Assembly: GCA_036001065.1 (NCBI GenBank) | Contig: DASYUQ010000114.1 | Coordinates: 1-32,075, forward strand | Origin: Candidatus Methylomirabilota bacterium | GTDB taxonomy: Bacteria; Methylomirabilota; Methylomirabilia; Rokubacteriales; CSP1-6 | Direction of reading: 5' to 3' | Length of the DNA: 32,075 bases | Part shown: positions 1 to 32,075 of the stretch, in pieces | How the letters are laid out: each line of letters starts with the position of its first letter | Position numbering within the stretch: position 1 is the stretch's first letter | The notes under the pieces: model-generated | Database searches by the model: none | What the model was told of the DNA's origin: nothing | The model's input: only the letters and a program-made list of their open reading frames with translations | Translations under genes and position numbers: made by a program

Positions 1-69
1 GCGGCGGTGCGGCTCGCGCCGGGTCAGATAGTCGTCCGCGCAGGTGATGCCGACGTGAAAGACGATCAC
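1..69 (-). CDS. N-terminal fragment of a small YCII-like protein (cut by window edge)
   Basis: Only the first 23 codons are inside the window. Reading leftward from a GTG at 69-67 gives MIVFHVGITCADDY followed by a basic stretch, open to position 1. A strong ribosome binding site (GAGGAGGGA, 83-75) lies 5 nt before the GTG, which supports the start. The opening beta strand and the later ARG-rich, His-containing stretch recall YCII-related small proteins, but 23 residues are too few for a firm family call. The gene is divergent from the helicase at 120, with about 50 bp between the starts. Confidence 0.45.
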   Translation of the reverse strand, partial: MIVFHVGITCADDYLTRREPHRR

Positions 70-103
70 GGCCGTCCCTCCTCGGGCGCGTCATTGCATC
101 CAT

Positions 104-109
104 GATAAT
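104..109 (+). promoter_or_regulatory. Candidate -10 element (GATAAT) for the helicase gene
   Basis: GATAAT matches the sigma70 -10 consensus at five of six positions and lies 10 nt before the helicase ATG at 120. No Shine-Dalgarno sequence sits in that gap and no good -35 is visible at 17 nt spacing. If used, transcription would start within a few bases of the ATG, giving a nearly leaderless mRNA. Confidence 0.4.
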
Positions 110-119
110 GTGAACCGAG

Positions 120-2708
120 ATGGAACTGCTCGAGCGCTTCCGCGCGCGGTACCCGTTTCCCCTCGACGACTTCCAGGTCGAGGCCTGCCAGGCCATCGCC
201 GGCGGCTCGTCGGTGATCGTCTCGGCGCCGACCGGCGCCGGCAAGACCCTCGTCGCCGAGTTCGCCATCCAGCTGGCGCTGGAGGCGGGCAAGCGCATCG
301 CCTACACGACGCCGCTCAAGGCGCTCTCGAACCAAAAGTTCGCCGACTTCACGCGCGCCTTGGGCGAGGACGTGGTGGGCATCCTGACCGGCGACGTGAA
401 GGTCAACCCGCAGGGCCGGGTGCTGGTCATGACCACCGAGATCCTCCGCAACATGTTCTACGCCGGGGGGCTCAGCGACCTCGGCTGGGTCGTGCTCGAC
501 GAGTGCCATTACATGGGCGACGAAGGGCGCGGCACCGTCTGGGAGGAGATCATCGTCAACGCGCCCAAGGACGTTCCCCTCGTCGCGCTCTCGGCGACCG
601 TGGCCAACATCAAGGAGATCGCCGACTGGATCTCCATCGTGCACCGGCCCATCGTGCCCATCTACCATCCGCACCGCCCGGTGCCGCTGTCGTACGCGCT
701 GGCCGATCTCGCCGGAGAGATCCACGAGCTCGACAAGGTGCGGACGGGCCGGGCGCGCGTGGTGGGGGACGAGCGACGGGCCCAGGACGAGCGCGGGCGC
801 TGGTACACCCGGCGGGTCGTCGATCCCACCGTGCTGATCGAGGCACTGGAGGCGCGGGGGTGGCTGCCGGCGATCTACTTCATCTTCAGCCGGGTGGGCT
901 GCGAGCGGGCCATGGAGGACGTGCTCACCGAGGGGCGGGGCCTCCTGTCCCGTGAGCAGCAGCGTCAGGTGACGGCCGCTCTCGACGAGGCGCTGGGGGA
1001 AAGCCCGGCCATCGGCGAGTCAGAGCTGAGCCAGCAGGTGCTGCGGGCGCTCCGGCTCGGCGTGGCCGTCCATCACGCCGGGATCCTGCCGAGCCTCAAG
1101 CGGCTCATCGAGCGCCTCTTCGAGCGCGGGCTCTGCCGCGTCGTCTTCGCCACCGAGACGATGAGCCTCGGCATCCACATGCCCGCCCGGGCGGTGGTGC
1201 TGCAGAGCCTCACCAAGCGAACCGAGCGCGGCTTCCGCTCGCTCTCGCACAACGAGCTGACGCAGATGGCCGGGCGGGCGGGCCGGCGTGGCATCGACGC
1301 CGAGGGCCAGTGCGTCATCGCCCTCGACGCGCGCGACGGCGTGGAGGACGTCCTGCGCGTCGTGGACGGCTCGCCCGAGCCCATCGAGAGCCGGTTCAAG
1401 CTCGGCTACGGCTCGGTGGCCCTGCTGATCGGGACCGGCGCCGAGCCGGCAGTGTTGCGCCGCCGCATCGAGGCTTCGTTCGGCCAGTACCAGAACCTCA
1501 AGCGCATCCGCGAGCTGGAGACCGATCTGCGACGGCTCGAGGCCGCCCTGGCCGAGGCGCGGGGCTTCGCCGCGCCCTGTGGCGACTTCGCCCGCATCGG
1601 ACGCTACCGCCGCCTCCGCCAGGAGGCCGACCTGCGCCGGCGGGCGGAGGGTCGGGGCACCCGCCGGGGCGAGCGCGGCCTGATCGAGGCCGAGCCGGGT
1701 CGCCTGGCCCTGGTGCGGCGTCGCGGTGCCCCCAGCCTCGCGCTCGTGCTCGGCATCCACTCCATCCGCGGTCACCGCGTGCTGGTGGACGCCCTGCTCC
1801 CGCACGGCGCCGTCGTCCGCCTGAAGGCGGGCGCCATGAAGCAGATCTTCTGGTCGACGCCGCCGCTGGCCGTCCCGCGCGACCGCGGACGCGATCACCG
1901 CCAGCTCGGCTACCTCGCCCAGGAGCTCTCGGCGCTCGACGTCCGCGAACTGATCGAGCGGGAGCGCGCGCACCGGCCCGAGACCGCGCTGGCCAGCGTC
2001 GAATGCCATCGCTGCCCCTGGGGCTCGACGACCCGCTGCGATCAGGCCTGGCGCGAGGTCGAGCGGCTGGGGGAACGAGTCGAGCAGCGCCGCCAGGCCC
2101 TGGAGGCTTACCGCGGCGCCTACTGGCAGGAATTCTTGAGAGTGGTCGAGGTGCTCGAGCAGTTCGGCGCCGTGCGACAAGGGCGGCTCGAGCCGAAGGG
2201 GCGGCTCATCGCCGGGCTCCGCCACGATAACGAGCTGCTCGTCTCCGAGTTCGCCACCCGGGGCATCCTCTCCGACCTGACGCTGGCCGAGGCGGCGGCG
2301 GTGTGCTCGGCGTTGACCGAGGAGGCGCGCTCCGGCGAGCCCCTCATCGCGCGGGCCTTTCTCAAGTCGCGGCCCAAGCTCCGCCGCAAGCTCGATCAGG
2401 TGGCGGCGGTCGCCGAGGCCGTCGCCGAGGCCCAGCGGCAGCGCCACCTGGGGATGCCCGTGGCGGTGCACCCGGGCTTCATGCCGGCGGTGTTCCGCTG
2501 GGCGTCCGGCGACGACGACTGGCCGGGGATCGTCCAGGAGGCGTTCGGCGGCCACGAGGGAGACCTGATCCGCGCCATGCGGCGGCTGCTCGATCTGCTC
2601 CGCCAGCTCGGCGAGAGCGCCGAGGTCTCTCCGCCCGCGGCCCGGCTGCTCGTCCAGGCCGCCCGCGTGATCGATCGTGGCATCGTGCTGGAGTCCGCGC
2701 TGATCTGA
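120..2708 (+). CDS. Ski2/HelY-type DEAD/DEAH-box helicase
   Basis: An 862-residue superfamily 2 RNA helicase of the Ski2/Mtr4/HelY type, probably acting in RNA processing or turnover. Visible motifs in order: Walker A APTGAGKT (about 36-43), a TTPLKALSNQK block (63-73), DECH in place of DEAD/DEAH (127-130), SAT motif III (158-160), ATETMSLGIHMPAR (about 344-357) and QMAGRAGRRG motif VI (about 382). A Cys cluster CHRCPWGSTTRC lies near residue 630, as in actinobacterial HelY. The C-terminal part, with the GDLIRAMRRLLDLLRQL helix, fits a DSHCT domain. Length agrees with bacterial HelY-like proteins. The ATG at 120 is chosen because the Q-motif region begins directly after it. Exact substrate is unknown. 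Confidence 0.93.
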   Translation: MELLERFRARYPFPLDDFQVEACQAIAGGSSVIVSAPTGAGKTLVAEFAIQLALEAGKRIAYTTPLKALSNQKFADFTRALGEDVVGILTGDVKVNPQGRVLVMTTEILRNMFYAGGLSDLGWVVLDECHYMGDEGRGTVWEEIIVNAPKDVPLVALSATVANIKEIADWISIVHRPIVPIYHPHRPVPLSYALADLAGEIHELDKVRTGRARVVGDERRAQDERGRWYTRRVVDPTVLIEALEARGWLPAIYFIFSRVGCERAMEDVLTEGRGLLSREQQRQVTAALDEALGESPAIGESELSQQVLRALRLGVAVHHAGILPSLKRLIERLFERGLCRVVFATETMSLGIHMPARAVVLQSLTKRTERGFRSLSHNELTQMAGRAGRRGIDAEGQCVIALDARDGVEDVLRVVDGSPEPIESRFKLGYGSVALLIGTGAEPAVLRRRIEASFGQYQNLKRIRELETDLRRLEAALAEARGFAAPCGDFARIGRYRRLRQEADLRRRAEGRGTRRGERGLIEAEPGRLALVRRRGAPSLALVLGIHSIRGHRVLVDALLPHGAVVRLKAGAMKQIFWSTPPLAVPRDRGRDHRQLGYLAQELSALDVRELIERERAHRPETALASVECHRCPWGSTTRCDQAWREVERLGERVEQRRQALEAYRGAYWQEFLRVVEVLEQFGAVRQGRLEPKGRLIAGLRHDNELLVSEFATRGILSDLTLAEAAAVCSALTEEARSGEPLIARAFLKSRPKLRRKLDQVAAVAEAVAEAQRQRHLGMPVAVHPGFMPAVFRWASGDDDWPGIVQEAFGGHEGDLIRAMRRLLDLLRQLGESAEVSPPAARLLVQAARVIDRGIVLESALI

Positions 2709-2713
2709 TCTGC

Positions 2714-2719
2714 TATGCT
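2714..2719 (+). promoter_or_regulatory. Candidate -10 element (TATGCT) before the BamE-like gene
   Basis: TATGCT lies 7 nt before the GTG at 2727, the same spacing as TATAAT before the FAD/FeS gene at 8175. It begins 5 nt after the helicase stop codon. No -35 match is seen. Its position argues for the GTG at 2727 over the ATG at 2715, which lies inside the hexamer. Confidence 0.35.
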
Positions 2720-2726
2720 GGGGGCC

Positions 2727-3209
2727 GTGACGTTCCGGGGTCTCGCGCTCGTCAGCGTCACCCTTGTGCTCGCCGCGTGCGCGGCCCTCCGCCCCCTGGA
2801 GCAGCGCACCACCCAGGGGCCCACCGCCCAGGAGTTCTGGATGTACCGGGTGCTGCTCACCAACGGACGCGAGCCGAACTTCGACGAGCGCCGCCACTGG
2901 GAGGATCAGATCGACGACCAGATCGGCCGGTATCTGCGCGCGCATCCCGAGGCGGCCAACAGCCTGGATGTTTCGACGTTCCGCTTCTTCCGCCGGGCGT
3001 CGGTCGGGATGACCAAGGAGCAGGTCGTCATCCTGCTCGGCTCGCCCGAGGCCGTCACCACGGATCCCGCCGAGATGGAGAAGCTGGCGCGGAAGTACTG
3101 GCCGGCCGTCAAGGGGCAAGCGAAGGAGGCCTGGGTCTATCCCCTCGGCTGGCACCTGTACTTCGCGGACTCCCGGCTCGTCGACATCACCCAGTACCTG
3201 CCGCGCTGA
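2727..3209 (+). CDS. BamE/SmpA-like lipoprotein
   Basis: A 160-residue secreted protein with a lipoprotein signal: hydrophobic stretch ALVSVTLVLAAC with lipobox Cys18. The C-terminal half has the pattern of the BamE/SmpA/OmlA family: VGMTKEQVVILLGSPEAV, then a tryptophan-rich strand WVYPLGWHLYFADSRLVDI. That family anchors in the outer membrane and assists the BAM complex. The central segment (FWMYRVLLTNGREPNFDERR onward) is not part of the classical BamE fold. The GTG start is preferred; an in-frame ATG at 2715 would add four residues but has no ribosome site. It follows the helicase by 18 bp. A BAM role is inference from the motif; it could be a distinct BamE-fold lipoprotein. Confidence 0.75.
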   Translation: MTFRGLALVSVTLVLAACAALRPLEQRTTQGPTAQEFWMYRVLLTNGREPNFDERRHWEDQIDDQIGRYLRAHPEAANSLDVSTFRFFRRASVGMTKEQVVILLGSPEAVTTDPAEMEKLARKYWPAVKGQAKEAWVYPLGWHLYFADSRLVDITQYLPR

Positions 3210-3275
3210 TCACCGGCGGGCGCGGGGATCGGTTGGGGGGCGGCAAGGGCTCGGCGAGGCCGGAGAGTAACTGAC

Positions 3276-3283
3276 AAGGAGGA
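3276..3283 (+). promoter_or_regulatory. Strong ribosome binding site for the UGA-containing gene
   Basis: AAGGAGGA lies 8 nt before the ATG at 3292. It is among the best Shine-Dalgarno matches in the window. This argues that the short frame, which meets TGA at codon 40, is really translated. Confidence 0.7.
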
Positions 3284-3291
3284 CGAACGGC

Positions 3292-3552
3292 ATGGCGGTA
3301 CTCGAAGAGAAGGTCATCGCGAGCTGGAAATACAAGAAGGGCGCGCTCGATCCCAAGACGGCGTCGCTCTGCTACCTGGCCGCCAATCTGGCGGTGGGCA
3401 ACACCCACTGAGCGAAGCGCGACCTGGCAGGCGCCAGGGCAGCGGGAGCGACGGAGGACGAGGTGCGGGAGGCCATCAGCTTCGCCATTCGCGCCAACGC
3501 GGCGAAGACGCACGCGGACATCCTCAAGGTGTGGACCGATGGCGGACATTAG
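3292..3552 (+). CDS. Candidate selenoprotein, AhpD-like/CMD family (in-frame UGA at codon 40)
   Basis: Read with the TGA at 3409-3411 as selenocysteine, this is an 86-residue AhpD/carboxymuconolactone decarboxylase-like protein. Around the UGA it reads LAVGNTH-U-AKRDLAGARAAGATEDEV, then EAISFAIRANAAKTHADIL. In AhpD the redox centre is Cys-x-His-Cys (CSHC in M. tuberculosis AhpD). Here the aligned residues are N37-T-H39-U40, so Sec replaces the second, peroxidatic-type Cys, the His is kept and the first Cys is Asn. The frame stays open and family-like for 46 codons after the TGA and ends in TAG. A strong ribosome site precedes it and a SECIS-like hairpin follows the UGA. It overlaps the next gene by 14 nt. 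Predicted role: thiol/peroxide redox chemistry. Alternative: a nonsense-mutated pseudogene. No selA/B/C/D is in the window. Confidence 0.72.
3412..3438 (+). promoter_or_regulatory. SECIS-like hairpin directly after the in-frame UGA
   Basis: Perfect 6-bp stem CCTGGC (3423-3428) / GCCAGG (3433-3438) closing the 4-nt loop AGGC. The loop begins 17 nt after the UGA and has a G at its second position. Bacterial SECIS elements are described as a short stem with a small apical loop about 16-37 nt after UGA and a G among the first two loop bases, so the geometry fits. GC-rich coding DNA can form such stems by chance, so this is supportive rather than decisive. Confidence 0.6.
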
Positions 3553-3850
3553 GCTGACGGCGGCTTTCTCCACCGTCCCCGGCGGGGAGCAGGAGGACAT
3601 CAAGCGCGTGATCGTGGAGACAGTCGAGCAGCTCGCCCGCGAGGACGGCGGCTTCAAGGCGGCCAAGCTGGTCTTCACCGAGTCCGACGAGCGGTGCGGG
3701 CTCACCGCCGAGTTGGACGGCGTCAAGAAAGAGGGCGTGCCGCTCCAGCTCGATCTCGAGCAGCTCGAGGACGCCAAGACGTCGGCCGGCGCCCGCGCCC
3801 AGCTCAAGGAGGCGCTGCGCCTCTACTTCCGCAAGGTGCTGGGGAAGTGA
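3539..3850 (+). CDS. Small conserved-looking protein of unknown function
   Basis: A 103-residue soluble, charged protein with no signal peptide or membrane segment. I do not recognise a family. It opens with a beta strand (IRLTAAFSTV), then an amphipathic helix (QEDIKRVIVETVEQLARE), then strands around KLVFTESDERCGLTAELDG and a basic C-terminal helix. The ATG lies 14 nt inside the end of the AhpD-like gene, and its stop overlaps the start of the methyltransferase (GTGA), so all three genes are probably co-translated. If the UGA upstream is not read through, ribosomes would terminate 127 nt before this start. Function unknown. Confidence 0.7.
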   Translation: MADIRLTAAFSTVPGGEQEDIKRVIVETVEQLAREDGGFKAAKLVFTESDERCGLTAELDGVKKEGVPLQLDLEQLEDAKTSAGARAQLKEALRLYFRKVLGK

Positions 3851-4542
3851 CCGACGACGGCGTCCTGCTCTTCGCCTGGCGCGGTTGCCTCTTCCGCGTG
3901 ACCGACCGCGTCCAGCCGCCTAAGGCCGGCTCGCTCTTCTTCTGCCGCCACCTGCCCGTGCGGGCGGGCGAGCGGATGCTGGAGATCGGCGCCGGCCTCG
4001 GGCTGGCCGCGGTGCTGGCGGCGAAGACGGGCGTCCGGGTGGTCGCCACCGACGTGGTGGAGGAGGCGGTGGAAACGATCCGGGTGAACGCGCTCCTCAA
4101 CGGCGTCACCGTCGACGCCCGGCGGGGTGACTGCTACGCTCCGGTCGCGGGCGAGCGCTTCGATCTGATCTGCACCAACCCGCCGCAGATGCCGACGCCG
4201 CCGGGGCGCGAGCGCGACGACCCCACGGCCGCCGCCGACAACGGGGGCGTCGACGGCTGGGAGATCCTGGACCGCGTGATCGAGAGCGCGGGCGACCATC
4301 TGGTTCCGCGGGGGCGTCTGGTGTTTTCGATCTTCGCCTTCCTCGGGCGCAAGACGGCCTTTGGGAAGCTCGAGCGCCAGGGCTTCACGCCCTCGCTGCT
4401 GGCCAGCGAGGTCCAGGCGTTTCCCCGGATCGGCTACGAGCGGCTCGATCACATCCGCGGCCTCGACGGTGAGGGGGCGCTGCCCCCGGCGGGCGTGCCG
4501 GCGACCGTCGAGCGCCTCCTCGTCCAGGGATCACTGGCCTGA
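3847..4542 (+). CDS. Class I SAM-dependent methyltransferase (PrmC/HemK-like motif)
   Basis: A 231-residue Rossmann methyltransferase. Motif I LEIGAGLGLAAVLA (about 45-58) binds SAM, an acidic residue follows in ATDV (about 66-70), and NPPQ (111-114) is the N-PP-Y/Q catalytic motif of enzymes that methylate amide or amino nitrogens, such as PrmC/HemK and RsmC-like enzymes. The N-terminus (VLLFAWRGCLFRVTDRV) lacks the helical PrmC domain. The GTG start overlaps the previous stop (GTGA). Substrate cannot be deduced; a protein glutamine or RNA base target is suggested by the motif only. Confidence 0.82.
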   Translation: MTDDGVLLFAWRGCLFRVTDRVQPPKAGSLFFCRHLPVRAGERMLEIGAGLGLAAVLAAKTGVRVVATDVVEEAVETIRVNALLNGVTVDARRGDCYAPVAGERFDLICTNPPQMPTPPGRERDDPTAAADNGGVDGWEILDRVIESAGDHLVPRGRLVFSIFAFLGRKTAFGKLERQGFTPSLLASEVQAFPRIGYERLDHIRGLDGEGALPPAGVPATVERLLVQGSLA

Positions 4543-5282
4543 CCCGGCGGCTGATCGTCAACGCCGACGACTTCGGGGTGACCCGGGGCGTGAGCGCCGG
4601 CATCCTGGAAGCCCATCTCCACGGTATCGTGACGAGCACGACGGTGCTGGTGACCGGTGAGCTCGACCGCGCGCTGCTGGCCGCCGCCTGCGCGTCCGGC
4701 ATGGGCATGGGGCTCCACGTCAATCTCACGCTCGGGCGTCCGCTGACGCGGGCGCGATCGCTGGTGGACGCCGACGGCCGCTTCATCCGCGACCCGCGGC
4801 GGGCGGCGGCGCAGGCCGGCGCCCAGGACGTCGAGCGGGAGATCGAGGCCCAGATCGAGAAGTTCCTCGCGCTGACGAAGCGCCCGCCCACCCACCTCGA
4901 CACGCACCACCACGTCGGCTTCTATTCGCCCGTGGCCGAGACGGTGCTGGCGGCCGCGCGGCGGCTCGGCGCCCGACTGAGGAGCGAGAACGCGTCCGTG
5001 CGCGCCCGCGTCCGCAGCGCCGGGCTTCGCACGCCCGACCACTTCTTCGGCGAGTCCGGGCCCGACGCCTACTGGACCATGGCCCGGACTCTGCGCCACC
5101 TGGGCGCGCTGCCGCCTGGCGTGTCGGAGTTCATGACGCATCCGGGGCGATTCGACGAGGCGCTGGCCGGGAGCCGCTACGGCCGCCAGCGTGAGATCGA
5201 GCTGATCGGACTGGGGACGCCGGCGGCGCGCGCGGCGGCCCACGCCCTGGGCATCACGCTCTGTCACTTCGGTCAGCTCTAG
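4539..5282 (+). CDS. YdjC/ChbG-family carbohydrate deacetylase (HpnK-like), probable CTG start
   Basis: A metal-dependent deacetylase of the YdjC/ChbG/HpnK family, which removes acetyl groups from N-acetylated sugars or, for HpnK, acts in hopanoid side-chain synthesis. Visible: NADDFG near the N-terminus (metal-binding Asp pair), GLHVNLTLGRPL, and HLDTHHHVGF with the His cluster. The conserved start RRLIVNADDFG lies upstream of the first ATG/GTG in frame (GTG 4578), so translation must begin earlier. The only plausible initiator is CTG at 4539, overlapping the methyltransferase stop (CTGA) with AGGGA 8 nt upstream. That gives 247 residues. No hopanoid genes are nearby, so the substrate is open. 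Confidence 0.82.
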   Translation: MTRRLIVNADDFGVTRGVSAGILEAHLHGIVTSTTVLVTGELDRALLAAACASGMGMGLHVNLTLGRPLTRARSLVDADGRFIRDPRRAAAQAGAQDVEREIEAQIEKFLALTKRPPTHLDTHHHVGFYSPVAETVLAAARRLGARLRSENASVRARVRSAGLRTPDHFFGESGPDAYWTMARTLRHLGALPPGVSEFMTHPGRFDEALAGSRYGRQREIELIGLGTPAARAAAHALGITLCHFGQL

Positions 5283-5339
5283 GGCAACGCCGATGAACGT
5301 CGCTTCCTGCCGTTCTCGACGATCGACACCCTCAGGACC

Positions 5340-6317
5340 ATGACCAGGGCGCTGCTCGGCGTGGACGTGGGCGGCACGACGACCGCGGCCGGCGTGGTGG
5401 CAACCGACGGCGAGGTCTTGATCGAGGAGCGTGCGCCCACGCACCGGGCGGGGCCGGGGACCGCCTGCCAGACGATCGTGGAGCTGACCGAGGCCGTTCG
5501 CCGGCGCGCCGGGGACAAGGGGCTCGCCATCGTGGGCATCGGCGTCGGGGTGCCCGGCGTCGTCGACGCCACGGCCGGGCGGATCGGGGACGAAGTGCCG
5601 AACGTGCCCGACCTGGCGGGTCAGCCGCTGGCGGCGATTCTCGGCCAGCGCTTCGGGCTGCCGGTCTTCGTGGACAACGATGCGAACGCGCTGGCGCTGG
5701 CCGAGCTGACGTTCGGGCTCGGTCGGGGCGCGCTCTCGATGGTCGTGCTCGCCGCCGGTACCGGATTCGGGGGCGGCATCGTCCTGGGCGGCCGGCTGGT
5801 GCGGGGCGCGCACTGGTTCGGCGGAGAGTTGGGCCACGCGCCGGTGAAGTTCGACGGCCTCCCGTGCTGGTGCGGGGGGCGCGGCTGCCTGGCCGTCTAC
5901 GCGAGCGGCCGCGGGATCGCCCAGGCGGCGCGCGAGCGCGCGGCAACCGCGCGGGGGGCCGGGCTGCTCAGGCTGGTGGGAGGTGATCCGCGGGCAATCA
6001 CGGCGCCGCTGGTCTTCCAGGCGGCGGAAGCTCGGGACCCGATCGCGACCGAGGTGGTGGACGAGGCGTGCCGGGCGCTGGGCGCCATGATCGGCGTGAT
6101 CGTGAACGGGCTCAACCCCGAGGTCATCGTGATCACGGGCGGCGTGGCCGCCGCCTACGCGCCGCTCGAGAAGAAGGTGCTGGCCGCCGCCGCCGAGCAC
6201 GCGTTCAAGCGGGCGCTCGCCCAGACGCGCGTGCGCATCGTTCCGGGGGACAAGCGCGTCACCATGCGCGGCGCCGCCGCGCTGGTGCTGTACGAGATGG
6301 GAGGGCAGGGGCCATGA
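5340..6317 (+). CDS. ROK-family sugar kinase (glucokinase-like)
   Basis: A 325-residue ROK protein. It begins with the ATP-binding phosphate loop GVDVGGTTTAAGVV (about 7-20), has the sugar-binding/catalytic segment VFVDNDANALALAE (about 116-129), the GTGFGGGIVLGG loop and the ROK zinc site CWCGGRGCL. In many ROK proteins the zinc motif continues CxCGxxGCxE; here the Glu position is Ala (CLAVYASG). There is no N-terminal HTH, so it is an enzyme rather than a NagC-type repressor. Likely phosphorylates glucose or a related hexose. It follows the deacetylase by 57 bp, so a shared amino-sugar route is possible but unproven. Confidence 0.88.
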   Translation: MTRALLGVDVGGTTTAAGVVATDGEVLIEERAPTHRAGPGTACQTIVELTEAVRRRAGDKGLAIVGIGVGVPGVVDATAGRIGDEVPNVPDLAGQPLAAILGQRFGLPVFVDNDANALALAELTFGLGRGALSMVVLAAGTGFGGGIVLGGRLVRGAHWFGGELGHAPVKFDGLPCWCGGRGCLAVYASGRGIAQAARERAATARGAGLLRLVGGDPRAITAPLVFQAAEARDPIATEVVDEACRALGAMIGVIVNGLNPEVIVITGGVAAAYAPLEKKVLAAAAEHAFKRALAQTRVRIVPGDKRVTMRGAAALVLYEMGGQGP

Positions 6318-6352
6318 GAGCGATCACGTTCCAGGGCCTACTGAAGTCCTGA
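6314..6352 (+). CDS. 12-codon mini-ORF, possible remnant of a zinc-type alcohol dehydrogenase
   Basis: ATG at 6314 overlaps the ROK stop (ATGA) and reads MRAITFQGLLKS, then TGA overlapping the next ATG (TGATG). The opening MRAITFQG is typical of medium-chain zinc-dependent dehydrogenases, suggesting the start of such a gene was left after a deletion. It could equally be a coupling peptide that carries ribosomes from the ROK gene into the Nramp gene. Evidence is limited to eight residues and the two overlaps. Confidence 0.3.
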   Translation: MRAITFQGLLKS

Positions 6353-7656
6353 TGGCGACGGCGCCCCCCGAGGAGGGGCGGCACAGCCACAACCCGATCG
6401 TCCGGTACTTCAAGCTGCTCGGCCCCGGCCTCGTCACCGGCGCCTCCGACGACGACCCCAGCGGCATCACGACGTACTCGGTGGCCGGCGCGTCGCTCGG
6501 CCACGCCATGCTGTGGACGGCGATCGCGACATTCCCCTTGATGGCGGCGATCCAGCTCATCTGCGCCCGCATCGGGCTCGTCTCCGGCCAGGGACTCGCC
6601 GGCGCGCTCCGCCATCACTACCCGCGCTCGTTTCTCTATATGGCCTGCATCCTGCTGCTCGTGGCGAACGTGTTCAACATCAGCGCCGACCTGGGGGGCA
6701 TGGCCGACGCCGCGGAGGTGCTGACGGGAATCCCTGCGCTCCTCTTCGTCCCCGTCTTCGGCCTGTCGATGCTCGGGATCACCGTCTGGACGAGCTACAC
6801 GACCTTCGCCCGCTATCTCAAGTGGCTCACGGCGGCGCTGTTCGCCTACGTCGCGGCGGCCTTCCTCGCCCATCCCGACTGGACGTCCGCGCTGCTGGCG
6901 ACCGTCGTTCCCCGGATGAGCTTCGACAGCGCGTCGGTGACGACGCTGGTGGGCATCCTGGGCACGACCATCTCTCCCTATCTCTTCTTCTGGCAGGCCT
7001 CCCAGGAGGTGGAGGAGGAGCGGGCCCAGGGGCGCCGGACGCTCGCGCAGCGCCGCGGCGCCACCGAGCACGAGCTTCGCGACGCCCGCCTCGACGTGAC
7101 GACCGGGATGCTCTTCTCGAACGTCGCCATGTACTTCATCATGCTGGCCACGGCATCGACACTGCATCGCGCGGGGCTCCGCGAGATCGAATCGAGCCGG
7201 CAGGCGGCTGAAGCACTGCGGCCGCTGGCGGGCGACGCCGCCTATCTGCTCTATGCCCTCGGTCTCGTCGGCACGGGGCTCCTCGCCGTGCCCGTGCTCG
7301 CCGGCTCGGCGTCGTATGCGATTGCGGAGCTCTTTGGCTGGCGCTCGGGCCTCGATCTGCCTCCGCGGCGGGCCCGACGCTTCTATCTGGTGCTGGCGGG
7401 CGCGATCGTCGCCGGCATGCTGCTGGACGTGTTCCAGACGAATCCGGTGCGCATGCTGTTCCTCTCGGCCCTCCTCAACGGGCTGCTGGCGCCGCCACTG
7501 CTGGTCCTGGTCATGCTCGTCGGTAACAACCGCACCATCATGGGCGAGCACACCAACCCCTTCTGGCTGAACGTCTTCGGGTGGGCCGCAGCGGCGGTCA
7601 TGACGCTGGGCGCGATCGCCTTCCTGGTGACGTGGCTCGCCAGCGGCGGCGGTTAG
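6352..7656 (+). CDS. Nramp-related divalent metal transporter
   Basis: A 434-residue polytopic membrane protein with about 11 hydrophobic segments. The first carries GPGLVTGASDDDPSGI (about 24-39), the unwound TM1 metal-site region (DPGN in classical Nramp, DPSG here). The TM6 site, MPHN in Mn/Fe transporters, reads TISPYLFFWQASQEVEEE (about 206-223), so the metal-selecting Met-Pro-His is missing. Nramp-related proteins lacking that Met include Mg2+ carriers, so the substrate may not be Mn/Fe. The cytoplasmic loop after TM6 is charged (EEERAQGRRTLAQRRG). The start ATG overlaps the mini-ORF stop. Confidence 0.85.
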   Translation: MATAPPEEGRHSHNPIVRYFKLLGPGLVTGASDDDPSGITTYSVAGASLGHAMLWTAIATFPLMAAIQLICARIGLVSGQGLAGALRHHYPRSFLYMACILLLVANVFNISADLGGMADAAEVLTGIPALLFVPVFGLSMLGITVWTSYTTFARYLKWLTAALFAYVAAAFLAHPDWTSALLATVVPRMSFDSASVTTLVGILGTTISPYLFFWQASQEVEEERAQGRRTLAQRRGATEHELRDARLDVTTGMLFSNVAMYFIMLATASTLHRAGLREIESSRQAAEALRPLAGDAAYLLYALGLVGTGLLAVPVLAGSASYAIAELFGWRSGLDLPPRRARRFYLVLAGAIVAGMLLDVFQTNPVRMLFLSALLNGLLAPPLLVLVMLVGNNRTIMGEHTNPFWLNVFGWAAAAVMTLGAIAFLVTWLASGGG

Positions 7657-8156
7657 CCGGGCTCCGAGCCGTCCTCGGGCAGCGCCGCGTCGAGGATACG
7701 GGGCAGGCGGGTGACGGCCGAGAGGCCGTGGATGCCCGCCACCATCTCCCCCTTGAGGTCCACGACGACGGTGTAGGGCGTGCCCTTGAAGCCGAACTGG
7801 TTACCGATCGTGAGCCTGAGATCGAGGGCCACCGGGTACGTGACCTTCTGGGCGCGCACGAAGCGACGGGTGTCGGCGACGGTGTCCTGGACGTGCAGCG
7901 CCAGGAACTCGACGCCGCGCCGACGGTAGCGCTGGACCAGGCGCCCGAAGGCGGCCGACTCCCTCGCGCAGGGCTTGCAGTAGGAAGCCTGGAAGCGCAG
8001 GACGAGGACCTTCTTGCCCAGCAGGTCGCGCGAGTCGATTGTGCGCGCGGAGTCGAGCAGCTTCACCCGGAAGCCGGGCGCCGCCGGCGCGCCGTTGGCG
8101 GCGGTGGAGACGAGCGCGAGGAGACCCGCCAGGGCAGCCGGGAGTACGCCGCGCAC
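7653..8156 (-). CDS. TlpA/ResA-like exported thioredoxin-fold protein
   Basis: A 167-residue secreted thiol protein. The GTG start gives MRGVLPAALAGLLALVSTAANG, a Sec signal peptide, followed by an AhpC/TlpA fold: KKVLVLRFQASYCKPCARES contains the CxxC redox pair (YCKPC), then RGVEFLALHVQDT, and GTPYTVVVD carries the cis-Pro loop. It probably works in the periplasm as a disulfide reductase or in cytochrome/thiol maturation. Its last codons overlap the Nramp gene end tail to tail by 4 nt. It is divergent from the FAD/FeS gene with only 18 bp between starts. Confidence 0.85.
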   Translation of the reverse strand: MRGVLPAALAGLLALVSTAANGAPAAPGFRVKLLDSARTIDSRDLLGKKVLVLRFQASYCKPCARESAAFGRLVQRYRRRGVEFLALHVQDTVADTRRFVRAQKVTYPVALDLRLTIGNQFGFKGTPYTVVVDLKGEMVAGIHGLSAVTRLPRILDAALPEDGSEPG

Positions 8157-8161
8157 GCGCG

Positions 8162-8167
8162 TATAAT
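8162..8167 (+). promoter_or_regulatory. Consensus -10 TATAAT for the FAD/FeS gene, leaderless geometry
   Basis: A perfect TATAAT ends 7 nt before the GTG at 8175. Transcription would begin at or within a base or two of the start codon. No -35 match occurs at 17 nt spacing. The same AT island read on the other strand (TATTAT) lies about 6 nt before the TlpA-like GTG, so it could serve both divergent genes. Confidence 0.5.
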
Positions 8168-8174
8168 AAGCCCG

Positions 8175-11081
8175 GTGAACGACCTGGAGCACGAACTTCG
8201 CAAGGTCGTCGCGGGCGATGTCCGCTTCGACCCGGCGTCCCGTCTCCTCTACTCCACGGACGCGTCGATGTACCAGGTCGAGCCGATCGGCGTGGTGATT
8301 CCGCGCGATCGCGGCGACGTGCAGGCGACGATCGACGTCGCGAAGAAGAACGGCGTCGCCCTCCTGCCGCGCGGCGGGGGCACGTCGCTCACGGGGCAGA
8401 CGGTCAACCACGCCCTGGTCCTCGACTTCTCGCCGCACCTGAACCGGGTGGTGGAGGTGAACGCGGAGGAACTGTGGGCGCGCGTGGAGCCGGGCCTGGT
8501 CCAGGAGGAGCTGAACCATCACGTCCGCCCGCTGGGGCTCCTCTTCGGACCCGACACGTCCACCTCGAACCGGGCGACGCTGGGCGGGATGATCGGCAAC
8601 AACTCGGGGGGCTCGCACTCGATCGCCTACGGGCTGACGGTGGATCACGTCCTCGAGGTGACGGCGCTCCTGGCCGACGGCACCCGGGTCGTCTTCGGAG
8701 ACGTCACGCCCGAGGAGCTTCGCCGCCGGGGCGGGCGGCCCGGCCTCGAGGGGCAGATCTACCGCGAGGTCGCGCGGATCAGGGAGACCTACGCCGACGA
8801 GATCCGGGCCCGCTATCCCGCCTACTGGCGCCGGGTCGCCGGCTACAACCTCAACGAGTTGGTCGGAGCGTCCGTGAAGCCCGGCTCCTACGCCGGCGGG
8901 GGAAACGGCGCCCAGCGTCCCCTGAGCATGGCGCGGCTGATCGTCGGCTCGGAGGGTACGCTGGTCACCGTGCTCGAGGCCAAGATGCGCCTGGTGCGGC
9001 GCCCGCAGGCCACCGCGCTCGACGTCATCCACTACCGCGATCTCCAGGAGGCGCTCGAGTCCTCGCAGTCGATCCTGGAAACCGGCCCCTACGCCGTCGA
9101 GTTGACCGACAAGATGATCCTCGACCTGGCCTGGGGCAACCTCGAGCAGTCCCAGCGCATGGGCTTCGTCCAGGGCGATCCGGCGGCCATCCTCATCGTG
9201 GAGTACGCCGGGGAGACCGAGGGCGAGGTGCGGGCCCAGGTCGAGGCACTGGAGGCGCGGCGCCAGCGCGAGCGCATGGGCTACGCCTCGCACGTCGCCT
9301 ACGATCCCGCCGAGCAGGGGTCGATCTGGAAGCTCAGGAAGGCGGGGCTGGGGCTGCTGCTGGGCATGAAGGGCGACCGGAAGCCCATCGCCTTCGTCGA
9401 GGACACCGCCGTCGATCCCAAGCACCTGCCCGAGTTCGTCCCGCGCTTCCGGGAGATCTTCGCCAAGTACGACACCGACGGCGCCTACTACGGCCACTGC
9501 TCAGTGGGGTGTCTGCACATCCGCCCCGTCATCAACCTCAAGACGGCGCGGGGGCTGGAGCAGGTGCGGGCGATCGCCGACGAGATCACCGCCCTCGTCC
9601 TCGAGTTCGGCGGCACCATCTCCAGCGAGCACGGCGACGGGCGGGCCCGCAGCTCCTTCCTCGCGCGCATGTATGGCCCCCGGATCATGCAGGCCTTCCG
9701 GGAGGTCAAGGCCGCCTTCGATCCCGACAACCGCATGAACCCCGGCAACATCGTGGCCTCGCCCGGGATCACCGAGCACCTCCGCTACGGGCCGCAGTAC
9801 GCGACGCGGGAGCCGGCGACGCTGCTCGATTTCTCGGCGCAGGGGGGCTTGGCGGCGGCCGTGGAGATGTGCAACGGCGTGGGCGTCTGCCGCAAGACGC
9901 TGGAGGGCACGATGTGCCCCTCCTACATGGCCACCAGGGACGAGGAGCACTCGACGCGCGGCCGCGCCAACGCCCTGCGCGCCGTGCTCTCCGGGCACCT
10001 GCCGCCGGCGGAGTTCACGGGCCAGCGGCTCCACGAGATCATGGATCTCTGCCTGGAGTGCAAGGGCTGCAAGGCCGAGTGCCCGTCCAACGTGGACATG
10101 GCCAAGCTCAAGTACGAGTTCCTCTACCACTACCACCGCGCCCACGGTCTGCCCCTGCGCAACCGGCTCTTCGGTCACATCGCCCGCCTGAACGCGCTGG
10201 GGGCCAGGCTGCCGGCCCTCGTCAACTGGGCCTCGAGTCTCGCGCCCGGTCGCTTCCTGCTGGAGAAGCTGGCGGGCATCGATCGCCGCCGCCCGCTGCC
10301 GACGCTGGCGCCGGAGACGTTCACCGCCTGGTTCGCCCGCCATCGCGCGCCCGCCCGGGCGCCGCGCGGCGACGTCGTGCTCTTCCACGACACGTTCGTG
10401 ACCTACAACGTCCCCGAGATCGGCCGCGCCGCCGTGGAGCTCCTGGAGGCGGCCGGCTATCGGGTGCTCCTGGTCGACCGGAAGTGCTGCGGGCGGCCCC
10501 TCATCTCCAAGGGGCTGCTGGACCGGGCGCGCGAGCACGCGGCCTGGAACGTGGCCCGGCTGGCGCCCGAGGTGGCGCGCGGCGCCGCCGTGGTGGGGCT
10601 GGAGCCCTCGTGCCTCCTCACGCTGCGGGACGAGTCGGTCGATCTGCTGCGGACCGACGAGGCGCGCGCGGTGGCCCGCCAGAGCTTCCTGCTCGAGGAG
10701 TTCCTGCTCCGCGAGCGCCAGCGCGGCCTCCGGCTCGACTTCCGCGCCCCCGGCCGGAAGGCGCTGCTCCATGGCCACTGCCATCAGAAGGCGCTCGTCG
10801 GCACCGCGCCCACGGTGGCAGCGCTCCGGTGGGCGGGCTTCGAGGTGAGCGAGGTCGATTCCGGCTGTTGCGGGATGGCCGGATCGTTCGGCTTCGAGCG
10901 CGAGCACTACGAGATTTCTATATCGCTCGGCAACCGCCGCCTGGCCCCCGCCGTCACGGCGGCCTCGGCCGACACCGAGATCGTCGCCCCCGGGATGTCC
11001 TGCCGCCAGCAGATCGCCCATCTGGCTGGCCGGCGGGCGAAACACCCGGCCGAGGTGCTGCGCGAGGCGCTGGTCGGCTGA
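8175..11081 (+). CDS. FAD-linked oxidase/iron-sulfur fusion, D-2-hydroxyglutarate dehydrogenase type (YdiJ-like)
   Basis: A 968-residue fusion of a GlcD-type flavoprotein and a GlpC-type FeS/CCG protein. The PCMH-type FAD domain is at about 20-250 (PRGGGTSLTGQ near 66-76, GMIGNNSGGSHS near 140). The FAD-oxidase C domain follows, with HGDGRARSSFLARMYGP. Two ferredoxin-like clusters come next: CNGVGVC...TMCPS near 565 and CLECKGCKAECPS near 625-637. Two CCG half-domains contain CCGRPL (about 771) and CCGMAGSFG (about 897). This order is that of YdiJ-type D-2-hydroxyglutarate dehydrogenases and long D-lactate dehydrogenases, which pass electrons to the quinone pool or another carrier. The GTG 7 nt after TATAAT is taken as start. 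Substrate among 2-hydroxyacids is not determined. Confidence 0.88.
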   Translation: MNDLEHELRKVVAGDVRFDPASRLLYSTDASMYQVEPIGVVIPRDRGDVQATIDVAKKNGVALLPRGGGTSLTGQTVNHALVLDFSPHLNRVVEVNAEELWARVEPGLVQEELNHHVRPLGLLFGPDTSTSNRATLGGMIGNNSGGSHSIAYGLTVDHVLEVTALLADGTRVVFGDVTPEELRRRGGRPGLEGQIYREVARIRETYADEIRARYPAYWRRVAGYNLNELVGASVKPGSYAGGGNGAQRPLSMARLIVGSEGTLVTVLEAKMRLVRRPQATALDVIHYRDLQEALESSQSILETGPYAVELTDKMILDLAWGNLEQSQRMGFVQGDPAAILIVEYAGETEGEVRAQVEALEARRQRERMGYASHVAYDPAEQGSIWKLRKAGLGLLLGMKGDRKPIAFVEDTAVDPKHLPEFVPRFREIFAKYDTDGAYYGHCSVGCLHIRPVINLKTARGLEQVRAIADEITALVLEFGGTISSEHGDGRARSSFLARMYGPRIMQAFREVKAAFDPDNRMNPGNIVASPGITEHLRYGPQYATREPATLLDFSAQGGLAAAVEMCNGVGVCRKTLEGTMCPSYMATRDEEHSTRGRANALRAVLSGHLPPAEFTGQRLHEIMDLCLECKGCKAECPSNVDMAKLKYEFLYHYHRAHGLPLRNRLFGHIARLNALGARLPALVNWASSLAPGRFLLEKLAGIDRRRPLPTLAPETFTAWFARHRAPARAPRGDVVLFHDTFVTYNVPEIGRAAVELLEAAGYRVLLVDRKCCGRPLISKGLLDRAREHAAWNVARLAPEVARGAAVVGLEPSCLLTLRDESVDLLRTDEARAVARQSFLLEEFLLRERQRGLRLDFRAPGRKALLHGHCHQKALVGTAPTVAALRWAGFEVSEVDSGCCGMAGSFGFEREHYEISISLGNRRLAPAVTAASADTEIVAPGMSCRQQIAHLAGRRAKHPAEVLREALVG

Positions 11082-11129
11082 GGCGGCCCGGGGCCGGCAC
11101 CCGCGCCCGAACCGGGTGACTATCGCCCC

Positions 11130-11864
11130 GTGCTCGTGACGCTCTTCGCCGCCGGCGCGGTTCTGGTCTCCGCGTTCATCAAGGGAGCGATCGGGTTCGG
11201 GTTCCCGACCCTGGCCACCCCGCTGCTCACCCTCTTCACCGACGTGAAGACGGCGGTGGTGGTCCTGATCCTGCCCAACATCGTGATGGACGGGGTCCAG
11301 TTCGTGCGGCGCGGGGCGCCGCTGGCCACCGTCAGGCGGCTCGCCCTCCTGCTGGTCTTCGGGGCGGCGGGGACGGTGCTGGGCACCCGCCTGCTCGTGA
11401 CCCTATCGTCCCGGACGGTGATGCTCGTCCTCGGTTGCTTCATCCTGCTCTTCGTCGCGCTCAACGTGATGCGGGTCGCGCTGCGCGTCCCCGCGGGCTG
11501 GGAGCCCTGGCTGTCGCCGCCGACGGGGCTGCTGGCGGGGATCATCGGCGGCGTCACCAATGTGCCCGGTACGCCGCTGGTCATCTACTTCTACGCGCTC
11601 GGCATGGACAAGCACGAGTTCGTCCGCTCGGTGGCCTTCTCGTTCATCGTCTACAAGCTCGTACAGCTCGGCGCCGTGGCCTATTACGGCCTGCTGACGT
11701 GGCCGCTGCTGGGCGTCTCCCTGGCCCTGACGCTCGTGGGCCTGGCGGCCTTCGCGCTCGGCCTCGGGGTGCAGGACCGCCTGGAGCAAGCGACGTTCAA
11801 CCGCGCGGTCTTGATCTTCCTGGCCGGCCTGGGACTCTGGCTGACCGGGCGGGCGATCCTCTAG
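11130..11864 (+). CDS. TauE/SafE-family membrane permease
   Basis: A 244-residue membrane protein with about eight hydrophobic helices and the two half-repeats of the TauE/SafE family. The first is SAFIKGAIGFGFPTLATPLL near residues 14-33, the second is LAGIIGGVTNVPGTPLVIYF in the middle. Members export sulfite, sulfoacetate or related organic anions. The GTG start has no clear ribosome site. The TAG stop at 11862-11864 lies in a CTAG that borders an inverted-repeat element. Confidence 0.87.
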   Translation: MLVTLFAAGAVLVSAFIKGAIGFGFPTLATPLLTLFTDVKTAVVVLILPNIVMDGVQFVRRGAPLATVRRLALLLVFGAAGTVLGTRLLVTLSSRTVMLVLGCFILLFVALNVMRVALRVPAGWEPWLSPPTGLLAGIIGGVTNVPGTPLVIYFYALGMDKHEFVRSVAFSFIVYKLVQLGAVAYYGLLTWPLLGVSLALTLVGLAAFALGLGVQDRLEQATFNRAVLIFLAGLGLWLTGRAIL

Positions 11865-11950
11865 TGCCGTTCCAACTATTCGCGCCTAGGAAGGCACCGT
11901 GTACGTCGTTCGTGGACAGATTTAGTATCAACAAGTTGGAACGGCACTAG
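11861..11950 (+). mobile_element. 90-bp inverted-repeat element in a CTAG site (IS630-style MITE)
   Basis: Perfect 17-bp inverted repeats: CTAGTGCCGTTCCAACT (11861-11877) and its complement (11934-11950), separated by 56 bp. Both ends are CTAG. IS630-family elements insert into the TA of CTAG and duplicate TA, so the mobile part would be 11864-11947 and the empty site would read CTAG. The insertion keeps the permease stop codon TAG intact. The interior codes for nothing recognisable and is more AT-rich than its surroundings. No transposase is present, so it is non-autonomous. It may also fold as a 3' hairpin for the permease mRNA. Confidence 0.6.
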
Positions 11951-11998
11951 CGCGGCCCGGCCCCGGCGCTGGGTGTGTGTCGGAGTAACACCGTTCGC

Positions 11999-12065
11999 GC
12001 GCGGGCTTCGCCCGCGCAATTCTTCCCCGGGCGAGGTTTGGGAGGGGGCCGCCGAGGCCCCCTCC
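11999..12065 (+). repeat. Two-hairpin palindromic repeat, same family as the copies near cofC
   Basis: Hairpin 1: GCGCGGGC (11999-12006), loop TTC, GCCCGCGC (12010-12017). Hairpin 2: GGAGGGGGCC (12041-12050), loop GCCGA, GGCCCCCTCC (12056-12065). The two are joined by about 23 nt beginning CAATTCTTCCC. The complement of 19777-19843 has the same order, spacing and linker resemblance, so this is a dispersed extragenic repeat, here in the opposite orientation. It sits between two CTAG elements in a gene-free stretch from 11951 to 12266. Confidence 0.65.
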
Positions 12066-12072
12066 GACCGAA

Positions 12073-12270
12073 CTAGCCCCGATCCGAAATAAGCTCGCAG
12101 GTGAAAGCGGCACATGGCCGCGAACATGGGCGGTGTTCAGGAGATGGTTCGACCGCAGCCAGCGCCTCTATAGGAAGACGTGGGTGCGCACGTACCCACG
12201 CTGGCCACGGCCGCTACCGACGCCGCGTTTCCGCACATTCCTCGCCAAAAGAATTTCGGATCGGGGCTAG
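12073..12270 (+). mobile_element. 198-bp inverted-repeat element in a CTAG site (IS630-style MITE)
   Basis: Perfect 18-bp inverted repeats: CTAGCCCCGATCCGAAAT (12073-12090) and its complement (12253-12270). As with the 90-bp element, the outer four bases are CTAG, consistent with TA duplication on insertion. The terminal repeats resemble those of the first element (CCG-n-TCC-r-A core). No convincing reading frame is inside. Its right end supplies or preserves the TAG stop of the minus-strand gene that begins at 12755. Confidence 0.6.
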
Positions 12271-12755
12271 GCGCCGGCGAGCAGACCGAAGATGCGCCGG
12301 ACCAGCTCCTCGTGGTCCTCGACGTTGTTTCGGAAGATCCGGAGATCCTTGAACTGGTCGAGGTCGACGGTGCGGAACGGCTCGCCGGGCTTGAGGTCGC
12401 CGAACGAAATTGCCTGGAAGCACGAGCGGCCGGGCTCGGGGCGGTCGGTGACGAGGACGAAGTAGAGGGACGGCCACTGGCGGCGGGCGAGCAGGAAGAG
12501 CGAGCGCTGGCCCCGCTGATTCTCGACGGAGAGGAACTGGTCGATGGACGGGCGGTACTTCACCTCGACCAGCAGCTCGGGGCCGCTCCCGTTCTCACCG
12601 CTGAAGGCGGCGCGAAAGTCGGGGGAGAAATCCTCCCGCCCGAACCGCAGCGGCGTCTGCTGGCAGCGGTACGGCTCGACCTCGTAGCGGGCCCGCCGGA
12701 AGATCGACTCGACCAGCGCCGCGGCAATCCGGCTTTTGGCCTCCAGGAGATCCAT
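12267..12755 (-). CDS. PD-(D/E)xK nuclease-like protein
   Basis: A 162-residue soluble protein. It shows the PD-(D/E)xK arrangement: SPDF (Pro45-Asp46) in the first strand, then LLVEVKYRPS with Glu64-Val-Lys66. The C-terminal half is strands and helices ending in DHEELVRRIFGLLAGA. The fold is used by restriction-like nucleases, Holliday-junction resolvases and many uncharacterised proteins, so DNA cleavage is only inferred. It ends exactly at the CTAG bordering the 198-bp element. It sits alone in an accessory patch, and no methylase or helicase partner is adjacent. Confidence 0.68.
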   Translation of the reverse strand: MDLLEAKSRIAAALVESIFRRARYEVEPYRCQQTPLRFGREDFSPDFRAAFSGENGSGPELLVEVKYRPSIDQFLSVENQRGQRSLFLLARRQWPSLYFVLVTDRPEPGRSCFQAISFGDLKPGEPFRTVDLDQFKDLRIFRNNVEDHEELVRRIFGLLAGA

Positions 12756-12916
12756 CCCGCCTCCCCCTGCGACGAAGGCCAGTCTCGGACAGGGACCAAT
12801 TGAACGCCAGCATCATACGGCGCGCGCTCCGGCCGGTGTTGGAAAATCTTCCCCGTTTCGGGGGTCCGGGGGGAGGGTCGGCCGGGTGGTAGGATGCCCG
12901 GCGGGAGGAGCAGGCG

Positions 12917-13083
12917 ATGTCCAATGACACGCGGCAAGGACTGACACGGCGTGACCTGCTCCGGGTAGGGGGCGCCACCTTCGCGCTGGCCCCCGACGCG
13001 ACGCTGGCGCAGGCTGTCAAGACCGGCACCGAAGGCCTGATCGCCGGCGATTTCCAGGTGAAGATCGGCGACTACTCGATGCC
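12917..13083 (+). pseudogene. 5' remnant of a Tat-exported dienelactone hydrolase
   Basis: A good ribosome site (GGAGGAGCAGG) precedes an ATG that reads MSNDTRQGLTRRDLLRVGGA, a twin-arginine signal, then EGLIAGDFQVKIGDYSMPV. This matches the N-terminus of exported dienelactone hydrolase family proteins, which begin their mature domain with a similar strand. After about 55 residues the resemblance ends and the frame merely runs through the antisense of the HD-GYP gene. The alpha/beta-hydrolase domain with its catalytic Cys-His-Asp is absent. The breakpoint is near 13072-13083, where the HD-GYP gene ends, indicating a deletion or rearrangement. Confidence 0.6.
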
Positions 13084-14127
13084 GGTGCTCTTGCGGCGGA
13101 TCTCCTCGAGCACGGAGACCGGCATGCGCAGGAACGACTCCACCACGGCGGGGTCGAAGTGCGTGCCGGCGCAGCGCTTGATCTCGACCAGGGCGGCCTC
13201 GAACGGGATCGCCTTGGAATAGGGCCGGTCGAAGGTCATCGCGTCGAAAGCGTCGACGACGGAGAAGATGCGGGCGCCCAGGGGAATCTCTTCCTCCTGA
13301 AGTCCCTGCGGGTAACCGCTGCCGTCCCAGCGCTCGTGGTGGCAGTAGACGATCGGCAGCGCGCCCCGCAGGAAGGGGATCTTCTCGATGAGCCGCTTGC
13401 CGATCTCCGGATGACGCCGCATGATCACCCACTCCTCGCGGGTGAGGGGCCCCGGCTTGAGCAGGATGCTGTCGGGGATCCCGATCTTGCCAATGTCGTG
13501 CAGGAGGACGCCGTGGGCGAGGTCGGTCAGGTCGTGCTCGGGCATGCCGTGCTCGCGGGCCGTGGCGACCGCGTACCCGTGCACGCGCCGCGAGTGGGCC
13601 TCGGTGCCGACATCGCGAGAGTCCAGGGCGGCGCCCAGGGTCTCCAGCGTGGCCCGGTAGGTGTCCTGGAGCTGGCGGTACGCCGATTGTAGATTCCGAG
13701 TCGCCTCGTCCACCCGCCGCTCGAGCAGCTTCTGGTACTGCCGCCGCTCGATGAGGAGCTGCCGCCGTTCCAGGGCGCGCTCGGCCGCGATGAGCAGCTC
13801 GTCCACGTTGACGGGCTTCATGATGAAGTCGTAGGCGCCGAGCTTCAGGCTGTCGATGGCGGTCTTCACGTCGGGGGCGCCGGTGAGCACCATGACCGCG
13901 GCGTCCGGATCCATCTCGCGGATCGCGCCCAGCACGGCGACGCCGTCGAGGCCGGGCATCTTGAGATCCGTGACCGTGAGCGGCGGGTGGGAGGCGCGGA
14001 AGATGGCGAGGCCGGCGGCGCCGTCGGCGGCCAGCAGGCACCGATACCCGGCGGCCAGAAAGATCTGGTGGAGGACTTCGCGGACCTGGGTGTCGTCGTC
14101 GACGATCAGGACCTGTTTGGCGGCCAC
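13072..14127 (-). CDS. Response regulator with HD-GYP phosphodiesterase domain (RpfG-like)
   Basis: A 351-residue two-domain protein. The receiver domain (about 4-120) has the acidic pocket VDDD (9-12), phospho-acceptor Asp54 in TVTDLKMPG and the KP pair (103-104). A coiled segment (about 125-160) leads to an HD-GYP domain: LLHDIGKIGIPD with HD at 209-210, and HHERWDGSGYP with GYP at 270-272. HD-GYP enzymes hydrolyse c-di-GMP to pGpG/GMP; the metal ligands appear complete. Its ATG is 1 nt after the GGDEF gene stop, so the two form an operon that would synthesise and degrade c-di-GMP. The 3' end abuts the dienelactone hydrolase remnant. Confidence 0.92.
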   Translation of the reverse strand: MAAKQVLIVDDDTQVREVLHQIFLAAGYRCLLAADGAAGLAIFRASHPPLTVTDLKMPGLDGVAVLGAIREMDPDAAVMVLTGAPDVKTAIDSLKLGAYDFIMKPVNVDELLIAAERALERRQLLIERRQYQKLLERRVDEATRNLQSAYRQLQDTYRATLETLGAALDSRDVGTEAHSRRVHGYAVATAREHGMPEHDLTDLAHGVLLHDIGKIGIPDSILLKPGPLTREEWVIMRRHPEIGKRLIEKIPFLRGALPIVYCHHERWDGSGYPQGLQEEEIPLGARIFSVVDAFDAMTFDRPYSKAIPFEAALVEIKRCAGTHFDPAVVESFLRMPVSVLEEIRRKSTGIE

Positions 14128-14128
14128 G

Positions 14129-15085
14129 TCAGGTGACTTTCTCCGGCGAGTTCGTCGTTGCCACCTGGTTCTTGCCCGCCCGCTTGGCGGTGTAGAGGGC
14201 TTCGTCGGCGACCCGCACCAGGTCCTCGGAGGTCGACACCTCGTCGTCGGGCAGGCTCGCGATCCCGAAGCTCGCGGTGATGGAACGGCCGTGCGAGAAG
14301 GGAAAGGTCGAGACGACCTGCCGGATGCGGTCCGCGTAGAGTCGCGCGCCGGCGCGGGAGGTCTCGACCAGGAGCACCACGAACTCGTCGCCGCCGTAAC
14401 GGGCCACGACGTTGATGCCCCGCGAGTGCTTGACCAGGATCTGCGCGACCTCCCGCAGCGTCTCGTCGCCGACGGCGTGGCCCAGCTCGTCGTTGACCGC
14501 CTTGAACCCGTCGAGGTCCATGAGGACCACCGAGACCGGGTGGTTGAAGCGCCGATGGCGTTGCATCTCCTCCTCGAGCCGGATCGAGAAGAAGCGGCGG
14601 TTGTACAGCCCGGTCACCTCGTCCTTGAACGAGGTCTCCTTCAGCCGGGTGTTGGTGGACTCCAGCTCCCGGTAGGCGGCGTCCAGCCGGCTGGCGAAGC
14701 TGTTGATCTCCGCCGCCTGCTGCTCGATCGTCTCCAGCATCTTGGCGACCGTCTGGATGAGCGTGCCCACGTCGTCCTTGCGGTGCTCGAACTCGCCGAT
14801 CCGCCCCTCGTCGGCCAGCATCTGCGCCATCCGGGCCACGCTGCGCCCGAGGTCCCAGATCACGTAGCCGCCGGCGATGATCGCGAGCAGAGTGAACAGC
14901 AGCAGGGCGTGCAGGCCGAAGAACCGGGCCAGATCGGGGAGGCCCAAATGCGGCAGCACGTAACTGTACGACACATAAGCCAGGACCAGGACGGGCAGCA
15001 CCGAGGAAAGCGTGAGCGCGACCAACACCTGATGTCTGAGCCGCTGCCCCGCCGACCCTACGTCAGACGCGGCCTTCCCCGGCAT
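14129..15085 (-). CDS. Membrane-bound diguanylate cyclase (GGDEF)
   Basis: A 318-residue protein with two N-terminal membrane helices (about 17-38 and 58-76), a linker helix of HAMP-like character, and a C-terminal GGDEF domain (about 155-310). Visible in the last: DEVTGLYNRRFF, MDLDGFKAVNDELGHAVGD and RYGGDEF, with GGDEF intact at 231-235, so cyclase activity is expected. The inhibitory site preceding it reads RGIN rather than RxxD, so product inhibition may be weak. The ATG at 15085 is chosen because a TTGACA-17-AATAAT promoter ends 9 nt upstream of it. A GTG at 15115 would lie upstream of that transcription start. Confidence 0.9.
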   Translation of the reverse strand: MPGKAASDVGSAGQRLRHQVLVALTLSSVLPVLVLAYVSYSYVLPHLGLPDLARFFGLHALLLFTLLAIIAGGYVIWDLGRSVARMAQMLADEGRIGEFEHRKDDVGTLIQTVAKMLETIEQQAAEINSFASRLDAAYRELESTNTRLKETSFKDEVTGLYNRRFFSIRLEEEMQRHRRFNHPVSVVLMDLDGFKAVNDELGHAVGDETLREVAQILVKHSRGINVVARYGGDEFVVLLVETSRAGARLYADRIRQVVSTFPFSHGRSITASFGIASLPDDEVSTSEDLVRVADEALYTAKRAGKNQVATTNSPEKVT

Positions 15086-15094
15086 ATAAAGACG

Positions 15095-15123
15095 ATTATT
15101 CTGTTGCCGGCTCACACTGTCAA
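15095..15123 (-). promoter_or_regulatory. Sigma70-type promoter of the GGDEF/HD-GYP operon, near-leaderless
   Basis: Reading the minus strand: TTGACA (15123-15118), a 17-nt spacer, then AATAAT (15100-15095). The -35 is a perfect consensus match and the -10 matches at five of six positions. The predicted transcription start is 1-3 nt before the ATG at 15085. The TusA-like ATG at 15123 on the other strand lies within the -35 box. Confidence 0.65.
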
Positions 15124-15380
15124 TGTCAGAATTTCACCGGACGATGATCGTCACGCCCGACAAGAAAATCGACTGCATCGGCCTCTTTTGCCCGATGCCG
15201 GTGCTGAAGGTCCGTGAAGCGCTGAAGCCGATGGCGGCCGGGCAGTCTCTGGAGATGCTGTCCGACGATCCTGCCTCCGAGGCGGACATGAAGAGCTGGA
15301 CGGCCCGGACGGGCCACGAGCTGCTGGCGATCGAGAGGGATGGCGCGGTCTTTCGCTTCCTCGTTCGAAAGACCAAGTAG
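15123..15380 (+). CDS. TusA/SirA-like sulfur carrier
   Basis: An 85-residue protein of the TusA family, which carries persulfide sulfur (or selenium in some lineages) on a conserved Cys. The signature IGLFCPMPVLKVREAL contains CPMP with Cys23, and the rest follows the fold: LEMLSDDPASEADMKSW and ELLAIERDGAVFRFLVRK. An alternative ATG at 15144 gives a 78-residue protein starting MIVTPDKKIDCIG, closer to typical TusA length. The gene overlaps the cysteine-desulfurase homologue downstream by 41 nt, so the two probably act together in sulfur transfer. Confidence 0.87.
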   Translation: MSEFHRTMIVTPDKKIDCIGLFCPMPVLKVREALKPMAAGQSLEMLSDDPASEADMKSWTARTGHELLAIERDGAVFRFLVRKTK

Positions 15381-16539
15381 CGGCGCCGCGGCGGGCACCC
15401 GGGTCTACCTGGACTATGCCGGGTTCTCGCCCGTGGACCCGCGCGTGGTCGCCGTGATGCGCCCGTTCCTGGAGGGCGGCGTGGGCAATCCCTCCGCGCT
15501 GCACTCGCTGGGGCTCGAGGCCCGCGCCTCGCTCGACGGCGCCCGCGCCAAGCTCGCGCGGCTCTTCGGGGGCACGCCGGTGGGCGTGATCTTCACCGCC
15601 AGCGCCACCGAGGCCAACAACCTGGCGATCAAGGGCGTGGCCCAGCGCGCGTCAGGGCGCCACGTCGTCACCTCGGCCATCGAACACGTCTCGGTGCTCA
15701 ATCCCTGCCGTGACCTCGAGAAGCTGGGCTACAGCGTGACCTACGTGGGGGTGGCCGCCGATGGACGGGTGGACCCCGGCACCGTGGAGCGCGCGCTGCG
15801 CCGCGACACGGCCGTGGTCTCGATCATGGCCGCCAACGGCGAGATCGGCACCTTCCAGCCGGTCGCCGAGATCGGGCGGCTCACTCGCGCGCGGTCCATC
15901 CCGTTTCACGTCGACGCCGTAAACGCCGCGGGCCGGATGGCTCTCTCGGTGGACGAATGCGCGATCGACCTGCTGACCCTCTCCTCGAACGACCTCTACG
16001 GGCCGCCCGGTGCCGGCGCGCTCTGGGTGCGTCCGGAGGTGAAGCTGGCGCCGGTCATCCTGGGCGGTGGCCAGGAGCGCGGGTACCGATCGGGGACCGA
16101 GAACCTGCCCGCCATCGTGGGCATGGGGGTCGCCGCCGAGCTGGCGCGGGTCGAACGCGCCACCGAGTCCGCGCGGCTCGCCCAGCTCCGCGATCGGCTC
16201 CTCGCCGCGTTGCTCGAGCGCATCCCGGGCGCGCGGGCCACCGGCGCGGTCGGCGACCGCCGTCTGCCGCATCACGCCAGCGTCGTCGTGTCGGGGGTGA
16301 AGGCCGACAGCGTCCTGCTCGAGCTCGACCTGCGGGGTGTGGCGGCCTCCTCGGGCTCCGCCTGCAACGCCCTAACCGGCGAGCCGTCGCACGTGCTGCG
16401 CGCCATCGGGTGCGACCTGCAGGCCGCGGAGGGCTCGCTTTGCTTCACGCTGGGACGGTGGACCACCGCCCCCGAGATCGACGTCACGCTCGAGGTGCTG
16501 CCGGCCATCGTCGAGCGTCTCCGTCGCCTGGCCCCCTAG
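15340..16539 (+). CDS. Cysteine desulfurase homologue (IscS/NifS-like) lacking the PLP-binding lysine
   Basis: A fold-type I aminotransferase-like protein of 399 residues aligned over its length with IscS/NifS: YLDYAGFSPVDPRV, TASATEANNLAIKG, SAIEHVSVLNPCRDLEKLGY (PLP-stacking His), HVDAVNAAGRM and GGGQERGYRSGTENLPAIVG. The mobile-loop Cys is present (SSGSACNALTGEPSHVLRA). At the PLP Schiff-base site, normally S-x-HK-x-YGPKG, it reads LSSNDLYGPPG, so Lys is replaced by Asp. A similar Asp-for-Lys IscS is known in Archaeoglobus fulgidus, reported to lack desulfurase activity and suggested to act in Fe-S cluster assembly. The ATG at 15340 lies inside the TusA-like gene; family homology begins near residue 22, so the exact start is uncertain. 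Confidence 0.85.
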   Translation: MARSFASSFERPSSGAAAGTRVYLDYAGFSPVDPRVVAVMRPFLEGGVGNPSALHSLGLEARASLDGARAKLARLFGGTPVGVIFTASATEANNLAIKGVAQRASGRHVVTSAIEHVSVLNPCRDLEKLGYSVTYVGVAADGRVDPGTVERALRRDTAVVSIMAANGEIGTFQPVAEIGRLTRARSIPFHVDAVNAAGRMALSVDECAIDLLTLSSNDLYGPPGAGALWVRPEVKLAPVILGGGQERGYRSGTENLPAIVGMGVAAELARVERATESARLAQLRDRLLAALLERIPGARATGAVGDRRLPHHASVVVSGVKADSVLLELDLRGVAASSGSACNALTGEPSHVLRAIGCDLQAAEGSLCFTLGRWTTAPEIDVTLEVLPAIVERLRRLAP

Positions 16540-16727
16540 TGCGCCTCCGGCTCACGTCGCCTCACTTCGTTCTCGGGCTCACGCAGGCTCGCCTCGCGCC
16601 GCGGCGGCGCTGCGGCTTCGCACTCCCCCGCCGATCCTCACGTACAACCGCGTACGCTCCGGTCGGCTCCTCCCTCGGGCCTCGTGATGCTCGTGATCCG
16701 GAGCCGCACAGACTGGACTGCCCTTAG
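16540..16727 (+). other. Gene-free spacer of 188 bp
   Basis: No supportable gene. It is rich in CTCAC/GGCTC-type short repeats (for example three CTCAC words between 16551 and 16580) and has a small palindrome, CGTAC (16641-16645) / GTACG (16652-16656). No clear promoter for the HAD gene is visible. Confidence 0.4.
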
Positions 16728-17417
16728 GTGCGCCTGTTCCTGTTCGACGTCGATGGCACCCTGCTCAACGCGCGCGGCGCCGGCCGCCTGGCGTTCGGGC
16801 GCGCGCTCGAAGCCGTATACGGGACGGCCGCGCCCGTCGACCGTTACGACTGGCGCGGCAGGACCGATCCGCAGATCGCCTTCGACCTCATGCGGGCGGC
16901 GGGGCTGACCGACGGCGAGATTGCCGCGCGGCTGGACACGTTCTTCGAGGCGTACGCGGGCGAGCTGGAGAAGGCGTTGGGCGACGGCGGTCGCGTCGAG
17001 GTGATGCCCGGCGCCGAGGAGGTCGTGAGGCGGCTCGGCGCCCGCGAGGACGCGCTGGTCGGGCTGCTCACCGGCAACATCGAGCGCGGCGCCCGCGCCA
17101 AGCTCCGGCCGACCGGCCTGCTGCCCTGGTTTCGGGTGGGCGCCTACGGGTCCGACGACGCCGACCGCCGGCGGCTTCCGGCCGTGGCCTGCGCGCGGGC
17201 GCGGGCGCTGACCGGTCGCGAGTTCCCCTTCGACCGCGTGACGATCATCGGCGACACGCCGCTGGACGTGGACTGCGCCCGCGCCTGCGGCGCCCGCGCC
17301 GTCGTGGTCGCCACCGGCCACCATCCCGCCGCCGAGCTGGCCGCCTGCACGCCCGACCTGCTGTTCACGGACCTCGGCGACGTCGACCGCGTGCTGGGCG
17401 CGCTGACGCACGCATGA
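16728..17417 (+). CDS. HAD-superfamily phosphatase (phosphoglycolate phosphatase-like)
   Basis: A 229-residue HAD hydrolase. Motif I FLFDVDGTLL holds the nucleophile Asp7 and acid/base Asp9, motif II is LLTGN (about 117), a Lys/Arg-rich segment follows (RGARAKLRP), and motif III is GDTPLDVDCAR (about 175-185). A helical cap (about 15-95) marks subfamily I, as in phosphoglycolate phosphatase Gph. The GTG start is the first codon before motif I. Its end overlaps the next gene as ATGA, so the two are translationally coupled. Substrate uncertain within small phosphorylated metabolites. Confidence 0.87.
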   Translation: MRLFLFDVDGTLLNARGAGRLAFGRALEAVYGTAAPVDRYDWRGRTDPQIAFDLMRAAGLTDGEIAARLDTFFEAYAGELEKALGDGGRVEVMPGAEEVVRRLGAREDALVGLLTGNIERGARAKLRPTGLLPWFRVGAYGSDDADRRRLPAVACARARALTGREFPFDRVTIIGDTPLDVDCARACGARAVVVATGHHPAAELAACTPDLLFTDLGDVDRVLGALTHA

Positions 17418-17860
17418 CGCTCATTGCGCTGTGGCTGCACGTGCTGGGCGCCGTGGTCTGGCTGGGGGGGCTCATGTACCAGGCCCACGTGCTCCGGCCC
17501 GCCGAGCCGGGGCAGGTGCAAGCCTTCGCGGAGGCGGCGCGACGCGGGCGCCCCGCCGCCTGGGCGGCGCTCGCGCTGGTGGTGTTGACCGGCTTCTACA
17601 ACGTCACCCGGCTCGGACCGCTCGAGCAGGTGATGCAGAGCCGGGCGGCGCTGGTGCTGGCCGGCAAGTTCGTGCTGGTGCTGGTCGTGATCACGCTGAC
17701 CGCGCAGCGCGACTTCGCCCAGGTCCCCCGGCTCCGCCGCGCGCTCGGCGGCGCCGAGGACCCCGCGCCGGCGCTGCGGGCGATCGCCTGGCTCGACCGC
17801 CTGGCGCTGCTCCTCGGCGCCATCATCGTCTACCTGGGCCTCGCCATCTCCCGCAGCTGA
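17414..17860 (+). CDS. CopD-like four-helix membrane protein
   Basis: A 148-residue integral membrane protein with four hydrophobic helices (about 3-22, 45-65, 78-97, 125-145). It starts with WLHVLGAVVWLGGLMYQ, in which His and Trp-Gly-Gly resemble the first helix of CopD/YebZ-type copper-resistance proteins, and contains GRPAAWAALALVVLTGFYN. It probably sits in the cytoplasmic membrane and may bind copper or haem. The ATG overlaps the HAD stop. A 7-bp hairpin CCCGCAG/CTGCGGG (17850-17867) spans its stop codon but has no T-tract. Confidence 0.72.
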   Translation: MTLIALWLHVLGAVVWLGGLMYQAHVLRPAEPGQVQAFAEAARRGRPAAWAALALVVLTGFYNVTRLGPLEQVMQSRAALVLAGKFVLVLVVITLTAQRDFAQVPRLRRALGGAEDPAPALRAIAWLDRLALLLGAIIVYLGLAISRS

Positions 17861-17934
17861 CTGCGGGCCCCGGGTGTCTGCCGGTGGCCGTGGCGCCGGG
17901 GCGGGGGGGGCGGGGACCCTCGGAGACCCGTGTT

Positions 17935-18333
17935 TCAGGGCATCATCGAGTAGTTGGCGGCCGCGCCATAGTGACCCGAGTTCCGCACGGTCACCATGCC
18001 GACGCCGTAGGCGCGCGCCTTCTCGATGCACCGCCGCATCGCCAGCGTGGAGACGTAGTGGCCGAGCCCCTTCTGGCCGTCGAACAGGCCGGTGGCCATG
18101 TCGTCGCGGACGACGGTCGGCTCGGCGTCCATGCCGATGTAGCCGACCTGCCAGAGGTCGTGGTACCGCGGCAGCATGCCGATGCCGTGGGAATCGACGC
18201 CACGCAGATCGGTGCGCACCATGAGGTCCGCGGTGATCTCCGCGGCCGGGCGCGGCATCTTCATGGCCCCCAGCGCGTCGACGATGAAGTCACGGAGCCG
18301 GGCGGGGGTGACGAGGACGGGAGTGTCAGCCAT
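17935..18333 (-). pseudogene. Truncated malate/L-lactate dehydrogenase (Ldh2 family)
   Basis: 132 codons match the N-terminal third of NAD-dependent malate/L-lactate dehydrogenases of the Ldh2/YlbC family (about 350 residues): RTDLRGVDSHGIGMLPRY, the DGQKGLGHYVS segment and RNSGHYGAAANYSMMP. The frame stops at TGA in the segment that normally continues as MMALxH. Restoring one base after ATGATG gives MMALKHG, so a 1-nt deletion is likely. A few bases later homology ends entirely at a C-rich run, and the NAD-binding core is gone. The catalytic enzyme is therefore not made. It follows the Fno gene and may once have been part of that operon. Confidence 0.75.
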
Positions 18334-18363
18334 GGGCGGTCTCCTTGGGCGAAGGTCGCGAGC

Positions 18364-19008
18364 TCAGAGGCCGGTGATCTTGAGGCCGGCGCTCTTGCGC
18401 TGGTAGCGGCGGTTGATGGCGGCGAGCAGGGCGGTGATCCCCTCCAGCGGTCCCGCGTTCGAGAGCGGGCCCACGTCGATGCCCCGGAGCCCCATGGAGG
18501 CCCCCAGCTCGGCCACCGTCCGCTTGGCCTCGGCGTCGTCGCCGCAGAGCAGCAGATCGCAGTCGATGGCCTGGTCCGTCTCCGCCAGCTCGTGGGCGGC
18601 GATGTGGTGGAAGGCGGCGACCACCTTCGCCTCGGGCAGGAGCTGCTGGGCTTCTTCGGCCGAGGAGCCGACGGCGGGCGGCGTGAACAGGCGCGGGCCG
18701 CCGAAGCTGAGGGCGACGACCGTGCTGATGACGACCTTGCCGCGGCAGCCCTCGCGCACCTGGGACAGCGTCGAGGCGAGGCCCAGGGCAGGCAGCGCGA
18801 CGACGATCACCTGGCCGAGGCCCGCCGCCTCGTCATTGGTGTGGCCGATGATCGCGAGTTTCCGGGTCCGCTCCCGCAGATCGGCGGCCTTGGCGCGGGC
18901 GCGCTCGGCGTCGCGGGAGCCGATGATGATGGAGTGGCCGGCGAGCGCCCAGCGCGCCCCCAGCCCCGAGCCTTCCTTGCCGGTGCCGCCGAGGATCGCG
19001 ATGTTCAC
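18364..19008 (-). CDS. npdG: F420H2:NADP oxidoreductase (NpdG/Fno)
   Basis: A 214-residue enzyme that transfers hydride between F420H2 and NADP+. The N-terminus MNIAILGGTGKEGSGLGARW is the characteristic Rossmann loop of Fno/NpdG, followed by IIIGSRDAERARA (the SR pair that recognises the NADP phosphate). Further family signatures are VIVVALP, a VAAFHHIAAHEL segment with His residues near the F420 site, and LLLCGDDAEAK. Length is normal (about 210-220). It starts 4 nt after cofE ends and is presumably in the same transcript. Confidence 0.93.
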   Translation of the reverse strand: MNIAILGGTGKEGSGLGARWALAGHSIIIGSRDAERARAKAADLRERTRKLAIIGHTNDEAAGLGQVIVVALPALGLASTLSQVREGCRGKVVISTVVALSFGGPRLFTPPAVGSSAEEAQQLLPEAKVVAAFHHIAAHELAETDQAIDCDLLLCGDDAEAKRTVAELGASMGLRGIDVGPLSNAGPLEGITALLAAINRRYQRKSAGLKITGL

Positions 19009-19012
19009 GGGC

Positions 19013-19765
19013 TCACCGGAAGAGATCGCGCGCGGGATCGCGCAGGAGCGGCTTGGATCCCTCCTCGCCCGGCGCCAGCCGGAGCCCGCGGACGATGGCC
19101 ACCGGAATCCGGTCGAGCTTGCCCATCACCACCTCGGCCGCGCCCGCCAGCTCGTCGGCCAGGGCCAGGATCGTCGCCTGCAGCTCGCGCCCCGCGGGGT
19201 CGCGCTCGCCCAGGTAGCTGCGCAGGGGCGCGACGCCGCTGACCCCGATCGCGACGTTGGTCAGGCCCTCGCGCCAGGGCCGGCCGAAGGTGTCGGCGAT
19301 GATGATGGCGGGTTCGACGCCCGCCCGCTCCCGCACCGCCTCGCGCAGCCGCCGGGCCGAGCGGTCGGGATCCTCGGGCAGGAGCGCCACCCAGTCGCGC
19401 TCGACGTTGGATTGGTCGACGCCGGCATTGGCGCAGATCCATCCGTGGTGCGTCTCCGCGATGAGCACGCCCCGGTCCATCCGCACGATGCGGCGGCACT
19501 CGCGCAGGATCACCTCCACCAGACGCGCGTCGCGGCCCAGCTGGGCGGCCATCGCGACCGCGGCGGGCGAGGGCGTCACGTCGTCGAGCCTCACCAGCCG
19601 GCCCTCGGCCTTGGACACGATCTTCTGGCCGATCACGAGGAGGTCGCCGTCCAGGAGCGGCGTGGCCTGGGCCGCGGCCGCCTCGACGATCAGGCGCCCC
19701 AGGTCGTCGCCGGGATGGATCTCGCCGATGCCCTGGACGCCGATGACCTCGAATCGCGGCGGCAT
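19013..19765 (-). CDS. cofE: F420-0:gamma-glutamyl ligase
   Basis: A 250-residue CofE/FbiB N-domain protein, which adds L-glutamate residues to F420-0 using GTP and divalent metal. Visible: FEVIGVQGIGEIHPGDDL at the start, DGDLLVIGQKIVSKAEGRLV, HHGWICANAGVDQSNV, and IIIADTFGRPWREGLTNVAIG, all typical of CofE. It lacks the C-terminal nitroreductase domain found in mycobacterial FbiB, so dehydro-F420 reduction, if needed, is done elsewhere. Its ATG overlaps, as TGATG, the end of a frame left by a duplicated cofC tail, suggesting that cofC and cofE once abutted. Confidence 0.94.
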   Translation of the reverse strand: MPPRFEVIGVQGIGEIHPGDDLGRLIVEAAAAQATPLLDGDLLVIGQKIVSKAEGRLVRLDDVTPSPAAVAMAAQLGRDARLVEVILRECRRIVRMDRGVLIAETHHGWICANAGVDQSNVERDWVALLPEDPDRSARRLREAVRERAGVEPAIIIADTFGRPWREGLTNVAIGVSGVAPLRSYLGERDPAGRELQATILALADELAGAAEVVMGKLDRIPVAIVRGLRLAPGEEGSKPLLRDPARDLFR

Positions 19766-20280
19766 CAGGTTATGTCGGAGGGGGCCTCGACGGCCCCCTC
19801 CGAGGCCTCCCCCAAAACAGGATTGCGCCGGCCAAGCCGGCGCTCGGGTTCGTCCGACGCCAGACGCGCGGCGATCATCCAGCGGGCGGCGACGCGGCCG
19901 CTTTCGGTGGTGATGCCCTCGCGGAGCGGGCTGGGCATCAGGCTAATCGGAGGGGGCCTGGGCGGCCCCCTCCGAGGCCTCCCCCAGAACAGGATTGCGC
20001 CGGCCAAGCCGGCGCTCGGGATCGGCCGACGCCAGACGCGCGGCGATCATCCAGCGGGCGGCGAGACGACCGAATTGGGTGGCGATGCCCTCGCGGAGCA
20101 GGGTGCACCTCGGTCAGTCGGAGGGGGTCTCGGCAGCCCCCTCCGAGACCTCCCAGAGAACAGGATTGCGCCGGCCAAGCCGGCGCTCGGGTTCGTCCGG
20201 CGCCAGACGGGCGGCGATCGGCCAGCGGGCGAGGAGGCGGCCGCTCTCCGTGTGGGCACCTTCGCGGAGCAGGGCGAGCA
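19763..20280 (-). repeat. Three tandem ~172-bp copies of the cofC 3' end with palindromic hairpins
   Basis: Copies begin near 19763, 19936 and 20108; the shared GGAGGGGG block starts at 19777, 19949 and 20120, giving periods of 172 and 171 bp. Each carries hairpin 2 (GGAGGGGGCC/GGCCCCCTCC, slightly altered in copy 3), a linker, hairpin 1 (GCGCCGGC, CAA, GCCGGCGC) and about 95 bp that on the minus strand reads REG-x-x-TESGR...ARW...ERRLGRRNPVL. The copy at 20108 is the real 3' end of cofC. The other two fill the 348-bp gap between cofC and cofE and contain no independent gene. The two extra copies are more similar to each other than to the cofC copy. Confidence 0.8.
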
Positions 20281-20848
20281 GGTCGTCGGCGTTGTCGATG
20301 TCGAGGCTCAACCCCGGGAGCGACAGCACCCGGGGAGCCAGGCCGCGCCGACGGGCCGCGGCGAGATGATTTTCGAACGAGGGCTCGCCGAACGTGAGCG
20401 GCATGGCCGCGGGCGGCGTCAGGGCCACGCCATTCGTGCCCAGCCCCGACCGCGAGGGCACCAGGACTGCGGCCGGCGCGCGCTCGGCGACGAGCGCCCT
20501 GAGGGCCTCGATCTCGTCCGCGCTCACGCAGGGAACGTCGCCGGGCACGGTGAGGAATGCGCGCGCCCCGCGCTGCTCCGCCGTCGCCTGGGCCAGCGCG
20601 ACCGCCGCGGTGTGCCCGCGGTTCTCCGCCTCACTGAGCGCCTCCACCCCGAACTCGCGGGCGATGACCGTCACCCCGGCCTCCCGCGTCACCACCCAGA
20701 CGCGGTCGAGGCGCGCCGCCGTCAGCACTTTTAGAACATCCCGCAGCATGGCCCGGGCCAGCTCCGCCCGCTCCTCGGGCTCGAGCACGCGCACCAGCCG
20801 TTGCTTGGCGTTGACGAGGTCCTTCACGGGCACCGCCGCGACGATCAT
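20114..20848 (-). CDS. cofC: CofC-type guanylyltransferase, with repeat-encoded C-terminal tail
   Basis: A 244-residue nucleotidyltransferase that activates 2-phospholactate, phosphoenolpyruvate or 3-phosphoglycerate with GTP for F420 side-chain addition; which one cannot be read from the sequence. MIVAAVPVKDLVNAKQRL is the family N-terminus (LxNAKxRL loop); FLTVPGDVPCVS and SRSGLGTNGVAL are the nucleotide and metal-binding segments, and LDIDNADDLLALL ends the catalytic core near 194. Residues about 195-244 are encoded by a unit of the tandem repeat array and include ERRLGRRNPVL. The tail may be dispensable. ATG overlaps the cofD stop (ATGA). Confidence 0.92.
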   Translation of the reverse strand: MIVAAVPVKDLVNAKQRLVRVLEPEERAELARAMLRDVLKVLTAARLDRVWVVTREAGVTVIAREFGVEALSEAENRGHTAAVALAQATAEQRGARAFLTVPGDVPCVSADEIEALRALVAERAPAAVLVPSRSGLGTNGVALTPPAAMPLTFGEPSFENHLAAARRRGLAPRVLSLPGLSLDIDNADDLLALLREGAHTESGRLLARWPIAARLAPDEPERRLGRRNPVLWEVSEGAAETPSD

Positions 20849-21774
20849 GCGCCGAGAGTGTCGAGCACGCGACGCGCCAGCGCCACCTCGCGCGCCCGGT
20901 CCGTCATGACGATGTCGGCGACGACGGGGGACACGCCCTGGGCGAGCAGCGCGGGCACGCAGGCCTGGTCCCGCGGGTCGATGAGCAGCACGCCCAGCCA
21001 CGGCGCATACGCGAGGGCGACGCCGATGGGGGAGACGGGCAGCCCCCGGGCTCGCATCAGGTCGCCCGCCGGACCGCTGACGGCCGCGCCGGCAACGATC
21101 GGGCTGACGCCGACGACCGGCGCGCGCGTCGCGGCGAGCGCGTCGACGACGCCGGGGACGGCGAGCACCGGTCCCAGGGACGTGACCGGATTCGACGGGC
21201 ACGCCACGATCAGCTCGGCGTCCGCGATCGCCTCGAGGACGCCGGGCGCCGGCCGGGCCCGCTCCGCCCCTCGGTAGGCCACCTCCAGCACCTCGACGAG
21301 CGCCTTCTGGCGCACGAAGTACTCCTGAAAGGTGAGCCAGCCCTCTGGCGTCCGGATCCATGTGCGGACGGGATCGTCGCTCATCGGCAGGATGCGCGCG
21401 TGGACGCCCAGGTCCCGCGCGATGTTCGCGGTCACGGTCGACAGCGCCGCGCCTTCGCGGAGGGCCTGGGTGCGGAGCATGTGGGTCGCGAGGTCCTGGT
21501 CGCCGAGATTGAACCAGCTATCGGCGCCGAGCCGGGCCATCGCCTCCAGGCACCGGAACGTGTCGCCGGCCAGCCCCCAGCCGCGCTCGACGTCGAGGCG
21601 TCCGGCCAGCGCGTAGGTCACGCTGTCGATGTCGGGGGAGACGTGCAGCCCCCAGATCTCGAGGTCATCGCCGGTGTTGCCGATGACGGTGAGATCCCGC
21701 GGCCCCACGCAGGCGGCCAGGCCGCGGAGGAGCTTGGCAGCGCCGGTGCCTCCCGCGAGCGCGGCAACCTTCAT
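20845..21774 (-). CDS. cofD: 2-phospho-L-lactate transferase (CofD)
   Basis: A 309-residue CofD/FbiA protein that transfers the activated phospho-acid to Fo, giving F420-0 or its dehydro form. MKVAALAGGTGAAKLLRGL carries the GGTGAAK loop (8-14); VIGNTGDDLEIWGLHVSPD, GWGLAGDTF, FNLGDQDLATHMLRT and SNPVTSLGPVLAVPG are hallmark blocks. Normal family length. It is coupled to cofC by a 4-nt ATGA overlap and starts 5 nt after the GNAT-like gene ends, so the three are one transcript. Confidence 0.95.
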   Translation of the reverse strand: MKVAALAGGTGAAKLLRGLAACVGPRDLTVIGNTGDDLEIWGLHVSPDIDSVTYALAGRLDVERGWGLAGDTFRCLEAMARLGADSWFNLGDQDLATHMLRTQALREGAALSTVTANIARDLGVHARILPMSDDPVRTWIRTPEGWLTFQEYFVRQKALVEVLEVAYRGAERARPAPGVLEAIADAELIVACPSNPVTSLGPVLAVPGVVDALAATRAPVVGVSPIVAGAAVSGPAGDLMRARGLPVSPIGVALAYAPWLGVLLIDPRDQACVPALLAQGVSPVVADIVMTDRAREVALARRVLDTLGA

Positions 21775-21779
21775 CCGGA

Positions 21780-22205
21780 TCACCCGCGCGGTGATTCGCG
21801 CAGCGTCCAGAGGGCGCTGCCGCCGCGCCAGGCGTAGAGGCCGGCGGCCGCCCGCCCGGCCAGCGGGGCCGGCAGGGTGCCCTCCGGCACCGGGATGAAG
21901 CCGAACCGCACCCAGACGCGGTCGAGCCCCTGCGGGCGCGCGAAGAGCGTCTCGGCGCCGAGCGCGGTGGCGTGATCGAGCGCCGCCGCCACCAGCTGGG
22001 CGGCGGTCTCCAGCGGCTCGTCGCCTTCGAGCACGACGGGGCCATGGAGAAGCATCACCCGCTCGTGAGCCTCGGCGATCAGCGCGCCCACGAGACGCTC
22101 GCCCGGTGCCGCGCCCGGGGCGGCGGCGAACGCCCCCCAGCCCAACGCCACCCGCGTGGTCTGCGGCCACGGCAGCGCGGCGAAATCGAAGAGGGGGCGG
22201 GCCAT
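21780..22205 (-). CDS. GNAT-like protein of unknown substrate in the F420 cluster
   Basis: 141 residues from the ATG at 22205. The second half has the appearance of a GNAT acetyltransferase: a helix AAQLVAAALDHATALGAETL followed by VWVRFGFIPVPEG, the usual R-x-GF strand near the end. The acetyl-CoA loop (Q/R-x-x-G-x-G/A) is not obvious, so activity is unsure. The frame stays open upstream to 22376, overlapping the end of the HU gene, and a longer start is possible; the ATG is chosen because resemblance to a folded domain begins there. Location between hupB-like and cofD genes suggests co-expression with F420 synthesis, but the role is unknown. Confidence 0.55.
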   Translation of the reverse strand: MARPLFDFAALPWPQTTRVALGWGAFAAAPGAAPGERLVGALIAEAHERVMLLHGPVVLEGDEPLETAAQLVAAALDHATALGAETLFARPQGLDRVWVRFGFIPVPEGTLPAPLAGRAAAGLYAWRGGSALWTLRESPRG

Positions 22206-22362
22206 GGCGGCGTCCGGCAGGGGTCGATACCCGACACCCTGCCACACCCGCGGCACCGTCGCTGCGGCCAGTGAAGGGGCCGGAACCACGCCGACCCCGG
22301 TGGGAGAAGTCTGCGACTCCAACGCCGGGGCCCGCCGGTCGGCGGGCCGGCGCCGCCCCGGG

Positions 22363-22650
22363 TTACTTCTTCCCAAGCACCGTGTCCTTCAGGCTCTTCG
22401 ACAGGCGGAACTTGCACACGCGCTTGGCCGGGATCTTGAGGGGCTCGCCGGTCTGGGGGTTGCGTCCCATCCGCGCCTTGCGGTTCGCCAGGACCAGCTT
22501 GCCGAAGCCCGGCAGCACGAACCCGTTCTTCGCCTCCTTGGTCGCGAGCATGACCATCTCGTCGAAGAGCTCCGTGATCTGCTTCTTCGAGAGGTTGGCC
22601 TTCTGCGCGAGGTGGGAGAAGGTCGCGGACTTCGTCATCATCTTCGCCAC
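22363..22650 (-). CDS. HU-family DNA-binding protein
   Basis: A 95-residue histone-like protein. SATFSHLAQKANLSKKQITE is the helical dimer region, and FVLPGFGKLVLANRKARMGRNPQTGEPLKIPAK contains the G-F-G-K turn and the DNA-binding beta arm with the R-x-x-R-x-G-R-N-P-x-T-G-E core. It bends and compacts DNA. The GTG start has a good ribosome site (AGGAGG, 22662-22657). It lies between cofH and the GNAT-like gene, splitting the F420 locus, with 69 bp upstream that may hold its own promoter. Confidence 0.93.
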   Translation of the reverse strand: MAKMMTKSATFSHLAQKANLSKKQITELFDEMVMLATKEAKNGFVLPGFGKLVLANRKARMGRNPQTGEPLKIPAKRVCKFRLSKSLKDTVLGKK

Positions 22651-22719
22651 GGGTAGCCTCCTGTTCGTCGGATGAAAATCAGCGCGACGTGAATTATTAC
22701 CACAGGCCTTGGATTAGGG

Positions 22720-23985
22720 CTACCGCCGTGTGTAGCGGAACTCGCCCGATGCGATCAGACGACGGTACGAGCCGAAGCGGGCCTCGGCGTCCTCGATGGC
22801 GTCCAGGGGGGAAGCCTCGTCGTCGTCCGCCCCGTAGACCCGGACGATGTCGTACATCGTGTCGCGCTGGGCCGGCACCCGGCCCGCGTCGCGCACCAGC
22901 CGCTTCAACTCCGCCGGTGGCACGAGCTGGCCGTAGGCGGCGCCGGCCGAGGTCGAGATCGACTCGTTGATCAGCGTTCCGCCGAGGTCATTGGCGCCGG
23001 CCCCCAGGAGAACCTGGGCGAGCTTGGGCCCCTCCTTGACCCAGGACGACTGGATGTTGCGGAAGGTCGGCCCCAGCACGAGCCGGGCCAGCGCGTGCAT
23101 CTTGACCACCTCGACCCCGGTCGCGCCCGGGCGCACGCCCGGCACCAGACGCTTGGCCCACATGGGCGCCTCGGTGTGGATCAGCGACAGCGGCACGAAC
23201 TCGGTGAAGCCACCGGTGTCCCTCTGGATCGAGCGCAGCAGCGCCATGTGACGCACCCAGTGGGCATGCGTCTCGATGTGACCGTACATGATGGTCGAGG
23301 TCGTGCGGATGCCCAGCGCGTGCGCGGTGGTGATGACCTCGATCCACTGCTGGACGGTGATGCGACCGCGCGCGATGACGTCGCGGATCTCCTGGTCCAG
23401 GATCTCCGCCGAGGTCCCCGGCAGCGTCCCCAGGCCGGCCGCCTTCAGCTCGGTCAGATACTCGCGGATCGACAGGCCCGAGCGCAGCGAGCCGTACAGA
23501 ATCTCCTCCGGAGAGAAGGCGTGCAGGTGCATCTGGGGCACCGCCTGCTTGATGGCGCGGCAGAGGTCGATGTAGTAGCGGCCGTCCAGCTTGGGGGGCA
23601 GGCCGGCCTGGATGCAGACCTCGGTGGCGCCGAGGTCCCAGGCCTCCTGGGCGCGCCGGACCACCTCCTCCATCGGCAGGAGGTAGCCCTCCTCCTCGCG
23701 GTGGTCCCGGCTGAAGGCGCAGAAGGTGCAGTGCTTGATGCAGACGTTCGTGAAGTTTACGTTGCGGTTGACGACGAAGGTGACGACGTCGCCCGCCTGC
23801 CGGCGGCGCATCTCGTCGGCGGCCAGCGTGAGCGCGTGCAGATCGCCGCCGCCGGCCGCCGCCAGCGTCAGGCCCTCGTCGACGGAGACCTCGTCGCCGT
23901 CCAGCGCGCGGCCGAGGGCGCGGCGCACCGCGGGGGAGGCCCAGTCGAGGGCGGGGCGCAGGCTACCAGCGTCGCCAGTGCTCAT
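22720..23985 (-). CDS. cofH: Fo synthase subunit 2, radical SAM (CofH)
   Basis: A 421-residue radical SAM enzyme that, with CofG, couples a tyrosine-derived fragment to the ribityl-diaminouracil precursor to form Fo. The cluster motif CIKHCTFC gives Cys82, Cys86 and Cys89 (CxxxCxxC). NVNFTNVC precedes it, and HAFSPEEI, GLGTLPGTSAEIL and TTSTIMYGHIETHAHW are shared with the CofH/MqnC/MqnE group. The F420 context and the closeness of cofG favour CofH over the menaquinone enzymes. Its ATG lies 23 nt inside the end of cofG, so translation is coupled. Confidence 0.93.
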   Translation of the reverse strand: MSTGDAGSLRPALDWASPAVRRALGRALDGDEVSVDEGLTLAAAGGGDLHALTLAADEMRRRQAGDVVTFVVNRNVNFTNVCIKHCTFCAFSRDHREEEGYLLPMEEVVRRAQEAWDLGATEVCIQAGLPPKLDGRYYIDLCRAIKQAVPQMHLHAFSPEEILYGSLRSGLSIREYLTELKAAGLGTLPGTSAEILDQEIRDVIARGRITVQQWIEVITTAHALGIRTTSTIMYGHIETHAHWVRHMALLRSIQRDTGGFTEFVPLSLIHTEAPMWAKRLVPGVRPGATGVEVVKMHALARLVLGPTFRNIQSSWVKEGPKLAQVLLGAGANDLGGTLINESISTSAGAAYGQLVPPAELKRLVRDAGRVPAQRDTMYDIVRVYGADDDEASPLDAIEDAEARFGSYRRLIASGEFRYTRR

Positions 23986-25108
23986 GCGACTCCTTGACGA
24001 GGCCGTCGGCGTCGATCAGTCTGGCGATCCGCGAGCGGAGCGGCTCGGCGACGAACTCGGGTCGCGTCGCGAACTCGGGATAGACGGCCAGCCGCTCGCG
24101 GAGGACGAAGCCGAGGCTCTCGGTCGCGCGCCTGAGCTCGGGGATGAGGGGCCAGGGCGCTTCGGGGTTGATGTGGTCGATCGTGAGGGGCGAGATCCCG
24201 CCCCAGTCGTTGAGGCCCGCGGCGAGCAGGCGCGGATAGGCGCCCGGCGACAGGTTGGGCGGGGCCTGGACGTTCACGTCGGGGCCGAGCAGGAGGCGGG
24301 CGACGGCCAGCGTGCGCAGCAGGTCCTCGAAGGCGGGCTCGGGCGCGTCCCGCATCGGGATCCGCGGCTTGGCCCGGAAGTTCTGGATGATCACTTCCTG
24401 GATGTGGCCGTATCGCTCGTGCAGATCGCGGATCGCCGCCAGCGCGTCGACGCGCTCGCGGGGCGTCTCGCCGATGCCGATCAGGATGCCGGTCGTGAAC
24501 GGGATCTGCAGCTTGCCCGCCAGCTCGATCGTCTTGAGCCGCCGGGCGGGGACCTTGTCGGGGGCCCGGTCGTGGGCCAGGCCGGGGGCCAGCAGCCGCT
24601 CGGAGAGCGTCTCCAGCATGAGGCCCATGCTGGCGTTGACCTCGCGGAGCGCGGCGAGGTCGCGCTCCCCCATGACGCCCGGGTTGGCGTGGGGCAGGAG
24701 CGGCGATTGGCGCAGCGTCAGCTCGCACATCGCGCGGAGGTAGCCCAGCGTCGTCCGGTGGCCATGGCGCCGGAGGAAGGCGCGCTGCTCCGGGAAGCGC
24801 GCCTCCGGCTTGTCGCCGAGGGAAAACAGGGCCTCCTTCGCGCCCAGCCGGCCGCCCGCCTGCACGAGCGTCACGACCTCCTCCGGAGTCATCGTGTGGG
24901 CGCCCGGCTCGCCCGGATCGCGCCGGAAGGTGCAGTAGCCGCAGTAGTCGCGGCAGAGCGTGGTCAGCGGCACGAAGACCTTCTTGGAGAAGGTGACCCG
25001 CCGGCCCCGGCCGCGGTCGCGCAGCTCACCCGCGCGGGCCAGCAGGTCTTGGAGACCGTCGAGCGGCACCTCGATCAGCGCGCAGCCTTCGGCGTGGCTG
25101 ACCATCAT
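23963..25108 (-). CDS. cofG: Fo synthase subunit 1, radical SAM (CofG)
   Basis: A 381-residue radical SAM protein. FSKKVFVPLTTLCRDYCGYC includes the CxxxCxxC cluster site (Cys52, Cys56, Cys59), the CofG pattern. Downstream are ALFSLGDKPE, IPFTTGILIGIGET and QEVIIQNFRAKP, and NLSPGAYPRLLAAGLNDWGG near the C-terminus, all typical of CofG/FbiC N-terminal half. Separate cofG and cofH genes, rather than a fused fbiC, are the archaeal/cyanobacterial-style arrangement. The ATG at 25108 overlaps the LLM gene stop (ATGA); a second ATG follows directly. Confidence 0.94.
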   Translation of the reverse strand: MMVSHAEGCALIEVPLDGLQDLLARAGELRDRGRGRRVTFSKKVFVPLTTLCRDYCGYCTFRRDPGEPGAHTMTPEEVVTLVQAGGRLGAKEALFSLGDKPEARFPEQRAFLRRHGHRTTLGYLRAMCELTLRQSPLLPHANPGVMGERDLAALREVNASMGLMLETLSERLLAPGLAHDRAPDKVPARRLKTIELAGKLQIPFTTGILIGIGETPRERVDALAAIRDLHERYGHIQEVIIQNFRAKPRIPMRDAPEPAFEDLLRTLAVARLLLGPDVNVQAPPNLSPGAYPRLLAAGLNDWGGISPLTIDHINPEAPWPLIPELRRATESLGFVLRERLAVYPEFATRPEFVAEPLRSRIARLIDADGLVKESHEHWRRW

Positions 25109-26073
25109 CGCCGCCGTCCCGTCAGCTTGGGCCGCACCTCGTGGGCGAAGCGCTCCATGTTCGCGAGCGCGGCCTCCAGGTCCGGCCGGGTGGGATCGAA
25201 GACGAGATGGGTGACGCCGACCGCCTGGTAGCGTTCGAGGTCCGCGATGACCTCGGGGGCGGTTCCCTGGAACATCGGTCGATCGCGGGCCGGCGTCTTC
25301 TCGCGCTTCGAGCGCACCTCCATCGGCGCCCGGAAGGTCAACGCGATGGCCTTGGGATCGCGCCCGGCCTTCTGGGCGTAGATGTGGAGCTGCTTCACCT
25401 TCATCGCGTACTCGTCGGGCGGCAGCAGCGCCGGCGGCCGCAGGCCGATGGGATGCCAGCCGTCGCCGAGCGTGGCCGCGCGCTTCAGCGCGGCGTCCGT
25501 GTGACCCCCGATCCAGATGGGGATGCCGCCCGGTTGCACGGGCTTGGGCAGGGCGTGCACCTCCCGGACCTTGTAATATTGGCCCGTGAAGCTGACCGGG
25601 TCCGTCGTCCACACCAGACGCATGAGCCGGAGGTACTCGTCGGTGACGCGCCCGCGCTGCTCGAACGGCGGCGCCGCCAGCGCCTCGAACTCCTCCCGGA
25701 GCCAGCCCACCCCCGCGCCCAGGATGACGCGCCCCTCGGAGAGGACGTCGATCGTCGCGAGCATCTTCGCCGCGGCCAGGGGGTTGCGATAGGGGATCAC
25801 GAGCACGCTGGTGCCCAGGCGGATCTTCTTCGTCGCGCGGGCGAGATAGCCGAGCATCGTCAGCGGCTCCAGGTAGTCCTGACGGGAGCCGCCGGGGAAC
25901 TGTCCCGTCGCCGAGTACGGGTACACCGATCCCGCCGTGGAGGCGGGCAAGACGATGTGATCGGTCACGAAGAGCGAGGCGTAGCGCAGGGATTCGGCTT
26001 TCGCCGCGATCTCGAGCACCGCATCGGGTTCGGCGAGCGGGCCGCGACCCGGGAGCGAGAAGCCGAACTCCAT
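25105..26073 (-). CDS. LLM-class F420-dependent oxidoreductase
   Basis: A 322-residue luciferase-like TIM-barrel protein. MEFGFSLPGRGPLAEPD opens the first strand, then SLFVTDHIVLP, IRLGTSVLVIPYRNPLAAAK (cofactor-binding bulge region), LGAGVGWLREEFEAL and IPIWIGGHTDAALKRAA. It resembles the Rv2161c-type group of probable F420-dependent oxidoreductases. Being first gene before cofG with a 4-nt ATGA overlap strengthens the inference that it uses F420 rather than FMN. Substrate unknown. Confidence 0.88.
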   Translation of the reverse strand: MEFGFSLPGRGPLAEPDAVLEIAAKAESLRYASLFVTDHIVLPASTAGSVYPYSATGQFPGGSRQDYLEPLTMLGYLARATKKIRLGTSVLVIPYRNPLAAAKMLATIDVLSEGRVILGAGVGWLREEFEALAAPPFEQRGRVTDEYLRLMRLVWTTDPVSFTGQYYKVREVHALPKPVQPGGIPIWIGGHTDAALKRAATLGDGWHPIGLRPPALLPPDEYAMKVKQLHIYAQKAGRDPKAIALTFRAPMEVRSKREKTPARDRPMFQGTAPEVIADLERYQAVGVTHLVFDPTRPDLEAALANMERFAHEVRPKLTGRRR

Positions 26074-26083
26074 GGCGGCGCTA

Positions 26084-26112
26084 ATGGTAGGCCAGCCGGT
26101 AGACCTTTGCAA
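26084..26112 (-). promoter_or_regulatory. Candidate promoter of the LLM-cofG-cofH transcript
   Basis: On the minus strand: TTGCAA (26112-26107), 17-nt spacer, TACCAT (26089-26084), then 10 nt to the ATG at 26073. Both hexamers match consensus at four of six positions with ideal spacing. The short distance to the ATG implies a leader of only a few bases. No Shine-Dalgarno site is present. Confidence 0.45.
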
Positions 26113-26387
26113 TCTCGTGCGGCCGTCGCGATGCGGAGACGCCAGCCCGCTGACCGGGCTGATCTCCGAGCGCATCGTGCGCCGCCGCCGACCGCCGGAC
26201 ACGGTCCCGACGAGCGCGCCGCTCTTTGCGCGCATCTTGGGCGCGGAGCGGGTCACCTGCGCGGCCAGCCCGCCTCGGGCTCGCCGGGGCCCGCCTCACC
26301 CGGCGGCTGCGCGACGCCCGCGGTCGTAACATTTACGCGGAGTTGCGCGGCCCGGCGTTCCCGCTGGCGCCGGCCGGACCGTAAGAG
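26113..26387 (+). other. Gene-free stretch between the F420 locus and the signalling operon
   Basis: Between the LLM start (26073) and the next gene (26439) no complete gene can be supported. On the plus strand there are coding-like pieces in different frames: LTGLISERIVRR near 26149-26185 and LRDARGRNIYAELRGPA near 26308-26360, the latter ending at TAA. They may be relics of a decayed gene, but I recognise no family. Confidence 0.35.
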
Positions 26388-26417
26388 GGGACAAGCCTCC
26401 CGGGTTCACGATATCTT
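26388..26417 (+). promoter_or_regulatory. Weak candidate promoter for the signalling operon
   Basis: GGGACA (26388-26393), 18-nt spacer, TATCTT (26412-26417). The gene start is 22 nt downstream, with AAGG before the ATG. The -35 matches TTGACA at four of six positions. Confidence 0.3.
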
Positions 26418-26438
26418 TGAGGGAACCCCGATCCAAGG

Positions 26439-26720
26439 ATGACACCCAAGGAGTTCGCCGCGAAGATCAACGAGTGGGCGCGCGGAACGATGATCGCGAG
26501 CCATGGCACGCAGTTCCTCACGGCAGGCGAGGGGCGGGCGCGGGAATTCCGCCCCGAGCTGAACACCGACCGCGGCACGCTCACCGCGGAAGCCGAGGTC
26601 ATTCAGCGCGGGCGCACCACGCTCGTCGTCGACGGGCAGGTCTTCGACGACGAGCGCCGCCTGGTGGCGAAGCTCCTGGCCACCCAGCTCGCGTCGCGAT
26701 CCGGGGCCGGCCGGGGATGA
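26439..26720 (+). CDS. Hotdog-fold thioesterase-like protein with a probable internal deletion
   Basis: 93 residues resembling PaaI-type thioesterases at both ends but not in the middle. The start (FAAKINEWARGTMIASHGTQ, then a strand to EFRPEL) fits the family N-terminus, and GTLTAEAEVIQRGRTTLVVD with FDDERRLVAKLLATQLA fits the C-terminal strands. The central helix with the HGG-x-x-x-x-LxD catalytic region, about 45 residues, is missing between EFRPEL and NTDRGTL, with the frame kept. It is probably inactive as a thioesterase. Its stop overlaps the kinase ATG (ATGA), so it may now serve mainly to lead into the kinase gene. Confidence 0.55.
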   Translation: MTPKEFAAKINEWARGTMIASHGTQFLTAGEGRAREFRPELNTDRGTLTAEAEVIQRGRTTLVVDGQVFDDERRLVAKLLATQLASRSGAGRG

Positions 26721-28162
26721 AGCTCGCCTCCAAGATCTTCCTGGCCTCGTCGCTGGTGATCGTCGTGCTCTTCATCGTGGGGGGCCTGAGCCTGCGCGCC
26801 GTCGGCCGGCTGGTCTCGGTCAACCGCGACATCACGACGCGCACGATGCCGGCCATCCACGACGCCTCGTCCATCCACGCCGCCATGCCCGGGCTGGCGC
26901 GCCTGGAGGCGCGCATGCTGATCCTGCGCGACCCCCGCTATGTGACCCGCTGGGAGGAGCAGGCCGCCCAGGCCCGGGACGACCTCGCGCGGCTCGGCCC
27001 GCTCCTCACCACACCCCGTCAGGAGGCGCTCCTCCGCCAGGCCAAGGACGCGTTCGACGAGTACCAACGGCTGGTCGGCGAGGAGCAGGCGCTGCTGGCC
27101 CGCGGACAGCGTGAGCAGGCGCTTCGCCTGTCCGATACGGAGACGCGCGCGCTGATCGAGCGCGTCGAGTCCCTCCTCGACCAGCTCATCGAACAGATTC
27201 GCAGCGCGGCCCTGGGGGCGCAGGCGGAGGCGGCGCGGCTGGAGGCGCGGACGTGGGGCGGCGTCCTCATCGCGTTCGGCGCCGCGGTCGTCCTGGCCCT
27301 GGTGGGGACGGCGGCCATCGCCTTCAGGCTCACCTGGTCGCTGCGCGCCCTGTCGGCCGCCACGTCGGCCGTGGCCACCGGCTCCTTTCCCGAGCCCGTC
27401 CGCGTCGAAGGCGAGGACGAGGTGGCCGCGCTGGCGAGGTCCTTCAACGCGATGGCGGAGCAGCTGCGCGAGCTCGACGCCCTCAAGGAGACGTTTCTGG
27501 CGACGGTGTCCCACGAGCTGCGCTCGCCGCTCACCTCGATGCGGGAGGCCGCGCACTTGCTGCGCGACGAAGTCCCCGGCGGGCTCAACCCGAAACAGGC
27601 GCGGCTGGTGAAGATCATCGAAGCGGGCTCGGAGCGCCTCCTCCGCCTCGTCAACCAGATCCTGGATCTCTCGCGCCTCCGCGCCGGCACGCTGCCGATC
27701 GAGCGCAAGCCGTTCGAGCTGGACCGGCTGGTCGCTCGCGCCGTGGAGGAGCTGCGGCCCCAGGCCCAGGAGGCGGGCCTGGCCCTCGAGGTCGAGCGGA
27801 CCGGGCAGCGCTTCGACTACCTGGGCGACGAGGACCGGCTGGTCCAGGTGGTGGTGAACCTCGTCGCCAACGCGATCCGCTTCACCCCGCGCGGCGGTCG
27901 GGTGACGGCACGCGTGCTCGACGTCGGCCCGGAGATCGAGGTGCACGTGGAGGACACGGGCATCGGCATCCCGGCCAGCGCCCTGCCGCACATCTTCGGC
28001 TGGTACGAGCAGGCCCATCACCGGCGGGGCGGCACCGGCCTCGGGCTGCCGATCGTGCGCGGTCTGGTGGAGGCGCATGGAGGACGCGTGACGGTAGAAT
28101 CGCAGGAAGGCAAGGGCAGCCGCTTCACGGTCTTGCTTCCGCGCGGAAGGGCGGAAGAGTGA
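26717..28162 (+). CDS. Membrane sensor histidine kinase (QseE/GlrK-like)
   Basis: A 481-residue kinase. TM1 (about 7-24), a helical periplasmic domain (about 35-178), TM2 (about 180-203), a HAMP region (about 205-255), then HisKA with the phospho-acceptor His266 in TVSHELRSPLTSMREA, and an HATPase domain with N box NLVANAIRFTP, G1 VEDTGIGIP and G2 GGTGLGLPIV. An all-helical sensor of this size followed by a lipoprotein and a sigma54 regulator matches the QseE-QseG-QseF (GlrK-GlrR) arrangement. The stimulus is unknown. Start overlaps the preceding gene by ATGA, stop overlaps the lipoprotein by GTGA. Confidence 0.92.
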   Translation: MKLASKIFLASSLVIVVLFIVGGLSLRAVGRLVSVNRDITTRTMPAIHDASSIHAAMPGLARLEARMLILRDPRYVTRWEEQAAQARDDLARLGPLLTTPRQEALLRQAKDAFDEYQRLVGEEQALLARGQREQALRLSDTETRALIERVESLLDQLIEQIRSAALGAQAEAARLEARTWGGVLIAFGAAVVLALVGTAAIAFRLTWSLRALSAATSAVATGSFPEPVRVEGEDEVAALARSFNAMAEQLRELDALKETFLATVSHELRSPLTSMREAAHLLRDEVPGGLNPKQARLVKIIEAGSERLLRLVNQILDLSRLRAGTLPIERKPFELDRLVARAVEELRPQAQEAGLALEVERTGQRFDYLGDEDRLVQVVVNLVANAIRFTPRGGRVTARVLDVGPEIEVHVEDTGIGIPASALPHIFGWYEQAHHRRGGTGLGLPIVRGLVEAHGGRVTVESQEGKGSRFTVLLPRGRAEE

Positions 28163-28527
28163 GCCGATTCGTACGGGGAGTGACGATGGCGATGCTCCTG
28201 GCGGGCTGCGCGCCGTGGTGGCCGCCGGCGGCGCTCCTCGATCGCGCGGACCGACTGGTGCAGAAGGGTGAGTACGCCAGCGCCGTGCGGACGTACGACG
28301 AGCTGCTGGCGAAGTATCCCGACGACCCCGCCGCCCGGCGCGCGCTGGCCAGCCGCGACGCGGTGGCCGGCCTGGTGGCCGCCCGCACGGACATCGCGCG
28401 CCTGCGCGAGGAGCTCGCCGCCCGCGACGGCGAGCTGAACCGCTTGCGGCAGGAGCTGGAGCGCCTGCGCGAAGACCTGGAGAATCTCAAGAAACTCGAC
28501 CTGCGCGACGAGCGTCGCCGCCGATGA
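28159..28527 (+). CDS. QseG/YfhG-like small lipoprotein
   Basis: A 122-residue lipoprotein. The GTG start gives MSRFVRGVTMAMLLAGC, a short lipoprotein signal with Cys17. A TPR-like helix pair follows (ADRLVQKGEYASAVRTYDEL, then AKYPDDPAARRALA), then a long charged coiled coil with heptads (about 72-115, ARLREELAARDGELNRLRQE). Position between kinase and regulator is that of QseG, an outer-membrane lipoprotein that stimulates QseE. The sequence itself is too low in complexity to prove homology. Confidence 0.75.
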   Translation: MSRFVRGVTMAMLLAGCAPWWPPAALLDRADRLVQKGEYASAVRTYDELLAKYPDDPAARRALASRDAVAGLVAARTDIARLREELAARDGELNRLRQELERLREDLENLKKLDLRDERRRR

Positions 28528-28547
28528 CGACGATGCGAGCATCGTCG
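28528..28547 (+). terminator. Hairpin just after the lipoprotein stop codon
   Basis: Perfect 8-bp stem CGACGATG (28528-28535), loop CGAG, CATCGTCG (28540-28547), beginning at the base after the TGA. No T-tract follows, so it is not a classical intrinsic terminator. It could stabilise the 3' end of the upstream mRNA or weaken read-through. Confidence 0.35.
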
Positions 28548-28611
28548 ACGAGCCGGCCGCGGGTGAAGAGCAGGACGCGCGTCTCAGCGGGCCAGCCCGG
28601 CGCGGCTGCCT

Positions 28612-28778
28612 CGAGCGGGTGGCAGGGGAGCGGCCCCCGTCCGCCAGCAGCCCGTGGCACTCCGCGCGAAGCGCGAGAGATATCACGCCGGACGCTGCGG
28701 GTCGATACGCCCCGGCCGCAACGCCAGCCACCGACAGCGATGCCGGACGGGGGCCGCTCCCCTGCCAGGACCCGCTCG
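28612..28778 (+). repeat. Long imperfect inverted repeat upstream of the hybrid kinase
   Basis: A perfect 24-bp arm (28620-28643, starting TGGCAGGGGAGCGG) has its exact complement at 28744-28767. Beyond a small bulge, 9 more bases pair (CGAGCGGGT 28612-28620 with ACCCGCTCG 28770-28778). The 100-nt interior holds another hairpin, CGCGC/GCGCG (28663-28675). The 277-bp gap between 28528 and 28804 contains no gene. It may be a mobile palindromic element, an untranslated leader structure or a processing site. Confidence 0.6.
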
Positions 28779-28804
28779 CGACCAGCCGCGCCGGAGATCG
28801 AGCG

Positions 28805-30313
28805 ATGAAGCGGCGCGTGCTGGTCGTCGACGACGACGCCGCGATCCTCGAGGTGCTCGAGATGCGCCTGACCGCCATGGGCTTCGAGGTGACCGGGACC
28901 AGCCGGCCCCAGGACGCCATCGACGCGATGACCGCCGGGCGCTTCGACCTGGCGCTGCTGGATCTCCGCATGGAGCCCCTCGACGGCATTCAGCTCATGG
29001 AGACGCTCCACTCCCGGCAGCCGCGCCTGCCGGTGCTCATCATGACCGCCCACGGCACCATCGAGACGGCGGTCGAGGCCGTGCAGCGAGGCGCCTTCGA
29101 TTACCTGACCAAGCCGTTCGTGCGCGACGAGCTGCGGGCCAAGATCCGCCGGGCGCTCTCGGCGCGGCGCTGGGCGCGCGACCGCGAGCGTCTACTGGCG
29201 GTGGGCGAGACGTTCGCGTCGTCCGGCGTCATGGAGCGCATCCTGGACGCCGTGGTCCAGGCTGCGGTGGAGACCACGGAGGCAGAGCGGGCCGTGGTCT
29301 TCCAGCTCACCAGCGGGCGCCTGGTGCCGATGGCCAGCGCGGGGTCGCCGCCCCCGTCGTGGAGCGCGCTGGAGACGGCGGCGGCCCAGGCGATCGAGAA
29401 GGGCGCGCCCATGACGGTGCCCGGCGCGGAGTCCCGGATCATCGTCGCCGCTCCGCTGGTCGTGCAGCGGGGCCCGGTGGGGGCCCTGGTGATCGAGACG
29501 CCCGCGCGCGTGGAGCCGACGGAGGACGACCTCGAGCTGCTCGCGCTCTTCTCCTCCCAGGCGGCGATCGCCATCCGGAACACGCATGAGCTCGAGCGGC
29601 TGCGGAGCGGCGCCCTGGCCGCTCTGGGCCGGATGGCGACGCAGGTGGCCCACGAGCTGAAGAACCCGCTAGCCGGCCTGCGTCTCTACGCCCGCCACCT
29701 GGAGCAGCGGCTCGAGAAGGGCCGCGATGTCGAGAGCGCGGACCTGGCGCGGAAGGTCACGTCCACGGTCGATCACCTGACGGCGGTGGTCTCGGAAATC
29801 ACCGCCTTCGGGCGCCCGCCCGAGCTGCACCGCGCGCCCACCTCGCTGGCTGCGCTGCTCGACGAGTGCATCGCGCTGGCGCGCGCCCGCTGCCCGTCCG
29901 AGGGCATCGAGATCGTGCGGTCGTACGACCCCGCCTGTCCGGAGGCGCAGGTCGACGCCCGCGAGCTGCGCAAAGCCTTCTTGAACCTGGTCCTCAACGG
30001 GCTGGAGGCCCTCAACGACCGGGGCCGGTTGACGGTGGGCGTACTCTACACGGCCGAGGCGCAGGCGATCACGGTGGCCATCGACGACACCGGACCGGGG
30101 ATGGGCGACGAGACGCTCGCCCGCGTCTTCGACCTGTTCTTCACCACCAAGCCGGACGGCACTGGGCTCGGCATGGCCATCGCCCGCTCGGTGGTCGATC
30201 TGCACGGTGGCGAGCTGACGATCCAGAGCGCGCCCGGCCACGGCACCCGCGTGCGCATCCGCATCCCCGTCGGCGCCCCGGCCGCCCGCTCCGGAGCCGA
30301 GGAGGCCCGGTGA
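28805..30313 (+). CDS. REC-GAF-histidine kinase (soluble hybrid kinase)
   Basis: A 502-residue cytoplasmic protein. Receiver domain at 4-120 with DDD pocket (9-11), Asp53 in LLDLRMEPLDG and KPF near 107. A GAF-like domain spans about 140-265 (ILDAVVQAAVETTEAERAVV through SSQAAIAIRNTHEL). The kinase core follows: HisKA with His283 in QVAHELKNPLAGLR, then HATPase with LNLVLNGLEALNDRG, DDTGPGMGD and DGTGLGMAIA. The NtrB-like kinase core fits pairing with the NtrC-like regulator encoded next, overlapping as GTGA. The receiver may allow the upstream membrane kinase to feed into it. Confidence 0.92.
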   Translation: MKRRVLVVDDDAAILEVLEMRLTAMGFEVTGTSRPQDAIDAMTAGRFDLALLDLRMEPLDGIQLMETLHSRQPRLPVLIMTAHGTIETAVEAVQRGAFDYLTKPFVRDELRAKIRRALSARRWARDRERLLAVGETFASSGVMERILDAVVQAAVETTEAERAVVFQLTSGRLVPMASAGSPPPSWSALETAAAQAIEKGAPMTVPGAESRIIVAAPLVVQRGPVGALVIETPARVEPTEDDLELLALFSSQAAIAIRNTHELERLRSGALAALGRMATQVAHELKNPLAGLRLYARHLEQRLEKGRDVESADLARKVTSTVDHLTAVVSEITAFGRPPELHRAPTSLAALLDECIALARARCPSEGIEIVRSYDPACPEAQVDARELRKAFLNLVLNGLEALNDRGRLTVGVLYTAEAQAITVAIDDTGPGMGDETLARVFDLFFTTKPDGTGLGMAIARSVVDLHGGELTIQSAPGHGTRVRIRIPVGAPAARSGAEEAR

Positions 30314-31692
30314 AGCACGGGCGCACAGTCCTCGTCGTCGACGACGAGCCGACCATTCTCGACGGCCTCCGACTCACGCTGGAGGCCGACGGCTACGCCG
30401 TCCGCATGGCCGGCAGCGTGCAGACCGCCCTCTCCGTCCTGGCCCAGGCCGACGTCCAGGCCGCGATCGTCGACCTCATGCTCCCCGACGGCGACGGCAT
30501 CGCCCTCACCCGGGAGCTGAAGAAGCGGGACCCGTCGGTCGAGGTGATCATCGTCACCGCCTACGGCTCGGTGCGGAAGGCGATGGAGGCCACCAAGGGC
30601 GCGGGGGCCTTCTACGTCCTCGAGAAGCCCTTCGACCCCGACGAGGTGCTGGGGCTCGTCAAGAACGCGCTCGAGCACCGCAAGCTGGTCGCCGAGAACA
30701 CCGACCTGCGCCGCCGGCTGGCCGAGCAGTCCGCCGACAGCGAAATCCTCTCCGCCGCGCCCTCCATGCGGCGCGTGATGGAGACGGTGGCCTCGGTGGC
30801 CGACGCCGACGCCAACGTGCTCATCGTCGGCGAGAGTGGCACCGGCAAGGAGCTGATCGCCAACGCGCTCCACGAGCGGAGCCGGCGGCGCGACGGTCCC
30901 TGGATCAAGATCAACTGCGCCGCGCTGCCCAAGGACCTCATCGAGTCGGAGCTATTCGGCCACACCAGGGGCTCGTTCACCGGCGCCACCACCGAGAAGG
31001 TCGGCCTGCTGGAGGAGGCGCACCGGGGCTCGTTGCTGCTCGACGAGATCATCGAGATGCCCGTCGATCTGCAGGCCAAACTCCTCCGCGTGCTCGAAGA
31101 GCGGGTGGTGCGGCGGCTCGGCGGCACCAAGGCCGTGGCCGTCGATTTCCGGCTGATCTCCTCGACTAACCGCAACGCCGACCTCGCCGTCAAGGAAGGC
31201 CAGCTCCGGCAGGACCTTTATTTCCGGATCAATACGGTGACCATCCAGGTGCCGCCGCTGCGCGAACGCCCCGACGATATTCCGCTGCTGGTCCAGGCCT
31301 TCCTGGAGCGCTACGCGGCCAGGCACGACCGGCGGATGGACGGCATCGAGCCGGAGGCGTACCGGCGCCTGCTCGGTTACCCGTGGCCGGGAAACGTGCG
31401 GGAGCTGCAGCACGCGATCGAGCACGCCGTCCTGGTGACGCACGGTAAGCAGATCACGCTGGCCGATCTGCCCGAGGCGCTCCAGCGCACGGTCGCGGAG
31501 GGCGCGGCGTCGTCGATCGCGCCCTCGGAGGTACCCGCGGGCTCGCTGGAGGAGATCGAGCGGGCCTCGATCCTCAAGGCGCTCGAGACCACCCGGTGGA
31601 ACAAGCAGGCCGCGGCCGCGCTGCTGGGCCTGCGCCGCCCCACCCTCTACTCCAAGATGCGCAAGCACGGCATTCCCCAGCGGCCCAGCTGA
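30310..31692 (+). CDS. NtrC-family sigma54-dependent response regulator
   Basis: 460 residues: receiver (about 6-120, DDE pocket 11-13, Asp55 in AIVDLMLPDGDG), AAA+ domain (about 148-385) and Fis-type HTH (about 415-455). AAA+ motifs: Walker A GESGTGKE, sigma54-contact loop ELFGHTRGSFTGA where the usual GAFTGA reads GSFTGA, Walker B SLLLDEI, and FRINTVTIQVPPLRER. The HTH reads NKQAAAALLGLRRPTLYSKM. It should activate transcription from sigma54 promoters when phosphorylated. The GTG start overlaps the hybrid kinase stop, so kinase and regulator are co-translated. Targets are not visible here; no -24/-12 promoter was found nearby. Confidence 0.94.
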   Translation: MKHGRTVLVVDDEPTILDGLRLTLEADGYAVRMAGSVQTALSVLAQADVQAAIVDLMLPDGDGIALTRELKKRDPSVEVIIVTAYGSVRKAMEATKGAGAFYVLEKPFDPDEVLGLVKNALEHRKLVAENTDLRRRLAEQSADSEILSAAPSMRRVMETVASVADADANVLIVGESGTGKELIANALHERSRRRDGPWIKINCAALPKDLIESELFGHTRGSFTGATTEKVGLLEEAHRGSLLLDEIIEMPVDLQAKLLRVLEERVVRRLGGTKAVAVDFRLISSTNRNADLAVKEGQLRQDLYFRINTVTIQVPPLRERPDDIPLLVQAFLERYAARHDRRMDGIEPEAYRRLLGYPWPGNVRELQHAIEHAVLVTHGKQITLADLPEALQRTVAEGAASSIAPSEVPAGSLEEIERASILKALETTRWNKQAAAALLGLRRPTLYSKMRKHGIPQRPS

Positions 31693-31766
31693 CGTCCCTG
31701 CCACGCGCCCGGCCGCCGGCCCGCTCCGGGACCGGTACGGGTAGCTCGGGGACGGGCGCCCCCGGT

Positions 31767-32075
31767 TCAGCCCAGCGGTACCGAGCGAAGACGACGCGAC
31801 CTGGTCCGCACCTCAGCCCGGGGCGCCGGGAGCAGCCGGAGCCGTTGGCAGCGCTTGTGGAGTGTGTTGCGGTTCAAACCGAGAAGACGGGCGGCTCGGA
31901 CCTGATTGCCTCCCGTCAGGGCCAGCACGTGCGCGAGCAGCGGGCGCTCGACCAGGGCCAGCATCTCGCGGTAGATGCGCCCCGGCCGGGTGGTGAGCAA
32001 GCGGTCGGCGAGCGTGCGGACCGCCCTGGCCAGGGCCCGCGGGGAGCCATCCACCCCGGGGGTGGCCAGGCGCTC
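31767..32075 (-). CDS. Fis-type helix-turn-helix protein (5' end at or beyond window edge)
   Basis: From a GTG at 32054 the frame gives 95 residues; it remains open to the window edge, so the true start may be outside. The central part YREMLALVERPLLAHVLALT followed by GNQVRAARLLGLNRNTLHKR is the Fis/NtrC C-terminal DNA-binding domain. The tail is Arg-rich (RAEVRTRSRRLRSV). It converges on the sigma54 regulator across a 74-bp gap. It may be a small Fis-like protein or the end of a longer sigma54 activator. Confidence 0.78.
   Translation of the reverse strand, partial: ERLATPGVDGSPRALARAVRTLADRLLTTRPGRIYREMLALVERPLLAHVLALTGGNQVRAARLLGLNRNTLHKRCQRLRLLPAPRAEVRTRSRRLRSVPLG

Follow-up and report, generated by a model that had tools for sequence, protein, structure and literature searches.

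We find that the window (the whole 32,075-nt stretch of DNA analysed here) encodes a TusA-type sulfur carrier and, overlapping it, an IscS-like protein in which the PLP lysine is replaced by Asp. The best reading of this pair is that it forms the rokubacterial branch of an old IscS class without PLP chemistry, in which only the mobile cysteine loop has been retained. This reading is supported by the loss of residues for PLP and substrate while the cysteine is kept, by purifying selection on both genes, and by the linkage of the iscS-like gene to tusA, which outside Rokubacteria extends to genes for DsrE and IscU.

Results

The features of the locus are collected in Table 1. The overlap of the two genes is 41 nt, and the lysine site reads TLSSNDLYGPPG, with SSND where IscS has S-x-H-K, just as the original prediction had described it: a TusA gene overlapping an IscS-like gene with Asp at the PLP lysine. 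The TusA domain, the cysteine of the CPxP motif (LFCPMP; cysteine codon 15189-15191), Asp45 and Asp51 are all present in the window's TusA, which scores 64.8 bits against the NCBIfam TusA equivalog, under the cut-off of 78. For the IscS-like protein the top NCBIfam model is NifS, with 407 bits and a cut-off of 531 bits. Upstream of tusA, and divergent from it, lie a GGDEF gene and the gene for an HD-GYP response regulator, with an F420-biosynthesis cluster further out. The gene neighbourhood of tusA-iscS is kept in relatives, and the two conserved downstream genes (HAD phosphatase and CopD-like) are at most possible associates of the TusA-IscS pair. Within the F420 cluster, an HU/IHF-like gene (22363-22650, minus strand) is located between cofD and cofH, and is found in the same place in 14 of 20 relatives' loci.

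Table 1. Features of the tusA-iscS locus, with positions in the window.
Feature	Position	Strand	Basis
tusA, sulfur carrier	15123-15380	+	85 aa, Pfam TusA 83.3 bits
iscS-like gene, PLP lysine replaced by Asp	15340-16539	+	399 aa, Pfam Aminotran_5 217 bits
Asn195 in place of PLP-contact Gln183	15922-15924	+	alignment
SSND motif, residues 215-218	15982-15993	+	sequence; alignment of 191 homologues
GSAC of the catalytic loop (SSGSACNA), Cys342 corresponding to Cys328 of E. coli IscS	16354-16365	+	Cys342 codon 16363-16365
Cys368 in place of substrate-binding Arg354	16441-16443	+	alignment; Cys in 24/25 sequences of the order
HAD-family phosphatase, conserved downstream neighbour	16728-17417	+	Pfam; seen in 18/20 relatives' loci
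CopD-like small membrane protein, conserved downstream neighbour	17414-17860	+	Pfam CopD 42 bits; 16/20 relatives' loci

Residues Gln183, His205, K206, Cys328 and Arg354 are numbered as in E. coli IscS. Asp218 of the window's protein corresponds to K206, the His preceding that lysine (His205) has become Asn, and the second lysine, that of GPKG, is Pro. The Cys loop had been described as intact, which is correct (SSGSACNA, with Cys342 present), and so had the rest of the fold; the latter description stands as far as the Aminotran_5 match and the loop Cys are concerned, but not for the Gln183 site, now Asn, nor for the Arg354 site, now Cys. We take Arg354 to be the residue that holds the substrate carboxylate in desulfurases. 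The PLP pocket still has its Asp180, His104, Thr76 and Ser203.

We compared 131 lysine-less (ND) with 44 lysine-bearing (K) homologues at positions that were in no search pattern. The Gln183 site is Gln in 43 of the 44 K proteins, whereas the ND class has Ala (91), Gly (31), Asn (4), His (2) or Pro (2), and the Arg354 site is Arg in 43 of 44 K proteins against mostly Cys (35), Val (35), Leu (18), Gln (17) and Glu (10) in the ND class. The loop Cys328, on the other hand, is Cys in all 129 ND homologues covering the site. As K206, H205, Q183 and R354 are lost together, cofactor anchoring and substrate binding are both gone, while the persulfide cysteine is invariant. PLP is probably absent from the IscS-like protein, although it may still bind non-covalently, since Asp180, His104 and Thr76 are retained. 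The Cys found at the Arg354 site in the order provides a second conserved thiol, which should sit in the pocket.

A protein search that did not use the motif was made in 26 relatives of the same order (Candidatus Rokuibacteriota) and gave a clear orthologue in 24 of them. All 24 have Asp at the lysine site and TusA directly upstream; the original prediction had singled out the conservation of the SSND motif and of its tusA neighbour for checking. A normal HK in close relatives, which it had named as a refuting observation, is found in none of these orthologues. The reading frame is open in every one, and in comparison with five relatives tusA has a dN/dS of 0.11-0.18 and iscS one of 0.13-0.27. 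In the phylum as a whole, a pattern search found the SSND-type motif in at least 45 of 95 genomes, a lower bound because orthologues with other flanking residues (e.g. SNDLCGPP) are missed; the same search gave no match in other orders of the class. Neither IscU nor DsrE genes are present at the rokubacterial tusA-iscS locus. In one iscS(ND) reading frame from Rokubacteria, 494 aa long (L040, G009 C295:15283-16713), SSND occurs twice, 225 bases apart, which is either a tandem duplication or an assembly error.

The window's own genome was searched family by family for other sulfur genes. Two lysine-bearing desulfurases are present, namely a desulfurase-like gene with SSHK (contig C180) and a SufS with SGHK (contig C4), which answers the suggestion in the original prediction to look for a second, Lys-containing desulfurase. 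A further desulfurase-like gene, on contig C202, reads TAHLM and has also lost the lysine. Each of the three adjoins a NifU_N gene, and these account for the three NifU_N genes found elsewhere in the genome, none being beside the window's iscS. Three TusA-domain proteins are encoded, and CPxP occurs in the window's TusA only; the two without it (contigs C22 and C136; L073, L072) adjoin DsrE-family genes. No DsrC/TusE was found in this genome, and on this ground an E. coli-like TusA-TusBCD-TusE relay was rejected, as was a reverse-Dsr route to DsrC.

The gene on C202 (L003, C202:4610-5776) is of a second lysine-less IscS type that has TAHL or TAHM for S-x-H-K (also L243 and L246-L261). In this type His104 is mostly Gln, while Gln183, Arg354 and the loop Cys are retained and IscU is directly downstream. 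It is conserved in Rokubacteria, where the same locus also has a lysine-bearing iscS-iscU at a distance of about 5-6 kb, and since the TAHL proteins nest among lysine-bearing IscS in the tree, the lysine has been lost separately here.

The lysine-less class extends far beyond Rokubacteria. Scanning one genome of each species for the motif at the DNA level yielded at least 119 loci, chosen on the motif, in Bathyarchaeota, Methanobacteriota, Thermoplasmatota, Actinomycetota, Thermodesulfobacteriota, Cloacimonadota and many more. The gene order TusA, DsrE-family protein, IscS(ND), IscU is seen repeatedly and in many phyla, and IscU adjoins most lysine-less IscS outside Rokubacteria. Because these loci had been chosen on the motif, the TusA association was tested again in motif-blind samples obtained with protein queries. 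A. fulgidus IscS was used as query against 295 genomes of the phylum of one archaeal member, and 70 loci were read; among those away from contig edges, TusA is adjacent to 35 of 38 lysine-less but 0 of 29 lysine-bearing IscS (Fisher p = 6e-16, a value inflated by shared descent, the two classes being separate clades). Clade membership accounts for part of the TusA association, but the contrast is also seen between paralogues within the same genomes. In this archaeal sample DsrE was seen with no IscS other than lysine-less ones. Natural fusions of IscS(ND) with TusA, DsrE or IscU do not occur among the loci and homologues examined. In a tree of 89 sequences, made by a quick method with no root inferred and no A. 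fulgidus row, a branch with 99% SH-aLRT has every ND protein on the same side, and the ND proteins of Rokubacteria form one clade (100%).

Two variants were observed among the archaea. In Thermoplasmata members of the class SSPC replaces GSAC in the cysteine loop (L097, L105, L137, L145, L169), and other archaeal members have Asn-Gln in place of Asn-Asp (SGNQLGGP) together with Asp at the Gln183 site, still in the order TusA-DsrE-IscS-IscU (L319, L336).

The best match of the IscS-like protein among solved structures is A. fulgidus IscS 4eb5 (E 2.4e-108), for which the PDB also holds 4eb7 and 4hvk, and 4r5f with Asn-Lys for Asn-Asp. Judged by sequence, the two are in the same deep class and clade: they have SSND in common, with Asp for Lys and Asn before it, the Cys loop is retained, and the same four positions are replaced. 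The replacing residues differ, A. fulgidus having Leu at the Arg354 site and Ala at the Gln183 site, whereas the rokubacterial proteins have Cys, and Asn or Gly. In the genome with a 100% match to the query, which we take to be that of A. fulgidus, the crystallised iscS is in a DsrE-IscS-IscU locus with a TusA gene about 5.5 kb off, and a second iscS, 87% identical to it, is in a TusA-DsrE-IscS-IscU locus. IscU and DsrE are thus part of both loci, and the rokubacterial locus differs in having neither. The likeness to A. fulgidus IscS drawn in the original prediction was right, and is strengthened by the shared additional losses and by TusA and DsrE next to the lysine-less iscS-iscU of that archaeon.

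Discussion

We consider it probable, going by residues and gene linkage, that the IscS-like protein works without PLP, as a persulfide relay or docking platform that connects TusA with an IscU acting in trans, and that the sulfur is mobilised elsewhere. As IscS(ND) should not form its own persulfide, sulfur should go from TusA (or DsrE) to the loop Cys and from there to IscU where present. TusA would bring a persulfide formed elsewhere, with the lysine-bearing desulfurases, sulfide or sulfane sulfur as its origin, would dock on the IscS-like dimer in the manner of E. coli TusA on IscS, and would exchange sulfur with Cys342, which would then pass it on, or act as a cluster ligand, for the IscU scaffold. 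In Rokubacteria an IscU encoded elsewhere and acting in trans would be the first choice of acceptor. What we infer here is that persulfide is transferred, in which direction, and that IscU receives it. That the pair takes its sulfur from another source, as the original prediction suggested, is the best inference that the sequences allow.

The E. coli IscS-TusA complex (PDB 3lvj) involves the same two protein families, and several of its contact residues are retained in the window's pair, but the E. coli IscS is catalytically active with PLP and charges TusA itself, whereas the window's IscS is not expected to make a persulfide of its own. In the E. coli complex Cys19 of TusA is about 4 A from Cys328 of IscS, and the contacts comprise Trp45, Glu49, Asp52, Arg55 and Arg237 of IscS and Arg27 and Arg31 of TusA (PMC2854127). 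By E. coli numbering, Asp52, Arg55 and Arg237 of IscS and Arg27, Asp45 and Asp51 of TusA are present in the window's pair, while Trp45 is changed to Leu, Glu49 to Ala and TusA Arg31 to Lys. Docking of TusA on the IscS-like protein would accordingly be plausible.

Alternatively, the IscS-like protein could serve IscU only by lending it a cysteine ligand or as its assembly partner, and carry no sulfur, with TusA serving another task such as tRNA thiolation or FdhD. A. fulgidus IscS contributes a cysteine as ligand of the [2Fe-2S] cluster bound to IscU (PMC7585200), and the position of IscU beside most lysine-less IscS outside Rokubacteria would fit such a role. We nevertheless find it unlikely, as the conserved partner in Rokubacteria is TusA and not IscU, and as TusA adjacency is specific to the lysine-less class. 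Dead enzymes frequently turn into regulators, and no feature is more constant than the link with TusA, which would suit a regulatory role as docking platform, decoy or TusA chaperone in which the protein passes on no sulfur. The loop cysteine would not be needed for docking alone, but is invariant, and we regard this explanation as distinctly improbable.

We give still less weight to a protein that remains an active cysteine desulfurase, be it by means of a different lysine, of free PLP or of a mixed dimer in which a lysine-bearing IscS is the partner. The retained pocket residues Asp180, His104, Thr76 and Ser203 and the lysine-bearing paralogues of the genome could be taken to favor it, but A. 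fulgidus IscS has been reported to be without desulfurase activity (PMC7585200). Moreover, Gln183 and Arg354 are lost as well, and Pro takes the place of the second lysine of GPKG. TusA-like YedF proteins are found in selenium metabolism, and the original prediction had speculated on a link between the pair and an upstream selenoprotein candidate. This is probably the short AhpD-like frame at 3292-3552 (plus strand, 86 aa), which is open only with read-through of one in-frame UGA (GNTHU). The selenium link has to be given up as highly improbable, since the genome has no SelB above the model cut-off, TusA scores 30.7 bits against a cut-off of 110 for the NCBIfam selenium_YedF model, and none of the loci examined has a selenium gene. 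Finally, a local sequencing error or decaying gene, for which nothing but the loss of catalytic residues speaks, is ruled out by the open frames in all orthologues, by Asp in 24 of 24 relatives and by a dN well under dS.

The reading that we prefer, a PLP-independent relay or platform between TusA and IscU, can be set beside other known systems. Lysine-less IscS is already known from two archaea, the second being Methanosarcina acetivorans, where IscS1 (MA0808) was reported to be without the catalytic lysine and to share a gene cluster with iscU1 and four functionally uncharacterised genes (PMC7585200). The loss of lysine is shared with the window's protein, but no iscU is found beside the window's gene. 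A further IscS-IscU homologue pair is the MIS system (MisS-MisU), as described in PMC12442378. The DsrE of a sulfur oxidiser acquires sulfur from sulfide (PMC3397948), and E. coli without IscS is reported to use H2S for clusters under anaerobic conditions (PMC13015791). We tentatively put forward, as an idea that falls just short of being probable, a widespread Fe-S or sulfur relay whose starting point is not cysteine: TusA, in many cases together with DsrE, would charge a PLP-less IscS that passes sulfur to IscU, and clusters would in this way receive sulfide or sulfane sulfur via a dead desulfurase. Rokubacteria would then have a trimmed form, in which the second Cys in the pocket may resolve the persulfide.

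In the open literature that we searched, outside which most subscription papers lie, we found no link of TusA or DsrE to lysine-less IscS; relative to that literature the TusA(-DsrE) module, the breadth of the class and the rokubacterial form, which lacks IscU at the locus and carries a pocket Cys, are new.

The finding touches on the question of how anaerobes, and archaea above all, supply their Fe-S clusters with sulfur when they have no cysteine desulfurase to draw on; in Methanococcus maripaludis, for example, sulfide is used rather than cysteine (PMC10500019). The case of A. fulgidus IscS has been puzzling because an enzyme minus its catalytic lysine is retained for no clear reason. The conserved module of TusA, DsrE, dead IscS and IscU supplies partners for it, and consists of four small proteins that can be put to the test. 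It also follows that genes which match general cysteine-desulfurase models only may be without desulfurase activity.
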